Positions 1 to 64,000 of a DNA stretch of 64,000 nt are shown one piece after another. The stretch comes from Candidatus Kapaibacterium sp. (GTDB lineage Bacteria; Bacteroidota; Ignavibacteria; Kapaibacteriales; UBA2268): assembly GCA_013414795.1 (NCBI GenBank), contig CP058732.1:124001-188000 (forward strand). Direction: 5' to 3'. A model generated the notes under the pieces. It did no database searches and was not told where the DNA came from. It was given only the letters and a program-made list of their open reading frames with translations. Made by a program: the position numbers and the translations under genes. Each line of letters begins with the position of its first letter. Within the stretch, counting starts at the first letter, position 1.

Positions 1-1868
1 TCAGTCACTGCCTTGACAAGTTCAGCATTGTCCATAAAGTTGTAATTTGGGTCCTTCACAATTCTTTGTCCATAGATTTTAATAATTGTAGTGCGGAAAC
101 TTTGCTTCTGTTCGCGGGTCTTCAATCCCATTCGCTCTTCGACACTATTTATGAAGGATTCGTCAATTTTAAGCGAAACCAGTTTGCCAGTTCGAGGGTC
201 GCGATAAGTCCAAATCTTATCAGAACCAAGATTTTTGGCGTCGATGCCGATAATCATATTCACATAATTCATAACATCGCGTTCGATTGCGTCCGGTTCG
301 TCCATATAAGCATTGAAAATCGAAGTCAAAACATTTTGACGATAAAGTTGCTTGGCAAGTTTTAAATCCTCGAAATATTTAACGCGGTCATTCGGGTCTT
401 GGACGTAATCGAGAATTACAGTTTCCAAAGCGGGGAAAATATCCCCAGCATACATACATTTTCCTTCTTGTGTTTCCGTTCGTTCCAGCAGAATTTGAAT
501 AGCACGCCCAAGATTTCTGTGTCCTAATCCCTTCTGTCCAAATCGTTTAGTTATATCCGGGTCGGCGTTTAATTCATTTATCACTTCGCTTAGAGTTTTA
601 AGCGACTTTTCTCCAGCAACTTCGCCCGCAGCAAGTTTCATCATCTCTATTGGGGTAAGTTTTTCAGACCGAGGCATACGAGTTAAAATTACTGCTACGG
701 AGGCAGTGTAGACAAGATTTGGGTCGATATGCAATTTTTCCCCAGCGAAAGTGGTCTTCTCCCAACTTCCGATTGCGTAACGAGTCAAATCCATTTGCAA
801 CTTATAATTTGTGTTGTGCGACATATAACACACACGACAACGGTCTACAATCGGGGCTTGTTCTTTTTCTTCAAGAAATCGAGCAAACTCATTATTGTTA
901 CTTGTTGCTATGATTAATGTATCGAGTGGCCATTTAAAGCCTTCTATTTCAATCGTTCTGTTTTGAATTACGCCTAAATAAACTTGTATCAAATCTTTTT
1001 TATTCTTAAAGATTTCGTCGGCAAAATGAATTCCACCGCCAGCAACGCGAGCAAGAGCCCCGCGACGCAAATCGAATCGATAAGGGTTGTCCGTATCGGC
1101 AATGTTTAACAATCGAGTGATGGATTCCTCGCCAATCAAATCGACAGCCGAGGAGGTGATTTTGTCTTTCGCAGCATATTTTCCCGTCAAAGTTCCCCTC
1201 GATTCAGAAACTGGCACTGGAACGATTTCGACAAATTCAAGCATCTTGGCGATGTTCCCGTCGCAATGTTCTCGAATTTGATTCCAAATGTAATATGTGC
1301 AGGCTCCAAGTGGGCGATAAAGTTTGTAGAAACTCTCTATTTGTTGGTCTTTTGCCCCAAGTTTCTGCAAGAAGTCGATGTTCTTGTCTCGTTCTTCGAA
1401 AAGGTTCAAAGCCAAAATCATTGGGTCTTCGAAAGTTTGCGATTCGATTTCGCGAATTTTTCCATATCTGCCCAATTGGTCGACATTTTTGAACTTGAAA
1501 GTGTAGCGACGATTTTCCGGCTTTGAAATGAAATTGCGATAAAGATGCATTAGAAAATCGACGAAGAAAGTTTTGCCATTGCCGGGCTCGCCGATTAGAA
1601 CAAAAGCCATTTCGGCGGAAGAACCCCCTTCGGCAGCATCTTTAACAAACGATACAAGGCTATTAATTTCGTCGAACATACCAATTAGGTGCTTCTTTCC
1701 TTCGCGAAAAACAAGGAAATCGTACGTTGGTCTACCGTTTACAATCACTTTTGCAATTTTCGATGGGTCGCCAAGTATCATTCTGGTAATAGATTGGAAC
1801 ACATTTTCAAAGCGTCGTTTACCTTCAATTACGCTTTTAATATGAAATTCAAGCGTGGAACTTTCCAT
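1..1868 (-). CDS. prkA: PrkA-family serine protein kinase (3' end beyond window)
   Basis: This gene encodes a cytoplasmic PrkA/YeaG-type serine kinase with an AAA+ core, a family tied to stress and stationary-phase regulation. The ATG at 1868 is preceded by AGGAAA and opens 622 readable codons with no stop before the left edge. The Walker A motif GEPGNGKT lies near residue 100. Further on are the family-typical stretches GGGIHFADEIFKNKKD and ATSNNNEF, and a C-terminal half with REQKQSFR-type residues. E. coli YeaG is about 640 residues long, so only a short C-terminal tail should be missing. The usual partners (a YeaH-like VWA protein and SpoVR) would lie to the left, outside the window. Confidence 0.9.
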   Translation of the reverse strand, partial: MESSTLEFHIKSVIEGKRRFENVFQSITRMILGDPSKIAKVIVNGRPTYDFLVFREGKKHLIGMFDEINSLVSFVKDAAEGGSSAEMAFVLIGEPGNGKTFFVDFLMHLYRNFISKPENRRYTFKFKNVDQLGRYGKIREIESQTFEDPMILALNLFEERDKNIDFLQKLGAKDQQIESFYKLYRPLGACTYYIWNQIREHCDGNIAKMLEFVEIVPVPVSESRGTLTGKYAAKDKITSSAVDLIGEESITRLLNIADTDNPYRFDLRRGALARVAGGGIHFADEIFKNKKDLIQVYLGVIQNRTIEIEGFKWPLDTLIIATSNNNEFARFLEEKEQAPIVDRCRVCYMSHNTNYKLQMDLTRYAIGSWEKTTFAGEKLHIDPNLVYTASVAVILTRMPRSEKLTPIEMMKLAAGEVAGEKSLKTLSEVINELNADPDITKRFGQKGLGHRNLGRAIQILLERTETQEGKCMYAGDIFPALETVILDYVQDPNDRVKYFEDLKLAKQLYRQNVLTSIFNAYMDEPDAIERDVMNYVNMIIGIDAKNLGSDKIWTYRDPRTGKLVSLKIDESFINSVEERMGLKTREQKQSFRTTIIKIYGQRIVKDPNYNFMDNAELVKAVT

Positions 1869-1948
1869 TTCATTTTCCTAAATAACAATAATCAATCTAT
1901 TCAAATTATGAAATTTTTTTCTATAATAATACAATTTTAAAAAGAAAA

Positions 1949-1968
1949 GGGGGCAAATCCTTGCCCCC
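1949..1968 (-). terminator. Rho-independent terminator of the TonB receptor gene
   Basis: This is a perfect 8-bp stem (GGGGGCAA/TTGCCCCC) with a 4-base loop. On the minus strand it is followed by a TTTTCTTTTT tract, 24 bases after the receptor stop codon. It separates that gene from prkA. Confidence 0.85.
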
Positions 1969-1991
1969 ACGAGTTCAAATTTCGAATCAAA

Positions 1992-3860
1992 TTAAAAGTT
2001 CTGGTCGAAAAGTATTCTAAAACTAATTGTACGACCGGGGTCGAACACTTTTATCCCAGCAGAATATGGATCGCGTGCAAAGGAAAGGTATCGCGAATAG
2101 TTGTGATTCAGTAAATTGTCAACCTCGAGTACGAAACGGAATGGCTTCCAATCGTATGCAATACTTATACCGACTGTATTCCAAGCCGAAGATGGCACTT
2201 CCTTCAATCCTAAATCGACGCGCTTTTGAGCATTTTCCCAGCGATGGTAAACAGAAACTGTGAAATTCCACACAGTTGGGAAATTAATCGTATTAGTCCA
2301 AGTCAATGGTGCAATTTCTGGCAAAGGTTTTTTGTTATCTTGGTTTTCACCCCAGAAAAAGTTCAACTCGGAGGAGAACCATTCATAGTGGAATTTCAAG
2401 TAACTACTTAAAATGGTCGCTTTAACATTTTTGTAAGTTACCCTTGGTTGTTGTCCAGCGACAGTGTCTGGGGCTGGAAGCACGTAGTTCCACAAATAGT
2501 TTCCGCTAAACCCAAACTCAAAGTAATCGACAAACGAAAATTCGAGCGAAACATTCGACTTTACAGTTTGCTTCAAATTGCTATTACCAATCCAATTTTG
2601 GTTAGGTCTGCGTATAGTTATGTAAAGTTGTTCTGGGCTCGGGCTAATCGTAGATACTTCTGCCATAATGTTTGTCTTTATATCATTCGATATATCAATA
2701 CTTTTGGAAAAATTCAAAGCACCAAGAAGGAAAAATCGAGATTTTTTCGCTTCGGCATCGTAATTTTTGTGGACAAAAAGAACTGTATCATCGGAATATG
2801 AGGAATTAGCAATCCCAAGCCTTACTCGTGCATTTACAAATTTCAAGTCGAAATTGTAATTACCCGATGCAGAAATGTCCCAAATTCCTGGTAAAGCTCG
2901 ATTTGTAAACTTCTTATTCATCATCTTGCTGAAAACATAATTATTTGCATCCCAGCGACGAGCAACAACATCAAAATATTTACCACTCAAACCAATCGTA
3001 AGGTTCTTTGCGTCGGTTTCCATCTCCATCGTTTTCCAACTGGAACGCAATCCATTATTCATAAGATGGGATGTGTAGTTGATATACAATTTGTTATCTT
3101 TGAATTTGACAAACCCAGTGAAAAAGTTGGTCTTTCGCTCGTCCATTCGAAGATATGGGAAAAGCACATCTTTGGAGATACTCGCTCCAACCCCGACCTC
3201 GAAATTGCCAATTGAATGTCTTATCGACGAGGTAAAATAGCGATAATCTGGCGGGGCTGGGTTATAGCCATAAAGCGAATCAAAGCCTTTCTTGTCTGCA
3301 TTCTTGTAAGGTGAACCATAAGAATATCGAACAGTTATGCCCGTGTTCAAACCTTCCCCGAATATTTGTAAGTCGTAATCATTCCTCGCCACCAGATTTC
3401 CCGAAATTAAGGAGCGGACTTTAAAATCGTTCGTTAACTCTTTTCGATTAAATTCAATTTTTCCGTAAAGATTGGAGTTTGTACTGGTTGTAGTTTTAGT
3501 TATCTTAATGCCTTCCATTTCGACGATATTAATTCTCGTTATTGGGGCATCCATACGATTTGGACAAGCACATTGAATCATTTCGCCATCGACAGTAATA
3601 GAAATGTCGTTCCTTTTGAAACCATCGAAATACACATCTTGGGTGAGAACCCCTCCACGACGAACAAGATTTAATCCTTCTTTGGAAAAGACTTCACTTT
3701 GGTAATCTGGGTTGAAAAGGTAACTCTTTTCAAATGGAATAAAGCGTTCTTTTACAATTTCAACTCCGCCAAGTTTGTATTCCCGCAAAGTATCTTTCTC
3801 GGTGGCAAAAATCTTAAACGCAAACACCAAAAGCAATAGGAAATATATGATTGTTTTCAT
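1992..3860 (-). CDS. TonB-dependent receptor, probable copper (OprC/NosA-like) transporter
   Basis: This is an outer-membrane receptor of 622 residues. It has a signal peptide (about 1-20), a plug domain (to about 145) and a beta-barrel that ends in a terminal Phe. In Pseudomonas OprC, copper is bound by a CxxxM motif in the plug and an HxM motif in a barrel loop. Here the plug carries C99-P-N-R-M103 and the barrel carries H265-L-M267, about 166 residues apart, close to the OprC spacing as I recall it. No N-terminal carboxypeptidase-like domain is seen, so it is not a SusC. The next gene upstream on the same strand is a small Cys-rich protein, which fits a metal-uptake pair. The receptor fold is certain; copper specificity is inferred from the motif. 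Confidence 0.85.
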   Translation of the reverse strand: MKTIIYFLLLLVFAFKIFATEKDTLREYKLGGVEIVKERFIPFEKSYLFNPDYQSEVFSKEGLNLVRRGGVLTQDVYFDGFKRNDISITVDGEMIQCACPNRMDAPITRINIVEMEGIKITKTTTSTNSNLYGKIEFNRKELTNDFKVRSLISGNLVARNDYDLQIFGEGLNTGITVRYSYGSPYKNADKKGFDSLYGYNPAPPDYRYFTSSIRHSIGNFEVGVGASISKDVLFPYLRMDERKTNFFTGFVKFKDNKLYINYTSHLMNNGLRSSWKTMEMETDAKNLTIGLSGKYFDVVARRWDANNYVFSKMMNKKFTNRALPGIWDISASGNYNFDLKFVNARVRLGIANSSYSDDTVLFVHKNYDAEAKKSRFFLLGALNFSKSIDISNDIKTNIMAEVSTISPSPEQLYITIRRPNQNWIGNSNLKQTVKSNVSLEFSFVDYFEFGFSGNYLWNYVLPAPDTVAGQQPRVTYKNVKATILSSYLKFHYEWFSSELNFFWGENQDNKKPLPEIAPLTWTNTINFPTVWNFTVSVYHRWENAQKRVDLGLKEVPSSAWNTVGISIAYDWKPFRFVLEVDNLLNHNYSRYLSFARDPYSAGIKVFDPGRTISFRILFDQNF

Positions 3861-3977
3861 TTTTCCTCCTCTTTATTATTTTAAATACAATTAAGTACAA
3901 AAAGAAAAAGAACAAAATGAAATAATTTAAAAAAGCGAAAATGATTAAAATCTACACCCGAGCGTATTCAACAGTAA

Positions 3978-4361
3978 TTATTGGTATTTTGGGGGCGGGG
4001 TAGGTGGTTCGCTACAATGGAAAACAATTTTTTCAGCAGTAAAAAAAAGTGGAAGATTTAATAACATTGTAAAAAATTTGCAACCCTGGCTCTGAACAAA
4101 AAACAAGTGATTACTTTCTTGCAATTTATTTTTTACTGGCAAAGGTATGGTCTTGTTTTGCTGTTCATCGCTATCTTTTTGTAGATTCGATTTTAAATGG
4201 CAACAGCCTCTACAAGTGTTGTTTGGATTTTCTCTTTCGACGCAAAGGTTCTTGACAATGTATCCATAATTTAATTTATATTCCAGCCAATAGACAAGAC
4301 CTTTGTTTGATGAAAAACCAATTAAAATTATTAGAAATAAACTTAAAAACCTACTTGCCAT
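3978..4361 (-). CDS. Small Cys-rich exported protein next to the copper-type receptor
   Basis: This 127-residue protein has an N-terminal hydrophobic segment (about 4-18), then YIVKNLCVERENPNN, CRGCCHL and a Pro-rich tail (EPPTPPPK). The pattern C-x(10)-C-x2-CC resembles a short, uncharacterised Bacteroidota family with a 'NLC...CNGKC.L' signature that I recall being found near metal-related TonB receptors. Here the usual GKC is GCC. It is co-directional with the receptor, 117 bases upstream of it. The Cys cluster could bind copper, but no catalytic domain is recognisable. A role in metal handling is inferred only from its composition and neighbour. Confidence 0.65.
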   Translation of the reverse strand: MASRFLSLFLIILIGFSSNKGLVYWLEYKLNYGYIVKNLCVERENPNNTCRGCCHLKSNLQKDSDEQQNKTIPLPVKNKLQESNHLFFVQSQGCKFFTMLLNLPLFFTAEKIVFHCSEPPTPPPKYQ

Positions 4362-4420
4362 TTAAAGACAAAAAAGTCTTAATAAGAAAAATCTAAAAAG
4401 TAAAAATACAAAAATTTTTA

Positions 4421-4816
4421 TTATTTAATAAGCAAAAAAGGGAAGGTGGTTTCGAGTACTTTGTTTGTAATAATTGAAACAATGTATACCCCATTAGCTA
4501 AATTCCGTTTTTCGATGGGTATGGAATGGTTTCCTTCGGCAAGGTAACCTAAATTTTTAAATAATACTTTTACGCCAAATATGTTCCAAACAGAAACTTC
4601 AACAATTCCACCCTTTTCAAGATTAAACGAAAGCCACGCTTCTGAATCATTTTTGTTTGGGTCGAAGATTATCCCGCCCTTGCTTTTCGATGAATAATCT
4701 TCTGTCGAAAGGTAGTAGGCAGGATATTTAGATTTATACAAGCCACAGCCACCAGTACCAGCATAGAGATAACCATCTTTGTCAACGGCAAAAGCCGTGA
4801 CACCAATGCACTCCAT
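4421..4816 (-). CDS. C-terminal fragment of frameshifted T9SS-sorted propeller protein
   Basis: This is the downstream part of a gene broken near 4816-4820. It begins in the middle of a propeller repeat (AFAVDKDGYLYAGTGGCGLY) and ends with a type IX secretion C-terminal sorting domain. That domain has the usual beta-strand layout, with NGVYIVSI about 20 residues from the end. The same repeat ends abruptly in the upstream fragment, which shifts frame within GAGGTATGG. Restoring one G there would give a continuous protein of about 698 residues. On its own this fragment has no signal peptide and would not be exported. Confidence 0.6.
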   Translation of the reverse strand: MECIGVTAFAVDKDGYLYAGTGGCGLYKSKYPAYYLSTEDYSSKSKGGIIFDPNKNDSEAWLSFNLEKGGIVEVSVWNIFGVKVLFKNLGYLAEGNHSIPIEKRNLANGVYIVSIITNKVLETTFPFLLIK

Positions 4817-6516
4817 ACCTCGTTCAATGGTTTCCAGTTTTGGTAATCAAAATGTGAGTAATAAACCCCATAATTGGACAAGAGAAACAAAGTTTCGCTG
4901 GAAGGTTCGTAATACAGAGAAATAAAATCATCTCCCGATGTTGGGGCAGGTACATTTGAAAAAGTTTTTCCACCATCTTGTGAAACCATTACTTTGTTCG
5001 GAAGTACATACAATATAACGTTGTCATACTTATCGGTCAAAATTTGCAAAATCCTTACAATATCGTTTATCTGGTAGTTTGTCCAAGATTTACCAAAATC
5101 AGTGGACTTATTCAAAGAAAGTTCCCCAAGGTAGAGATTAGACTTCGAATCTATTGCAACTTGATTTGATGTAGATAACTGAAAAGGTGGAGTTTTTTGC
5201 CAACTTCTCCCATCATCTGTTGAAAGAAAGACATCGAAAACCTTATAGTCCAAGTTTGTATCGGCTCGAAAATACTCCAAACCAATAACCACAATGGAAT
5301 CCCGCAAAATTTTGAGGAACTGGACTTTTGGGGAATTGAAACCTTGTGTCAAATTCTCCCAGTTTGCACCATTGTCTGTGGAACGAAATACTCCATTATT
5401 GTCTACAACCCAAATTCTATCTTGATTGTCGAAGAAGAAATCATTCCCCTCCTTACTTAAAGAAAATTCCTCCCAATTGTTTCCCTTGTCTTTGCTACGC
5501 ACCCAATTACCCTTATTGACATAGACATAGCCTTTTGAATCAACTTTAATGCTATAAATATTGCAAACATCAATCCCTTGACTTCTTTGAATCCAAGATA
5601 ATCCCCCATCATTTGAAACAAAAACACCTTCATTTTGGACACCAGCAAAAATTTCCCCATTTTTTCCAACTTCTAAACATAAAATCGATTGTTTGATATT
5701 AGTCTCAATTTGTTGCAATTCCCCAGTATTGTCGTTTAGGACAAATAATATGCCGCTAAAATCAAATAAAACAAGTGCAGTTGAATCATTTATGAATGTT
5801 AAATTCTTTACAGAAGAATAAATATTCGTTTTCCAAATTTCCTCGTTTCTGTAAAATTTCGAAAAATAAGCCGACCCATTTTTTTCATAATACACAATGT
5901 AGAAGTAACCTTTTGGAGAAATAAAATAGTCTAAAATATTTCCCGGAGAGGCAAAATCAGTCCAAGTTTTACCTCTATCGGTTGTGAATCGAGCCGCAGA
6001 ATTATTATTAATAGAAACGAAGATAACTGAATCTGGGACAAATTTCATTGACGAAATGATTTCAGTGGTAAATCCCAAAGGCACCCAAGATTTACCAGCA
6101 TCGAAAGTAGCCCAAATCCCAACGTCAGTTCCAGCATAAATTGTATTGTCATCCAGAATTGCAATCGAATATACTTTTCGTTTCGGAAGCCCAAAGTCCG
6201 TCCAGGTTCTTCCTTCATCTGACGAAATTTTTAGTCCAGCAGGCGAATTGATGATAAATAACGAGTCTTGAAAAATGTTAAGAAAAGAAAATTTTTCATA
6301 CAATCTTGTTATTTTTTGCCAACTTTCACCATTATCTGTGGATTTGAAGAAATATTTGCTTTTTGTCAAAGCATAAATTTGCCCCTTCGAGTTAAAGTAA
6401 AAATTGGCAATGCTTCCGCCTTTTAAACCCGAAACAAATTCCCAGTAATTTTCTGGTAAAGCATTGGTAGTGGAAATGAAAATTATCCCCAAAATAAGTA
6501 ACAAAATTCTTTTCAT
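4669..6516 (-). CDS. N-terminal fragment of frameshifted secreted BNR/sortilin-like propeller protein
   Basis: After a signal peptide (about 1-19) this reading frame holds many repeats of the BNR/Asp-box type (S-x-D-x-G-x-x-W), for example STDNGESW, SSDEGRTW and SNDGGLSW. Proteins with this fold (sortilin/WD-like beta-propellers) are common T9SS cargo in Bacteroidota and are usually surface-bound or secreted. The last ~45 residues (from about WSALVSR) no longer look like a propeller, because the frame slips by one base near 4820; the true continuation is in the overlapping fragment at 4421-4816. A sequencing error and a real inactivating mutation are equally compatible with what is seen. The ligand is unknown. 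Confidence 0.75.
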   Translation of the reverse strand: MKRILLLILGIIFISTTNALPENYWEFVSGLKGGSIANFYFNSKGQIYALTKSKYFFKSTDNGESWQKITRLYEKFSFLNIFQDSLFIINSPAGLKISSDEGRTWTDFGLPKRKVYSIAILDDNTIYAGTDVGIWATFDAGKSWVPLGFTTEIISSMKFVPDSVIFVSINNNSAARFTTDRGKTWTDFASPGNILDYFISPKGYFYIVYYEKNGSAYFSKFYRNEEIWKTNIYSSVKNLTFINDSTALVLFDFSGILFVLNDNTGELQQIETNIKQSILCLEVGKNGEIFAGVQNEGVFVSNDGGLSWIQRSQGIDVCNIYSIKVDSKGYVYVNKGNWVRSKDKGNNWEEFSLSKEGNDFFFDNQDRIWVVDNNGVFRSTDNGANWENLTQGFNSPKVQFLKILRDSIVVIGLEYFRADTNLDYKVFDVFLSTDDGRSWQKTPPFQLSTSNQVAIDSKSNLYLGELSLNKSTDFGKSWTNYQINDIVRILQILTDKYDNVILYVLPNKVMVSQDGGKTFSNVPAPTSGDDFISLYYEPSSETLFLLSNYGVYYSHFDYQNWKPLNEVWSALVSRLLPLTKMVISMLVLVAVACINLNILPTTFRQKIIHRKARAG

Positions 6517-6648
6517 TGTTCAACCCAAAAGTTAAAAAAACAAACGAACCAAGCATTTGATTTATTTCAAAGAAATTAAATATTTTTTAAAATTCAATCT
6601 TTTTTGGTAATATTACAATTTTGTATTTAGTAAAAAGAAGAAAACAAA

Positions 6649-7602
6649 ATGGAACATTACCAAGTTGCAATAGTTGGTTCTGGACCAGCGGGCTTCACCG
6701 CTGCTATTTATTCAAGTCGAGCCTTGCTTACTACGGTGCTTTTCGAGGGAATGCAACCGGGCGGACAACTTACGATAACCACAGAAGTAGAAAATTTTCC
6801 CGGCTTTCCCGACGGCGTTCAAGGACCCGAACTTATGGAACTTTTCCGACGGCAAGCCCAAAAATTTGGCACATTGACTCTTTTCGAAACAGTTAAGAAA
6901 GTCGATTTCAATGTTCGCCCCTTTCATCTTTGGACTGACGCAGAAAAAGAGTACACAGCCGATGCTGTAATAATTGCCACTGGTGCCTCGGCTAAGCGAT
7001 TGCATGCAAAAGGCGAGGACGAGTACTGGGGCTTCGGAATTTCCGCCTGTGCAACTTGCGACGGCTTCTTCTACAAAAACCAGAAGGTGTATGTAATCGG
7101 CGGTGGTGATTCAGCAATGGAAGAGGCAATGTATTTGACCCATTTCGCTTCCAGCGTTACGATAATTCATCGAAGGAAAGAGTTCCGTGCTTCGAAAATT
7201 ATGGTCAAACGTGCACAAGAAAATCCCAAAATCGATTTCTTGCTCGACTCGGTTGTCGAGGAATTCCTTGGCGAGACAAAAATGGGAATCAAGAAACTTA
7301 CCCACATTCGAGTGCGTAACGTTGTAACCAACGAAGAGCAAATTCTTCCAGCCGACGGTGTTTTCTATGCAATTGGACACACCCCAAACACTGAAATCTT
7401 CAAGCCCTTCATTGAAACTGATGCCAACGGATACATAATTACAAAAAATAAAAGCACATATACAAACATTCCTGGGGTTTTTGCTTGTGGCGATTGTCAA
7501 GACCCAACTTACCGACAAGCAGTAAGTGCTGCTGGAAGTGGTTGTATGGCTGCTATCGATGCCGAACGCTGGCTTTCCGAATATTATGCAGAACAAAAAT
7601 GA
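6649..7602 (+). CDS. trxB: Thioredoxin-disulfide reductase
   Basis: This 317-residue flavoenzyme of normal length transfers electrons from NADPH to thioredoxin in the cytoplasm. It has an FAD-binding GSGPAG motif (10-15), the redox-active CATC (C134/C137) within SACATCDGFF, an NADPH-binding GGGDSAMEEA stretch and the C-terminal FACGDCQD flavin motif. The HRR of HRRKEFRAS fits NADPH specificity. It is transcribed away from the propeller gene. An exported S9 peptidase starts 7 bases after its stop, probably in one transcript, although the two have no obvious functional link. Confidence 0.96.
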   Translation: MEHYQVAIVGSGPAGFTAAIYSSRALLTTVLFEGMQPGGQLTITTEVENFPGFPDGVQGPELMELFRRQAQKFGTLTLFETVKKVDFNVRPFHLWTDAEKEYTADAVIIATGASAKRLHAKGEDEYWGFGISACATCDGFFYKNQKVYVIGGGDSAMEEAMYLTHFASSVTIIHRRKEFRASKIMVKRAQENPKIDFLLDSVVEEFLGETKMGIKKLTHIRVRNVVTNEEQILPADGVFYAIGHTPNTEIFKPFIETDANGYIITKNKSTYTNIPGVFACGDCQDPTYRQAVSAAGSGCMAAIDAERWLSEYYAEQK

Positions 7603-7609
7603 AATAAAT

Positions 7610-10351
7610 ATGAACAAAAGAACCAGTTCCCTTGTCATAGTTTTCTTCTTGATTGTTCAAGTGGTGTCCTTTTCTGCCGAAAAGCAGAAATTTGCATTTG
7701 TCGATGCAATGAAATTCCCTCGTATACAACACCAAACAATTTCCAACGATGGTCGTTGGGTTGGTTACTCTTTGGTGCCCGAAAGGGGAGACCCGACTTC
7801 ACACATTGTTTCGACAGAAACGGACACCCGCTTCACTTTTGAAAGGACATTGAAACCAGTCTTTTCACCAAATTCTGAATGGGTAATTTTCCGCCTAATG
7901 CCAAAGGCAATCGATGTCGAAAATGCAGAAAAGGAGAAGCCCACCGAAGGGCTGCTCCTTTTCAATCTTAATCTACAAACCAAGTTCACATTTGAAAAGA
8001 CGCAAAAATTTCTTTTTTCCGAAGATTCCCGCTGGCTTGCAATTCAATTTAAACCCACGGAAACAAAGGAAAAAGAAAACGAAGGAAAAGAACAGGGAAC
8101 TCTTGTAACTCTTTTCGACCTTGTCTCGAAGAACCAACTCGATTTACAATATGTGACTGAATTCACATTCGACACGCTTTCGCAATACTTTGCCTATGTG
8201 GTCTCCGAACCCGAAGGGAAGAAAAATGGGCTTTACGTAATCAACTTGAAAGGAGAATTCAGCCCGCCAATCAAAGCAGATGTCGACTCGGCAGTAATAA
8301 TCACATCTTTGACTTGGAACAAAGCCAAGCAAACTTTAAGTTATGTTAAATCATACGAACGCAAAGGAACCAAGATTGATTCTTCGATGATATGCAATTT
8401 GTTGATGACAGTAATGGTGCCACAAACACTTGTCGAATTTTCGCAAATTGCCTCCGATTGGTTCATTCCTCGCAAGAATCAATTGAAATGGAGCGAAGAC
8501 GGGGAACGTTTGTTCTTCGGAATAAAACCCAAGATAGATACTACTGTTACCAAAGATAAAATCAAATTCAACGATACCAATTTTTACGACATTTCTAAAA
8601 TTTTGCAGAAAGCCGACTATACACTTTGGCATTGGAACGACCCAAGGGTCAAAACCAATGAACGAAACTGGTGGGAAAAGAATAAAGATAGGACATTCCA
8701 GTGTGTTTATCATACAACAACAAAACAATTCATCCAATTGTCAGACCTCAATTTGCCAAGCGTTGAATTTGTGGACAACCCAAAATATACGATTGGATAC
8801 GACCCAAACCCATACCTTAAAGAATCAACTTGGGAAGGCGAATATTTCGACCTCTACTTGGTCAATTTAAACACAGGCGAGCGAAAACTTATTGCAAAGA
8901 GAATAAACGAAGGTGCCCACCTTTCGCCACAAGGCAAATATCTTGTCTTCTATAAAGATAAAAATTGGCATTTGTACGACCCACAACTCGACACTCTTGT
9001 GAATCTAACTGGCAAAATGAAATATGCATTTTACGACGAAGACTACGATATGCCTTCTCCGCCTCCAAGTTACGGCTTTGCTGGTTGGTTCGAAAACGAC
9101 AACGCTTTCCTTTTGTACGACAAGTATGATATTTGGAAATTCTTCTCCGAAAACTACGGCTACGTTTGCCAAACAGTTGTTTACGGTCGGGACTTGAAAC
9201 AAACTTACAGAATTGTTAATCTTGACAAAGATAAAAAATTCTACCGCAACACAGATACTGTTCTTTTATCTGCTTACCACAATGACTTAAAATACACCTC
9301 AATTTATTTGCTTGAATTCAAAATACTTGGTCCATTGTCTTTGTTGGAGGAACCAAAAAATTTCAAAATTATCCAAAAAGCAAAAAATGCCAATAAAGTG
9401 CTTTTCTCTCGGGAAAGTTATGATGAATTCCCAGATTTGTGGGTGGCAAATTTCGATATGAGCAACCCAAAGCGATTGACAAACCATAGCGGAGAACTCC
9501 TTTCAAAGTACAAGTGGGGTACAACCGAACTTGTGCGATGGACTAATTCCCGAGGAGACACACTCGATGGGTTTATCGTAAAACCCGCAAACTTCGACCC
9601 AAAGAAGAAATATCCTTTGATTGTTTACTTCTACGAACGCTTCTCACAATTGATGTATAACTTTTCCTTCCCCTACATTGGACACAGACCTTGCATACAA
9701 ATTTACAATAGCGACGACTACATTTTCTTTTTACCCGACATCAAATACCAAATTGGTAATCCAGGAAATTCAGCATTGGATTGCATTACATCAGGAGTAA
9801 AAAGTTTAATCGCAAAGGGGTTCATTGATACCACAGCAATTGGAATAATGGGGCATTCTTGGAGTGGTTACCAAACTGCCTATATAATCACACAAACAAA
9901 AATGTTTTCTGCTGCTCTGGCTGGGGCTCCCGTTGGAAATATGACAAGCGCCTACAGCGGAATACGACTTGAATCGGGTCTTGCCCGACAATTCCAATAC
10001 GAACGCTACCAAAGCCGAATTGGTGGAAACCTTTGGGATTCACTTACCAACTACATTAACAATTCACCTGTTTTCAAAGCCCAAACTGCTACAACCCCGC
10101 TCTTGCTTATGTTTGGCGACGAGGACCAAGCAGTTCCTTGGCAACAAGGCATTGAACTCTATCTTGCCTTCCGCCGATTGAACAAAACTGCATTCTTTTT
10201 GCAATATCACAAAGAAAAGCACTGGCCAGAAAAATTCCCAAACAAACTCGATTATGCTATAAAAATCAAAGAATTTTTCGATACTTTCCTATTGAAGAAG
10301 ACTCCACCAGATTGGATAAAAAATGGAGAAAATATCATCATCAAGGAATAA
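7610..10351 (+). CDS. Exported S9-family (prolyl oligopeptidase-like) serine peptidase
   Basis: The protein has about 913 residues from the ATG at 7610. That start is chosen because a clean signal peptide follows it (MNKRTSSLVIVFFLIVQVVSFS); the longer frame would run back into trxB. The N-terminal two thirds form a WD/TolB-like propeller. The C-terminal alpha/beta-hydrolase domain has the nucleophile in GHSWSG (Ser about 750), an acid in FGDEDQAVPW and a His in EKHWPEKF. Family members cleave short peptides, and a location in the periplasm or outside the cell is expected. No T9SS sorting domain is present. The start of the next gene lies 9 bases past its stop. Confidence 0.9.
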   Translation: MNKRTSSLVIVFFLIVQVVSFSAEKQKFAFVDAMKFPRIQHQTISNDGRWVGYSLVPERGDPTSHIVSTETDTRFTFERTLKPVFSPNSEWVIFRLMPKAIDVENAEKEKPTEGLLLFNLNLQTKFTFEKTQKFLFSEDSRWLAIQFKPTETKEKENEGKEQGTLVTLFDLVSKNQLDLQYVTEFTFDTLSQYFAYVVSEPEGKKNGLYVINLKGEFSPPIKADVDSAVIITSLTWNKAKQTLSYVKSYERKGTKIDSSMICNLLMTVMVPQTLVEFSQIASDWFIPRKNQLKWSEDGERLFFGIKPKIDTTVTKDKIKFNDTNFYDISKILQKADYTLWHWNDPRVKTNERNWWEKNKDRTFQCVYHTTTKQFIQLSDLNLPSVEFVDNPKYTIGYDPNPYLKESTWEGEYFDLYLVNLNTGERKLIAKRINEGAHLSPQGKYLVFYKDKNWHLYDPQLDTLVNLTGKMKYAFYDEDYDMPSPPPSYGFAGWFENDNAFLLYDKYDIWKFFSENYGYVCQTVVYGRDLKQTYRIVNLDKDKKFYRNTDTVLLSAYHNDLKYTSIYLLEFKILGPLSLLEEPKNFKIIQKAKNANKVLFSRESYDEFPDLWVANFDMSNPKRLTNHSGELLSKYKWGTTELVRWTNSRGDTLDGFIVKPANFDPKKKYPLIVYFYERFSQLMYNFSFPYIGHRPCIQIYNSDDYIFFLPDIKYQIGNPGNSALDCITSGVKSLIAKGFIDTTAIGIMGHSWSGYQTAYIITQTKMFSAALAGAPVGNMTSAYSGIRLESGLARQFQYERYQSRIGGNLWDSLTNYINNSPVFKAQTATTPLLLMFGDEDQAVPWQQGIELYLAFRRLNKTAFFLQYHKEKHWPEKFPNKLDYAIKIKEFFDTFLLKKTPPDWIKNGENIIIKE

Positions 10352-10360
10352 AGGTGAAAA

Positions 10361-11494
10361 ATGAATATTGAAATTAAAGAAATTTCGACCAAAAAAGAAA
10401 AAATTCGTTTTATCAAATCCCAATTTCAATTCTATCAAGACGACCCAAACTTTGTCCCACCAATTATCAGCGACCGCTATAAAATGATTGACACCGAAAA
10501 ACATCCATTCTATAAGCACGCTGAATTGAAACTCTTTATGGCTTTCGATTCAAAAGGTGATGTACTCGGTAGAATTGCTGGGATTATAAACCATAATCAT
10601 AACAAAACACACAACGACAAGGCTGGATTTTTTGGTTTTTTTGAATGTGTGAATAATCTTGACGTTGCTAAAAAACTTTTCGAACAAGTCGAAAATTGGC
10701 TGTTCAACAAAGGCTACGACACTGTGGTTGGTCCAGCCAATCCTTCTATGAACGACGAAGTTGGGCTACTTATCGATGGTTTCGATTCTCCGCCAGTTAT
10801 AATGATGACATACAATCCAAGATATTACATCGATTTAGTAGAAGGTGCTGGCTATTCAAAAGCAAAGGATTTGTATGCATATCTTCTTGAACCGCATACT
10901 TTTACTTCCGACAAAATGTTAAGGTTGCAAGAAGTTGTTCGTCGACGCTACGATGTTACAATCCGAGAAGTGGATTTCAGCAACAAAAAGAATTTCTGGC
11001 GTGATGTAGAAATTTTCAAGGAAGTTTACAATTCTGCTTGGGTACCAAATTGGGGCTTTGTTCGTTGGACAGACGAAGAGTTCTATTTCCTTGCCAAAGA
11101 TTTGAAACTGATTGCCGAACCGAAACTTGCTTTAATTGCCGAATCGAAGGGCAAAGTCGCTGGCTTTGGTCTGGCTTTGCCAAACATATACGAATGTTTG
11201 ATTTACAACAAAAGCGGTTCGACTCTTGGGGCTTTGTACCACATTTTGACCAAGAAAAAAAGAATCCAATTTGTTCGAATAATTGCACTCGGAATTAAGC
11301 CCGAATTCCAACGAACTGGAATTGACTCTGTACTTTACTACGAACTTGGTACTCGGGGAATCCAACTTGGCTATCGTTATGGCGAAGCCTCCTGGATATT
11401 CGAAGATAACGAAATGATGAACAAAGGGTTGACTTCGACTATGAATGCCAGAGTGTATAAAACTTATAGAATTTATCAGAAAAAGTTAAGTTAA
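10361..11494 (+). CDS. GNAT-fold acyltransferase-like protein
   Basis: This is a cytoplasmic protein of 377 residues. It resembles the uncharacterised bacterial family with the N-terminal pattern FxxxP...YxxDPNFVPP and the signature GPANPSMNDEVGLLIDGFD, followed by a second GNAT-like half (EFQRTGIDSVLYYEL). The RTGID element matches the acetyl-CoA pyrophosphate loop (Q/RxxGxG/A) only loosely. Its substrate is unknown. It sits between an S9 peptidase and an Na+-coupled amino-acid-type transporter in a co-directional run, so a link to peptide or amino-acid use is possible but unproven. Confidence 0.75.
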   Translation: MNIEIKEISTKKEKIRFIKSQFQFYQDDPNFVPPIISDRYKMIDTEKHPFYKHAELKLFMAFDSKGDVLGRIAGIINHNHNKTHNDKAGFFGFFECVNNLDVAKKLFEQVENWLFNKGYDTVVGPANPSMNDEVGLLIDGFDSPPVIMMTYNPRYYIDLVEGAGYSKAKDLYAYLLEPHTFTSDKMLRLQEVVRRRYDVTIREVDFSNKKNFWRDVEIFKEVYNSAWVPNWGFVRWTDEEFYFLAKDLKLIAEPKLALIAESKGKVAGFGLALPNIYECLIYNKSGSTLGALYHILTKKKRIQFVRIIALGIKPEFQRTGIDSVLYYELGTRGIQLGYRYGEASWIFEDNEMMNKGLTSTMNARVYKTYRIYQKKLS

Positions 11495-11511
11495 ATAAAC
11501 TTTTCTAATTT

Positions 11512-13062
11512 ATGAGCGAAAGAGAAAGGTGGGCAACACGGATTGGTTTGATATTGGCTGCTGCGGGAAACGCAGTGGGCTTGGGCAATTTCCTTCGCTT
11601 TCCCGTGCAAGCAGCACAAAATGGCGGTGGTGCCTTTATGATTCCCTATTTCATCGCTTTCTTGCTGTTGGGCATTCCACTTATGTGGGTCGAATGGGCA
11701 ATAGGACGATACGGGGGGAAATACAACCACGGACATTTGCCTGGAATGTTTGATGTTATTTGGCGTAATCCTATTGCAAAATATATTGGTGTGCTTGGAA
11801 TCTTTGTCTCTTTCATCATTATGGTCTACTATTGTTATATTGAATCTTGGACTCTGGCTTTCAGCATTTTTTCGATAACAAAAACATACTTCGGGCTTAC
11901 CGATTTCGACAAAATGACCAATTTCCTTAAAAGTTATCAAGGTGTTGAAAAAGGATTTTTCAACTCAATTCTTCCAGCATATATCTTCCTATTAATTACA
12001 CTTGCGGCAAATTTTTACTTCTTGAAACGTGGAATATCCAAAGGCATTGAACTCATTGCAAAAGTTGGAATGCCATTGCTGATAATTTTGGCTATTGCAC
12101 TTGCAATCCGAGTAATTACGCTTGGCACTCCCGACCCAGTGAATTTTCCTGAACGAAATGTCGAAAATGGTTTTGCATTTATTTGGAATCCTAATTTTTC
12201 TGCACTTGCAGACGCTAAAATATGGCTCGCTGCTGCTGGACAAATCTTTTTCACTTTAAGCGTTGGAATGGGAACCCTCGAAGCCTACGCAAGTTATCTC
12301 CGAGAAAAGGACGACATTGCTCTTAACGGACTTTCGACAGCCTCGACAAATGAATTTGTTGAAGTTGTACTTGGCGGTTCGATTGCAATTCCCGTTGCTG
12401 TTGCCTTCTTTGGTATTCCCGCCACTTTGGAAATTGCAAAAGGCGGTGCCTTTAATCTTGGTTTCGTTTCTATGCCATTGATTTTCCAGAAACTACCCTT
12501 TGGGGAATTCTTTGGCTGTATTTGGTTCTTCTTGCTGTTCATTGCGGGAATAACCTCCTCGGTTGCAATGGTTCAACCATTGATTGCCTTTCTCAAAGAG
12601 CAATTTAAAATCTCCCACAACAAGGCAACATTTATTGTATTCATTGGAACTTTTATTTCAACCCATCTTGTTTTATTTTTCCTACAATATGGCTTTCTCG
12701 ATGAATTGGATTATTGGGCTGGAACCTTTTTCCTTGTTGTTATCGGCTTCCTCGAGGTGGTTATCTTTGCCTGGATTTGGGGAATGGATAAAGGATGGGA
12801 GGAAATCAATAAGGGTGCGGACATAAAAGTTCCAAAGTTTTTTTACCCAGTAATTAAATACATTACTCCGCTGTATATCTTATCAATATTACTATATTGG
12901 GGAATAACCGATGCTATTCCAACTTTACTAATGAAGAACATTCCGCCTGAACAAATTCCATATCGATGGGGAGCGAGGCTATTTATGCTAACAGTTTTTG
13001 CCATTCTCTGCTTCCTTGTTTATAAAGCCTGGAAGTTAAACAAACCAAGGTATGAAGAATGA
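11512..13062 (+). CDS. Na+-dependent NSS-family (SNF) amino-acid-type transporter
   Basis: This 516-residue inner-membrane protein has about 12 hydrophobic segments. It starts with the family hallmark RWATRIGLILAAAGNAVGLGNFLRFP, whose unwound TM1 binds Na+ and substrate. GGGAF and PLMWVEWAIGR also match the neurotransmitter:sodium symporter family (LeuT, MhsT, MetP). The substrate cannot be told from sequence, but bacterial members usually import hydrophobic amino acids or methionine/alanine. Its stop overlaps by 4 bases the start of a 39-residue membrane peptide that looks like the MetS-type small subunit of such transporters. Confidence 0.92.
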   Translation: MSERERWATRIGLILAAAGNAVGLGNFLRFPVQAAQNGGGAFMIPYFIAFLLLGIPLMWVEWAIGRYGGKYNHGHLPGMFDVIWRNPIAKYIGVLGIFVSFIIMVYYCYIESWTLAFSIFSITKTYFGLTDFDKMTNFLKSYQGVEKGFFNSILPAYIFLLITLAANFYFLKRGISKGIELIAKVGMPLLIILAIALAIRVITLGTPDPVNFPERNVENGFAFIWNPNFSALADAKIWLAAAGQIFFTLSVGMGTLEAYASYLREKDDIALNGLSTASTNEFVEVVLGGSIAIPVAVAFFGIPATLEIAKGGAFNLGFVSMPLIFQKLPFGEFFGCIWFFLLFIAGITSSVAMVQPLIAFLKEQFKISHNKATFIVFIGTFISTHLVLFFLQYGFLDELDYWAGTFFLVVIGFLEVVIFAWIWGMDKGWEEINKGADIKVPKFFYPVIKYITPLYILSILLYWGITDAIPTLLMKNIPPEQIPYRWGARLFMLTVFAILCFLVYKAWKLNKPRYEE

Positions 13063-13178
13063 ACGGACTTCGCCCAGAAGGAATTGCATTTATGGTAATA
13101 GCCTATACGATAATTATCTCCATTGTGGTTTTTTGCTTTGTCCGAGTATTTAAAAAGAATCGGGAACAATCAGAGTAA
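13059..13178 (+). CDS. Small single-span subunit of NSS transporter (MetS-like)
   Basis: This 39-residue ORF starts within the stop of the NSS transporter (ATGA overlap, so translation is probably coupled). It has a short N-terminus ending in PEGIAF, one membrane span (about residues 11-31) and a basic end (FKKNREQSE). This matches the layout of the MetS/MaAIMP small subunits, which accompany NSS carriers in Actinobacteria and other bacteria and are required for transport in the MetPS system. Its end overlaps the convergent VWA gene by 9 bases. The assignment rests on size, topology and coupling rather than strong sequence identity. Confidence 0.7.
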   Translation: MNGLRPEGIAFMVIAYTIIISIVVFCFVRVFKKNREQSE

Positions 13179-15350
13179 TCCGCTTTTTCTTCGAATAAAC
13201 CATTCAATCGAAAATAGGACTATCGAAACGATTAACAATGGCAATGAATTCCAAAGATTCGTTTCTTTTTTAGTCGTAATTATTCTTTCATCCAAAAACA
13301 AATTGTTAAGTTCCTTTTTCAATTCCTCCATTTCATTCCAGAAAAAAAATTTTCCGCCAGTTGCTCTCGAAATGTACCTCAAAAAATCAAATCGAGAACG
13401 AAAATCCACCAACTCAAGATTACTCTTTTCAACAGTGAATTTACCGCTAACTTTTCCCAAAGTTCTATTTCCAAGAAAGGCTTCTCCAACGTAAGTATAA
13501 TCGCCTTCGGCAAAGTAGCCAACATCGGCAGAATACAATCCGCCCGAGACTTGTGTTAATTCGGTTTCGAAAACCTCTTTCCCTTTGTTAATTTTTACTA
13601 CAACTTTTGCGTTTTCAATAGGATTGAGAGATTCGTCGTAAATCTGACCATTAAATACAACTCTCTCTGTTTTGAAATATTTGCTTTTTGTTGGTTTGAT
13701 ACGAACTTTTGCGAATTCGTCTGTTACTGTTAGCCATTGAAACAATTTCGTTAGAAATTCCGAACCGACATCAATCTTAACTTCTTTATCACTAATCAAT
13801 TCACGGAGAGAATTTCCAAGAAGACGCCAGCGAAATAGTCCATAGCCAAGTATTGCAGCCGACTTTCGATTTTGAAAATTGTTCAAAAGTATGAACGGTT
13901 CTCTCATTGGAACGTTATTAACCTTTATCGTAGCAAGGATTTCGCTTTCTGGCTTGGGACGAACAAATAGTTCTGTTCTGAACAATGGTGGCAATTGATT
14001 CAATAACTTCAGATTATCTTCGCCAGGAATAATGTTTAGAAGTGGATTACCAGATTGATTAGGGTCGAAATTTGCAACAAAAGTGTATTCCCTGTTTGTA
14101 TTACTTAAAAAGTTAAACGGAAGAATATCTTCGTATGCCTTCAATTTTCGATAGTCCGTTTCAAGTTGAGAAATGAAGAGCACAGATTTCCCTTTTGTCC
14201 ATTCATCTCGAACCCAATCCAAAATTTGGGTGTTACTCGAAGGAATTGGATATCCGAGAAGTATTATAATTTGTGCTTCTTCGAAGTCCTTTCTCGAAGG
14301 TTTAGGGTCGTAAAACTCGCTTCCAAACTTTTGAATAAAAGTAACCACCTCCGAGCCAACTTCTTGTGAAATAAGTGACTTAATGTATGACAGGTCTGGA
14401 TTCGGATACCCAGAAAGAATTATATACTTTTTCTTGTTCTTTATGATTTTAACAACCTGGGACTGACTATTGTTTTCAGCGGTGAATTCTTCGGGAAGGG
14501 AATTAACCTTTGCAATTAATTTCGAAAACCCTTCGGTTTTGGGAAGAAATTCGAACATTGCACTGTAATCTTCAACATTACGATTCAGTTCAATTTTTTG
14601 CTCGCCAATAAGTGTTTGCCCTTCGAATAATTGTACAGTAAGTGTTTGGTTTTCGTAACCAAATGATTTCAAATTTACTTTAACTGGCTGGGGTTTGTCG
14701 ACAAAGCCAATTTCGTTCGTAGTAATCGAACTTATCAAAACATCTTTTGGTGGAACAGAATCACCAATTCCAACAGAATAGATTGGAATTCCAATTCTTT
14801 CAGCAATGTACAAAGGATTGTCGCCAGAATTATTAATTCCATCAGTGAAAAGAACAATTGCTTGAATGTTTTCGCTTTGCTTCAAATCAAAAATGCGACG
14901 CAAAGGCAAAGCCAGATTGGTTTCTTCGCCATCAAATTTTAGGGAATCCACACTGAATTTGTCGAAAAAATGGATATCCCTATCGAATTTTACAAAATCG
15001 ATTGGATACTTTGTAAATCCCAACAAACCAGAATTGTCCAACGCACTTGTGATTTGTGAAAATTTATCTACATTTATCCATTTCAATTTCATAGAGGCAG
15101 AATTGTCGACCACAACTGCAATTTTGGGCTTAATGAATTTGTTTGAAATAAAGTTCATAACTGGTTCAGCAAAGAAGAAGAAGAGAAAAAGAAGTGCAAA
15201 AAAACGCAAGCCAGCCAGCAAGAATTTCTTCCGTGGTTCAATAGGCGGATTTGTCCTTCGATAGTAAAAATATGTTAATATCAAACAAAAGACAACCAGC
15301 ACAAATACAAGCCAGCCCGAAACTCCAAATGTAATTAATACCTTTTCCAT
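13170..15350 (-). CDS. VWA-domain membrane protein (BatA/aerotolerance-like)
   Basis: This 726-residue protein has two N-terminal membrane spans (about 10-30 and 43-62). A von Willebrand A domain follows, starting at IAVVVDNSAS, with the MIDAS residues D82-x-S84-x-S86 and a later FTDGINN. After that come an Ig/CARDB-like section, a class I amidotransferase-like region (about 330-430) and a final membrane span (about 703-718). The layout is that of large Bacteroidota VWA membrane proteins of unknown function found with Bat operons. No MoxR ATPase or DUF58 gene is adjacent here. The bulk of the protein is probably periplasmic. Confidence 0.8.
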   Translation of the reverse strand: MEKVLITFGVSGWLVFVLVVFCLILTYFYYRRTNPPIEPRKKFLLAGLRFFALLFLFFFFAEPVMNFISNKFIKPKIAVVVDNSASMKLKWINVDKFSQITSALDNSGLLGFTKYPIDFVKFDRDIHFFDKFSVDSLKFDGEETNLALPLRRIFDLKQSENIQAIVLFTDGINNSGDNPLYIAERIGIPIYSVGIGDSVPPKDVLISSITTNEIGFVDKPQPVKVNLKSFGYENQTLTVQLFEGQTLIGEQKIELNRNVEDYSAMFEFLPKTEGFSKLIAKVNSLPEEFTAENNSQSQVVKIIKNKKKYIILSGYPNPDLSYIKSLISQEVGSEVVTFIQKFGSEFYDPKPSRKDFEEAQIIILLGYPIPSSNTQILDWVRDEWTKGKSVLFISQLETDYRKLKAYEDILPFNFLSNTNREYTFVANFDPNQSGNPLLNIIPGEDNLKLLNQLPPLFRTELFVRPKPESEILATIKVNNVPMREPFILLNNFQNRKSAAILGYGLFRWRLLGNSLRELISDKEVKIDVGSEFLTKLFQWLTVTDEFAKVRIKPTKSKYFKTERVVFNGQIYDESLNPIENAKVVVKINKGKEVFETELTQVSGGLYSADVGYFAEGDYTYVGEAFLGNRTLGKVSGKFTVEKSNLELVDFRSRFDFLRYISRATGGKFFFWNEMEELKKELNNLFLDERIITTKKETNLWNSLPLLIVSIVLFSIEWFIRRKSGLL

Positions 15351-15523
15351 TTAATTCTATTTTAAAACACTTTAAACGAAGTATAAAGGTTTTTAGTAAA
15401 TTCTATAACAAATGCTCCAAAGCCCTTCTTCTTTTGGATAAATAACATTCCCAGATTCATTTACCAAAAAAATTTTGAAAATTACATTAGATTTGATAAA
15501 TTTTCTTTTTTTTCGATGTAAAA

Positions 15524-16321
15524 ATGAAAAAACTTGTTGCTTTTGGATTTTTGGTTTTACTCTCACCACTATTTCTATATTCGCAATTCCTAAATAATAC
15601 TTCGGTTCAATTAATACTTAAAGGTAAAGTATACGACGAATACACTGGGAACCCAGTTGGAGCAATAATTGAATTTCGCACTACAACTGGTAAAAAATTT
15701 AAAATCAAATCGGATTCTGTATCTGGCGAATATTCCCAGGTTTTCAATAGCGGAGATAAAATCGAAGTGATTATTTACGACTGGGACGTCGTCCGAGAAA
15801 AGTTTTCAGTTCAACTTCCAGATACGAATAAATACGCTGAAATCGAACAAAATTTCAAGGTGAAACATTTAAAAGAAGGGCTTGTCGCCTATCGTTTCAA
15901 TTGTTTCGAAACTGGAAGTGCTGAAATTTTACCAGATTGCAAGGCAAATTTATTATCGCTCGACGAGGTTCTTCGTTTCAATCGAAACGTAAAATTTGAA
16001 ATTCAAGTTACTGCATTCGATACATACTACAAGACAAAACGCAAGCAAAAAATCCAAAAAGTAGTTACCGAAAAGAAAAAGAAAAAAACTATTACCGAAG
16101 AGGTCGAAACAATCGAAGAACCGCCCGCAGATAAAATCAAAGATTTGGTCGACAAGAGATTACCATCGATTGAACAAATTGTTGGGGAAATACCTCGAGG
16201 CAAAGGTCGGCTTACGGTCAAGCCCATTTACCAAAGTGGAAACTTGCCAAATGGAGAGTTCCCCGAGCCATACGAAATCTTTGTTGTCGTAAAAGAACTA
16301 AAAAATATACTCGAAAAGTAG
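15524..16321 (+). CDS. Exported OmpA-like protein with degenerate peptidoglycan-binding domain
   Basis: The protein has 265 residues: a signal peptide (to about 20), then a carboxypeptidase-regulatory-like beta-sandwich (LILKGKVYDEYTGNPVGAIIEF), and then a C-terminal half that follows the OmpA C-domain pattern only in outline. YRFNCFETGSAEILPDCKANLLSLDEVL stands in for the usual 'FDFGSAxLxPxxxxxLxxLxxxL'. A Lys-rich insertion (about residues 170-200) interrupts the domain. The Asp and Arg that bind diaminopimelate in true OmpA domains are not evident, so peptidoglycan binding may be lost. Confidence 0.6.
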   Translation: MKKLVAFGFLVLLSPLFLYSQFLNNTSVQLILKGKVYDEYTGNPVGAIIEFRTTTGKKFKIKSDSVSGEYSQVFNSGDKIEVIIYDWDVVREKFSVQLPDTNKYAEIEQNFKVKHLKEGLVAYRFNCFETGSAEILPDCKANLLSLDEVLRFNRNVKFEIQVTAFDTYYKTKRKQKIQKVVTEKKKKKTITEEVETIEEPPADKIKDLVDKRLPSIEQIVGEIPRGKGRLTVKPIYQSGNLPNGEFPEPYEIFVVVKELKNILEK

Positions 16322-16353
16322 TACAGCGGAGAATCATTAATTAAGATAAAAAT

Positions 16354-17361
16354 ATGAAGAAAGAGCCAACACCTTATAGTTTCGACCCAGTTGCCGAAAA
16401 TTTTCTCCAACTTGCACTTAATTTCGAAGGAAGTTTAACTTTTCTTGGTGCGGTCGAACTCGACATATTCACCGCAATTGGCGATGACTTTAAAACTGCG
16501 GACGAAGTTGCCGAAAAGATTGGTGCTTCAAAACGAGGAGTTCAAAGACTTTTGAACTCGCTCGTTGCAATGGGGCTTTTGCAAAAATTCGGTCAAAAAT
16601 ATGGTAATACCAACGATGTGAAAGAATATCTTGTTCGTGGGGCACCAAATTACATTGGCGATTTTCGTGCTTTACGCTTTCTTTTGAAAACTTGGCAAAA
16701 TTTCAAAGATTGTATTATTAACGGCAAACCAACCCCAAGCGTAAAACTTTCGGATTTAACCCCAGAGGATATCGAAGGATTGTTGTTTCTGATGAATTGG
16801 CGAGCAAATCGCCAAGCCCCAGAATTCGTTCGTTACCTCGATTTATCCAAAGTAATGAAAGCACTCGACTTCGGCTGTGGCTCTGGTTCTTTTGGGCTTG
16901 AATTGCTTAAACAAAACATAAACATCGAGTTGGTTTTATTCGACTTTCCCGAAATTGTTCCGTTTACAGAAAAGTTTGTTGAACGAAAGGGCTTCACTGG
17001 TTTCCCGAAAATAATTTCTGGAAACCCACTGACAGCAGATATCGGAAAAGATTACGATTTAGTAATTGTTTCCAATGTCCTACGATATTTCTCATTCAAA
17101 AATTGTTTGAAAATCTTGAATAAAATCTTCGATGCATTGAAAAGAAAAGGCAAAATCGTAGTTCAAGAGACTTTGATTGACAATGAACGGACAAGTCCTT
17201 CCTTCGCAACTTTCGAGTCGCTTCGTCTTTTACTTCTTACAGAAGAAGGCGATTTGCTTACCGAAACAGAAATGCTTTTGCTCTTGAAAGAGGCTTGGTT
17301 CTCCGATATTAAAACATTTAAAACATCTTACGGTTCGACAATATTTATCGGAGAAAAGTGA
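16354..17361 (+). CDS. SAM-dependent O-methyltransferase-like protein
   Basis: This 335-residue protein has the architecture of small-molecule O-methyltransferases (COMT/acetylserotonin type). An N-terminal winged-helix dimerisation domain (about 1-100, with TADEVAEKIGASKRGVQRLL) precedes a Rossmann domain carrying the SAM motif ALDFGCGSGSFG (about 170-181). The last helices (ETLIDNERTSPSF) also fit the family. The general base His typical of plant enzymes is not obvious, so the acceptor is unknown. Its stop overlaps the GTG start of the following cyclase gene (GTGA), indicating translational coupling. Confidence 0.82.
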   Translation: MKKEPTPYSFDPVAENFLQLALNFEGSLTFLGAVELDIFTAIGDDFKTADEVAEKIGASKRGVQRLLNSLVAMGLLQKFGQKYGNTNDVKEYLVRGAPNYIGDFRALRFLLKTWQNFKDCIINGKPTPSVKLSDLTPEDIEGLLFLMNWRANRQAPEFVRYLDLSKVMKALDFGCGSGSFGLELLKQNINIELVLFDFPEIVPFTEKFVERKGFTGFPKIISGNPLTADIGKDYDLVIVSNVLRYFSFKNCLKILNKIFDALKRKGKIVVQETLIDNERTSPSFATFESLRLLLLTEEGDLLTETEMLLLLKEAWFSDIKTFKTSYGSTIFIGEK

Positions 17362-18194
17362 ACCCTTTAACTTTTTTTCTCCTGGCATTCATATTTTTAC
17401 TTCCATCTTGCAATAGCAAAAAAATCGAGAACAAAGAAACTACTCCAATAGTTGAAACTCGGAATCAACAAGAGGAAGGTGGAGGTCTATTTGATATACC
17501 TTTTTACACAATAAAAGTCATTAGAACAATTCCACACGACACAGATGCATTTACTCAAGGCTTGCTTTTCCATAATGGTAAACTTTACGAAAGCACTGGG
17601 CAATATGGACATTCTTCGCTACGGCAGATAAATCCGTTCGACGGTAAAATTGAAAGGATTGTCAAAATCGAGCCACAGTACTTTTGCGAAGGAATTGCAC
17701 TTTTCGAGAATAAGATATTTCTTTTGACTTGGCAGAACAATGTTTGCTTTGTGTTCAACATAAATACATTTCAAAAAGTAAGCGAGTATTATCTTGCTGG
17801 CGAAGGTTGGGGTTTGACCAACTACGACGAGCGTACATTGATTCAAAGCGACGGAACAAACATTTTAAAAATTCTCGACCCGAACAATTTTAACATACTT
17901 AAAACAATATCAGTTTTTGCTGGGACATATCCATTGTCCAACTTGAATGAATTAGAAAATATTGAAGGCGAAATTTGGGCAAATATATGGATGTCGGACA
18001 CAATCGCTGTTATCGACCGCACAACTGGCAAAGTGAAATATTTCATAGATGCATCAAGTTTAAGACAATACATTCCGCCAGGTGCAAACATAGATGTTTT
18101 AAACGGAATTGCTTACGACAAAAAATCCAAGAGTATATATCTAACTGGGAAACTCTGGCCATATATTTTCCAAGTTGAATTAATCAAAGATTAG
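17358..18194 (+). CDS. Glutaminyl-peptide cyclotransferase, lipoprotein
   Basis: This 278-residue protein belongs to the plant/bacterial five-bladed propeller glutaminyl cyclases (PF05096), which convert N-terminal Gln to pyroglutamate. Family motifs are visible: PHDTDAFTQGLLF, LYESTGQYGHSSLR, EPQYFCEGIA, NELENIEGEIWANIW and VLNGIAYD. A lipobox (LLPSCNSK) after a short hydrophobic leader predicts lipidation at about Cys18 and a periplasmic or outer-membrane location. In T9SS organisms such cyclases commonly modify exported proteins that begin with Gln after signal cleavage. Translation starts at GTG, overlapping the methyltransferase stop. Confidence 0.92.
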   Translation: MNPLTFFLLAFIFLLPSCNSKKIENKETTPIVETRNQQEEGGGLFDIPFYTIKVIRTIPHDTDAFTQGLLFHNGKLYESTGQYGHSSLRQINPFDGKIERIVKIEPQYFCEGIALFENKIFLLTWQNNVCFVFNINTFQKVSEYYLAGEGWGLTNYDERTLIQSDGTNILKILDPNNFNILKTISVFAGTYPLSNLNELENIEGEIWANIWMSDTIAVIDRTTGKVKYFIDASSLRQYIPPGANIDVLNGIAYDKKSKSIYLTGKLWPYIFQVELIKD

Positions 18195-18234
18195 TCGAAA
18201 AGGTTTTCTAATTAATCGAACCATTAAAAACAAA

Positions 18235-18259
18235 AAGAGGGTGAAAAATTCACCCTCTT
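18235..18259. terminator. Bidirectional terminator between convergent genes
   Basis: An 11-bp perfect stem (AAGAGGGTGAA/TTCACCCTCTT) has a 3-base A loop and lies between the convergent cyclase and glycosyltransferase genes. A-rich and T-rich flanks suit either direction. Confidence 0.8.
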
Positions 18260-18279
18260 CGATTTATAATTCACTTAAA

Positions 18280-19737
18280 TTACTTTGCAGTTACGAGTGC
18301 GTGTTTAATTGACATATAACCAACTGTGCCAAAGCCAAGCAAGAACAATAACTGAAATGGAATTGCAGCAATTTCAAGATAATAAATCGAAATGCCAATA
18401 CCGACCACGTAATAAAGAGCAATTAGCAATTCAAAGATAACCGAAGGGCTCAATCGCCTTTGGACATATTTTTTGAAGCGCCAGTCGTCTTTGTTCGAAA
18501 CGATACGATATTTGGGGGTGCGTGTAAAACCAGATTTTTTACCAATCAAAGCCTCGATGACTGCTTTCGTATTGTTAATCGCCAAGCCCATACTACCCGC
18601 CAGAAAGACTGGGAAGAGCAAAATCCGATTTCGCCAGTCGACGTGGATTGCTTTTTGGGAGTATAAGTAGAACAAAAAGGAAGAAATCGAAGCCAGGACG
18701 AAAATGCTCATTGCATTGTAGTACACATCGAATTCAGAGAAAGTGTTCTTAATCACAACAAGAGGAACATTCAATACAGCAACGACGAGAATCAATGGGA
18801 AAACAATATTGCTTGTCAAATGGACAATACCTTCGAGTTTGACTTTCCAATCCAATTTGGCTTTCAAAAGTTGGGGAATAATTTTCTTTGCCGTTTCAAC
18901 AGCACCTTTTGTCCAACGGAACTGTTGGGTTTTCAATGCATTAATATCGGCTGGCAATTCTGCGGGTGAAACAACATCGTTCAAGAAGACAAATTTCCAA
19001 CCTTTCAATTGAGCACGGTAACTTAAGTCGAGGTCTTCGGTTAAAGTGTCGGGTTGCCAATTACCAGCATCGATAATAGTTTCCTTACGCCAGATACCAG
19101 CAGTACCATTGAAATTTATAAAGAAACCAGCACGGTTGCGAGCCTGCTGTTCAATTACAAAATGACCATCGAGGGACAAAGCCAAAGCCTTTGTCAAGAA
19201 AGAATATTCTTCGTTGATATGTCCCCAACGAGTTTGCACCATCCCGACCTGTGGATTTTGGAAATATGGAATCGTTTTTTCCAGAAAATCTTCTGCGGGG
19301 ATGAAGTCTGCATCGAAAATGGCTATGAATTCGCCTTTTGCACGCTCGAGTCCATATTTGAGAGCCCCAGCCTTAAAACCTTCTCGATTATCACGGTGCA
19401 GGTAGTGGATATCGAAGCCTTTTGCACGAAACTCTTCAACCAACTGTTTGGCGACTTCTTGCGTTTCGTCGGTCGAATCGTCGAGGACTTGAATTTCCAA
19501 TTTGTCTTTTGGATAACGAATTTTACAAACGTGCCGAATCAAACGGTCAACAACGTACAACTCGTTGAAAATCGGCAACTGAATGGTTACGGTTGGCAAC
19601 TCTTTCGGCAACTCGTACTTGGGAAGCAAAATCTTCTGCGTCTTGTGATAATAATAAAGAAGCACTAATCCGTGAATACCGAAAAGGAACAAAACCGAAA
19701 GAGAGAGAAAATAAAAAATTAGTATAGCATATTCCAT
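18280..19737 (-). CDS. Processive family-2 glycosyltransferase (cellulose-synthase-like)
   Basis: This 485-residue inner-membrane enzyme has one N-terminal span (about 5-28), a cytoplasmic GT-A domain and four to five C-terminal spans. All processive GT2 signatures are present: LDDSTD (DD at 86-87), FDADF (142-146), TEDLDLSYR (TED at 233-235) and QQFRW (271-275). Proteins of this type are widespread in Bacteroidota and make cell-surface glycans or glycolipids. The polymer or lipid made cannot be predicted. The gene is monocistronic here. The TAAATTTG motif 16 bases before the ATG (19754-19761, minus strand) may be its promoter. Confidence 0.9.
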   Translation of the reverse strand: MEYAILIFYFLSLSVLFLFGIHGLVLLYYYHKTQKILLPKYELPKELPTVTIQLPIFNELYVVDRLIRHVCKIRYPKDKLEIQVLDDSTDETQEVAKQLVEEFRAKGFDIHYLHRDNREGFKAGALKYGLERAKGEFIAIFDADFIPAEDFLEKTIPYFQNPQVGMVQTRWGHINEEYSFLTKALALSLDGHFVIEQQARNRAGFFINFNGTAGIWRKETIIDAGNWQPDTLTEDLDLSYRAQLKGWKFVFLNDVVSPAELPADINALKTQQFRWTKGAVETAKKIIPQLLKAKLDWKVKLEGIVHLTSNIVFPLILVVAVLNVPLVVIKNTFSEFDVYYNAMSIFVLASISSFLFYLYSQKAIHVDWRNRILLFPVFLAGSMGLAINNTKAVIEALIGKKSGFTRTPKYRIVSNKDDWRFKKYVQRRLSPSVIFELLIALYYVVGIGISIYYLEIAAIPFQLLFLLGFGTVGYMSIKHALVTAK

Positions 19738-19753
19738 AGATTGTTTTACACCT

Positions 19754-19761
19754 CAAATTTA
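19754..19761 (-). promoter_or_regulatory. Candidate -7 element of the GT2 gene
   Basis: TAAATTTG on the minus strand fits the Bacteroidota -7 consensus TAnnTTTG, 16 bases before the ATG. No clear -33 TTTG was seen, so support is modest. Confidence 0.3.
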
Positions 19762-19845
19762 TGGACATACCCTTGTAATCGTAATAAACTCATAAAAATA
19801 AAATTTAAGAAAACTATTGACGAGGGAAAATAAAAATATTGCATA

Positions 19846-20367
19846 TTACCAACCTGATACTGTGGCTATTAAAATATCATCTGTTAATTTAGATATCACA
19901 TCTTCAATCGCTTTATCGCGAGAGATGGGAATTTCAGCCACACTATATATAGAGTAGTTTGAAAATTTTCTGCTGAATATAATTTTACTTTTCACTGCGT
20001 CGAAAAATTCGACTGTGACTTCCATCGTTATTTTCCTTTCTTTTTCCAATTCACCAGGCTTTACGAACGCCGTCTCGTCTCGTATCGCATCAATCGTCAG
20101 TGTCAATTTACTATCGGCAGTTCCTTCTATTACTTTTAAACTGTTATCTTTTTGAAACTTTTTTATCAATTCATTTACAAACATATCCCTATAAACGGGA
20201 TTTCCATAATTGCTATTATCAACAATCGGTGCAAAGGCTATCGTCTTTATGTGTTCGGGTAGACTTCCTCCCTTAAAAGAATAACACCCAATTGTCAATG
20301 TAAAGAAAAGCAAACTTATCAACTTTTTCCTAACAAAATGATTAAACAAAGATGAAAAAAAATTCAT
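19846..20367 (-). CDS. lptE: LptE-family LPS-assembly lipoprotein
   Basis: This 173-residue lipoprotein (lipobox LTIGC, Cys about 28) has the short sequence form of LptE found in FCB bacteria: CYSFKGGSLPEHIKTIAF, NPVYRDMFVNELIKKF, then LTLTIDAIRDE. LptE plugs the LptD barrel in the outer membrane and helps deliver lipopolysaccharide to the surface. It ends the minus-strand pair with the metallo-hydrolase gene, 13 bases downstream of that gene's stop. With the heptose genes rfaE1/rfaE2 in the same window, it indicates that the cell makes LPS. Confidence 0.82.
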   Translation of the reverse strand: MNFFSSLFNHFVRKKLISLLFFTLTIGCYSFKGGSLPEHIKTIAFAPIVDNSNYGNPVYRDMFVNELIKKFQKDNSLKVIEGTADSKLTLTIDAIRDETAFVKPGELEKERKITMEVTVEFFDAVKSKIIFSRKFSNYSIYSVAEIPISRDKAIEDVISKLTDDILIATVSGW

Positions 20368-20380
20368 AATTTAAGTACTC

Positions 20381-21016
20381 TTAAATTAACATTAAATAAG
20401 GATTGTAACTTTTTTCAAATCCGACAGTTGTCTCTTGGTTGTGACCGACATACAATTTGTAATTTTCAGGCAATTCGTTTAAAATTCGCCCAAGACTCTC
20501 TTGCAAAAGGTTCTCGTCGCCACCAGGCAAATCGGTTCTTCCAACAGACAGATAGAAAATCGTATCGCCAACAAAAGCACATTGCAACTCATCGCAAACG
20601 AAGGCTACGCTTCCTTCGGTATGCCCTGGTGTATGAAGCACCCGAAGAGTCGTGGTTCGAAATTGAATAGTCTCGCCACCTTGGAGCAACACGTCCGCTT
20701 CGCAAGGTTCAATATTAAAGTCCAGTTCGAATATAGTATGCTTCATTGGCTCTCGCAGACGGTAATAATCTGCAGAATGAACGTAAACTTTTGCCCCAGT
20801 TTCTTGTTTAAGTGGGTTCGCATCGGCTGTGTGGTCCCAATGTGTATGAGTAAGCAAAATTGCTTCGAGTGTGCAATCTTCTTCTGCCAACTTACTCATA
20901 ATAATACTTTTGCACTGAGGTGGTGCGTCGAAGAGCAATGCTGTTTTGGTTTCTTCGTTGACAACCAAGAAACAATTTGTTTCTAAAATACCAGCAACTA
21001 CTGGTATAACTTTCAT
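20381..21016 (-). CDS. MBL-fold metallo-hydrolase (glyoxalase II-like)
   Basis: This 211-residue cytoplasmic protein has the dinuclear metal motif THTHWDH (H57, H59, D61, H62), the later ligands HTPGHTEGSV and FVGDTIF, and a C-terminal YVGHNQET. It is the YcbL-like short form of hydroxyacylglutathione hydrolase, without the C-terminal substrate domain. A thioester-hydrolase role is likely but not specific. It is the first gene of a two-gene minus-strand unit with lptE. Confidence 0.88.
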   Translation of the reverse strand: MKVIPVVAGILETNCFLVVNEETKTALLFDAPPQCKSIIMSKLAEEDCTLEAILLTHTHWDHTADANPLKQETGAKVYVHSADYYRLREPMKHTIFELDFNIEPCEADVLLQGGETIQFRTTTLRVLHTPGHTEGSVAFVCDELQCAFVGDTIFYLSVGRTDLPGGDENLLQESLGRILNELPENYKLYVGHNQETTVGFEKSYNPYLMLI

Positions 21017-21101
21017 TAAATTCTTAACTAAACAAAAAAATCGACTGCAAAATTACAACTTTTTTGAATAAATTAGTATTTGTCATTAAAGATTTGATTA
21101 G

Positions 21102-23078
21102 ATGTTTAGTTTAAAATTAAAAGAATTTTTTATCTGTATTTTTCTTTGTGTTATCAGTTCTTTAAATGCATCGATTCCTATTTCATTACCGACAGAATAC
21201 ACACCCCAAGCATTCGATGTTATCCATTACGACGCAACGATAGACCTACGAAAAGGGATGTCCAAACAAATCTCTGGGGTTTGCAACATCCACTTTGTTT
21301 GGACCCAAGACCCAAAAGACAACAATTTCTACTTCCATCTTCGGGGACTCGGTGTCGATAGCGTTTTCTACCAAAACAATAAAGTCCAATTCACCCTTGA
21401 ATCAGTAGATACGCTCGATTACTCCTACTACGTGCTTTCAAATTTGGAAGGGAAAGCAAACGATACAGTCGTTGTTACTGTGTACTACTCTGGGGAAGCA
21501 ACAAACGAAGGGGGAAACTCGCCTTTCGGCGGGGTTTTTCTTCTCGACTCTGTCCTTTTTGCAAACGGCGTGGGTTTCAACAATGAATATGTATCTGCAA
21601 CTCAACATTGGCTACCCTGCTACGACCATCCCTCCGACAAAGCAACTTTCCGATTCAAATTTATCCATCCAAAGGACTTTGAAGTTGCAACAAATGGAAT
21701 TATCGAAGACTCTAAAATAATCGACGACACAAGCAAATACATCGTAGCAAGTTCCAAATATCCCATTGCAACTTATTTAATGACTTTTGCTATGGGAAAA
21801 TTCAAAAAGATGACACTCGACTCTTGGAATATGCCACCCAAAATAACAACTGTCGTCTACTATTTGCCAAAAGACGAGGAGGCTGCGAAATTTGCATTCA
21901 ACAATTTTGCAAAGTACTACTTTACATTACAAAATGCTTATGGAATCTATCCTTTTGAAAAAGTCGGCTACGTGGTTGTTCCTTTTGAAAATGGTGCAAT
22001 GGAACACCAAACAATGATAACATTTCCACAATCTTATGTTCAAATGCTATACAAAAACAACGATACTAACAATATTATGGCATTGCACGAATTGTCCCAC
22101 CAATGGTTTGGTAATTCAGTTTCACCGCTGGATTTTCGAGACGCCTGGTTCAACGAATCTTTTGCAACATTTTCTGAATCACTCTATCTTGAAAGAATTA
22201 TTGGGAAAGAGTCCTATTTCAAAGATATGCTTGTCAAAAAGAATTACTATATCAACTATGTTGCAAAAAAAGAAGGTCTACTTCCGCTATACAATTACTC
22301 CCGAAAACCACCTTCTTCCAATTATCCCTCTACAATATATGTCAAAGGTGCTGTTGTAATCGGAATGTTACGTTATCAACTTGGCGACGAAACTTTCTTT
22401 GATTTAATTAGAAATTATTTGGACAACTTTGCATATCAATCCCGTTCAACAAATGATTTTTTGAATTTCTCAATTGCCTACACTGCTCAAAATCTATATT
22501 GGTTCTTCCAGCAATGGATTTTCCAATCGGGCTATCCCTTTTTGGAAATTCGCACTACACAATATGTTAACAATTCAAATAAATCCTCTGCATTAGTATC
22601 AATTCGCCAAGTTCAACCAGAATCTTATGGAAAATATGTTAACATTCCCGTTGAACTTAACTTCCAGTTGCCTAATGGCAAATCATTTGATACAGTTGTA
22701 ACACTTGCTGGGGAAGAAGGAACATTCTGGTTCGATTCTTTGCCTGCATTCGTTTCTTTCAACACAAATCTTGGTCGCAAGGTTATATCACTTTTTACTT
22801 CGACGGTTTACACATCAGTAGAACATTTACCCGAAGAGCCCGAACAGATGACATTTATTCAAACTGACGATAAAATTATCTTAAAAAACAAAGATGAACA
22901 TCAAACTATTCGTTTTGCCTTATTCGATTTGCTTGGGAACAAACTCAAGGAAGGCAAAATAGATTTTGGGCAAACATTTCACACTATCGATATAAGCGAA
23001 TTGCAAAATGGAATCTACTTTCTATTGATTAATGATTCAAATTTATGGCACAAATACAAAGTCGTGAAGACAAAATAA
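21102..23078 (+). CDS. Secreted M1-family aminopeptidase with T9SS sorting domain
   Basis: This 658-residue protein has a signal peptide (to about 23), an N-terminal beta-sandwich (about 30-230) and a gluzincin domain. The exopeptidase motif is GAMEH (298-302). Zinc is bound by HELSH (H329, H333) and the downstream Glu of NESF (E352). M1 enzymes remove N-terminal residues from peptides. The usual C-terminal HEAT domain is missing or very short. Instead the last ~80 residues form a T9SS type A sorting domain (ELQNGIYFLLI near the end), so it should be secreted or surface-anchored. Confidence 0.92.
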   Translation: MFSLKLKEFFICIFLCVISSLNASIPISLPTEYTPQAFDVIHYDATIDLRKGMSKQISGVCNIHFVWTQDPKDNNFYFHLRGLGVDSVFYQNNKVQFTLESVDTLDYSYYVLSNLEGKANDTVVVTVYYSGEATNEGGNSPFGGVFLLDSVLFANGVGFNNEYVSATQHWLPCYDHPSDKATFRFKFIHPKDFEVATNGIIEDSKIIDDTSKYIVASSKYPIATYLMTFAMGKFKKMTLDSWNMPPKITTVVYYLPKDEEAAKFAFNNFAKYYFTLQNAYGIYPFEKVGYVVVPFENGAMEHQTMITFPQSYVQMLYKNNDTNNIMALHELSHQWFGNSVSPLDFRDAWFNESFATFSESLYLERIIGKESYFKDMLVKKNYYINYVAKKEGLLPLYNYSRKPPSSNYPSTIYVKGAVVIGMLRYQLGDETFFDLIRNYLDNFAYQSRSTNDFLNFSIAYTAQNLYWFFQQWIFQSGYPFLEIRTTQYVNNSNKSSALVSIRQVQPESYGKYVNIPVELNFQLPNGKSFDTVVTLAGEEGTFWFDSLPAFVSFNTNLGRKVISLFTSTVYTSVEHLPEEPEQMTFIQTDDKIILKNKDEHQTIRFALFDLLGNKLKEGKIDFGQTFHTIDISELQNGIYFLLINDSNLWHKYKVVKTK

Positions 23079-23160
23079 TTGTTTATTGTCAAAAATTAAG
23101 TAATTTAGAATAGTTAAATTAGAGAATAATATTAATAAATGTTAAAAAAAGGAGAAGGCA

Positions 23161-26100
23161 ATGAAAAAGTTTTTTTCAATTGTGCTTTCGCTAATCTTTG
23201 CAACTTTACCATTGTTTTCACAATCAATTGATAGTCGAGGTAAAGATTTCTGGATTACTTTTCTCCCGAACTATCACAATTACAAATATCATTCCAATCA
23301 ACTATTCAGATTGAGCGATTCAATTTACATCTTCATCGCTTCCGACAAGCCAACCCGAGGCAAAATTGAATACTTCGACGTTCTTGGCAATCCATACACA
23401 GTTAATTTTACAATCAACAACCCCGACGAATTGTACATTTTCAAAGTACCTTTCAATGACTATGAATTGCTTGGCTTTAATGATATGGCAACGGAATGGC
23501 GACAGAATATGGATGAAATCCCAGTCAAACTTTCTTTCCACGTTACTTCCGAAGATTACATTAATGTTTATGCCCATAGTCAAGGGAACAAATCCAGCGA
23601 TGCTTTCCTCGTCCTTCCAACACAATCCCTCGGCAAAGATTACATTGTGCTTGCATACAAAAGCGATGGCTACTTTCTATCTGCTGGCGGTCGAACTCCC
23701 TCGGAATTTGCCATTGTTGCAACAGAGGACTCAACAGTGGTAAATATCGAGCCATCCACCCCAACCTATGCTAATGGTTCTGCTCAACAAACCGTAACTT
23801 TAAACAAAGGTGAAGTTTATCTTGTCCAAGCGGATATAGAAGCAAACCCAATAGCCGATTTGACTGGTACCATTGTTTCAGCAAATAAACCAATTGCTCT
23901 CTTTGGTGGGCACCAGCGGGCAACAGTGCCAGTCGAAAAATTCATCGGGGCAACTTCTCCATCACGGGATTTCCTTTGCGAACAAATTCCCCCAGTCAAA
24001 GCCTGGGGCAAAAGTGCTTATTTAGTCCCATTCCCACAGCCCGCTCAAATTACAAGAACTGGAACCGATATCTTTCGGGTATTGGCTGCAAACGATAATA
24101 CAATTGTGTACCTCAACGGAATCCAACTGACTACTCTCAACCGTGGTCAATACTATGAAGGAGCATTGCAAACTGCTGGCACAATAACAGCAACTGGTCC
24201 AATTCTTGTCGCCCAATACAAAAAGACCTCGAACGATGGTGGGGCTACCTACATTAGCGACCCGTTTATGATGATTATTCCACCCGAAGAACAGTTCATC
24301 GAAAATTGCAAACTGATTAACATTCAAGCCTACGAAATTCAGGACAATCTTCAATTCACCAAAGTTTACCAAGAACATTATATAACACTTGTTGTACCAA
24401 GCGACGCTCTTACACAAACTCGAATCGACGGCAATTTAGTCCCGCCTTCTCAATTCATATCTATTCCAAACTCTAATTACTATTATGTACATTTTAAAGT
24501 CAACGAAGGAAAGCATTCCGTCAATTCGTCGAAACCTATTGGTGTCTATGCCTACGGCTATGGTCCCGCAAATTCCTATGGATACATCGGTGGAATGTAC
24601 TTCAAAGGTAGAGATTGGACACCACCGAAGTTGGTATTTGATTCAAGTTATTGCTTTAAAGTATTTTATAAATTTTCAGAAACAGAGGAACTCGACACCT
24701 GGATTGATTCCCTTTACGTAGAAAATGCAAGAAACGTAGATTTTACAACAAACTTCGAAAAAGGCAAGAAAGAAGTTACTGTCGAATTCAATCTTGTTAA
24801 TCCTTTTGAAGATGGTTACTTCTCATTGTCAGTAATTGACTCCGCACAGAACAGAACTACTATTAACAAAGATATTTTTGGATTTACATTGAAGCATCCC
24901 TCTGGCTCTGCAAACAGATACCAAATTGTTCAAGTGAATGCTTCGCAAGGCGTTCCTCTAACTGTTGCACTACCAATTCAAAACTATGGAAAATCCAATG
25001 TCTCCATTTCTAAAATACTTATAAATAATCCCATTTTAACTTATTACGGAAATTTGCCAAGAACAATTAATTCTGAAACAATCGACACTTTGTATTTCGT
25101 ATTGAACGAAATGCCGACCAGTTCGGATACAATTTACATTCAAATTGGAAATGAATGTATCGAATCAAATTTCGTAGCATTGATTTTCTACCGTTCCGAT
25201 TGCGACTTCTCTGAATTTAATTTCAAAACATTTGAAAATCCCACAAAAATCATATTCGTTGGAAACGCCTCTAAAGTCCAAGATTACATTCAACTTACTC
25301 CGCCAGCAGTGAACAAAGCAGGAGCAATCTGGTATGCAGACTTGCTTCCAGTTGTGTCTGGCTTCCGCACTGAATTCTCTTTCCGCATACGTTCTGGTTC
25401 GAACAATACCTGCTTCGATTCCTCCATACCTGGCGCTGACGGTATTGCATTTGTCATTCAAAATTTCATTCCATATGCTATTGGAAATTATGGTGGCGGA
25501 ATTGGTTACGATGGTATTCCGAACAGTGTTGCAATTGAGTTCGATACCTACTCGAACGATTCAACACAGATTGAAAACTTCTTCGACCCAAACGGCAACC
25601 ACGTCGCAGTTCAAACTTTCGGGCAAAAGAGCAATTCCTCGAAACACCAAAAACCTTATACGCTTGGGATAAACCGCAACATTATGCCAATTCTTAATGA
25701 TGGTACAATCTACTACTCTCGAATTGTTTACAATGAAAAAGCCAGAACATTGGAAGTTTACCTCGACACAACACAGGAATTTACCGACCCAATTCTTACT
25801 GTTCGTGAATTCGACCTATCCTCGATTTTGAAACTCGACCGTGGCTATCGAGCCTATCTTGGTTTCACTTCGGCTACTGGTTGTGCTTATGAATCGCACG
25901 AACTTCTCTCTTGGTATGTTTGTCCGAACCCGCCCGACCCAACTCGTGAGGTAGAAAATGAGACCCTAAATGCTGATAATATCATATATCCCAATCCAGT
26001 TGATGATTTCGCTTACATTCAAACCGAAAAATTCCCAATTTCTGTTAAGTTGATAAACAATCTTGGAGAAGTACTTCTTGAACTTAACAATTCTTACGAC

Positions 26101-26199
26101 AACAAAATTGACTTTCGGTTGCTACCAGCGGGCGTTTATTTCGTCGAAATTTCGAATGGCACAACTAAGATAGTTAATAAGGTTATTAAATTAAGATAG
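23161..26199 (+). CDS. T9SS-secreted IgGFc-binding/L-type lectin adhesin
   Basis: The protein has 1012 residues: a signal peptide (to about 20), then an IgGFc-binding-type domain (about 24-480) opening with SRGKDFWITF and containing the repeated 'PIALFGGHQ' and 'GAYGYG'-like strands. Ig-like strands follow (about 490-690), then a legume/L-type lectin domain (about 700-925, with SFRIRSGSNN, IPGADGIAFVIQN and SVAIEFDTYSND). The last ~75 residues are a T9SS sorting domain (PNPVDDFAYIQ...LLPAGVYFVEI). It is most likely a surface adhesin that binds glycans. An AAGGAGAAGGC ribosome site lies just before the ATG. It follows the M1 peptidase gene by 82 bases. Confidence 0.88.
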   Translation: MKKFFSIVLSLIFATLPLFSQSIDSRGKDFWITFLPNYHNYKYHSNQLFRLSDSIYIFIASDKPTRGKIEYFDVLGNPYTVNFTINNPDELYIFKVPFNDYELLGFNDMATEWRQNMDEIPVKLSFHVTSEDYINVYAHSQGNKSSDAFLVLPTQSLGKDYIVLAYKSDGYFLSAGGRTPSEFAIVATEDSTVVNIEPSTPTYANGSAQQTVTLNKGEVYLVQADIEANPIADLTGTIVSANKPIALFGGHQRATVPVEKFIGATSPSRDFLCEQIPPVKAWGKSAYLVPFPQPAQITRTGTDIFRVLAANDNTIVYLNGIQLTTLNRGQYYEGALQTAGTITATGPILVAQYKKTSNDGGATYISDPFMMIIPPEEQFIENCKLINIQAYEIQDNLQFTKVYQEHYITLVVPSDALTQTRIDGNLVPPSQFISIPNSNYYYVHFKVNEGKHSVNSSKPIGVYAYGYGPANSYGYIGGMYFKGRDWTPPKLVFDSSYCFKVFYKFSETEELDTWIDSLYVENARNVDFTTNFEKGKKEVTVEFNLVNPFEDGYFSLSVIDSAQNRTTINKDIFGFTLKHPSGSANRYQIVQVNASQGVPLTVALPIQNYGKSNVSISKILINNPILTYYGNLPRTINSETIDTLYFVLNEMPTSSDTIYIQIGNECIESNFVALIFYRSDCDFSEFNFKTFENPTKIIFVGNASKVQDYIQLTPPAVNKAGAIWYADLLPVVSGFRTEFSFRIRSGSNNTCFDSSIPGADGIAFVIQNFIPYAIGNYGGGIGYDGIPNSVAIEFDTYSNDSTQIENFFDPNGNHVAVQTFGQKSNSSKHQKPYTLGINRNIMPILNDGTIYYSRIVYNEKARTLEVYLDTTQEFTDPILTVREFDLSSILKLDRGYRAYLGFTSATGCAYESHELLSWYVCPNPPDPTREVENETLNADNIIYPNPVDDFAYIQTEKFPISVKLINNLGEVLLELNNSYDNKIDFRLLPAGVYFVEISNGTTKIVNKVIKLR

Positions 26200-26321
26200 A
26201 ACTTTTTTGATTTCGTAGAAGTGTTTTCAATTAATACTTTATTTATTTGTAAGAAAGTAGTTAAAAACTAACTCGATAGATTTTGTAGAGAATTTGATTT
26301 AATGACTCTTTAGCAAAGGGT

Positions 26322-26891
26322 TTAACTATTTCCTACTTTTTTAAGAATATATTTCACTTTTCCAACGATTTGCAACTCTATATCGGATTTGATTTCCACG
26401 GGCTTGTACTTTTCATTTTCGGAAATCAGACGATAACCGTTATGTGCCCTTTCAACACGCTTTACAAAGTAAGTATCTTCGACCTTAACGACATAGATTC
26501 CGCCATTTTCAAATGGAACCTCTTCGATGAGAACCACATCACCGTTTTCAATTCCTACACCCTTCATCGAGTCGCCCGAAACAGTGAAGGATTTCAAGCC
26601 CTTCTTCAAAGGAGAAGTTGATGCTTCCAAAGTTTCTGCCTCGACAACTATTCGGTTCTTGAAATTTAGTTGATTCGAGGCAAGGGGTTCAGCATCCCCC
26701 ATTTCACACAAAAAGTTAAGCAAATCGAATTTGTAGAATGCATTGTCGAGCAATTCGTCGGGGTCAATACCCATTGTTTTCAATATTGAAAGGGTTCTGT
26801 TAAAATTTGGTGGCAATTGTCCACGAATATGTGAAAGATAAATTTCTCGCTCAATCTTTCGAATTATTTGCTTTCGCTCTTCTTCATTCAT
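26322..26891 (-). CDS. S24/LexA-like autoprotease-domain regulator without HTH
   Basis: The C-terminal half (about 100-185) of this 189-residue protein is an S24 signal-peptidase/LexA fold. Catalytic Ser108 lies in VSGDSMKGVGIENGDVV and Lys144 in FVKRVER, a 36-residue spacing close to that in LexA. The N-terminal ~70 residues are helical but show no clear DNA-binding motif, and no Ala-Gly cleavage site is apparent. Its start overlaps the end of an upstream XRE-type HTH gene by 8 bases (ATGAATGA). The two genes may therefore be the halves of a phage CI-type repressor made as separate, coupled polypeptides. Confidence 0.85.
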   Translation of the reverse strand: MNEEERKQIIRKIEREIYLSHIRGQLPPNFNRTLSILKTMGIDPDELLDNAFYKFDLLNFLCEMGDAEPLASNQLNFKNRIVVEAETLEASTSPLKKGLKSFTVSGDSMKGVGIENGDVVLIEEVPFENGGIYVVKVEDTYFVKRVERAHNGYRLISENEKYKPVEIKSDIELQIVGKVKYILKKVGNS

Positions 26892-27345
26892 TTTTACTCC
26901 TTTTCCTTATTATCTCCATCAAATCGCCAGCAACTGCTGTATATCTTTGAGCAAGTTCAATCAAGTCATCTACATTTGCGTATGTAATCCCTTCAATTCC
27001 AGAAAATGCATTACCATTGTATAGCTGGTCTCGATTGTCAAAGTCCTCAATATTCATTTGTCGTAAGATTGGAGCAAGTTTTTGACTTAATTCCCGACCC
27101 GCTATGTTGGGTGCAAAAATACTTCCCTCGCCAGTGAGTATGTAAATAGGATTTATCCCACGCTTGTACAAAGTTACCAAAAACGATGGAGGAACTTGTG
27201 CTCGACCAAGTTCATAATTTAAAATCTTGTGCATTGTCTCGCCAAGAAGATGTGCAAACTGGGTTGCAGAAAGTTTTCCTCCTTCGTTGAATATCGACCT
27301 TATGAACCGAATTCTTTCACCAATTTCTTTATTCAAATTTTCCAT
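26884..27345 (-). CDS. XRE-family HTH regulator (phage-repressor-like)
   Basis: Read from the ATG at 27345, this is a protein of about 153 residues (a TTG start at 27360 would add five). It starts with a helix-turn-helix: IGERIRFIRSIFNEGGKLSATQFAHLLGE, then a degenerate recognition segment MHKILNYELGRAQVPPSFLVTLYK. The phrase INPIYILTGEGSIF is typical of Bacteroidota/phage XRE repressors. The C-terminus is helical. It is translationally coupled to the S24 gene. Its upstream region holds a perfect palindrome shared with the divergent Mor-like gene, so autoregulation is likely. Confidence 0.85.
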   Translation of the reverse strand: MENLNKEIGERIRFIRSIFNEGGKLSATQFAHLLGETMHKILNYELGRAQVPPSFLVTLYKRGINPIYILTGEGSIFAPNIAGRELSQKLAPILRQMNIEDFDNRDQLYNGNAFSGIEGITYANVDDLIELAQRYTAVAGDLMEIIRKRSKNE

Positions 27346-27380
27346 TTTGATATTTCGCAATTTCTACTTAATTTTGTTGT

Positions 27381-27409
27381 AAGAAATACATAAAATTTAT
27401 GTATTTCTT
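27381..27409. promoter_or_regulatory. 29-bp perfect palindrome, probable operator of divergent regulators
   Basis: Two 14-bp arms (AAGAAATACATAAA and its exact complement) flank one central base. The site lies in the 108-bp gap between the XRE repressor and the Mor-like gene, 35 bases before the repressor ATG and 44 before the activator ATG. A site this symmetric in a divergent regulator gap is most simply a dimeric repressor operator. A terminator is unlikely because the arms are A+T-rich and no transcript ends here. Confidence 0.75.
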
Positions 27410-27453
27410 GCAAAAGCAAAAATAAGAAATTTTTAACAAAAAAAAATAAAAAA

Positions 27454-27723
27454 ATGAAAGATATCTTTTCAAAAGTGGAAGTTGAAGATTTGACAGACGA
27501 CTTAAAATTGGTTGCAAATGCTTGCGGAATCGAAACCGCTCGCAACCTTCTTCGCTATTGTGCTGGAATGTCGATTTATATTCCTAAAATCGCTCGCTTG
27601 GATAAGTTCATCGAACGCTATATTAAAGAAAATTCGACAAAGAACTTCAAAATAATTGCTAACGAACTTGGCGTTACAGAACAATTTATCAAAAAACTTT
27701 TTAGACAAATGAGAAAAAAGTAG
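27454..27723 (+). CDS. Mor-family transcription activator-like protein
   Basis: This 89-residue protein resembles the Mu Mor/C activator family. The N-terminal dimerisation part has VANACGIETARNLLRYCAGMSIYIPK, matching the family's 'GG..IYIP' signature. The C-terminal helix-turn-helix is NFKIIANELGVTEQFIKKLFRQ. In Mu, Mor turns on middle promoters. Here no phage structural genes are nearby, so it may be a domesticated or remnant switch together with the divergent XRE/S24 pair. Length and motif order fit a complete protein. Confidence 0.72.
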   Translation: MKDIFSKVEVEDLTDDLKLVANACGIETARNLLRYCAGMSIYIPKIARLDKFIERYIKENSTKNFKIIANELGVTEQFIKKLFRQMRKK

Positions 27724-27847
27724 TTTCAATAAAAGTATAAAACTCACTAATGGTTGTTAAAAAAATATCATAAACACAAAGAAAATTGGCAATTGTTCAA
27801 AACAATCATAACATAAACAAATTCATTTCGTCTGAACATTTTTTAAA

Positions 27848-28864
27848 ATGGAAAGCATTATGTTGGAATTGGATGAAGAAAGGGCAAGATATTTAATCTC
27901 TCGTTGTGAAGGCAAAAAGATTGCAGTTGTTGGCGATGTTATGCTCGACCGCTTCCTTTGGGGCACTGTAAACAGAATCTCTCCAGAAGCACCAGTTCCA
28001 GTAGTTGAATTGGAAGAAGAAACAGCCCATCTGGGCGGTGCCTCCAATGTTGCAAACAATTTGCGAAATCTTGGCGTCACCCCAATACTTTGCGGTGTTA
28101 TTGGCAACGACACTTCGGGAAAAATCTTTCTCGATATTGCCCAGCAAAGCGGTATCGACATTTCTGGAATTTATATCGACCAGCAACGACCTACAACCGT
28201 CAAAACCAGAATTATTGCAAGCAACCAGCACGTCGTCCGAGTCGACCGCGAAGTCCGCGAGCCTATTTCAGTCGATGCAATGCTTTTTATAATTGAAAAA
28301 ATTGCAAACGAACGCAACTTGGACGGCATCATATTCCAAGATTACAACAAAGGCACCATCACACCCAAATTGATACACAGATTAATAACTCTTGCAAACG
28401 AAAAAGAAATCCCAACATTTGTCGACCCCAAGTTTGAAAACTTTTTTGAATATCAAAACACAACAGTATTCAAGCCAAATCGAAAAGAAGCCCAACAGGC
28501 TTTGAATATGAAAATTAAAACCAGGGAGCAAGTAATCGAAGCGGGAACTGAATTGCTTTCGAGGCTGAATACCAAAGCAGTTCTGCTTACTCTTGGAGCC
28601 GACGGGATGGCACTCTTCGAATCGGAAAACGACATTTCCTTTGTTCCGACCCGAGCAAGAAAAGTTGCCGACGTTTCGGGCGCTGGGGACACAACAATTG
28701 CCACATTCGCCGCAATCTATTCAACAGGAGCAAGTTTCAAAGAAGCTGCAACAATTGCAAACTATGCTGCTGGGGCTGTTTGCGAGGAGCCAGGTGTTGT
28801 GCCAATCACAATCGAAAAATTGCTCGAAACCATCCGTAAAAACAATAGAAAACAGACCATATGA
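27848..28864 (+). CDS. rfaE1: D-glycero-beta-D-manno-heptose-7-phosphate kinase
   Basis: This 338-residue PfkB/ribokinase-family enzyme corresponds to the kinase domain of HldE. It has the N-terminal GDVMLDRFLWGTVNRISPEAP, the sugar-binding GGASNVANNL and the C-terminal ATP/catalytic motif DVSGAGDTTIA with the base Asp. It phosphorylates heptose 7-phosphate at C1 for ADP-heptose, the LPS inner-core precursor. The adenylyltransferase follows as a separate gene overlapping by 4 bases (ATGA). A second in-frame ATG at 27860 is also possible. Confidence 0.92.
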   Translation: MESIMLELDEERARYLISRCEGKKIAVVGDVMLDRFLWGTVNRISPEAPVPVVELEEETAHLGGASNVANNLRNLGVTPILCGVIGNDTSGKIFLDIAQQSGIDISGIYIDQQRPTTVKTRIIASNQHVVRVDREVREPISVDAMLFIIEKIANERNLDGIIFQDYNKGTITPKLIHRLITLANEKEIPTFVDPKFENFFEYQNTTVFKPNRKEAQQALNMKIKTREQVIEAGTELLSRLNTKAVLLTLGADGMALFESENDISFVPTRARKVADVSGAGDTTIATFAAIYSTGASFKEAATIANYAAGAVCEEPGVVPITIEKLLETIRKNNRKQTI

Positions 28865-29325
28865 TTGTCTCAATTAATGACATTGAAAATATTTGCAACG
28901 AAATTCGTTCTAAAGGAAACAAGATTGTATTCACCAACGGCTGCTTTGATTTAATACACATTGGTCACGTTCGATATCTTACCGAAGCAAAAAAACTTGG
29001 GGACGTTCTAATCGTTGGGCTAAATAGCGACGATTCAGTTCGAAGGCTTAAAGGCTCGAATAGACCGATAACCCCGCAAGAGGAACGCGCCGAAATTTTG
29101 GATGCTCTCAAACCAGTGGATATTGTGGTTGTTTTCGAAGAAGACACGCCAATTGAGTTAATCAAAAAAGTTCGTCCCAATGTACTTGTTAAAGGTGGCG
29201 ATTACACACTGGAACAAATTGTTGGTGCGGACCTTGTTAAAAGCACTGGCGGGGAAGTTATTGTAATTCCTTATGTAAAGGATAAATCCACAACCAATCT
29301 TATTGAAAAACTCAAGCATATGTAA
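28861..29325 (+). CDS. rfaE2: Heptose 1-phosphate adenylyltransferase
   Basis: This 154-residue cytidylyltransferase-fold protein equals the second domain of HldE. It has TNGCFDLIHIGHV (HxGH-type nucleotide motif), GLNSDDSVRRLKG and the closing VKDKSTTNLIEK that resembles the ISTT-like signature. It adenylylates heptose 1-phosphate to give ADP-heptose. It overlaps the kinase gene by 4 bases, and a strong hairpin follows 17 bases after the stop. In E. coli the two activities are fused; separate genes are common in other phyla. Confidence 0.93.
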   Translation: MIVSINDIENICNEIRSKGNKIVFTNGCFDLIHIGHVRYLTEAKKLGDVLIVGLNSDDSVRRLKGSNRPITPQEERAEILDALKPVDIVVVFEEDTPIELIKKVRPNVLVKGGDYTLEQIVGADLVKSTGGEVIVIPYVKDKSTTNLIEKLKHM

Positions 29326-29342
29326 AAAATTTTAAAATAAAA

Positions 29343-29361
29343 AGGGGGCAACCAGCCCCCT
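29343..29361. terminator. Bidirectional terminator between rfaE2 and the former leuD end
   Basis: A 7-bp stem (AGGGGGC/GCCCCCT) with a 5-base loop is flanked by A-rich DNA on the left and TCTTTGTTCT on the right. It would stop rfaE2 transcription from the left and the restriction gene, formerly leuD, from the right. Confidence 0.8.
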
Positions 29362-29387
29362 CTTTGTTCTAATTATTTTGCCTTTCC

Positions 29388-29406
29388 TCCAGCAGAAGTT
29401 TCCGAG
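29388..29406 (-). repeat. 19-bp direct repeat, left end of restriction-modification island (leuD remnant)
   Basis: This copy is identical to 31417-31435, which lies in the 3' coding end of leuD. Read in the leuD frame, it and its flank encode RKLLLEERQNN and a stop codon, an alternative LeuD C-terminus. It lies 7 bases after the stop of the restriction gene, so it is the remnant left by an insertion. Confidence 0.8.
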
Positions 29407-29413
29407 AGTTATA

Positions 29414-30277
29414 TTAATAGTAATCCTGCAACTTCTTTTCAAGAATTTCAGAAAGTTCTAAATATCGAGGCGCCTTATGGCTTTTAAAAAAATTTAGTAA
29501 TAATTTTAATGTTTGACCACTTTTAAATATTGCATTAATAATTCCAATATCCCACAATTCTTGGTTTGTTAGAAGATTTTTCCAGACCTTAATTTCTAAA
29601 TTATTAATTTCATTGAAACTATTATCAGGGTTGATATCAAAATTAATTTCTGGAATTTCTGGGAGAGATTCTTTCCATTTAGTAAGCCACTCAAGCAGGC
29701 TGTCCCAATAGTCTTGAACTTCAAGAAATTCAAATAATTCTTTTCCGTAACATAAACGAAGAGTAACATTATAGCCATCTTCAAGGCGTTTTAATTCTTC
29801 TTTATAGTAGTTTTTGTTTTTTTCCAATTTTGGATCTATAAAATACATTATACCAATTATATTGTTGTGATATGATTTCAAAATTTCCACCAATTTGGCT
29901 TCAAAATTTGCAATTTGTCCTCTTTTCTTTGTCGAGTCGTGATCGTCTCTTATTTTTTGCTCAATGAAATAGAATTTTTCCTTATCTTTGAAAAAATGAT
30001 CCAAAGATAGACGCTTTCCATCTGATCTAGTAATACTTTTCCGCAAAATTTCATAGCCCGAATCTTTTAATATCTCTTCAATCAGCTCTTCAAATGCGTC
30101 CCCAAACCTTATTTCTTGGGACTGTAACAAATGTTGCAATATTTTTGTTTTGGGCTTTGACGGCCTGAATAAACCAACGAATCTTTCTGGTTTGTTAGAC
30201 AAATTAATAAGAAGTTCTTTCTTTTGTCTGTCAAAAATGTGTTTATTTAGTATTGCACAAAATTTCTGATAATCCAT
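29414..30277 (-). CDS. Type II restriction endonuclease (PD-(D/E)xK, partner of HinfI-like methylase)
   Basis: This 287-residue protein is coded immediately downstream of a DNA adenine methyltransferase, sharing one base (TAATG), so translation is coupled. A plausible PD-(D/E)xK core is seen: D93 in LSLDHFFKDK and E106-Q-K108 in FYFIEQK, followed by basic residues. The rest is helical with no other domain. Specificity should match the methylase, probably GANTC by analogy to M.HinfI, but this is not proven. The gene is visibly richer in A+T than its neighbours, consistent with transfer. The stop is 7 bases from the insertion repeat. Confidence 0.72.
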   Translation of the reverse strand: MDYQKFCAILNKHIFDRQKKELLINLSNKPERFVGLFRPSKPKTKILQHLLQSQEIRFGDAFEELIEEILKDSGYEILRKSITRSDGKRLSLDHFFKDKEKFYFIEQKIRDDHDSTKKRGQIANFEAKLVEILKSYHNNIIGIMYFIDPKLEKNKNYYKEELKRLEDGYNVTLRLCYGKELFEFLEVQDYWDSLLEWLTKWKESLPEIPEINFDINPDNSFNEINNLEIKVWKNLLTNQELWDIGIINAIFKSGQTLKLLLNFFKSHKAPRYLELSEILEKKLQDYY

Positions 30278-31245
30278 TAGGGTTTATCCCAAAGATTAAA
30301 ATTTAGAACATATTTTGTGTCATTAAAATTTGTTTTATCTATTAAATTTAAATTTTTTTTAAATCTTTTTTCTATCCATTCTACATATTTGGGATTTTTT
30401 TCAATCATAACAAAATTTCTATTCAGTGATCTGGCAACATAGCCAGTAGTTCCAACACCAGCAACTGGGTCAAGTATTAAATCGCCTTCATTTGATGAAG
30501 TAAGAATTACTCTTTTTAATAATTCCACAGGTTTTTGAGTTGAATGGACTTTTTTCCCTGTTTCGTCTTTCAACCTTTCTTTACCATTACACAATGGCAA
30601 TATCCAAACGTTAGCCGCTACTTTCCCAATCCCAAATTGTTTTGCATATTCTTTATGAAAAGTATATTTCTTTGAATTCTTGTCTTTAACAGCCCAAATC
30701 AATGTTTCTGTTGCGTTTGTAAATCTTACACCTAACCAATTAGGCATAGGATTAGTTTTTACCCAAATAATATCATTTAATATCCAATAGCCTAAATCTT
30801 GCATAATTTTACCTATTCTGAAAATACTATGATAAGTAGAAATAATCCAAATTGTGCCTTCGGGTTTCATTACTCTTTTTACATCTATTAGTAAGTTTTG
30901 AATAAACTTATCATATTCCTCAAAAGATTGAAATTTATCCCACTCGTCATCCACCCCCTCGACAATTGTATTTACTGTCCATCTCTTTAATTCCTTCTTA
31001 GGAAGTTGAAGAAAATAAGGTGGATCTAAAAATACTACATCAAATATCTCTGCTGGAAATTTCTTTAAAACTTTTAAAGAATCCCCTAATATGACGCTGT
31101 TAATTATTTCATCTTTCGAGTATGTGTCTTTTTGGTCTATGTCAATGATTTTCTTCAATGAATCAATACCTTTCGTGTCAACATTATTATCATTGAACAA
31201 CACTATATTTTCTTTATTTGAAAAACTTTTTGTTGCTGGTTCCAT
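30277..31245 (-). CDS. DNA adenine-N6 methyltransferase, beta class (M.HinfI-like)
   Basis: This 322-residue methylase has beta-class motif order. Catalytic motif IV (DPPYFLQ, D74-Y77) comes first and the SAM-binding motif I (DPVAGVGTTGYVA, about 259) follows, with Val where most have Phe. GVDDEWDKF, YWILNDIIWVKTNP and LCNGKERLKDETGKKVHSTQKP closely follow the M.HinfI pattern as I recall it, suggesting GANTC as the target. Expression of the methylase before the nuclease, with coupled stop/start, is the usual safe order. The N-terminal ~45 residues are outside the conserved fold. Confidence 0.9.
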   Translation of the reverse strand: MEPATKSFSNKENIVLFNDNNVDTKGIDSLKKIIDIDQKDTYSKDEIINSVILGDSLKVLKKFPAEIFDVVFLDPPYFLQLPKKELKRWTVNTIVEGVDDEWDKFQSFEEYDKFIQNLLIDVKRVMKPEGTIWIISTYHSIFRIGKIMQDLGYWILNDIIWVKTNPMPNWLGVRFTNATETLIWAVKDKNSKKYTFHKEYAKQFGIGKVAANVWILPLCNGKERLKDETGKKVHSTQKPVELLKRVILTSSNEGDLILDPVAGVGTTGYVARSLNRNFVMIEKNPKYVEWIEKRFKKNLNLIDKTNFNDTKYVLNFNLWDKP

Positions 31246-31391
31246 ATTATTTTAAAACAATTAATATTAATAAGTTTTTACTTCATAATACAATTTCTTA
31301 ATGATTGAATAAGGTTTTAATTAAAAAACCCTATAAAATCACAAAGTAAATTACAATTTAATAAATAAATTTCAACTATTAACAAATTAGT

Positions 31392-31898
31392 TTAATTGCC
31401 TTCGATAGCCTGGTTTTCCAGCAGAAGTTTCCGAGTATAGGGAATTAGTCCCCCCGCATCTATAATTGCTTGTCTCGACTTATGATGGGGAATCAATGCA
31501 AACTCCTTATTCTTTGTCTTGTTTATGATTTTATCCCCAACGATTTCAAGTTCATCGCCTACTTCAGCCTCGATATCAGGGCATATATATGTTGGCAAGC
31601 CAAGATTAATGCTGTTCTGCAAAAAAATTCTGGCAAAATTCTTTGCAACGATTTTTATATCATATCCACGCAAAGTCGATACTGCTTGCTCGCGGGAGGA
31701 ACCGCATCCAAAGTTCTTTCCAGCAACGATGAAATCTCCCGGTTCGAACTTGTGGTTTACAAGCATTTCGTGAAGTTCTTTAATATCTCCAAAAACATAT
31801 TGGGGAGTTTCTGTTGGCAGAACTGTTGCCATATATCGCCCCGGATAAATAATATCAGTTGAAATGTCGTCACCTAAGACATAAATAACTTTACCCAT
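31392..31898 (-). CDS. leuD: 3-isopropylmalate dehydratase-type small subunit
   Basis: This is the small swivelling subunit (168 residues) of a LeuCD-type hydro-lyase. It has GDDISTDIIYPGRYM, the catalytic-loop motif FGCGSSREQA and the family-typical NFARIFLQNSINLGLP. The start at 31898 is set by GGAGG six bases upstream, which lies inside the last leuC codons; a single base separates the two genes. The final residues (NQAIEGN) follow a 19-bp sequence duplicated beyond the restriction genes. The native C-terminus was therefore probably replaced when that island inserted. The real substrate may be citramalate/3-methylmalate or another homologue, given the operon. Confidence 0.92.
   Translation of the reverse strand: MGKVIYVLGDDISTDIIYPGRYMATVLPTETPQYVFGDIKELHEMLVNHKFEPGDFIVAGKNFGCGSSREQAVSTLRGYDIKIVAKNFARIFLQNSINLGLPTYICPDIEAEVGDELEIVGDKIINKTKNKEFALIPHHKSRQAIIDAGGLIPYTRKLLLENQAIEGN
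31417..31435 (-). repeat. 19-bp direct repeat, right end of restriction-modification island
   Basis: This copy lies within leuD codons for RKLLLE, near the 3' end, and is identical to 29388-29406. The pair brackets exactly the restriction-modification genes and their noncoding flank. Confidence 0.8.
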
Positions 31899-31899
31899 T

Positions 31900-33189
31900 T
31901 TAACCTCCATTTCTTGGATCCGTAATAACACCAGTGATAGCACTCGCCGCTGCAACGCTTGGCGAGCAAAGATAGACCTCAGAATTCGGATTGCCCATTC
32001 GCCCTTTGAAGTTGCGATTGGTTGTAGAAAGTGCTACTTCGCCGTCCCCGAGCGCACCTTGGTGTACCCCAAGACAAGGACCACAGCCAGGGTTAACAAC
32101 AACAGCACCAGCCTCCATCAAATCGAGGACGTAGCCTCGGCGAATCGCTTCTTTTAGAATCCTTCCAGAAGCAGGGAACACAAGCATACGTACGCCGCGA
32201 GCAATTTTCTTCCCTTTTAGTATTTTCGCTGCAGTTTCCAAATCCTCCAACCGTCCGTTTGTACACGACCCAAGAACGATTTGATTTACTTTAACCCCAG
32301 CAACTTCCGATATTGGCTTCACATTGTCAACTGTATGGGGACAGGCAATTTGCGGTTCAAGATTGGATACATCAATTACGACCTCCCGTTCATATGTTGC
32401 ATCAAGGTCGGGGCTTATCATTTCGATTTCATCTTTAACACCAGCAACCTCTCGCAAATACCTTACAGTTTCATCATCTGGTGGGACAATACCAGAAGTT
32501 GCCCCTGCTTCGACTGTCATATTGCAAATAGTCAAACGCCCAGATGTATTCATATTTTTTATCGCCTCGCCGTGAAACTCTATAACTTTGAAATTTGCAC
32601 CCTCGGCTCCAAGTAGTCCGACTATGTAAAGAATTAAATCCTTTGGCTCGACAAACTCTTTGAATTTCCCATTTACAACAATTTTAATTGTTTCTGGAAC
32701 TTGAACATTGAGAATTCTTCCAAGAGTCCAAACAGAAGCCATCTCCGTCGCACCAATTCCAAATGAAAATGCCCCAAGCGCCCCGTGACTTGTTGTGTGG
32801 CTATCTGTTCCAACTACAAGGTAACCCGGGCGGACATACCCATTTTCCGGAAGAATTTGATGGCAAATACCCATTTCGTCCGAACGAATGTCGTGGAATT
32901 TGTTTATTCCTTGTTGGGCAACAAATTCACGAACTTTCTTTTGGTTTGTAGCAGTTTTTGAACTTTCCGCTGGCACGCGGTGGTCGAAAATAATTGCAAT
33001 CTTGTTGGGGTCCCACACTTTTGGTTCAAGCCCAGTCCCTTTGAAAATTTCTTGGAATTGATTTATTACAAGCGCAGCATTTTCGTGCGACATTGCCAAA
33101 TCGACTCTTGGTTCCAAAATATCACCAATTTGAACTTCTTTCTGTCCAGTTGCCTTTGCTAATATTTTTTGTACTAATGTTTGTCCCAT
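31900..33189 (-). CDS. leuC: 3-isopropylmalate dehydratase/homoaconitase-type large subunit
   Basis: This 429-residue aconitase-superfamily protein is of the short LeuC/HacA type. The [4Fe-4S] ligands are in GSCTNGR and NPGCGPCLG. TDSHTTSHGALGAF and SPSVAAASAITG also match the family. With LeuD it would shift a hydroxyl group on a 2-alkylmalate by dehydration and rehydration. The short form includes enzymes for isopropylmalate, citramalate and homocitrate, so the substrate is not fixed by sequence. It is the fourth gene of a five-gene minus-strand operon, 14 bases after the CoA-transferase. Confidence 0.92.
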   Translation of the reverse strand: MGQTLVQKILAKATGQKEVQIGDILEPRVDLAMSHENAALVINQFQEIFKGTGLEPKVWDPNKIAIIFDHRVPAESSKTATNQKKVREFVAQQGINKFHDIRSDEMGICHQILPENGYVRPGYLVVGTDSHTTSHGALGAFSFGIGATEMASVWTLGRILNVQVPETIKIVVNGKFKEFVEPKDLILYIVGLLGAEGANFKVIEFHGEAIKNMNTSGRLTICNMTVEAGATSGIVPPDDETVRYLREVAGVKDEIEMISPDLDATYEREVVIDVSNLEPQIACPHTVDNVKPISEVAGVKVNQIVLGSCTNGRLEDLETAAKILKGKKIARGVRMLVFPASGRILKEAIRRGYVLDLMEAGAVVVNPGCGPCLGVHQGALGDGEVALSTTNRNFKGRMGNPNSEVYLCSPSVAAASAITGVITDPRNGG

Positions 33190-33203
33190 ATTTTCTCCTT
33201 CAA

Positions 33204-34397
33204 TTAAACTACACCTTCTTTTCGTAATGTCTCGATTTCTTCTTTTGTAATCCCAATAAGGGAGAGCACTTCTTCAGTGTGTTGCGAAAGTTTGGGCGGA
33301 GGTGTTTCCGCAAAACCTGGGGTTTTTTCAAATTTTGCAGTAAGGTTAAAGACTTTGATTGGTCCGATACCTTCCACATTCAATGTAGCAAATGTATTTC
33401 GAACTTGTATCTGTGGTTGGTTCAATGCATCTTCGAGCGAAAGTATTTCGCCAGCGGGAATATCGTTGTTATTCAGCAATTCGACCCAATACTTTGTTGG
33501 CTTTTCCATAAGTTTTTCTTCTATCAATGGATTCAACTCGAAGCGGTTCTTTTTTCGAATGTCTCGTTCCTTGAATCTTGGATCCTCTTTAAGATGGGAA
33601 AGCCCAAGCAAATCGGCAAGCGTTTCCCATTGCTCTTGCTTGTTCGCAGCAATGTTAATGTATCCATCTTGCGTTTTGAACGTACCAGAGGGAGCAGCAG
33701 TAAAGTTATCATTTCCGAGCAACTCGGGTTGCTGTCCGCCAAGCATAAGATTCGCAACCACCCAGCCCATCAATGGCATTATTGAATCCAAAAGAGCAAC
33801 GTCAATGAATTGACCTTCGCCCGTGCGTTCTCGATAATACAATGCTGCAAGAATTGCAAAAGCAGCGTTTAAACCCCCAACAGTATCGCATACTGGAAAA
33901 CCGCACCGCAAAGGATTCAATCGCTTATCGCCGTTTATTGCCATAACACCACTAAGCCCTTGAATAATCTGGTCGTAAGCGGGCTTGAATGCATCGGGAC
34001 CCGTTTGACCGAATCCAGAAATTGCACAATAAATCAATCGAGGATTTATCTCTTTCAAAACCGAATAACCGACACCTAATCTGTCCATTACCCCAGGACG
34101 GAAATTTTCTACGACGACATCAGAAATTGCGACAAGTTTTTTGAATATCTCCCGACCACGCTCATCCTTTAAGTTCAATGTGCAAGATTTCTTGTTGGAA
34201 TTTTGCGCCAGGAAACTTGTTCCCATCAGCATTTTGTTATATTCAGTTACGCAACCAAGTTTCCTTGCAAGGTCGCCGTCCTTTGGGTTCTCTATTTTGA
34301 TTACTTCAGCACCCAGCAATGCCAGATGCAATGTTGCAAATGGTCCCGATAGAACATTAGTTAAATCCAAAACTCTTATACCATCAAGGATTTTCAT
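33204..34397 (-). CDS. CaiB/BaiF family III CoA-transferase
   Basis: From the ATG at 34397, which overlaps the lyase stop as ATGA, this is a 397-residue class III CoA-transferase. It has RVLDLTNVLSGPFATLHLALLGAEVIKIE at the N-terminus, SGFGQTGPDAFKPAYD, and GEGQFIDVALLDS, where the catalytic Asp of the family sits. These enzymes pass CoA between carboxylic acids; relatives include succinyl-CoA:citramalate, itaconate and 3-hydroxymethylglutarate transferases. Placed between an HMG-CoA-lyase-like gene and LeuCD, it should activate or unload the hydroxy-acid substrate of the lyase. Confidence 0.9.
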   Translation of the reverse strand: MKILDGIRVLDLTNVLSGPFATLHLALLGAEVIKIENPKDGDLARKLGCVTEYNKMLMGTSFLAQNSNKKSCTLNLKDERGREIFKKLVAISDVVVENFRPGVMDRLGVGYSVLKEINPRLIYCAISGFGQTGPDAFKPAYDQIIQGLSGVMAINGDKRLNPLRCGFPVCDTVGGLNAAFAILAALYYRERTGEGQFIDVALLDSIMPLMGWVVANLMLGGQQPELLGNDNFTAAPSGTFKTQDGYINIAANKQEQWETLADLLGLSHLKEDPRFKERDIRKKNRFELNPLIEEKLMEKPTKYWVELLNNNDIPAGEILSLEDALNQPQIQVRNTFATLNVEGIGPIKVFNLTAKFEKTPGFAETPPPKLSQHTEEVLSLIGITKEEIETLRKEGVV

Positions 34398-35287
34398 TGC
34401 TCTCTCCAAGTTTTGTACAAATAACCTGGTAAATCTTTGACAAAGAAACCACAAGCATATTTCGTCACAGAAACAATTTTGCCAATATTAATATCATTTC
34501 GTAAGCCCATTTTTTGTAGCATATTTACAAAGTCCTCGGTGCAAACATTACCAGCGGGTTGCTTGGTAAACGGACATCCCCCAAGCCCCCCAAAAGCAGT
34601 CTCGATGTATTTAACTCCGTTTTGCATTGCAATGTAAGAATTCACAATCCCAAGTCCGTATGTATTGTGAAAATGGGCAGCAAACTCGGCATTTGGATTC
34701 ATCTTCTGCAAAGTTTGGAACATTCTTTCAACTTTCGTAGGAAAGGCATATCCAGAGGTATCGGCAAGACTCACCTTGTTGATGCCTTCGGCGAAATATC
34801 TCTCGACAATTTTGTAAACTCGCTCTTCTGGGATGTCGCCTTCATACCCACAACCAAAAGCAGATTGGACCGACACTTGTATATCCTTGCCCAACTTCAT
34901 TGCCTCTTTGGCGATGTTTATAATACGTTCCAAAGCCTCGGCAATAGTCATACCAGTATTCTTCTTTGAATGGGTTTCGCTTGCCGAAACTCCCATACAA
35001 ATCAAGTCCGCATCGGCTTTCAAGGCTCGTTCAAAGCCCTTTTCGTTTAAAATCAAAGCGGAGAAGCGAACATTGCTTGTCTTTTTCGACTTCATCTCCT
35101 CGAAAAGTTCGTCTGTATCTGCCATTTGCGGTAAAATTTTTGGATTGACGAACGAGCCGAGTTGAATGACATCGATACCAGCCTCGACGAGTTTTTCTGC
35201 CCATTGGACTTTTGTAATAGTTGGAACTTGCTGGCTCTCCATTTGCAAGCCATCACGCAACCCAACTTCGTGGATTATTACTTCCAT
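34394..35287 (-). CDS. HMG-CoA lyase-family acyl-CoA lyase
   Basis: This 297-residue TIM-barrel enzyme has the family start VGLRDGLQ (R11, D12), the metal-binding HFHN (H206, H208) and the active-site Cys loop GGLGGCPF (C238) followed by GNVCTEDFV. HMG-CoA lyase splits 3-hydroxy-3-methylglutaryl-CoA to acetoacetate and acetyl-CoA. Related enzymes act on citramalyl-CoA-like substrates. The neighbouring dehydratase and dehydrogenase favour a C5 hydroxy acid, but the sequence alone does not exclude true HMG-CoA. It starts 8 bases after the dehydrogenase stop. Confidence 0.9.
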   Translation of the reverse strand: MEVIIHEVGLRDGLQMESQQVPTITKVQWAEKLVEAGIDVIQLGSFVNPKILPQMADTDELFEEMKSKKTSNVRFSALILNEKGFERALKADADLICMGVSASETHSKKNTGMTIAEALERIINIAKEAMKLGKDIQVSVQSAFGCGYEGDIPEERVYKIVERYFAEGINKVSLADTSGYAFPTKVERMFQTLQKMNPNAEFAAHFHNTYGLGIVNSYIAMQNGVKYIETAFGGLGGCPFTKQPAGNVCTEDFVNMLQKMGLRNDINIGKIVSVTKYACGFFVKDLPGYLYKTWREQ

Positions 35288-35295
35288 TGTACACC

Positions 35296-36441
35296 TTAAA
35301 TTTTATCGGCAATAGCCCGAGCCATTTCGAGCGTAGTATTGCTTCCGCCCATATCGTATGTGCGAACTTTTCCTTCTTTTATGACTTCTGCCACTGCGTT
35401 TTCGATGAGTTGGGCTTTTTCCGTCTCTCCCAGCCAGTCGAGCATCATCTTTGCTGCAAGAATGGTCGCAATTGGATTGACTTTGTACTGACCAGCATAT
35501 TTGGGAGCCGAACCGTGCGTCGGTTCGAATACAGCAAGTTTTTCTCCGATATTCCCAGAACAACCAAATCCAAGCCCACCAACCATTTGGGCGCAAAGGT
35601 CGGACACAATGTCGCCGTACAAGTTCGGAGCAACAAGAACATCGTAGTTGTTAGGATTTTTCAACAACCACATTGTGATTGCGTCTACATTTGCCTCGTC
35701 GTATTGGATTTCGGGATAATCTTTGGCGACAACTTTTGCAGTTTCGAGGAACAAACCGTCGGTTGCTCGAACAACATTAGCCTTGTGAACTATTGTCACC
35801 TTTTTCCTTCCATTTTTGCGGGCATATTCGAAGGCTGCTCGAATAATTCGTTCCGAACCTTTTCTTGTATTTATTTTGCAAGAAATGGCAAATTGGTCTG
35901 CTTCTAAGTTGACAAAAGGTTCGAAATTCTTTGAATGCTTTTTCAATACTTCCTTGATTTCTTCGGGAACTGGATGGAATTCCACACCAGCGTATAAATC
36001 TTCCGTATTTTCACGGAAAACCACAAGGTCGATATCTTCACGATAATTCAAAGGATTGCCAGGGTAGGCTTTGCAAGGTCGAAGACAAATGTACAAATCG
36101 AACAATTGTCGCATCCTTACAATTGGCGAGCGATAGACCAAGCCCTTTCCTTTCAATTCGGGGACAAGTTCTTCTTCTGCTGCTTTTGTGGGTTTAGAGG
36201 TTATTGCTCCGAAGAGTGCTGCGTCGACATTTTGCAACAATTCAATAGTGCGTTTGGGAAGTGCGTCGCCTTCTTTGCACCAGAATTCCCAGCCAATGTC
36301 GCCGTGAATATACTCGGCGTCCAATTGAACCTTGTCGAGAACAATGCGTGCGGCTTCCATTACATCTTGACCAATTCCATCGCCTGGAAGCCAACCGATA
36401 CGATAGTGCTTTTTGCTTTGACAAGCCATAATTATTTTCAT
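35296..36441 (-). CDS. Isocitrate/isopropylmalate-family NAD(P) dehydrogenase
   Basis: This is a decarboxylating beta-hydroxyacid dehydrogenase of about 381 residues. It has WLPGDGIGQDV, FRENTEDLYAG, the metal-site APNLYGDIVSDL and FEPTHGSAPKYAG. The FRENTEDLYAG form is closer to isocitrate/homoisocitrate dehydrogenases than to classic LeuB. The start at 36441 (MKIIMACQ) is preferred over an upstream TTG because it lies 19 bases after a TAATTTTG promoter-like element. It is the first gene of the operon with lyase, CoA-transferase and LeuCD, so its substrate is probably the LeuCD product (3-methylmalate, isopropylmalate or similar) rather than isocitrate. Confidence 0.88.
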   Translation of the reverse strand: MKIIMACQSKKHYRIGWLPGDGIGQDVMEAARIVLDKVQLDAEYIHGDIGWEFWCKEGDALPKRTIELLQNVDAALFGAITSKPTKAAEEELVPELKGKGLVYRSPIVRMRQLFDLYICLRPCKAYPGNPLNYREDIDLVVFRENTEDLYAGVEFHPVPEEIKEVLKKHSKNFEPFVNLEADQFAISCKINTRKGSERIIRAAFEYARKNGRKKVTIVHKANVVRATDGLFLETAKVVAKDYPEIQYDEANVDAITMWLLKNPNNYDVLVAPNLYGDIVSDLCAQMVGGLGFGCSGNIGEKLAVFEPTHGSAPKYAGQYKVNPIATILAAKMMLDWLGETEKAQLIENAVAEVIKEGKVRTYDMGGSNTTLEMARAIADKI

Positions 36442-36460
36442 TTTAATGTGGAACAAAATA

Positions 36461-36468
36461 CAAAATTA
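36461..36468 (-). promoter_or_regulatory. Candidate -7 element of the five-gene CoA/LeuCD operon
   Basis: TAATTTTG on the minus strand fits TAnnTTTG and lies 19 bases before the chosen ATG (36441). No convincing -33 TTTG was found at the usual spacing. Confidence 0.35.
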
Positions 36469-36530
36469 AGAACCAAAAAGTATCTAATTGACTTTAAAAT
36501 GAAAAGTTATTCCATTTTGTTGCTGAAATT

Positions 36531-37178
36531 CTATTTTTTAATGAAATTTACATAGGTTAAAATTCCTTTTGTCCAGGAATATGCACAATAAGAGGCGAAA
36601 ACCGCAACAACGACGTCGACCGAATAGTGTGCTTTTTGAAGCAACACTCCCAAGGCTACAATCATAGTTGCAAAGAACAAAAAAATTTTAGCATACTTTT
36701 TTTTAACCAGAAGAAAAAGTAAAACCATCAGAGAAGTATGCCCAGAGAAAAATAAATCACGTGTCAATGTTATTTCAATGCCAAAGGACTCGATTATTGG
36801 GTCTTTGAGCAAGACAATGTCCTTCGGCGGGTCTAATGGCAACAAATACATACATAGCACCCGAAAACTGATTAACATTGAATAAGCAAAAAAGCCCAGT
36901 ACCAAATCTTGTGGCGTTTGCAATAACTGAAAAAAAGTGAAAAACACAGAAAAATACAAAACTGAAAAAATCAACCAAGACAGGTCTGTTCCTTTAAACA
37001 AAACCAGAAATGGGTCGTCAAAAGCGAATCCTTGCCGATTTTCAATTCCAGTAATAAATTTTGCAACAAAATGCAAAGAAATCACCATCAATGCAAATGA
37101 AATAATCAGCAGTAGTACATTCTGGCGTGAACTTAAATAGTTTTTCCAATTCTCCTTTAAAGTCTCCATCCCATTCAT
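36531..37178 (-). CDS. PAP2-like (sphingomyelin-synthase type) membrane protein
   Basis: This 215-residue protein has about six membrane spans. Motifs typical of the PAP2_C/sphingomyelin synthase group are visible: RDLFFSGHTSLMVLLF (His of the catalytic triad) and KAHYSVDVVVAVFASY (second His and Asp). Family members are lipid phosphatases or phosphotransferases acting at the outer face of the membrane. The donor and acceptor lipid are unknown. It stands alone on the minus strand, divergent from hslV. Confidence 0.8.
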   Translation of the reverse strand: MNGMETLKENWKNYLSSRQNVLLLIISFALMVISLHFVAKFITGIENRQGFAFDDPFLVLFKGTDLSWLIFSVLYFSVFFTFFQLLQTPQDLVLGFFAYSMLISFRVLCMYLLPLDPPKDIVLLKDPIIESFGIEITLTRDLFFSGHTSLMVLLFLLVKKKYAKIFLFFATMIVALGVLLQKAHYSVDVVVAVFASYCAYSWTKGILTYVNFIKK

Positions 37179-37225
37179 TCGTCAAATTTTACTAATTTAG
37201 ACTTTTTTAAACATACAAAAATAAT

Positions 37226-37774
37226 ATGATAGATAAGGAAAACAACAAGTTTCACGGAACCACAGTTGTTGCTATAATTAAAGATGGAAAAGCAGTTATC
37301 GGAAGCGATGGTCAAGTTACCTTTGGAACAACAGTTCTAAAACATACAGCGAAAAAGATACGGAAATTGTATAATGGAACTATTCTGGCAGGTTTTGCGG
37401 GGGGAACCGCCGACGCTTTCGCTCTCCTCCAACGTTTCGAGGAAAAACTTGAATCCACTCGTGGAAATTTATATCGTTCAGTGATTGATTTTGCAAAAGA
37501 TTGGCGTACCGACCGCTACTTGCGTAGGCTCGAAGCAATGATGATTGTGATGAACAAAGAGAAAATGTTTGTTCTTACTGGCAATGGCGATGTGGTTGAA
37601 CCAGACGACAACATCTCTGCAATTGGTTCTGGCGGACCCTATGCACTTGCTGCCGCTCGTGCTTTGTGTGAACATTCAACACTCGATGCTCGAAGTATTG
37701 TCGAGGCTTCGTTGAAAATTGCTTCAAGTATCTGTATTTACACGAATAACGAATTCAATATCGAAGAATTATAA
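37226..37774 (+). CDS. hslV: ATP-dependent protease peptidase subunit HslV
   Basis: This 182-residue proteasome-like subunit has an 11-residue propeptide that ends before T12-T13 (FHGTTVVAI), exposing the catalytic N-terminal Thr. DGKAVIGSDGQVTFG, Lys in HTAKKIRKL and GSGGPYALAAARAL are family hallmarks. It normally forms a double hexamer capped by the unfoldase HslU, but hslU is not within this window. It is co-directional with maf, which starts 3 bases after its stop. Confidence 0.95.
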   Translation: MIDKENNKFHGTTVVAIIKDGKAVIGSDGQVTFGTTVLKHTAKKIRKLYNGTILAGFAGGTADAFALLQRFEEKLESTRGNLYRSVIDFAKDWRTDRYLRRLEAMMIVMNKEKMFVLTGNGDVVEPDDNISAIGSGGPYALAAARALCEHSTLDARSIVEASLKIASSICIYTNNEFNIEEL

Positions 37775-37777
37775 CTT

Positions 37778-38410
37778 ATGGTTAAAATCGCTGATTTGTT
37801 GAGATTAAAAATACCTTTTGTTTTGGCAAGCAGTTCGCCTCGCCGAAAGAAATTACTCGAAATGCTCGGTCTTTCCCCAGAAATTGTAATCCCAGATGTT
37901 GACGAGGACAACATCGCGACAGATGTTTATGATTACTCTTTGAAAGTCACAGAAATCGCAAAAGCCAAAGCAATCACAGTTGCTAACAAAATTAATTACG
38001 ATGCAATTATTTTGGGAGCCGATACAATAGTTGTGCTTGATGGGAATATCTTGACAAAGCCGATTGACGAGTATGAGGCAAAAATTATGCTTAAAAAACT
38101 AAGCAATCGCACTCATATAGTCTTCACTGGTATTGTCCTTCTTCACAAGCCATCGTTTAAATTCAAAACTTGTTTCCGACGAACGGAAGTATCTTTTCGT
38201 AAACTCGAAGAAGACGAAATCGAAGCCTATGTCAATTCTGGTTCTCCGCTCGACAAGGCTGGGGCTTACGGAATTCAAGACGACTTCGGGGCTGTCTTTG
38301 TAAAAAGCGTAAACGGCTGCTATTACAACATTGTGGGATTGCCTCTCGAATGTTTTTATACATCGCTTAGGAAATTTATCAATGAACTGGAATCGGAAGG
38401 ACTACTTTAA
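37778..38410 (+). CDS. maf: Maf-family nucleotide pyrophosphatase
   Basis: This 210-residue protein has the N-terminal LASSSPRRKKLLEMLGL signature, the catalytic GADTIVVLDG with Asp, KPIDEYEAKIMLKKLS and the C-terminal KAGAYGIQ. Maf enzymes hydrolyse non-canonical or specific nucleoside triphosphates (dTTP/UTP in YhdE-like members) and influence septum formation. Its last 29 bases overlap the start of the ABC permease gene. Confidence 0.93.
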   Translation: MVKIADLLRLKIPFVLASSSPRRKKLLEMLGLSPEIVIPDVDEDNIATDVYDYSLKVTEIAKAKAITVANKINYDAIILGADTIVVLDGNILTKPIDEYEAKIMLKKLSNRTHIVFTGIVLLHKPSFKFKTCFRRTEVSFRKLEEDEIEAYVNSGSPLDKAGAYGIQDDFGAVFVKSVNGCYYNIVGLPLECFYTSLRKFINELESEGLL

Positions 38411-39257
38411 CAACATTTTGCTCCTTTCGCCCTGGTTGATTATTTTCACAATTTTCTGGCTCTATCCTTTGATTTATGCTTTTTACCTTAGTCTTTGCGA
38501 TTACCAAACTTTAACTTCCAAGACAAGATTTATAGGATTTGAAAATTATAAACGTGTTTTCGCCGACCCTTTGTTTTGGAAGGCTTTGAAAAACACTGCA
38601 ATTTTCACCTTCGTTACTGTTCCAATCACAACTGCAATTTCTCTTTTCCTTGCAAATCTTTTGAATAGCAAATTCGTAAAGTTTAAAAACTTTTTCCAAT
38701 CGGCTTTCTTTGTTCCAAGCATTACTTCGCTTGTTGTTATCTCTATCATTTTCGTAAATCTCTACTCAAGCGAAGGTTATATCAACAATCTACTACGCTT
38801 CCTACATCTTCCGTACCCAAAACTTGGCTGGTTGCAAGACGAAAGAACCGCACTCCCAGCCATAATGATTATGGATATTTGGATGAGCGTCGGATACTAT
38901 ATGATTTTGTTTCTTGCCTCGATGCAATCAATACCCAAAGAATATTACGAAGTTGCCGAACTGTACTCTGCAAACGGTTGGCAAAAATTTTGGAAGATTA
39001 CCTTCCCTTCAATTCGTCCTATGTTCCTTTTTGTAATTGTTTTAAATTCTATTAAATCCTTTCAAATCTTCGTTGAAATCTACGTAATGACCCGTGGCGG
39101 ACCATTGCATTCAACGACAACTCTTGTGTATTTAATTTACGAAAATGCTTTTGTTAAAATCGACCAAATGGGTTATGCTTCGGCAATAACCTTCGTGGTG
39201 TTCTTCCTTTTGGTTAGTCTATCTATTTTGCAAATTAAGTTATTAAAAGTTAAATAG
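38382..39257 (+). CDS. Sugar-type ABC transporter permease (orphan)
   Basis: This 291-residue MalF/UgpA-type inner-membrane permease has six predicted spans and the ATPase-contact EAA loop (EYYEVAELYSANGWQKFWKITFP). The start at ATG 38382 (MNWNRKDYF) is chosen because the longer frame lies inside maf. It overlaps maf by 29 bases. No second permease, ATPase or binding protein is adjacent, so the partners must lie elsewhere. The substrate is unknown. Confidence 0.88.
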   Translation: MNWNRKDYFNNILLLSPWLIIFTIFWLYPLIYAFYLSLCDYQTLTSKTRFIGFENYKRVFADPLFWKALKNTAIFTFVTVPITTAISLFLANLLNSKFVKFKNFFQSAFFVPSITSLVVISIIFVNLYSSEGYINNLLRFLHLPYPKLGWLQDERTALPAIMIMDIWMSVGYYMILFLASMQSIPKEYYEVAELYSANGWQKFWKITFPSIRPMFLFVIVLNSIKSFQIFVEIYVMTRGGPLHSTTTLVYLIYENAFVKIDQMGYASAITFVVFFLLVSLSILQIKLLKVK

Positions 39258-39262
39258 ATTGG

Positions 39263-40354
39263 ATGATGAAAATTCTACTTTCTGCTGGTGGGACTGGCGG
39301 TCATCTTTTCCCCGCAATCTCTGTAATTGAACAAATACAAGAAATTCTTGGTAACAGTGAACACATCGAAGTTTATGCAGTTGGCAACCCGCAAAAAATT
39401 GAGGCTCGAGTTGCAAAAGAACGAAATTGGAAATTTGTTCCTATCCCAATGGAAGGATTTGCTGGCTTCGGTTTGAAATTCTTCAAATTTTTCTTCAAAA
39501 CTATTCAATCGATAAATATTATTCGAAATTTAATCCGAAAGGAGAACATTGATTTTGGAATTGGTACTGGTGCCTATTTGACATATCCAGCGGGAATTGC
39601 CTTGCATTCCGAAGGCAAACCATTTTTTCTCCTCGAAAGCAATCTGGTTCCAGGTAAAGCCAATCGACTTCTGGCTCGCAGGGCTTCGCTTTTCTTTGCT
39701 ACTTTCGAAAATACACACCAATATTTACCACCTTCTGTTGAATCCAAAATAAGAGTCTACGGAACCCCAATTCGCAAGGATTTACTTACAAAAGTTACAA
39801 AAGAAGAAGCACGACAAAAGTTAAACATCCACCCAGACAGGCAAACTATACTTGTTTTCGGGGGAAGTCTTGGTGCAAGAACAATCAACCAAGGGATTTA
39901 CCAAAATTATTCTATGTTAATTGAAAGAGGCTACCAACTGGTTTGGCAAATTGGAAAGAATTTCGAAATAGAAAAGGTTTCGAATCCGTTCGTTAAAATT
40001 TATGAATTTATAGATGATATGGCAACTGCGTATGCCTCGGCAGATATAGTAATCGCAAGGGCTGGTGCTTCGACAATAGCCGAAATTTCTGCTTTGGGGA
40101 AACCAGCAATTCTCTTGCCCTATCCATATGCCACAGACAACCACCAATTGTTGAACGCAAGAGAACTTGAATCGCATAACGCTGCTATCGTTGTCCTCGA
40201 CGAGGAGGCAAACAGCAAACTCGTTCCAAAAATCATAGAACTTTTAGAATCGCCCTCGAAACAAGAGCAACTTTCGAAAAACATAATCAAATTTAGCCGT
40301 CCCGACGCAGGCTTTAGGATTGCAAAAGAAATTTTGAATTTTTTAAATATTTGA
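39263..40354 (+). CDS. murG: UDP-GlcNAc:undecaprenyl-PP-MurNAc-pentapeptide GlcNAc transferase
   Basis: This 363-residue GT28 enzyme makes lipid II on the inner face of the membrane. It has the N-terminal GGTGGHLFPAI G-loop, a second GGSLGARTIN loop and the donor-binding ARAGASTIAE and PYPYATDNHQ stretches. The two ATG codons at 39263 and 39266 are equally possible starts. Other mur/fts genes are not adjacent, so it is detached from a dcw cluster. Confidence 0.94.
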   Translation: MMKILLSAGGTGGHLFPAISVIEQIQEILGNSEHIEVYAVGNPQKIEARVAKERNWKFVPIPMEGFAGFGLKFFKFFFKTIQSINIIRNLIRKENIDFGIGTGAYLTYPAGIALHSEGKPFFLLESNLVPGKANRLLARRASLFFATFENTHQYLPPSVESKIRVYGTPIRKDLLTKVTKEEARQKLNIHPDRQTILVFGGSLGARTINQGIYQNYSMLIERGYQLVWQIGKNFEIEKVSNPFVKIYEFIDDMATAYASADIVIARAGASTIAEISALGKPAILLPYPYATDNHQLLNARELESHNAAIVVLDEEANSKLVPKIIELLESPSKQEQLSKNIIKFSRPDAGFRIAKEILNFLNI

Positions 40355-40366
40355 ATTAATTTTGAC

Positions 40367-40374
40367 TTTTGATA
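40367..40374 (+). promoter_or_regulatory. Candidate -7 element before the 155-residue membrane protein gene
   Basis: TAATTTTG (TAnnTTTG consensus) lies 21 bases before the ATG at 40396. No clear -33 element was seen. Confidence 0.3.
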
Positions 40375-40395
40375 TAAATAAATTTTAGGTCGGAT

Positions 40396-40863
40396 ATGGG
40401 AAAACAATTACCACTTACATTTGAAAAACGATTTGATTTCTACTGGAAGTCAATCGCAATCTATTGCATTGTGCTTATTATTTATGCAGTTTTGCGTGGT
40501 TCAATCGAGGCTGGAACTCTAACATTACGAATTTCCGACCCGTTAGTAATTCTACTTGCAATCATCATTGTCTTTTCTATAATTGGCTATTTGATAAGTA
40601 TTTGGAAATCGCCAACAATCATCATTGGAAAAGATTATATTACTCTCAAAACAAGAATTAGAGAACTCAATCTTCCAGTCAGTCAAATTTCGAAAATCGT
40701 CATTGGACGAGAGATTGTAACAAACTTGAAAAGACCAATGCGGATTGTAAAAATATATATTCCAACACGCAAAAAGCCTTTCCGAATTCGACCCAATTCT
40801 TTTTGGAACGACAAGGAACTGCTCGAGGCTCTTATTCAATTCAAAAAGAACAATAATAAATGA
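40396..40863 (+). CDS. Two-span membrane protein with PH-like cytoplasmic domain
   Basis: The protein has 155 residues. Two membrane spans (about 18-36 and 48-68) precede a short beta-rich domain (PTIIIGKDYITLKTRIRELNLPVSQISKI) resembling the bacterial PH-like domains of YdbT-type proteins. A basic C-terminus follows. No enzyme motif is seen. The next gene overlaps it by 4 bases (ATGA), so the two are likely co-translated. Confidence 0.6.
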   Translation: MGKQLPLTFEKRFDFYWKSIAIYCIVLIIYAVLRGSIEAGTLTLRISDPLVILLAIIIVFSIIGYLISIWKSPTIIIGKDYITLKTRIRELNLPVSQISKIVIGREIVTNLKRPMRIVKIYIPTRKKPFRIRPNSFWNDKELLEALIQFKKNNNK

Positions 40864-41474
40864 AACTAAAAAGTTTTCTTCCAATTCTACTTTGCATTCT
40901 TATTACATTTCATTACCAATCTTCTTCTCAAAGTGTTAACCCAACAAACAAGGAAATAGTTCATAACTTCATTAAAGAATTTTCAGATACATTATCTGTT
41001 CGTTTAGATACTTCAAACCATAAAAACATTTATCTGAAAATCATTCCCAATTTATTAAGTGACTTTATCGAAAGCATTGTTATTAATAAATTGAGCAACA
41101 AAGGTTTCAAATTCTTTCTTTCGAATTGCGACTCTTGCAATACGCTCCAAATCTCTGTCAATCATTTCAAAATTGAATATAAAAGAGTTTGGAGCGAAAG
41201 ACCGACAAATCGGATTGTGCGTGGCGTTGAGTTAGATATTATAACTCTTTTAAAAAATTCAGACGCTTCTGTTGTTTCGATTAATTTCAAAAAATCCTTC
41301 AGCGACACTTTAACATTTAATGATATTGATATAGTTGAAAGAGATGGAACTCCATTCACTGCACCAAGGCCAAAAGAACCCGAGAACTTCCTCAAAAAAT
41401 ATTTCGAGCCAATTGTTGTTATTGGCTCGACTGCACTTGCAATTCTGCTTTTCTTTACAATACGCTCGAAGTAA
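40860..41474 (+). CDS. Exported protein of unknown function with C-terminal membrane anchor
   Basis: I do not recognise the family of this 204-residue protein. It has a signal peptide (about 1-23, ending SSSQS), a periplasmic region with two Cys (NCDSCN) and one C-terminal membrane span (about 184-201) followed by RSK. It is coupled to the preceding PH-like membrane protein and convergent with the VWA-OmpA gene, whose stop is adjacent. Confidence 0.55.
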   Translation: MKLKSFLPILLCILITFHYQSSSQSVNPTNKEIVHNFIKEFSDTLSVRLDTSNHKNIYLKIIPNLLSDFIESIVINKLSNKGFKFFLSNCDSCNTLQISVNHFKIEYKRVWSERPTNRIVRGVELDIITLLKNSDASVVSINFKKSFSDTLTFNDIDIVERDGTPFTAPRPKEPENFLKKYFEPIVVIGSTALAILLFFTIRSK

Positions 41475-42806
41475 CTACTTCGAAAGAATTACAATTTCCG
41501 TCCTACGGTTCAAACGCCTTCCAAATTCAGTGTCGTTTGGGGCAAGCGGTTTTCGTTTTCCGTAGCCAACAGTTTTAATTCGCTCTGGGTTAATCCCACG
41601 CGAGACAAGATAGTTTTTCACCGATTCAGCACGCATCAATGACAATTTGTCATTGTATGGATGCGAGCCACGGTCATCTGTATGCCCTTCGACAAGAATT
41701 GTAACGTTTGGCTTATTTTTCATAAATTGATACAAAACTTCCAATTCTTTTACAGTATCGGGCAAGGAAGCACTATTTGTGTCGAATAGCAAATTCTCTA
41801 TGATTAATTTTCTACCCAATTCAACTATTGGAATAGTTTTTCGCACAATCTCTTTTCGTTCTGGGCTAAAAATAGCAATGTTGATGGAATCGGGTATGGC
41901 TGGCAAATCTGTTCGATATTTGATTGAGTATAGATTTGTCAACTGGCTTGAAAAATTGTTTAAAATTGTTGAAAATGGATATTCTATGTCAAAATGATTT
42001 CCTCGCGATTTGGAGGCTATTAATTTGTACTCGTTCAACTTGGGAGGAGTTATACAAAAACAACGAATTTCGTTCTTGTTCAGATATTCAATAATCGAAT
42101 TCGTAGTTTCAAGTGTTGTTCCGTCGCCCTTTTCGCCAAGTTGGTGATATGGTGCATCGGTGATTAGCACAATCACTTTGTTTGCAGACGGACGAAAGGC
42201 AATTCGCTCGGTAGCACGAATCGCTTCCAAAGCGTTTTCCTTTTCGTCTCCACCACCAAAAGCACGCACACCCGACAACCAAGCAAGGAAACTTGTTACG
42301 TTATCAACTGGCTGGTAAACTTTTTCGACAATGTCGGAGAAAAGTATTAACCCAATTCTATAATCAATTCCACGACTTAGCAAAGTTGAAAGGAAACGAG
42401 AGATATTGCTCTTTATTTCGTCGATGTGCTTTTGCATCGAACCAGTAACATCGACGATAAAAACAAAGTCTACTGGAATCCGCTCTTTGACCGAAATTTT
42501 TTTTACGGAAATCACTTGCTTTTCGATTCCGTTCTCTGTTACTACAACATCGTTTGTTGTAAGAGTATCGAGGGGAAAACCGCTTGTATTAAAGGCTTCC
42601 ACAATAATGTTGACTTCTGGAAATTTGGATATATCGACGTTACGAATGGTTAATACAACTGGTTTTTTTTCTGTTCTAACCTCGGCAGATTTTAGCACCT
42701 CTTGAATTTTCTTCATCGAATCGGGCACAGGTTGCTGACTAAAAGAATATGTAACTAACAGCACCAATATTACAAGCAATATGATTAAATCCTTTGTACT
42801 TCTCAT
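41475..42806 (-). CDS. Exported VWA-OmpA fusion protein
   Basis: The protein has 443 residues: a signal peptide (to about 24), an Ig-like segment (about 48-100), then a VWA domain with the MIDAS motif FIVDVTGSMQKH. At the C-terminus is a full OmpA peptidoglycan-binding domain (LLFDTNSASLPDTVKELEVL, VEGHTDDRGS, RAESVKNYL, GRRLNRRTEIVI). A plausible role is to anchor a metal-dependent adhesion domain to the cell wall or outer membrane. It follows a three-gene envelope operon in the same direction, but a terminator lies between, so it has its own transcript. Confidence 0.88.
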   Translation of the reverse strand: MRSTKDLIILLVILVLLVTYSFSQQPVPDSMKKIQEVLKSAEVRTEKKPVVLTIRNVDISKFPEVNIIVEAFNTSGFPLDTLTTNDVVVTENGIEKQVISVKKISVKERIPVDFVFIVDVTGSMQKHIDEIKSNISRFLSTLLSRGIDYRIGLILFSDIVEKVYQPVDNVTSFLAWLSGVRAFGGGDEKENALEAIRATERIAFRPSANKVIVLITDAPYHQLGEKGDGTTLETTNSIIEYLNKNEIRCFCITPPKLNEYKLIASKSRGNHFDIEYPFSTILNNFSSQLTNLYSIKYRTDLPAIPDSINIAIFSPERKEIVRKTIPIVELGRKLIIENLLFDTNSASLPDTVKELEVLYQFMKNKPNVTILVEGHTDDRGSHPYNDKLSLMRAESVKNYLVSRGINPERIKTVGYGKRKPLAPNDTEFGRRLNRRTEIVILSK

Positions 42807-42845
42807 TTTATGTTTAATTTATTTTAATACATTTATTCAAAAAAA

Positions 42846-42873
42846 ACCCTCCAACATAAAGTAGTCAGAGGGT
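42846..42873 (-). terminator. Rho-independent terminator of the GldM-like envelope operon
   Basis: A 6-bp stem (ACCCTC/GAGGGT) with a 16-base loop is followed on the minus strand by eight T residues, 24 bases after the stop of the last barrel gene. Confidence 0.65.
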
Positions 42874-42896
42874 AATAATTTATTTTGCACAAATAC

Positions 42897-44315
42897 TTAT
42901 AAAGTCAACCTTAATACAGGCGAAATCAAGAAGAACGTCTTATTTTCGAAAGGCTGTGCAGTACGCATAATGCGTGAGACGCGACCTTCTAAGTACAACC
43001 AATTGAACAATGGAACATAAACACGACCAAGAAGTATTTGGTTTGAATACTGTATGCTAGCTCCAAATGGCCAAACTGCTTGGTTGCGATATTCGAACTT
43101 CACATATAACCAATCGGCAAATTCGTTTGGTTTATGTGTATTCAAAACAATTGCTTCGTCGTCGGGTGAAGGAACAAGATAATAATGTGTGAATTGTGAA
43201 GGTTTGAAATAGACTTCGCGAACCTCGAAATAGTTAATTCCAATGTCAAATCTGAAATAATTCTCTGGATTTGCCTCGGTCAGCCATAGGTTATAAAACA
43301 ATGTTGCTTGCCCAGAAGAACGAAGCAAAGGAGCAACGCTGTACTCATCAAGTGTCAACTCGTTTACTTTTCTATAGGAAAAATACTTAGTTGGGTCGAC
43401 GCTTTCTTCTTTCAACTCGGTCAAAGGAACTTCCATATTTAAATGGATACCAAATTGGGGATAGAATGGCATAAAGAAATCCAAACCAGCAATCAACATT
43501 CCACCGGGACCTTGATTCAACTTTTGCCCGGGAACCCAACTGAACACAGTTCCTTTGTTGTTTATACCGCCAGAAATTCGATATGCACCACCAAGGTATG
43601 CATTTATTAAATATGGTATTCTATCGCTTGTCCTTGAATCTCGGTTTACATACAATGGTCTCTTCAAAATAATTTTCGATGAACCCGAAGTCCAAAATGG
43701 ATAGCCAATCTCATCGGTTCCAATAGCATTTTTCAACCAGAAGCCAGATTCCCCAAACTTCAGTGTTTGTTCGAAAAATGAAAGAGTAAAGGAATGGGTG
43801 ACATTTGTCGGTTCTAAATAATTAATTATTGCTTGTGCTTGGGAAGCAGTTACTGGAACTTCTGGGGGTATTTCCACAAAGCAATAATCGCGTTTTCCAT
43901 CAATCCAGGTATTCGGATTTGCAAAAGGAGCCGCACCGGAAAGTATGTTTAACAAACGTTCGCCAAGATTGACTTGCATTTGAGAAGCAGTCATACTAAC
44001 TTCGCCGCAAGTGAGAAGTAACAAATCGAATGGTTGGTACTCATCGCTGCGTGGTGCAGCAAGAATTTCAATGTTGGTCTTGCTTAACTTAGACTCTTCG
44101 TAACCAAGAATACGAAATGCCTGGTAGATTTGAATTTGCAAGTCGGTTTCGCAAACTTTCCACCGCGGGAAGTATTTTCTAATCTCAGGGTCAATAGTGG
44201 TCATTTGCTCAATCAAATCACGCGGGTTGATATTTGTGGTTTGCGAATAAGAAAAGCCAACCGAAATCAAAACAAGGAATCCAACGATAAAAAATAACTT
44301 TTTCATATTACTCAT
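42897..44315 (-). CDS. Outer-membrane protein of the GldM-like operon (unknown)
   Basis: This protein of about 472 residues has a signal peptide (MKKLFFIVGFLVLISVGFSYS). An N-terminal soluble part (to about 160) follows, then aromatic, alternating strands typical of an outer-membrane barrel, ending in FFLISPVLRLTL. It matches no family I can name. A start at ATG 44306 (MKKL) is also possible. It is third in an operon, 14 bases after the preceding barrel gene, and the two barrels have similar layouts, so they may be paralogous partners of one envelope machine. Confidence 0.6.
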   Translation of the reverse strand: MSNMKKLFFIVGFLVLISVGFSYSQTTNINPRDLIEQMTTIDPEIRKYFPRWKVCETDLQIQIYQAFRILGYEESKLSKTNIEILAAPRSDEYQPFDLLLLTCGEVSMTASQMQVNLGERLLNILSGAAPFANPNTWIDGKRDYCFVEIPPEVPVTASQAQAIINYLEPTNVTHSFTLSFFEQTLKFGESGFWLKNAIGTDEIGYPFWTSGSSKIILKRPLYVNRDSRTSDRIPYLINAYLGGAYRISGGINNKGTVFSWVPGQKLNQGPGGMLIAGLDFFMPFYPQFGIHLNMEVPLTELKEESVDPTKYFSYRKVNELTLDEYSVAPLLRSSGQATLFYNLWLTEANPENYFRFDIGINYFEVREVYFKPSQFTHYYLVPSPDDEAIVLNTHKPNEFADWLYVKFEYRNQAVWPFGASIQYSNQILLGRVYVPLFNWLYLEGRVSRIMRTAQPFENKTFFLISPVLRLTL

Positions 44316-44329
44316 CACAATTGTTTACA

Positions 44330-46048
44330 TTAAAAATTAACAATAAAACGAACCATTGGAACGAAGTAGCCCTTGTTTTCCCAATCTTCTTGTTTGTCTT
44401 TAAAGGGAACAAAATATCCGCGGCCATCAATTCGCATCGCCAATGTATTGCGTATTATTGGTACTTGCAACCAAATTCCACCGCCAATCCCACTATTGAA
44501 GTATTGTAGATTTACTCCAAACGGAGTGGCTATGTTTGTGGACATAAAATCGATTCTAATTGAAACATCGCCAACAGAGACTTCGTCGTACTTCTTAAAT
44601 GTTAACTTCCTTCGGAAATTAGAAGTATCTAAATCATAGAACCACTTTTCAACTTGGTAGAAAGTTGCACCCAATCCAAAACGGAAGAGGTAGTTGTCAT
44701 CGATTTGGACACCGAATGTATAATAGGCTTGGGCATTACCCCGAACAAGATAATCGAAATCGGACTTGGCAATTGCTTCGGCAGGATTGTAGGTCAAAGA
44801 GTCAAGATTGCGAGATTTGTATTTGCTTTCTTTTGCATCCCCAACAACATAGCCAAAATCAAAATGGAACACTCCGCTTTTTGGTATAACCTTAATTGGA
44901 AAATCAAAAGAGCCAGCAAGGCCAAAGCCCGCATAAGTCAATTTTCTATCGACATCGAAAAGATTTTTCCCCATCGAAGCCCAACCATCAGTGGGAAGAA
45001 TAAGTCCCAATTTGACATTTTGCCACAGAGCGCTAAATGTCAATCTTTCACTAAAGAATGAATGATAATTTATTGCATCAATACCATACTTCAATTCTAA
45101 ACCGAAATTCGGCAGGTCCGAATTTGAACTTCCCGTTGAATCAATAACATAATTCCCGGCATCATCATAATAGCCTGGTTTTGGAAATTGTCGCCATAGA
45201 ATCCAATCGGGGCTAACAAGCAATTCGTTTGTCTTTAAACCAAAATTGAAAGGTTCGCCTTCGGAAACACGCAGTATTTTCTGAACATCAAATGAAGTCA
45301 AATCTGCTTCATTTGCAAATGGGCTGGTTGTAATACCAAAAACTTTTCGAGCAAACCATTGAGGATTACCAATTCCTTGCGCCTCGATGGTTTTGTTTTC
45401 CACATTCCTTTGTATCAAAGCAGTCATCATTAAATCGTACAAATTATCGGCAGAGAATGTTGTATCCAGGCGAAAATTCTTCATCTCATCGTAAGTGTAT
45501 ATATCATTCGGATCAATTTTTCTCAGACTTTCTTCAAGTTCTTGTGATTGCGAGTAAGTAATTATTAAAGCAATTATAAAATTGGGCACTTCCCCCGCTT
45601 TGCTTCTTGGAGTAACTAAATATGCATTTTCAATTCTTTGTTCGGCTGCTCCAGTGTATTTAGCACGAAAGTATTGATATGCTTGTTCAAGAAGGGCAGC
45701 CTCCGGTGGGGTTAAACCTCGGTTTTCGATTGCGATTGTGATTTCACGCAGGCTTTCATCGGCTTTCACACCATCTTCAATAATCGAAAGAACATCCTGA
45801 GGAATAGATTTAAGAATGTCCTCGCTTATTTGCACTCCAGCAGCCCTTTCTTGACGCATTCTGATAGCCCTTCGAATGTCAACAATGTTTTTTAATCGGT
45901 AAAGGGAAATATTTCCAAATCGATAATTTGAAAATCTTCCCAAAATTTGTTCCATTTCAGTTCTCGATGCTTCGTCCTGGGCAAAAAGAGGAGATAGAAG
46001 CAAAATTATCAAAAGAGGAACCATAAATTTAAACCCATTTCTTTTCAT
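44330..46048 (-). CDS. Outer-membrane barrel protein of the GldM-like operon (unknown)
   Basis: The protein has about 572 residues from ATG 46048, chosen because a signal peptide (MKRNGFKFMVPLLIILLLSPLFA) starts there and AAAGGG lies upstream; an earlier ATG at 46090 would add 14 residues. A helical N-terminal half (to about 200) follows the signal peptide. The C-terminal half is beta-barrel-like and ends in the outer-membrane signature RFIVNF. I cannot name the family. It lies between the GldM-like gene and a second barrel gene in one operon. Confidence 0.6.
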   Translation of the reverse strand: MKRNGFKFMVPLLIILLLSPLFAQDEASRTEMEQILGRFSNYRFGNISLYRLKNIVDIRRAIRMRQERAAGVQISEDILKSIPQDVLSIIEDGVKADESLREITIAIENRGLTPPEAALLEQAYQYFRAKYTGAAEQRIENAYLVTPRSKAGEVPNFIIALIITYSQSQELEESLRKIDPNDIYTYDEMKNFRLDTTFSADNLYDLMMTALIQRNVENKTIEAQGIGNPQWFARKVFGITTSPFANEADLTSFDVQKILRVSEGEPFNFGLKTNELLVSPDWILWRQFPKPGYYDDAGNYVIDSTGSSNSDLPNFGLELKYGIDAINYHSFFSERLTFSALWQNVKLGLILPTDGWASMGKNLFDVDRKLTYAGFGLAGSFDFPIKVIPKSGVFHFDFGYVVGDAKESKYKSRNLDSLTYNPAEAIAKSDFDYLVRGNAQAYYTFGVQIDDNYLFRFGLGATFYQVEKWFYDLDTSNFRRKLTFKKYDEVSVGDVSIRIDFMSTNIATPFGVNLQYFNSGIGGGIWLQVPIIRNTLAMRIDGRGYFVPFKDKQEDWENKGYFVPMVRFIVNF

Positions 46049-46096
46049 AATGTATACCCTTTGTCCTACAAATTTCAATAATTTTTTCATTGGAAT

Positions 46097-48430
46097 TTAC
46101 CTTCTTCGTCCACCACTCGGTGTTGTTCTTCTTGTTCCCTTTTCCCTTTCATAATGGAATGAGATGCTTAGTGTTGAAGCACGCCTTGCAGTTTTGCCAT
46201 TGCAAAGATTTTTTGCAGTTGCTTCAAGTGGGAACTTAACGATTCCATTTATTTCATCTTGTCCTCGTGGTATAAGTGCAGTATTTACAGTAAATTCGAG
46301 TGTTATTGAATAGCCATTTTCTTCTGGTTCAATTGTTGGATCAGATGGCATATCGACAATTTCTTCCAAGCCTTCCAAGCCTCCTTCGAACTTCGGCTTT
46401 CCAATGCTCAAACTCACCTGGGCTTTGGTCTTTCCACCAGACCCATCGTCGGGTTCTACAACTGTAATGTTCGTAACTTGAATTTTAACTTTATTCCCAG
46501 ATTGACTTCTTGTTTCATTCTTGGTTGCAAGATTAACCTTGGGCTCATCTTGTTTAATTTCATTCTCAGTCATTGGCAACAATTCTACTTCTTTACCGGT
46601 TATAGGCTGTATCCACCAAATTTTTGCATAAAGTTTATTTGCTTTACAATCTAAAAAGACTTTTTGCTCTGGGGGTATCGATAAACCCACATAAGGCGGC
46701 TTTTGCTGTTCTAAATCAGTAGCAAGATATATTCTAAATTGGTCCGATTTAATCTTCGCACCTGAATTTGGAATAGCACTAAAATACAGGCTGTATCCAT
46801 AGAAGGCATTTTCAAGTTTAGACTTGATTAATCGAGCACTTTCATCAGTTAAACCGGTTTTGAAAATTTCGAGTTCAGCGGTTTCGGTTTTTGCTCGCCC
46901 AGCAAGCCGGTGGGTGATTTCAATTTTGTATTTACCCGGAGCAAGCGGCCTTTCCACAATACCACGGTAGTACCGATTTCCGCCTTGAACTGGCTTGGGT
47001 ACAATCGAGCCAGCAAATTCATCCTCGCCACGACAAATTATTCGAGCGACCGGAGCACCGCCTTCGTCCAAAACTCTACCCTCGACCACATTTGCTGTTG
47101 CGCCTTGGTACGGGCTAATTGTAAACCCGAAGACTGGTTCGACAGCATCAAATTGGGCTATGTATGGTTCAATGTTAATCGTTGGCTCGGAAACTGCTGG
47201 CTTTGGTGTAATCACCCGCACGTCAAAAGAAATGCTATTAGCATTTTGCGGAAACATCACAGACATACCGGGAGTCAAAAGTTTGGTGATATAACCATAG
47301 AGTTTAATTTTGCTAATAGTTTCAACAGCATTTTCTTCGCCAGCCGCCATCTTGATAGAATTTTCCAGCATCTGATCGAACTTTTCGATGTCCTCAACAG
47401 ATTTCGCCATAAGCAACATATCAGAGGGAGGCAAATTATACTTCATAAGTCGATTTTCAAGTTCTTTCTTAACTTTATTCAAATCCTTTACCGTTAAGGT
47501 TACAGTACCAATGTTAATTCTGGTATCTTCTGGAACTTCGGGACTGGGTACATCTTTTACGACACCAAGAATTCGATTGGTTAGGGAGTAAATTCTCAGT
47601 TTATACCAACCCGCTCTTCCAGGGGGTTGGAAATTAACCACAAATACACGCTTTTTCAAATCGGTTAAAGCGCTTGCACCACGTTTGGCAGATATTTCAG
47701 CCGAATAGTAAAAAACGCTATCCTCGTTGTTATTTGGAGCATATGCAGGACCAATCGCTAATTGTAAGTTTTTGGGATAGAAAGGTTCAAGATGTTCCAA
47801 AGTGAGGTTTCTTAAGTTGTCAGTAAGAATTTTTTCTATCTGTGGGAAATCCAAGACAAGTTTCCTCAAAGATAAAAACTCCCAAGTCGACCCATCCTCG
47901 GCAACAACTGTTTGACCGGGTTGCAACTTTGTAAAATCTATCCCTTTTTTACGAATTTCCTCTTCAGTTGGAAATGACGGGGCATTCAAAGGGTCTTGGC
48001 TGGGATTGAAGAAGATTTGATACTCAATTTCTTGGACATTAGCCAATTTCGCAGCGACTTTCATACGCTCGAGATATTCTTTCTCGCTTTCGCCTTCTTT
48101 TCGCTTCAATTCTGCGGATACATCGGTAACACCAACTTCAACAATATATTTACGCGAAGATTTGATGTCTGCGCCCATAATTTCACGCATATTGATTCCC
48201 GGAGGGGGAATTGTGATTTCGTCTTGCGGTCGTGTGTTAATTCCTTCGGTTCCAGAACCAGACTGCAACTGTGAAAGAATACTTTCCACAATACGCATTG
48301 TTTCGCGTTGTTTCTTAAGCAATCCTTCTTCGGCTTCGTCCCTTTCAACAATGATAATCAAAAGTTCAAGAACAACAGCAAGGTATAAGATAAAATAAAC
48401 CTTTCCTGCACCACCACCCTTTGCCGACAT
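46097..48430 (-). CDS. GldM/PorM-like single-span periplasmic protein (tentative)
   Basis: This 777-residue protein has one N-terminal membrane span (about 10-29, containing Glu: VVLELLIIIVERDE) and a long periplasmic part. A helical section (about 60-215) is followed by several Ig-like domains (for example VVEGRVLDEGGAPVARI and PGKYKIEITHRL) and a basic tail (RRTTPSGGRRR). GldM/PorM of the T9SS motor has the same plan of one short anchor, a helical first domain and Ig-like domains. Sequence similarity is not clear by eye, and no GldL partner precedes it. It heads a three-gene operon with two outer-membrane barrels. Alternatively it is an unrelated envelope-spanning scaffold. Confidence 0.5.
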   Translation of the reverse strand: MSAKGGGAGKVYFILYLAVVLELLIIIVERDEAEEGLLKKQRETMRIVESILSQLQSGSGTEGINTRPQDEITIPPPGINMREIMGADIKSSRKYIVEVGVTDVSAELKRKEGESEKEYLERMKVAAKLANVQEIEYQIFFNPSQDPLNAPSFPTEEEIRKKGIDFTKLQPGQTVVAEDGSTWEFLSLRKLVLDFPQIEKILTDNLRNLTLEHLEPFYPKNLQLAIGPAYAPNNNEDSVFYYSAEISAKRGASALTDLKKRVFVVNFQPPGRAGWYKLRIYSLTNRILGVVKDVPSPEVPEDTRINIGTVTLTVKDLNKVKKELENRLMKYNLPPSDMLLMAKSVEDIEKFDQMLENSIKMAAGEENAVETISKIKLYGYITKLLTPGMSVMFPQNANSISFDVRVITPKPAVSEPTINIEPYIAQFDAVEPVFGFTISPYQGATANVVEGRVLDEGGAPVARIICRGEDEFAGSIVPKPVQGGNRYYRGIVERPLAPGKYKIEITHRLAGRAKTETAELEIFKTGLTDESARLIKSKLENAFYGYSLYFSAIPNSGAKIKSDQFRIYLATDLEQQKPPYVGLSIPPEQKVFLDCKANKLYAKIWWIQPITGKEVELLPMTENEIKQDEPKVNLATKNETRSQSGNKVKIQVTNITVVEPDDGSGGKTKAQVSLSIGKPKFEGGLEGLEEIVDMPSDPTIEPEENGYSITLEFTVNTALIPRGQDEINGIVKFPLEATAKNLCNGKTARRASTLSISFHYEREKGTRRTTPSGGRRR

Positions 48431-48633
48431 TACTTCACCTTTATATTATTTTTATAATACATATAAACTTTTGCAAAATTAAAGAACAAAAAAATTAAAA
48501 ACAAATGAATATCAAATTTCAAATTAAAACAATAAATAATTTTAAAAAATAATGAATAGAATGATTTTTTTGTAAAAGTCAATTTCAAAGACTTGTAGTG
48601 AAAACAACGACATAATTAATTATTTTTTTCGTT

Positions 48634-48641
48634 TAAATTTG
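48634..48641 (+). promoter_or_regulatory. Candidate -7 element of the two-domain oxidoreductase gene
   Basis: TAAATTTG fits TAnnTTTG and lies 21 bases before the ATG at 48663, in the 232-bp A+T-rich divergent gap. No -33 TTTG at standard spacing. Confidence 0.3.
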
Positions 48642-48662
48642 CTTTGAATAAATTTTTGGATT

Positions 48663-50807
48663 ATGCTACAAGTATTGCAACATCAAAAAAGTGGTGAAAT
48701 TCTGGTTGCGGATGTCCCTCCTCCAATTTGTCCGCAACGTGGCATCCTTGTTCAAAACTATTTTTCTGTGATAAGTTCGGGCACCGAGCGAACTTCAGTC
48801 GAAACGGCAAAATCTTCCTTGATTGAACGTGCAAAACGACAGCCAGAACAAGTCCGCACAGTGATTGACAATTTGAAGAAAGAAGGCTTGACATCAACTA
48901 TTAATAAAGTATTTTCCAGATTAGACTCGTACAAAACTTTTGGCTATAGTTCGGCCGGGGTTGTCATTGAATCAAAAAGCGAGCACTTTTCCCCGGGGGA
49001 CAAAGTTGCTTGTGCTGGTGCTGGATACGCCACACACAGCGAAATTGTTGCAATACCGCAAAACCTTGCTTGCAAAATACCCCAAGGGGTTAGTTTCGAA
49101 AGCGCCGCTTTCACGACTATTGGCTCGATAGCACTTCAAGGAATCCGACAAGCAAACCCACGACTTGGCGAATACGTTGCAGTTATTGGTTTGGGACTAA
49201 TTGGGCTTATTACCGTACAACTCTTAAAGGCAAACGGTTGCCTTGTCGCTGGCTTGGATGTTCGTGAAGATAATTTCGAATTGGCTCGTGCTTTCGGGTG
49301 TAACTTCGTTGGAATAAGTTCCACTGAACTCATTCCAAACTTGATGGCGTTCACCAATGGAATGGGCTTCGACTCTGTCATAATCACTGCAAGCACGTCG
49401 AGCAATGAACCAACTGAATTAGCATTGAAAATTGCTCGTAAAAAAGGGCGTGTTATTGTTGTTGGTGCAGTCGGAATGAATATTCCTCGCTCTCCTTTTT
49501 ACGAAAAAGAAATCGAATTCACAATTGCTTGCAGTTATGGTCCTGGCCGTTACGACAAAAATTACGAAGAATATGGCATCGATTATCCATATGCATATGT
49601 GCGTTGGACTGAAAACCGCAATATGCAAGCCTTTTTAGAACTGATTCGTGATGGTAAAATTGATGTAAGCAAATTGATTACACATAAATTCCCAATTGAA
49701 CAAGCCGACAAAGCCTATGCAATTCTTTCCAAACCCGACGAAAAATACATCGCTATTCTTTTAGAATATCCACAAACACAAAAAGAGATTGCAAAAGTAG
49801 TACCTTCGCTTGCAACTAAAGTCAAAAAAGGGAAAATAAAACTTGGGTTTATTGGTGCGGGCAACTTTGCACAATTCAACATTCTCCCGGTGCTCAAAAA
49901 TTTGGATGTGGAATTCCATACCGTTTCAACAGCAACCCCAACAAACGCTGTTTCTGTTGCTAAACACTTTGGATTTAAATATTCAACGACAGATTCCCTC
50001 GAAATAATTCACAACCCCGAAATCGATGTTATTTTTATTGCGTCCCGCCACAACACACACGCCCAATTCGTAATTGAATCAATAAAATATGGTAAGCCAG
50101 TTTTTGTCGAAAAGCCCCTTTGCATTGCCGTCGAGGAGTTGAAACAAATTGAGGAAGAATATTATAAAAATCCCGTCCCCTTGATGGTCGGCTTCAACAG
50201 AAGATTTTCGAAACCATTTCAAACTATAAAACAACTTTTAAGCAATCGAACGCAACCAATTGCAATGCACTATAGAGTGAACGCTGGTTTCATACCATCG
50301 GACCATTGGATACAAAAACCAGAACTTGGCGGTGGTAGAATTATTGGCGAAGTTTGCCATTTCGTAGACACAATGATGTATTTAACGGATAGTCATCCAA
50401 AAACTGTTTATGCAGAATCATTATCGCACCAACTTGAGAATACAACAATTGACGATACAACCGCAATTACAATCAAATTTGAAGATGGTTCCATTGGTGT
50501 AATAGAGTATTTTGCAAACGGAAACAAAAATCTTGAAAAGGAATATTTCGAAGTTTTTTCCGAAGGTACCTCCATTGTATTAAATAATTTTGAGAATTTG
50601 TCGATATATACTAATAATGGCGTAAAGAAGAAAAAATTTGACGGAAGCAAAGGTCATCGGGAGGAAATCGAAGAAACTGTTATTTCTTTCTCGCAAGGGA
50701 AAAGCCCTCTCGATTTTTCTGGCATTAAAATTGTAACCTTAACAACTTTCGCTATCGTAGAATCACTACGAAGCGGGAAGAAAATTTACATCAAGGATAT
50801 GTTATGA
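48663..50807 (+). CDS. Two-domain dehydrogenase: MDR alcohol dehydrogenase + Gfo/Idh/MocA
   Basis: The protein has 714 residues. The N-terminal half (about 1-370) is a zinc-type medium-chain dehydrogenase (SSGTERTSVE, GDKVACAGAGYATHSE, VIGLGLIGLITVQLL). The C-terminal half (about 385-714) is a Gfo/Idh/MocA oxidoreductase (LGFIGAGNFAQFNILP, VEKPLCI, GGRIIGEVCHFVD). Such natural fusions occur in polysaccharide and sugar-nucleotide loci, where they are thought to oxidise or epimerise a sugar. No glycan genes are adjacent here. The response-regulator gene follows 16 bases after the stop. Confidence 0.9.
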   Translation: MLQVLQHQKSGEILVADVPPPICPQRGILVQNYFSVISSGTERTSVETAKSSLIERAKRQPEQVRTVIDNLKKEGLTSTINKVFSRLDSYKTFGYSSAGVVIESKSEHFSPGDKVACAGAGYATHSEIVAIPQNLACKIPQGVSFESAAFTTIGSIALQGIRQANPRLGEYVAVIGLGLIGLITVQLLKANGCLVAGLDVREDNFELARAFGCNFVGISSTELIPNLMAFTNGMGFDSVIITASTSSNEPTELALKIARKKGRVIVVGAVGMNIPRSPFYEKEIEFTIACSYGPGRYDKNYEEYGIDYPYAYVRWTENRNMQAFLELIRDGKIDVSKLITHKFPIEQADKAYAILSKPDEKYIAILLEYPQTQKEIAKVVPSLATKVKKGKIKLGFIGAGNFAQFNILPVLKNLDVEFHTVSTATPTNAVSVAKHFGFKYSTTDSLEIIHNPEIDVIFIASRHNTHAQFVIESIKYGKPVFVEKPLCIAVEELKQIEEEYYKNPVPLMVGFNRRFSKPFQTIKQLLSNRTQPIAMHYRVNAGFIPSDHWIQKPELGGGRIIGEVCHFVDTMMYLTDSHPKTVYAESLSHQLENTTIDDTTAITIKFEDGSIGVIEYFANGNKNLEKEYFEVFSEGTSIVLNNFENLSIYTNNGVKKKKFDGSKGHREEIEETVISFSQGKSPLDFSGIKIVTLTTFAIVESLRSGKKIYIKDML

Positions 50808-50823
50808 AAAAGATAGAGGTGAT

Positions 50824-51312
50824 ATGAAGAAACCATTAATTTATGTCGTTGATGATAACAAAATTACAGTCAAACTGATGCGTAAGTACCTTGAAGTGAA
50901 CGGTTTCGAAGTCGGCGAAGCCTACGATGGCGTCGAGTGCATTGAACTTGTCGAAAAGCAGAAGCCAGACGCAATTGTACTCGATGTGATGATGCCACGC
51001 CTCGATGGATACGATACTGCAAAAAGACTTAAAGAAAATCCAGATACCAAAGAAGTTCCCGTTGTCATTGTTACCGCATTGAATGATGTTCCGAACCAAG
51101 TGAAAGCAATCGACAGCGGAGCCGACGACTTCTTGAGCAAGCCAATAGAAGAAAAATTGCTTGTCGCCAAAGTTCGTTTGCTTTCCAACTTTTCGTTCAG
51201 CCGAAAGCGCGAGAGAAAACTGCGAGAAGTCATCGTTTCATTGCAATCTGGAAACAGCGAATACAAAGACAAAACTGTTGATGAAATCTTGCAAGAAGAA
51301 GGATTAGAGTAG
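50824..51312 (+). CDS. Response regulator (REC domain with short C-terminal extension)
   Basis: This 162-residue protein has a complete receiver domain: acidic pair in VVDDNKI (about D9-D10), phosphoacceptor in VLDVMMPRLDG (about D55), Thr/Ser in VIVTALND and Lys in LSKPI. The last ~40 residues are helical and basic (SFSRKRERKLREV) with no DNA-binding motif, so output is probably by protein contact. No histidine kinase is adjacent. Confidence 0.88.
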   Translation: MKKPLIYVVDDNKITVKLMRKYLEVNGFEVGEAYDGVECIELVEKQKPDAIVLDVMMPRLDGYDTAKRLKENPDTKEVPVVIVTALNDVPNQVKAIDSGADDFLSKPIEEKLLVAKVRLLSNFSFSRKRERKLREVIVSLQSGNSEYKDKTVDEILQEEGLE

Positions 51313-51436
51313 ATTTTAAAAATATTACTCTTTTAAAATATTACATAAATTTAATTTGGGTTTCTATTGTTTTGTTGATTTGGCAGTAGTTCAATTAAAA
51401 GTTCTTTCCCCAAAACACAACCTAATCGTATACACC

Positions 51437-51745
51437 TCACCACTTCAAGGAGTTGGCTTCGTCGACGTAGACGGTTTGTTTGTTTCGGAATAGGGCAAGG
51501 ACAATAGCCAAGCCTATCGTTGCCTCCCCAGCTGCAATTGCCATAACAAAGAAAACAAAAATCTGCCCAGCAACATCCCCCATAAAAGCAGAAAAGGCAA
51601 CAAATGTGAGGTTGACAGAGTTTAACATCAATTCTATGGACATAAAAATAACTATCGCATTTCTACGAGTAAGAACTCCAATTGTTCCGATTGTGAAAAG
51701 TATGGCTGATACAATCAAATAGAACTCAAGCGGAACGTTCTGCAT
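51437..51745 (-). CDS. nuoK: NADH-quinone oxidoreductase subunit K
   Basis: This 102-residue inner-membrane subunit of complex I has three spans. The two buried Glu residues needed for proton translocation are seen in [11 protein letters not shown] and [12 protein letters not shown]. It lies 9 bases after nuoJ in the same direction. No other nuo genes are in the window, so this is a detached J-K pair. Confidence 0.94.
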
Positions 51746-51754
51746 AATACCTCC

Positions 51755-52264
51755 CTAATCTATTTTCCTTTTTGCCAAAACGATAGCTCCAATTATAGCA
51801 GAAATCAAAAGAATACCAACGATTTCGAATGGAACAAGATAATTCGAATATAGACTTTTACCAATAAATTGAGCAGTTCCAATTTCGACTGATTTAGGAT
51901 GAAGGTTATTATTCACAGTCGATGGCACAAAGATTGAAATTGCAATTTGAATAGTGAAAACAATCCCAAAGATGATTGCTATCGCACGACGAAAATTAAT
52001 GCGTTCAGAAAGTTGTTCCTCGTTCGACAGATTCAAAAGCATTATCACAAATACAACCAGCACCATAATTGCCCCAGCATAGACAAGCACTTGAACTGCG
52101 GCAACAAATTGTGCATTTAGAGTTAGATACAATCCCGCAAGCATAAAGAAATGGAAAATTAAAGCAAAAGCGCTACGAACTGGATTTTGACTTGCAATCG
52201 TGACAATAGCGCTTGCAATTGCAAGTATTGACAAAATGGCAAAAAAGAAATATAACAAACTCAC
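51755..52264 (-). CDS. nuoJ: NADH-quinone oxidoreductase subunit J
   Basis: This 169-residue complex I membrane subunit has five spans and the conserved third-helix region VLVYAGAIMVLVVFVIMLLN, which takes part in the proton channel. NPVRSAFALIFHFF also fits. It precedes nuoK and is divergent from ispD. A TAnnTTTG element lies 27 bases upstream of its ATG. Confidence 0.93.
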   Translation of the reverse strand: MSLLYFFFAILSILAIASAIVTIASQNPVRSAFALIFHFFMLAGLYLTLNAQFVAAVQVLVYAGAIMVLVVFVIMLLNLSNEEQLSERINFRRAIAIIFGIVFTIQIAISIFVPSTVNNNLHPKSVEIGTAQFIGKSLYSNYLVPFEIVGILLISAIIGAIVLAKRKID

Positions 52265-52291
52265 TTTAAATTAAACTTTTTTGACAAAGAG

Positions 52292-52299
52292 CAAAATTA
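52292..52299 (-). promoter_or_regulatory. Candidate -7 element of nuoJK
   Basis: TAATTTTG on the minus strand lies 27 bases before the nuoJ ATG. It is 22 bases from the matching plus-strand motif of ispD, giving a back-to-back promoter layout. Confidence 0.35.
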
Positions 52300-52321
52300 G
52301 GAAAAAATTAATTATTTATTG

Positions 52322-52329
52322 TAATTTTG
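52322..52329 (+). promoter_or_regulatory. Candidate -7 element of ispD
   Basis: TAATTTTG lies 19 bases before the ATG at 52349 and fits TAnnTTTG. No standard -33 TTTG was found. Confidence 0.35.
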
Positions 52330-52348
52330 ATTTTTAAGGAATTTGCAT

Positions 52349-53044
52349 ATGAAATTAGGATTAATAATCGCTGCTGGTGGCACAGGGACGAGGGCTGGGG
52401 GACCAATCCCCAAACAATTTCATATTATCAGTGGGAAACCAATTCTTACAATGACAATTGAAAACATCACCCATTGCCTAAAGTTTGACGCAATCGTTGT
52501 TACCTATCCAGTGGATTATTTTAAACTATTATCCGAACTTCTTGAAAAATCATCGGTAAAAAACGTCGAACTTGTTGAAGGTGGACCTACTCGTTTCGAT
52601 TCTGTCTGGAATGCATTGCAACAACATTCCATACAGCAAACGGACATAGTGTTTGTCCACGATGCTGTAAGACCTTTTGTTGATAAAGAACTTATTATTC
52701 GTATCTATGATAACGCTATCAGACACAAAGCGGTTGCCCCGGGGATTCGCCTTAAAGATACTATCAAAGAAATAGATAAAGAAGAGTTTATTTTAAAAAC
52801 AATCGATAGAAGCAACCTCGTAGCAATTCAAACACCGCAAGCATTCGAAACTGGCTTGCTGATCTCTGCATACGAAAAAGCAATTTCAGAGAAGAAAATA
52901 TTTACAGACGAGGCTGGTGTAGTCGAAAACTTTGGTTTTAGAGTAAAATTTGTTGAAGGTAGCGAAACAAATATTAAAATCACTACACCACAAGATTTAC
53001 TTCTGGCAAGTTTGATTGAATCAATAAAAATCAATAGCAAATAG
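52349..53044 (+). CDS. ispD: 2-C-methyl-D-erythritol 4-phosphate cytidylyltransferase
   Basis: This is a 231-residue nucleotidyltransferase of the MEP isoprenoid pathway, starting at ATG 52349 after AAGGA. It has the N-terminal AAGGTGTRAGGPIPKQF with the CTP-binding Arg/Lys, VHDAVRPFV, a later TPQAF and the closing GSETNIKITTPQDL. It converts MEP and CTP to CDP-ME. The next gene (response regulator/HD-GYP-like) begins 26 bases downstream. Confidence 0.94.
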   Translation: MKLGLIIAAGGTGTRAGGPIPKQFHIISGKPILTMTIENITHCLKFDAIVVTYPVDYFKLLSELLEKSSVKNVELVEGGPTRFDSVWNALQQHSIQQTDIVFVHDAVRPFVDKELIIRIYDNAIRHKAVAPGIRLKDTIKEIDKEEFILKTIDRSNLVAIQTPQAFETGLLISAYEKAISEKKIFTDEAGVVENFGFRVKFVEGSETNIKITTPQDLLLASLIESIKINSK

Positions 53045-53070
53045 TTTTTGTAATTTTTTAAAAATTAACT

Positions 53071-54558
53071 ATGGGTAATGGAGAAACTGCAAACAAAAAG
53101 GGAAATCTTCTAATTGTCGATGATGACATTAACTTTTTGAAACTTCTCGAAAAATCGCTTTCAAAGCATTTCAACATCGCCACAGCCAGAAGTGGTCCCG
53201 AAGCCCTTGAAATAATTAAAAAAGGGTTCAATCCCGGGGTCATTTTAACTGATTTGAATATGCCAGTAATGAATGGCATTGAGTTCCTTAAAGAAACACT
53301 GAAATATGTTCCAAATTCCATTAGAATCATACTTTCTGCTTTTGCAAATCCCCAAGAAATCATAGCCGCAATCAATCAGAGCAAGGCTTATATGTATTTG
53401 ATGAAACCAGTCGACCAACTTCAACTAATACAAATTTTGAAAAACGCTTTCGATACATATAACTTAATTGTTCAAAATAATCGACTGCTTGCAACATTAA
53501 GGAAAATGGGTATTTCCGACGAGAAAAAACTCGACATCATCACTCAAAGTCCTTCGGTAAAGACTGCCCAATTAGTTGCAAGCGAATTTGTTTTCTCATT
53601 GGGAAAACTTTTATCGATGGCTGAAAAGTATTATTTCACAAACCACACTTCATATGTCGTAGCAATTGCCAAGGCACTTGCCAAGGAGTTGAAGTTCACT
53701 GAAAGAACCATCGAAGAAATAACTCTTGCAGCAACCCTAATTAATCTTCCAATGTTAGTTATGCCAAAACGATTTTTGCTATATGACCCATACGACCTTG
53801 AACAATCGGACAATAAATTCTTTTTCACACTTTATCAAGAGGCAATCGACACTCTGTCCTTAATAGAAATTATTAAAGGTCCAATTACTATTTTAAGCCA
53901 AATCTGGGAAAACCGGGCTGGGAGCGGTGGGCCAAACCATCTTGAAGGCCAAGCAGTTCTTCGCGAAGCACAAGTAATTGCCATTGCCAATATTTACCAC
54001 AACCGAGTCTATCGAATTCAACCTTTTCAAGTCACAAAACTCGAAGAGGAAGGTTTGGTCGTACAAACCAAAGAAGAAACATTCAACCGCCATAACGAGG
54101 CAATCAAATTCTTCTACCGTAAAGCAAACTGGTTCGACTCTGACGTCCACAACACTTTCCAAGATATGGTCAAAAAGCGTGCGATTCCAGAACTTGTTTT
54201 TCCAAAAACTAACCTTGTCATTAGAAATTTTGACTTACGTACCTTGCGTTCTGTTGAACTTGACAAGGATTTAACGGAAATACCATCCGAAGCCGAAGAA
54301 GAAAAAGGTCAAGCCGAAACACAACCAATCGAACGTGAAATCCGTGTTGAAAAATTGAAACCCGGAATGATAGTCGCCCAAAACATAGTAACAAAAACAG
54401 GAATTGTTATAGTCCGGCAGGATAATCGTTTAGACGAGGCTCTCATAGAAAATATCAAGTATCTTGCTGAAACTGGCTTATTACCCAAGCAAATTTCCGT
54501 CTACGCGGTACCACCACCAAATCTTTCGGAAGAACAAAAAAACACCCAAGAAACTTGA
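53071..54558 (+). CDS. Response regulator with degenerate HD-GYP domain
   Basis: The protein has 495 residues. A complete receiver domain (IVDDDIN, phosphoacceptor in LTDLNMPVMNG, Lys in LMKPVDQ) occupies about 10-130. It is followed by the scaffold of an HD-GYP phosphodiesterase without its catalytic residues. NHTSYVVAIAKALAKEL keeps only the first His; the HD position reads INLPM; HHE reads WEN; and GSGYP reads GSGGP. The C-terminal part (about 400-495) contains IREVEKLKPGMIVAQNI, found in several HD-GYP proteins. It probably binds a partner or ligand rather than hydrolysing cyclic di-GMP. Confidence 0.85.
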   Translation: MGNGETANKKGNLLIVDDDINFLKLLEKSLSKHFNIATARSGPEALEIIKKGFNPGVILTDLNMPVMNGIEFLKETLKYVPNSIRIILSAFANPQEIIAAINQSKAYMYLMKPVDQLQLIQILKNAFDTYNLIVQNNRLLATLRKMGISDEKKLDIITQSPSVKTAQLVASEFVFSLGKLLSMAEKYYFTNHTSYVVAIAKALAKELKFTERTIEEITLAATLINLPMLVMPKRFLLYDPYDLEQSDNKFFFTLYQEAIDTLSLIEIIKGPITILSQIWENRAGSGGPNHLEGQAVLREAQVIAIANIYHNRVYRIQPFQVTKLEEEGLVVQTKEETFNRHNEAIKFFYRKANWFDSDVHNTFQDMVKKRAIPELVFPKTNLVIRNFDLRTLRSVELDKDLTEIPSEAEEEKGQAETQPIEREIRVEKLKPGMIVAQNIVTKTGIVIVRQDNRLDEALIENIKYLAETGLLPKQISVYAVPPPNLSEEQKNTQET

Positions 54559-54681
54559 TAGTAATTGTACAAATCAAGAGTTGCTTTTTTTTCTTAAACT
54601 AAAATTTATGATTTCATTAAGTCAAACTACAAAAACAAAACAAAAAGTTTTTGGATTTTATTTATTTATTAACATTTTTTA

Positions 54682-54689
54682 TATATTTG
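54682..54689 (+). promoter_or_regulatory. Candidate -7 element of dut
   Basis: TATATTTG lies 27 bases before the chosen dut ATG and fits TAnnTTTG. A TTTG 28 bases further upstream is too distant for the usual -33 spacing. Confidence 0.3.
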
Positions 54690-54716
54690 TTTTCTATTTT
54701 AAGGCATTTTATTTTG

Positions 54717-55160
54717 ATGAAAGTACAAATTTCGCGGCTTTCGGATAAGTTCAATGATATTCCACTGCCGGAATACCAATCCGAAGGTTCTGCGGGAATG
54801 GATATTCGCGCCGCTGTCGAAAACCCATTGACCATCAACCCGGGGGAAATTGTTCTCGTTCCTACAAACCTTGCAATAGCCCTTCCAAAGGGATATGAAT
54901 GCCAGGTGCGTACAAGAAGTGGATTGGCGCTTCGCCACGGCATTTTTGCATTGAATTCTCCCGGAACTATCGACAGTGATTACCGAGGCGAAATTCGAAT
55001 TATCCTGGCAAATTTCAGCAAAGAACCATTCGTTATAAATCGTGGCGACAGAATAGCCCAACTCGTTGTTGCAAAATACGAACGCGTCGAATGGGAAGAA
55101 ACCAATAAACTTCCCGAAACTGTCCGCGGGGACGGCGGTTTCGGAAGTACTGGTATATAA
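54717..55160 (+). CDS. dut: Deoxyuridine 5'-triphosphate nucleotidohydrolase
   Basis: This 147-residue trimeric dUTPase has all five motifs: [42 protein letters not shown] and the C-terminal GGFGSTG. The start at 54717 (MKVQISRL) gives the normal family length; the longer frame adds a meaningless hydrophobic leader. It removes dUTP and supplies dUMP for thymidylate synthesis. The YeiH-type gene follows 21 bases after its stop. Confidence 0.96.
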
Positions 55161-55181
55161 GCAACAATATGGAGGTTTGAA

Positions 55182-56726
55182 ATGAACCAAAGGAAACCGC
55201 TTTTAAGCGAGGATTGGTTGTCCTTGTGGTTAGGTCTTTTCATTTTCTTGCTTTCTATTGGCGTAATCTTCAATTTCGACATACTTGGCTGGGGAATCAA
55301 AATTTCAACCTGGGTCGATTTGTCGAAAGCCTTTTCCACAGTCTCAAAAACTTATTCTGCAATTAGTCCTGTCGTTTCAATCATCTTGACTTATGTGTTT
55401 ATGCTGGTTGTTATTGGCTTTGGCAACTGGTTGCTCGGCGGCAATCCAATCAAGTTTTTCTACGCTTTCACTATTGTGTTCATAATTAGTTTTGCTTGTT
55501 TCGTGCTGGGAAACCAGGCGAATATTGCTGCGACTACTCCTGCGGAATTTCAAAAATTTGGAATCAATTGGTCATTGAAACTAACTGGGGAGGCTGGGTT
55601 CATCATTGCCTTGATTGTAGGTTTGCTAATCAGTAACCTCTTCCCGAAATTTGCTGAAACTTTGAAGCCTGCAATAACGCCAGAACTCTACGTGAAAACG
55701 GCAATTGTTATTATGGGCGCTGGAGTGGGGATAAAAGCGATAGAAAATTCAAGTCTTGCCTTCTCAATCATTTTCCTGGGATTATGTGCAATACTTGCAG
55801 CATATTTGATTTTCTGGTCTGTTGTTTATTTCATAGCCAGAAAGTACTTCAAATTCAGTCGGGAATGGTCGGCTCCGCTGGCTTCTGGAATTTCAATATG
55901 CGGAGTAAGCGCTGCAATAGCAACGGGAGCCGCAATACGAGCCCGTCCCGTTGTTCCAATTATGGTTTCTTCGCTGGTGGTTGTTTTCGCCGTCGTTGAG
56001 TTGTTAATTCTGCCATTTCTTGCACAACAATTTCTTTGGAACGACCCATTGGTTGCTGGCGCCTGGATGGGACTTGCGGTGAAAACCGATGGCGCCGCAA
56101 CTGCAAGCGGAGCAATTGCCGACGCACTTATTCTTGCAAAAGCGGCTGAACACGGAGTCTTCTACCAAAAAGACTGGGTTCTCAACACTGCAACCAATGT
56201 GAAGGTGTTTATCGATGTGTTCATAGGTATCTGGGCTTTCATTTTAGCCTACGTCTGGACAAAATACATTGAAAACGGCGGCGATAGAACACAAAAAGTT
56301 CCTGCTCGGCAAATTTGGGAACGGTTTCCAAAATTCGTTATAGGTTACATACTTACATTTTTGATTTTCCTGATTATTGGTCTATCTAGTCCTGAATTTG
56401 TGAAGAAATCGGTAATCGAAACAAAAACAATTGAAAAAACAGACGCCAGCGGAAACATTGAAAAAGTCGTTACCCAAGAAGTGAAAAAAATCCCTGGTGT
56501 TGGAGTTCTTTCGACCAACCAGGCAAATGTCTTTCGAACTCTGTTCTTTGTTCTTACTTTCTTCACAATTGGCTTGGTCTCAAACTTCCGCAAATTGTGG
56601 GAAGAAGGAATAGGTAAACTTGCTGCAATATATATTCTCGCACTATTTGGCTTCATTATCTGGGTCGCTTTAATTATCTCCTGGCTCTTTTTCCATAATG
56701 TTTTACCACCAACTGTTTCTGGTTAA
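55182..56726 (+). CDS. YeiH-family (UPF0324/PF03601) membrane exporter
   Basis: This 514-residue inner-membrane protein has about ten spans. The family core shows IVIMGAGVGIKAIE, ASGISICGVSAAIATGAAI and MGLAVKTDGAATASGAIADAL. It is longer than E. coli YeiH (about 350 residues), because of an extra N-terminal region and a charged loop near residues 405-430 (ETKTIEKTDASGNIEKVV). The family is often called putative sulfate exporters, but the substrate is not established. A 50-residue single-span protein is encoded 15 bases after its stop. Confidence 0.88.
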   Translation: MNQRKPLLSEDWLSLWLGLFIFLLSIGVIFNFDILGWGIKISTWVDLSKAFSTVSKTYSAISPVVSIILTYVFMLVVIGFGNWLLGGNPIKFFYAFTIVFIISFACFVLGNQANIAATTPAEFQKFGINWSLKLTGEAGFIIALIVGLLISNLFPKFAETLKPAITPELYVKTAIVIMGAGVGIKAIENSSLAFSIIFLGLCAILAAYLIFWSVVYFIARKYFKFSREWSAPLASGISICGVSAAIATGAAIRARPVVPIMVSSLVVVFAVVELLILPFLAQQFLWNDPLVAGAWMGLAVKTDGAATASGAIADALILAKAAEHGVFYQKDWVLNTATNVKVFIDVFIGIWAFILAYVWTKYIENGGDRTQKVPARQIWERFPKFVIGYILTFLIFLIIGLSSPEFVKKSVIETKTIEKTDASGNIEKVVTQEVKKIPGVGVLSTNQANVFRTLFFVLTFFTIGLVSNFRKLWEEGIGKLAAIYILALFGFIIWVALIISWLFFHNVLPPTVSG

Positions 56727-56741
56727 TCAAAAAGGGGAAAT

Positions 56742-56894
56742 ATGCAAGAAAATCCAAAAATATCGGAAGAAATAAAGAAAATCGAATACGAACCACTGCT
56801 ACCAATTGAAAAAAAATTAATTACTTGGAGCATCATCACTGGTTTGGGGTTAATTATTATCCTTTACATTATTAATCGATTAATAATTAAATAA
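56742..56894 (+). CDS. 50-residue single-span membrane protein downstream of YeiH-type gene
   Basis: This small ORF has a good ribosome site (AAAAAGGGGAAAT before ATG) 15 bases after the exporter stop. It has a charged N-terminus (ISEEIKKIEYEP) and one membrane span (about residues 28-45) ending in NRLIIK. The position and topology suggest an accessory subunit of the exporter. No named family was recognised. Confidence 0.65.
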   Translation: MQENPKISEEIKKIEYEPLLPIEKKLITWSIITGLGLIIILYIINRLIIK

Positions 56895-57018
56895 AACACA
56901 AAAAAGATTTTCATCATTTGGATTAGTGCAAAAATGTTTTTTTGCTTGAAAAAAATTCTTTTGTGTTATAAATTTTTTAATAAATTTTCCGTCAAATAAA
57001 ATTTTAAAAGGAGTAACA

Positions 57019-57318
57019 ATGGTAAGCGTTAAAGTTCAATATTTTCGAGGCTGTCCAAATTCCGATGAAATGCTTCGACGAGTCAAAGAAGCGATAAAAG
57101 ATTTGCCCAACATCGAATATTACGAGGAATTAATAGAGACCGAAGAAAAGGCTCGGCAAGTTGGGTTCCGTGGTTCCCCGACACTTTTGATTAATGGCAA
57201 GGATTTCGAAGGAATTCCAATTCCGCCCGTTGCTTCGCTATCCTGTCGTGTCTATTTGAAAGGCTTGCCCAAAGTAGAAGAAATCCGAAACCGAATTTTG
57301 GAATTAATTAATCAATAA
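57019..57318 (+). CDS. Thioredoxin-like small protein (CxxS)
   Basis: This 99-residue thioredoxin-fold protein has an N-terminal YFRGCPNSDEM, with a CPNS motif in place of CxxC. The cis-Pro loop FRGSPTLLINGKD is followed by a second Cys in SLSCRVY. It resembles the small 'DF family (seleno)protein/thioredoxin-like' group of metal- and redox-linked proteins. A strong AAAAGGAG ribosome site precedes the ATG. The Zn/Mn-type ABC importer operon starts 2 bases after its stop, so it is probably co-expressed with metal uptake. Confidence 0.75.
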   Translation: MVSVKVQYFRGCPNSDEMLRRVKEAIKDLPNIEYYEELIETEEKARQVGFRGSPTLLINGKDFEGIPIPPVASLSCRVYLKGLPKVEEIRNRILELINQ

Positions 57319-57320
57319 CA

Positions 57321-58166
57321 ATGAACAAAGTTTTTACTTTCTTTCTCTTGTTCCTTTTTGCTTGTAGCAAAAATACTGATTCATCAATTAGTTCATTTAT
57401 CTACACATCGAATTACCCATTGAAACTTATTGTACAAGAAATTGTTGACGATACTTATTTGGTGAAATGTTTGGTACCACCACACGTTTCCGAACATACA
57501 TTTGAACCAAAAGTTTCCGATATCAATAATCTTCAAAAATCAAAACTTGTGCTTTATGTCTCGGATAATTTAGATAAATGGGCAACTAAAAGTCTCCCCA
57601 ATCGATTACAGTTGCTAAATCTTCTTCCCAAAGACCAAATTTTCTACTTCGAAGACGGAGTAACACCCGACCCACACTTTTGGACATCTCCCAAAACCGT
57701 TCTCTCGCTTGTGGATAACTTATCTAATACTCTCATTCAAAAGTTTCCAGAGAAACGCCAGCAAATTTTAGAAAATTCGAAAGCATTTAAAAAACAATTG
57801 CAAAATCTTTCGGATAGCATCGCAACTCTTCTTGAACCAGTTCGGGGCAAATATGTTTTCTTGTTCCATCCTTCATTTCGGTACTTTATTCGGGATTTTG
57901 GTTTGAACTATGGGGGAAGTGTCGAAGAAACTCCTGGCGCAGAACCAACGCCTTCGCATTTGAACAACCTTATTAATAAAATCAAAGAAACAAACACAAA
58001 AGCAATATTTTCTGAACCTCAACTAAATCCACATTCAGCCCAAGTTTTGGCTAAAAATGCAAACGTAAAACTTATGGAAATCGACCCTATTGGAACGTAT
58101 GATATCAAATCCTACAAAGAATTCGTCTACAAGAATGCGAAAACCATTTTGGATGCATTGAAATGA
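57321..58166 (+). CDS. Metal (Zn/Mn) ABC transporter substrate-binding lipoprotein
   Basis: This 281-residue cluster A-I (ZnuA/TroA) binding protein has a lipobox (LFACS) near residue 15. Likely metal ligands are His in VSEHTFEPKVSD, His in PDPHFWTSPK, His in LFHPSFRYF and an acidic residue in FSEPQLNP. No His-rich loop of the classical ZnuA type is present. It is the first of three overlapping importer genes. Zn and Mn specificity cannot be separated by eye. Confidence 0.9.
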   Translation: MNKVFTFFLLFLFACSKNTDSSISSFIYTSNYPLKLIVQEIVDDTYLVKCLVPPHVSEHTFEPKVSDINNLQKSKLVLYVSDNLDKWATKSLPNRLQLLNLLPKDQIFYFEDGVTPDPHFWTSPKTVLSLVDNLSNTLIQKFPEKRQQILENSKAFKKQLQNLSDSIATLLEPVRGKYVFLFHPSFRYFIRDFGLNYGGSVEETPGAEPTPSHLNNLINKIKETNTKAIFSEPQLNPHSAQVLAKNANVKLMEIDPIGTYDIKSYKEFVYKNAKTILDALK

Positions 58167-58918
58167 ACGAAATTGCAATAGATATAAAAAATTTAAGTGT
58201 GCACTTTGGAAAATTTTGTGCCCTTGGTAAAATTACATTCTCTTTAACAAGTTCAGAATTCCTTACAATTATCGGTCCAAATGGTGGCGGGAAAACTACT
58301 CTAATCAAAACTATACTTGGGCTTATCGAACCCAGCGAAGGCACTGTTAAAGTTTTCGGAAGAAATCCAAAAGACGTCCCATTCAGAGAAATTGGCTACG
58401 TTCCACAAATAAAAACGATCGACAGAACTTTTCCTGCGAAAGTTTTCGAAGTTGTTGCAACTGGTCTGACTGGGAAATGGCAATTTCATTTTTCAAAAGA
58501 TATTCGCCAGCAAGTTCATAAAGTTTTAGAATTTTGCGGACTTGAAAATCTTGAAAACCGACAAATCAACAGACTTTCTGGCGGGGAGTTGCAACGAGTC
58601 TTCCTTGCTCGCAGTATCATTCGCCGACCACGTCTACTTTTGCTCGACGAACCAGCAACTGGAATCGATACTATTGCTGAAACCGATTTTAGCAAGATTC
58701 TTGAAAACCTCCAGAAAGAATTTCAAACTACAATCGTTATGGTTACTCACGACTGGGAATATGCATTTTACCACTCTACAACTGTTATGCTTTTGAACAA
58801 GACAATAATTGCTTTCGGTGCTCCGAAGAAAATCTTCACAGAAGATAATCTACAAAAGACATTTGGTCATATTGGACACGAACACAATCTGGAATTTACG
58901 ATAGAGAAAAATGTTTGA
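58163..58918 (+). CDS. Metal (Zn/Mn) ABC transporter ATPase
   Basis: This 251-residue ATPase has Walker A GPNGGGKTT, Q-loop YVPQIKTIDRTFP, signature LSGGELQRV, Walker B LLLLDEPATGID and switch His in TVMVTHDWEY. It overlaps the binding-protein gene by 4 bases and the permease gene by 8. It energises uptake of the metal through the inner membrane. Confidence 0.93.
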   Translation: MNEIAIDIKNLSVHFGKFCALGKITFSLTSSEFLTIIGPNGGGKTTLIKTILGLIEPSEGTVKVFGRNPKDVPFREIGYVPQIKTIDRTFPAKVFEVVATGLTGKWQFHFSKDIRQQVHKVLEFCGLENLENRQINRLSGGELQRVFLARSIIRRPRLLLLDEPATGIDTIAETDFSKILENLQKEFQTTIVMVTHDWEYAFYHSTTVMLLNKTIIAFGAPKKIFTEDNLQKTFGHIGHEHNLEFTIEKNV

Positions 58919-59717
58919 ACTTCTGAAAAGTAGTTTTGCAATCAATGCGTTGCTGGCTGGCTTGGTTGTCGGATTTCTTGGTTCTTTCTATGGAACTTTC
59001 ATAGTACAACGCAGAATGAGTTTCCTCGGAGATGGACTTGCCCACGTTGCATTCGGTGGAGTCGCTTTGGGCTTGCTTCTTCAAGCAGAACCATTCTGGA
59101 TTGCAATTCCATTCACCATAATTGTTGCAGTTGCAATAACATATTTAAAGGAGAAGACCAACATAGAGATAGACACTGCCATTGGAATCTTCTTTGCAGT
59201 CAGCGTTGCTCTTGGAGTTCTTTTCATTTCATTGAATAAACACTATATATCAGATGCTTTCTCTTACTTATTCGGTTCGATTCTGCTTGTTTCGTCCGAA
59301 GATTTAATATATTCTTATTTCCTCGCAATAATAACCATCGCTGTTTCAATATTCTTCTGGAGAAGATGGACTTATGCAACTTTCGATTCTGAACTTGCAC
59401 GCATTGACAATATTAAAGTCGATTTCGACAATTATCTGCTTTCAATTCTAATTGCATTGTCAATTGTAGTTTCGGTCAAATTGGTAGGAATTTTCCTTGT
59501 GGCTTCGTTTCTTGTGATTCCATCGGCAACGGCAAAGTTAGTTAGCAAAACTTTTAGCCAAATGACAATTCTTTCAATTCTTTTGGGTATCGTAAGTTCA
59601 GAAATTGGCATTATTATTTCCATTCTATTCGACCTACCGACGGGAGCCACCATTATTCTTTTCCAGTCAACTATATTTACTTTGATGCTATTCTTCCATA
59701 AAATTATTAATAAGTAG
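58911..59717 (+). CDS. Metal (Zn/Mn) ABC transporter permease
   Basis: This 268-residue inner-membrane permease of the ZnuB/MntB (ABC-3) family has eight or nine spans. It has GFLGSFYGTFIVQRRMSFLGDGLAHVAFGGVALG and SVKLVGIFLVASFLVIPSATA, both typical of the family. It ends the operon. No metal-responsive repressor gene is adjacent. Confidence 0.93.
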   Translation: MFELLKSSFAINALLAGLVVGFLGSFYGTFIVQRRMSFLGDGLAHVAFGGVALGLLLQAEPFWIAIPFTIIVAVAITYLKEKTNIEIDTAIGIFFAVSVALGVLFISLNKHYISDAFSYLFGSILLVSSEDLIYSYFLAIITIAVSIFFWRRWTYATFDSELARIDNIKVDFDNYLLSILIALSIVVSVKLVGIFLVASFLVIPSATAKLVSKTFSQMTILSILLGIVSSEIGIIISILFDLPTGATIILFQSTIFTLMLFFHKIINK

Positions 59718-59828
59718 ATATGCCAGATTTTAACAATTTTCCCTTATTAACCTATTATAAAATTCCAAAAAAGATACTAATTTCTTCACCCACAATTAAT
59801 TTAAATTAACTTGGATAGAACGAAATTG

Positions 59829-62597
59829 CTACTTTATTAGCAATGCTTTCGAAAAATAAACCATTGTCCCATCAGATATAACCAAGAAACACACTCCGTT
59901 TGTAAACTCATTCAAATTTATTATAATGTTGGAGAGTATTGAATTTTCTTGAATTTCATAGGAAAAATTCAATTGTTGCCCCAAAAAGTTAAATATCTTA
60001 ATTTTAAAATCTTTAAAGTCCTTTGGAAAATTTGATATTTTAATCATATTGGGCTTTTCAAAACTTATGGACAACTTTGTCGCAAAAATAACATCATTTC
60101 TAACAGAAGAATTCACCTCTTTGGTTAATTTGTAATAGACAGTATCGCCAAAAGGTACTTTGGTTGTCCAACCATCAAAATTTGTTGCCTCGAAATAATA
60201 CTCCAAAAAATATGTGTTTGAATCCAGTTTCAATAAATAGTTTCCAACTCCACTTTCATTCAAGGTTTGCTTCAAATCAATAGAAGAGAAATCATTGTCA
60301 GGAGAGGTTCGATAGTAAAGCATAAAAGATTCGATTTGGGAAGAGTCATAAATTCCTTTGGAAACTTTATATTCGAGGTTAATTAAACGACTATCAGGAA
60401 TTTGGGTTAAGGGTCTATGATAAATAAATGGAGAATGGTTCCAAGCCAGGTATCCAAAATGCTTGAGATAGGAATAATTATTAGTCCAGGTTGTATACAT
60501 CATTCCATCGAAATTTGATATTGATTTGGCATTATTTTTTGACCTACGAATATGCTGCTCGTCGGTATCATAATATGGGGCTGTGATTTGCCTAAATCCC
60601 TTGTTCTCGAAGAAGGTAAGGCTTTGCACGGCATTGTTCCCGTGGTTCCAATTAACAATACCCACAGACTTTGGAATTGAATCTGAAACTCCTGCAAGTT
60701 CACCATTTACAAGGTAATAATTCTTATTTCCAGGTTTGGCATTATGAAATTCATCGAACATATCGCTCCAAACCCATATCGAGGCATTGCTGTTGTATTT
60801 TTTAATAATATCAACACACTTATTCACATTACGGGCAAGAAGCATAGCGGGAGTTGTACCATATTGTTGGTCGCCCCAATCCCAATTCATAATCCGAATT
60901 TCGTCGTGGTTCATAAAATAAGTTCGAGGTTTAAGAAGACTATCGAGGATTTTGAATTCTCGTTCAATAATTTCATACGTCTTCGGTTCTGTCGTCGAAA
61001 TCATTACCTGACCATCATAAATATAGGTGGTATGGTAATATGAAATCAGAATTGTGTCGCCATTTCGCAGCCTACCCCCAGACTTTATTCGAAAAGTAGG
61101 AGGCTGGTGCCAGGCGTCATACTCTCCATACCAAGAATACACTGCTCCAAGTTTTGCGTCGTACAAAGAATCGAAATCAACACCTTCTTTATATAACACA
61201 TCCTGAATTGGATGTGAAACGGTTAAAGGGGCACCACTTCTTCTAATCAGATTAACGAAAGGAACTTCTTCCAATACCAAATCATCTAACCAAAAACTAC
61301 CAGAGGTTGCGCCCCAAACCCCCCAGTAAACGTTAAGGGTATCCGAATCCAATGAATTAAAAGTAACATCATATTTTTGCCAACCGTTAGTAGTTCGAGG
61401 AAGAGTAAGATTAATAAAACAAAGTTGCCTTCCCTTCGAATTGATTGCAGTAATCTGGAAAGCACTACTATATTGAAGGTTTTCCGAACGGACCCAAGCA
61501 GAAGCATGGAAAAGAGTATAGGGTTTGGTCACTATTTTGTGAATTATCCTTGCATTCTTGTATCCTGGAACAGATTCAAAATTTGAGAAGCGAATAGATG
61601 CTTTACCAGAGTGCTTTACAACTGTGTCAACAAAACTAAGTTGTCCAGGTTGGTCAATATATCCAAATCCAGTGAAATTATTCCCATTGAAAACCTCAAA
61701 ACCAGGATTGGTTAAATAACCCTTCACATACGGAATAAGTCGTGCAGTGTCTTTTTCGATTACAAATTTTTGATTATAAACAGGCAAACCAGAGGCAAGA
61801 CTTGGGTCCCAATAAAGAATTGAGTTTGAATATCCGAAAGGCATAACCCCAGGAATAATTTCCAAAAAATGATGATTGGCAAAATCTTTCAATGAATGTA
61901 ATGAATCGAAATAGTTTTTAGGCTGCTTGGAAATGAACGAAAATTTATAGTCGGTCAGATTGACTCCATTAAGTTTATAGTTCGTTGCTTCCTCCCAAAT
62001 TTGTTTCGCTTTTGTTGTATTGGATGGCACCAAAATATTCATTGGATAGTAAAACCAACGAATTGGGTATTGAGGTGCATCAACAATTCTACAAGGTTTA
62101 ATTTGCGGAGATTTATTGTTGATTACGAGTTGCATTAAGGTGACGATTCCATAAATTAGCCCAGCACTATCGCATCCATTGATTACAATTTGCTGTGGTG
62201 TTACATCTAAAATGTAACCTTCCTTCCCAGGATAGTACTTATTAACAGTTATATTCTTCTGTTCAATCCTTATCAATAAATTATTTAAATATGAATCCAA
62301 AATTCCTAATGCTATACCATTAAGTAAAGTATCGTTCCCATTCCAAAATTCAATATCAAGGGTATCGATATTTCTTTTTCTCAGTTCAGAATTAAGGCGA
62401 TATGCAGCAAAAAATTCTGGTTTTGCGGAGTTTAATAAAATTTTTGTATTTTTTTGAATTGCAAAGTTGGTTGAATACTCATTTCTTTCGTAACTACATC
62501 TTGGTTGTGGAAGCAATGTTTCTACGCTTTGTCCAAACAAGCAGTAGAAACTAAAAATCAAAAATAAATAAACGATAATAACAATTTTCATAAACAA
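59829..62597 (-). CDS. T9SS-secreted GH20-like glycoside hydrolase with inserted carbohydrate-binding module
   Basis: The protein has 922 residues. After a signal peptide (to about 22) comes the GH20/84-type N-terminal alpha-beta domain (about 25-170, with GKEGYILDV and AGLIYGIVTLMQL), then a TIM-barrel (about 175-760) containing YFMNHDEIRIM. H564-D565-E566 matches the GH20 catalytic Asp-Glu pair. A jelly-roll module (about 297-450: PGFEVFNGNN, SGKASIRFSNF, SGSFWLDDLVL) interrupts the barrel. The C-terminus is a T9SS sorting domain (NEFTNGVCFLVI). It probably removes beta-linked N-acetylhexosamine or a related sugar outside the cell. Exact specificity is uncertain. Confidence 0.82.
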   Translation of the reverse strand: MFMKIVIIVYLFLIFSFYCLFGQSVETLLPQPRCSYERNEYSTNFAIQKNTKILLNSAKPEFFAAYRLNSELRKRNIDTLDIEFWNGNDTLLNGIALGILDSYLNNLLIRIEQKNITVNKYYPGKEGYILDVTPQQIVINGCDSAGLIYGIVTLMQLVINNKSPQIKPCRIVDAPQYPIRWFYYPMNILVPSNTTKAKQIWEEATNYKLNGVNLTDYKFSFISKQPKNYFDSLHSLKDFANHHFLEIIPGVMPFGYSNSILYWDPSLASGLPVYNQKFVIEKDTARLIPYVKGYLTNPGFEVFNGNNFTGFGYIDQPGQLSFVDTVVKHSGKASIRFSNFESVPGYKNARIIHKIVTKPYTLFHASAWVRSENLQYSSAFQITAINSKGRQLCFINLTLPRTTNGWQKYDVTFNSLDSDTLNVYWGVWGATSGSFWLDDLVLEEVPFVNLIRRSGAPLTVSHPIQDVLYKEGVDFDSLYDAKLGAVYSWYGEYDAWHQPPTFRIKSGGRLRNGDTILISYYHTTYIYDGQVMISTTEPKTYEIIEREFKILDSLLKPRTYFMNHDEIRIMNWDWGDQQYGTTPAMLLARNVNKCVDIIKKYNSNASIWVWSDMFDEFHNAKPGNKNYYLVNGELAGVSDSIPKSVGIVNWNHGNNAVQSLTFFENKGFRQITAPYYDTDEQHIRRSKNNAKSISNFDGMMYTTWTNNYSYLKHFGYLAWNHSPFIYHRPLTQIPDSRLINLEYKVSKGIYDSSQIESFMLYYRTSPDNDFSSIDLKQTLNESGVGNYLLKLDSNTYFLEYYFEATNFDGWTTKVPFGDTVYYKLTKEVNSSVRNDVIFATKLSISFEKPNMIKISNFPKDFKDFKIKIFNFLGQQLNFSYEIQENSILSNIIINLNEFTNGVCFLVISDGTMVYFSKALLIK

Positions 62598-62858
62598 AAT
62601 TTTTAAGAAACAAAATATTAATTTAGCAAGTGCAATTTAACGATAAACTCCTTTGAATTTTCAATAATTCCTTTTGAAAAATTCCTCCATCTATTGAAAT
62701 CCATCATTATTACTTCTTATAACTTAATCGCCCTATATTTGCCAAGACCTGTCTGGTTCGGAAACAACAATCAGAATCCAATTGAGTTTGAATAACTTAA
62801 CACAAATACCATCTTCTCTTTTTTTTTCATTCTTACCCCCTAACTCCCACAAATAAGT

Positions 62859-62866
62859 TATTTTTG
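62859..62866 (+). promoter_or_regulatory. Candidate -7 element of glgA
   Basis: TATTTTTG fits TAnnTTTG and lies 19 bases before the glgA ATG. The rest of the 288-bp gap after the GH20-like gene shows nothing else recognisable. Confidence 0.3.
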
Positions 62867-62885
62867 TATTTTTTGTTAATGCGAA

Positions 62886-64000
62886 ATGAATATTTTAGTT
62901 GCGTCGGCAGAACTTGCTCCTTTTGCCAAGGCTGGTGGTTTGGCTGACATTGTTCAATTTCTTGCTATCGAATGGGAAAAACTTGGTCATACAACAATTG
63001 TCGTTTTGCCAAAATACCAATTCATCGACACAGAACACTGGGGCTTCAATCCTACCGATTTGATACTTTATGTCCCAATTAGCCATTGGACTGAATTTGC
63101 TCGTCTCTGGGTTGGTTATATTCCAAACACGAACACAAAAGTCTATCTAATAGAAAACCAAGATTATTTCGGGCGTTCGGCAATTTATGGAGACCCAAAT
63201 GAATACCCCGACAACGACAGAAGATTTATCTTCTACTCCCGTGCTGTTTTCGAAACTGCTAAAGCCATTGATTTCTATCCAGATATTATCCACGCCCACG
63301 ACTACCACGCTGCCTTCACTATGGCTTTCTTAAAATCACAATATCGATTCGACCCCCGCTTTTCAAAAACTGCTGGTGTCTTCACAATTCACAATCTTGC
63401 ATATCAAGGTATTTTCGACCCAAAGCGTGCGATGGAATTCTCAACTTTTGGAATGAAAGAATTTTACCCAGGCTCCTGGTTCGAACACCACGGTGCTGTC
63501 AACTCTATGAAAGTCGGCATTATGTTCGCCGACAAAATAACCACTGTCAGCAGAAATTATGCAAACGAAATTCGCTTCCCCTACTTTGGCGAAGGGCTCC
63601 ACGATGTCCTTGCACATCGAGGTGCCGACTTAATTGGTATTCTCAACGGAGTGAACTACGCCGAATGGTCCCCAGAAAACGATAGCAACTTGTTCAAATC
63701 TTATGGAATTGAAACTCTTACCGAAGGTAAAAAAGTCAATAAATACGAATTATTAAAATCGTTTGGTGTACCCGAGGAGGATAATTACGAACTGCCTTTG
63801 ATTGGAACTGTCACACGCCTTGCTGAACAAAAGGGTATCGATTTGATTACCTATTGCCTCGAAACGCATTTGCAAAACAATTGGTTTCGGTTTGTTATTC
63901 TTGGCTCTGGCGAAAAAAGATACGAAGACTACTTTCGTTACCTACAATGGAAGTATCCAACAAAAGCGTTGGTTCATATCGGATATTCAAATACGCTTGC
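62886..64000 (+). CDS. glgA: Glycogen synthase, 3' end beyond window
   Basis: The first 371 residues of a GT5 glycogen/starch synthase are visible. The N-terminal ADP-glucose motif is SAELAPFAKAGGLADIV (the KxGGL signature), followed by IIHAHDYHAAF, FTIHNLAYQG, TTVSRNYANEI, GILNGVNYAEWSP and the start of the GT-B second domain (TRLAEQKGIDLI). It extends alpha-1,4-glucan from ADP-glucose. Roughly the last 110-130 residues lie to the right of the window. Confidence 0.94.
   Translation, partial: MNILVASAELAPFAKAGGLADIVQFLAIEWEKLGHTTIVVLPKYQFIDTEHWGFNPTDLILYVPISHWTEFARLWVGYIPNTNTKVYLIENQDYFGRSAIYGDPNEYPDNDRRFIFYSRAVFETAKAIDFYPDIIHAHDYHAAFTMAFLKSQYRFDPRFSKTAGVFTIHNLAYQGIFDPKRAMEFSTFGMKEFYPGSWFEHHGAVNSMKVGIMFADKITTVSRNYANEIRFPYFGEGLHDVLAHRGADLIGILNGVNYAEWSPENDSNLFKSYGIETLTEGKKVNKYELLKSFGVPEEDNYELPLIGTVTRLAEQKGIDLITYCLETHLQNNWFRFVILGSGEKRYEDYFRYLQWKYPTKALVHIGYSNTL

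Follow-up and report, generated by a model that had tools for sequence, protein, structure and literature searches.

A split HTH-S24 repressor, a Mor-family activator and a phased operator conserved alongside a Mu-like head and lysis island in a family of Bacteroidota

In an ordinary temperate prophage the regulatory switch lies among the phage genes, and in phage Mu the repressor counterpart of the Mor/C activators is Mu c. In Caulobacter crescentus, the HTH/S24-type protein RogA shuts off the activators GafY and GafZ, which turn on CcGTA, a cluster of about 14 kb that makes DNA-carrying particles; as described in PMC9632790 and PMC11150451, RogA is a single protein without key catalytic residues. 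S24 self-cleaving proteins are defined by an Ala-Gly site together with a Ser-Lys dyad (PMC8565304, PMC13148647), and in CI and LexA, including the non-canonical LexA of Bacteroidetes (PMC8565304), these elements and a CI-like HTH domain are carried in one chain that acts on palindromic operators. In ImmR/ImmA, as presented in PMC12637031, repressor and protease are separate gene products and the protease partner is a metallopeptidase. The locus compared with these systems here lies in a 64-kb stretch of DNA, called the window below, and comprises the following features:

26322..26891, minus strand: S24 subunit, 189 aa, S24 core with Ser108/Lys144
26884..26891, minus strand: HTH/S24 stop/start overlap ATGAATGA, 8 nt, read from the sequence
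26884..27345, minus strand: HTH repressor subunit, 153 aa, CI-like DNA-binding half
27346..27376, plus strand: predicted Mor promoter TTTG-N19-TAATTTTG, a match to the consensus given in PMC6847099
27357..27367, no strand: operator site O1 GCAATTTCTAC, from 11-mer motif scoring
27379..27389, no strand: operator site O2 GTAAGAAATAC, 22 bp from O1
27381..27409, no strand: 29-bp perfect palindrome AAGAAATACATAAA-A-TTTATGTATTTCTT, inside O2, spacer and O3
27401..27411, no strand: operator site O3 GTATTTCTTGC, 22 bp from O2
27417..27446, minus strand: predicted HTH-S24 promoter, -7 box TATTTTTG, poor -33 element (TTTT)
27454..27723, plus strand: Mor-family activator, 89 aa, profile match

Gene coordinates, strands and the 8-nt overlap agreed with the original prediction when checked on the sequence, and AAGGAG stood 5 nt ahead of the S24 start codon. 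The S24 protein matched the Pfam profile PF00717 (E 2e-19, passing the cut-off), and its model consisted of a three-helix N-terminal domain, a low-confidence linker (residues 70-95) and the S24 core, for which LexA, UmuD and CI cores were the top folds in structure comparison; a degenerate HTH at the N-terminus was considered and rejected, the model giving the three-helix domain instead. The HTH protein matched phrog_8 (E 2e-6) and, weakly, HTH_19 (19.4 bits, below the cut-off of 30.2); the N-terminal part of its model was multi-helical at high confidence, and no protease was found in it. Assignment of the divergent gene to the Mor family was borne out by a match to PF08765 at 27.2 bits (cut-off 24.9), a likeness to phage Mu Mor/C, with a CI/S24 pair here in the place of Mu c. 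The Mor protein also matched phrog_836, and its sequence match to the Mu middle operon regulator 1rr7 reached only E 0.28. The locus had been described as a phage-like switch without phage genes in the window, and we likewise recognised no phage structural genes there on reading the ORF translations. An N6/N4 DNA methyltransferase and its 287-aa neighbour, which has no Pfam match (29414-31245), looked like a restriction-modification pair.

Across 24 genomes of the Bacteroidota family, a group to which the window is assigned through its named relatives (MAGs under the labels Kapabacteria, Ignavibacteria, Bacteroidetes/Chlorobi or Bacteroidota), the triad of HTH, S24 and Mor genes was present in 22, and its conservation in the family is close to certain. 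HTH adjoined Mor in 22 of the 24, and Mor relatives occurred in 23, own genome included; Mor had no match in G301, and G309 (85% complete) carried another type of Mor, one that contigs bearing long Mu portals also have. HTH and S24 genes were adjacent in 18 of the 22 triads, at different places in three (G307, G310 and G313) and cut apart by contig ends in one (G305). A CI-type repressor made as two coupled genes had been proposed, with a fused ORF in relatives named as the sign of a frameshift; the two genes were separate in all 22 triads, and a frameshifted fused CI was rejected because these include no fused relative. A 307-aa HTH ORF in G307 (L068) was also rejected as a fusion, its extra length being a Lys/Ala/Pro-rich tail that runs off the contig and contains no S24 domain. 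Genes neighbouring the triad mostly differed from genome to genome, none next to Mor being common to genomes beyond one close pair, and relatives of S24, HTH and Mor were not found on viral contigs. Judged from these sequence comparisons, the triad is a phage-type switch fixed in the chromosome of a bacterial family.

Several loci had additional features. The genes directly ahead of the unlinked S24 genes of G310 (L157) and G313 (L158) have similar C-termini, which suggests that the relocation happened once, in an ancestor. On contig C58 of G314, a second HTH gene and two S24-like genes (L163/L080) shared the contig with a second-type Mor and a long Mu portal, and one of the S24-like copies seems to have no catalytic Ser. 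Of the 17 triads from genera other than the window's, 11 (L062, L064, L067, L068 and L070-L076) had a small, mostly acidic ORF separating the operator from Mor. Judged by eye, these ORFs shared a motif of about xDLxFxxxDYL; the three scanned gave no convincing family match, and an anti-repressor or a Mor partner is a possible role.

In its sequence, the repressor resembled a CI split at the cleavage site. From residue 90 on the HTH proteins were poorly conserved, with the exception of an Ala-Gly motif, which in the window reads AVAG-D (A139-G140) and is kept in relatives. Of the 22 HTH tails, 21 contained the pattern [AVSC]AG, whereas 2000 shuffles averaged 1.3 such tails and never exceeded 5. 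The motif had been derived from the tested sequences themselves, and the set included a few rows with extra N-terminal residues and L068 cut after the motif. A139 was invariant in 23 of 23 aligned HTH proteins, and the single tail exception, G303, read AAAK, not AAG. Among the S24 partners, Ser and Lys were invariant in 20 of 20 aligned triad proteins, and 19 of 22 matched PF00717 only from position 19-37 (25-26 for the window's protein), without the cleavage-site part of the profile; the UmuD-type relative L110 had Ala-Gly at about position 9-10. The S24s of G160, G287 and G313 matched from position 4-7 and read GAA-K/R there. By eye, GAA stood about 36 residues ahead of Ser in 8 of 23 S24 partners, these three included, with Lys, Arg or Ala next in place of the expected Gly, and is perhaps a dead cis site. 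One triad partner was an 88-aa bare core.

As in CI and LexA, the S24 core had its Ser-Lys dyad; unlike in them, HTH and S24 occupied separate polypeptides, with Ala-Gly on the tail of the HTH protein, and the window's S24 protein showed no Ala-Gly site in cis. As neither the fused chain nor the cis site was found, the pair is not classed as an ordinary CI/LexA repressor. The separation of repressor and protease is shared with ImmR/ImmA, from which the pair differs in having an S24 (Ser-Lys) protein and not a metallopeptidase as partner. ImmA-type metalloproteases belong to family M78. RogA is one protein, whereas the repressor here is split and keeps Ser-Lys. In the open-licence literature we found no S24 protease with a gene separate from that of its repressor, which does not prove absence from print. 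We think it reasonably likely that the HTH tail is the substrate or docking site of S24; that S24 cuts it has a little under an even chance.

The perfect 14+1+14 bp palindrome reported originally was present, and it grows to 37 bp with one mismatch. Its 14-bp arms were the longest of the perfect palindromes in the window (next longest, 10 bp), and simulating 20 windows of 64 kb with the same first-order composition gave longest arms of 7-12 bp. The palindrome does not represent a single operator: because of the 22-bp phasing of sites seen in the loci, we read it as O2 and O3, with O1 a further 22 bp closer to HTH, giving an operator of three 11-bp GTA-N5-TAC sites exactly 22 bp apart. O1 reads as a perfect GTAAAATTTAC in two genus relatives. 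These sites came from scoring 11-mers upstream of HTH against GTAA-N3-TTAC in 24 loci (the 22 triads plus contigs L055 and L057, which agree in length with none of the triad contigs), a motif derived from the scored loci themselves, with the 22-bp spacing not built in. At the stricter threshold, a 22-bp spacing occurred in 18 of 24 loci and a 44-bp spacing in 11, each against a mean of 0.02 in 300 shuffles, in which no spacing was ever reached by more than two loci; with the looser threshold the 22-bp spacing was found in 20 of 24 loci versus 0.57 in shuffles. We are highly confident that the phased operator is genuine. In G287, where Mor and HTH lie on one strand, the operator pair was upstream of Mor.

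A search of the 24 whole genomes for the exact pattern GTA-N5-TAC-N11-GTA-N5-TAC returned 14 places in 13 genomes, 13 of them at the triad locus (the exception in G109), and the reversed pattern, used as a control, 5 places in the 24 genomes. The own genome scored zero because O1 and O3 of the window each carry one mismatch. In that genome half-sites with up to two mismatches matched 24 times (two at the triad locus) against 9 for the reversed pattern, and no second operator pair was found with up to three mismatches. Nor did further copies of the palindrome, originally suggested as worth seeking, appear in its 2.66 Mb with up to three mismatches. Since no second paired operator was found in the own genome, remote control would run through Mor. 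With the consensus TTTG-N19-TAnnTTTG as given in PMC6847099 (the -7 box also in PMC9723704), the -7 box of the predicted Mor promoter sits between O1 and O2, and the predicted Mor and HTH-S24 promoters stand face to face across O2-O3.

Mu-like genes elsewhere in the genome had also been suggested as worth seeking, and they were found as a short Mu portal island on C1 at about 2636836-2642669, some 168 kb away from the triad on the assumption of a circular contig. The Mu portal PF06074 occurred in 23 of 24 genomes and was missing only in G301, and neither an HK97-type portal nor a contractile sheath, the one tail component sought outside the islands, was found in any of the 24. The portal was short (about 335-405 aa) in the 22 triad genomes, with a fragment in G160, where the capsid match was also absent and the island looks broken; several long portals (464-537 aa) shared a contig with a second-type Mor. 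Besides the short portal, the island encoded a protease (phrog_976), a capsid protein (phrog_1005), a cement protein (PF09956), a Mu gp36 adaptor (PF07030), two small membrane-type proteins, a protein with a CHAP-like domain and one unknown. Nine syntenic island gene families were each present in 13-22 of the 22 loci, several loci being cut by contig ends, and a third membrane-type family in 7 of 22. The CHAP-like domain scored below the cut-off in 5 of 6 proteins tested and was not detected in the own copy, and no terminase match was obtained among the island proteins scanned. Phage matches listed for the capsid were 27-37% identical, with RcapMu and further transposable phages among them. 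Viral contigs yielded one relative of the island capsid protein.

Before the last island genes, 9 of 22 loci (L175, L176, L177, L178, L179, L182, L185, L186 and L188) had a variable fibre-like gene of 152-703 aa starting WGxIxG..Q.DL; four of the nine matched tail-fibre or tail-collar families, and lectin-like domains lay in or beside two. The gene is a candidate for the receptor-binding protein of a particle, and none was found in the islands of the window's genus. The 5' leader of the island in that genus (L169, L171, L187, L060 and L170) contained, by eye, a conserved stem-loop of the GCGAAA..TTTCGC type just past the predicted start.

Triad and short-portal island occurred in the same 22 genomes, both being absent from the other two; such identity is unlikely to be accidental, with a chance of 1 in 276 for independent genomes, an assumption that does not apply here. 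In G298 the protease and capsid genes followed HTH-S24 after 310 bp on the same strand, and in G305 portal and triad shared one contig. Only these two genomes had both in a common contig region, triad and island being mostly unlinked elsewhere, unlike an ordinary temperate prophage. Mor and portal distances were correlated (r 0.77; 0.61 with one genome per genus, reached in 0 of 2000 permutations), as were Mor and capsid distances (r 0.69; 0.57 with one genome per genus). HTH-domain distances correlated weakly with those of Mor, portal and capsid across all genomes (r 0.31-0.38) and not with one genome per genus (r -0.27, -0.22 and -0.18, respectively), and mirror-tree support from HTH was rejected as the correlation was gone after this reduction. 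The genome comparison thus indicates that a three-gene module with a phased three-site operator is conserved with a mostly unlinked island, which was very probably co-inherited with the triad.

Island promoters of the window's genus contained a candidate Mor site. Four of the 5 genus genomes had two TTTYRAAA-like dyads, 11 bp apart, at a distance of exactly 39 bp ahead of TAGTTTTG, and the dyad occurred at 3% of other offsets; in the fifth, G299, the dyad was present and the -7 box weaker. Outside the genus it fitted one of eight island loci (L178, L179 and L188, cut by contig ends, were dropped from the promoter set). In the own island promoter (C1:2642640-2642686) the dyad halves were TTTCGAAA-like. 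As with phage Mu Mor/C, the candidate site is next to where the -33 element would be; unlike Mu Mor/C, Mor here would act in trans on a mostly unlinked island. Searching both strands with a pattern taken from the island promoters (up to two mismatches) gave 42, 26, 17, 33 and 26 matches in G000, G296, G297, G298 and G299 and 15, 20, 11, 15 and 20 with the reversed pattern, that is, many imperfect matches only moderately above the control. The five zero-mismatch matches were four islands and L195, which had no gene start downstream. In 30 loci examined, 22 of the 26 sites besides the four islands lay in open frames of at least 100 codons, a weak criterion since two island sites also lie in such frames. 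The matches at L210, L218 and L220 were in short frames and had a gene start nearby, and L210 looks sigma-factor-like. Eight near-identical copies of TTTGRAAATGTTTTGG... on several contigs of G298 (e.g. C7:68303) are probably a repeated element.

We favour reading the locus as the retained control switch of a Mu-like element kept by the family, a reading that, mechanism included, we consider fairly likely. HTH dimers would bind O1-O3 cooperatively, two helical turns apart, shutting off the Mor promoter while tuning their own. S24 would bind HTH through the Ala-Gly motif of its tail and so supply the C-terminal half that a CI repressor would have. On an inducing signal, perhaps activated RecA, S24 would cut or release the HTH tail in trans, repression would fail and Mor would be made; Mor would then activate the head/lysis island from the dyad just upstream of the island -7 box, leading to particles and lysis. 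That DNA damage is the signal is a tentative suggestion. Action of Mor on the island is fairly likely, and the switch probably governs remnant virus-shell and cell-bursting genes that lie at another place in the genome. Control of a distant prophage, as proposed in the original prediction, therefore stands in that a distant phage-derived target probably exists, but this target is more likely to be the conserved head/lysis island of Mu-like type than an ordinary prophage.

Other explanations bear on separate parts of this reading. The HTH tail may be a dimerisation or docking element only, its Ala-Gly helix packing on a second HTH or on S24, with S24 a non-cutting corepressor or oligomerisation subunit. 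In the window's genus the segment is predicted to lie inside a helix (residues 125-152), so the tail could be a dimer helix; a cut at Ala-Gly would take off only about 4-26 C-terminal residues, and Caulobacter RogA works without key catalytic residues, as reported in PMC9632790. We nevertheless consider this account unlikely: the partner's Ser and Lys are invariant, in several genera the tail (..VIKVAAGKIKK is an example) looks too short or too basic to form a helix, and Ala-Gly with Ser-Lys are the determinants of S24 self-cleavage stated in PMC8565304. Still less probable by far is a functionless remnant, either of a prophage control region or of a frameshifted CI. The absence of recognised phage structural genes among the window ORFs, as read, would suit it; the family-wide conservation of three genes and operator phasing and the lack of a fused relative argue strongly against it.

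Mor might instead serve another regulon, the island being co-inherited and controlled otherwise, as two independent remnants of one ancestral phage. The sharing of a contig region in G298 and G305 alone, and a candidate Mor site not conserved beyond the genus, are consistent with this. Such a history is rather improbable given the identical presence and absence of triad and island in 24 genomes, the island adjoining HTH-S24 in G298, the correlated divergence of Mor and portal, and the lack of common Mor-neighbour genes beyond one close pair. A further proposal makes the module the LexA substitute of the genus, mainly controlling DNA repair: the triad S24 and UmuD are the only PF00717 matches in G296, G297 and G298, so no fused LexA is apparent there, and Bacteroidetes use CI-like SOS regulators (PMC8565304). 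Against it, the paired operator occurs only at the module's own promoter region, one place in the family excepted, and no 22-bp-spaced sites were found upstream of other S24 genes, mostly umuD-like, in the 28 loci read (L110-L139, 30 loci, less L138 and L139, which had no usable start). The wider SOS role raised originally is without support for the latter reason, and we regard a LexA substitute as highly improbable.

In its circuit logic the favoured switch parallels, by analogy, RogA-GafYZ-CcGTA, with an HTH/S24-type repressor over a dedicated activator over a distant domesticated head-gene cluster; Mor here stands where Caulobacter has GafY and GafZ. A conserved head-gene cluster kept family-wide is a property of gene transfer agents that the island shares. 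The island is not classed as one because its packaging motor was not recognised and it is known here from genes alone, in contrast to the particle-making CcGTA; no Kapabacteria gene transfer agent was found in the open-licence literature, which leaves absence from print unproven. Speculatively, this could be a new lineage of Mu-derived domesticated particles kept family-wide under the first two-subunit CI with S24 cutting or docking on an Ala-Gly tail in trans, the products being GTA-like or empty or protein-carrying capsids with optional fibres and release by a CHAP-like lysin. If so, the substrate and protease of LexA/CI would be found on two natural proteins, in-trans S24 cleavage could be studied without engineered fragments, and a Mu-derived family-wide capsid island with its own switch would join the domesticated phage particles already known. 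Single-site tests are offered by the phased operator, the Ala-Gly tail and the candidate Mor dyad. Elsewhere in the own genome (C1, about 19796-49047), there are signs of a separate Mu-like prophage: a portal of the long Mu type (486 aa) and a small S24 protein 28 kb further along.
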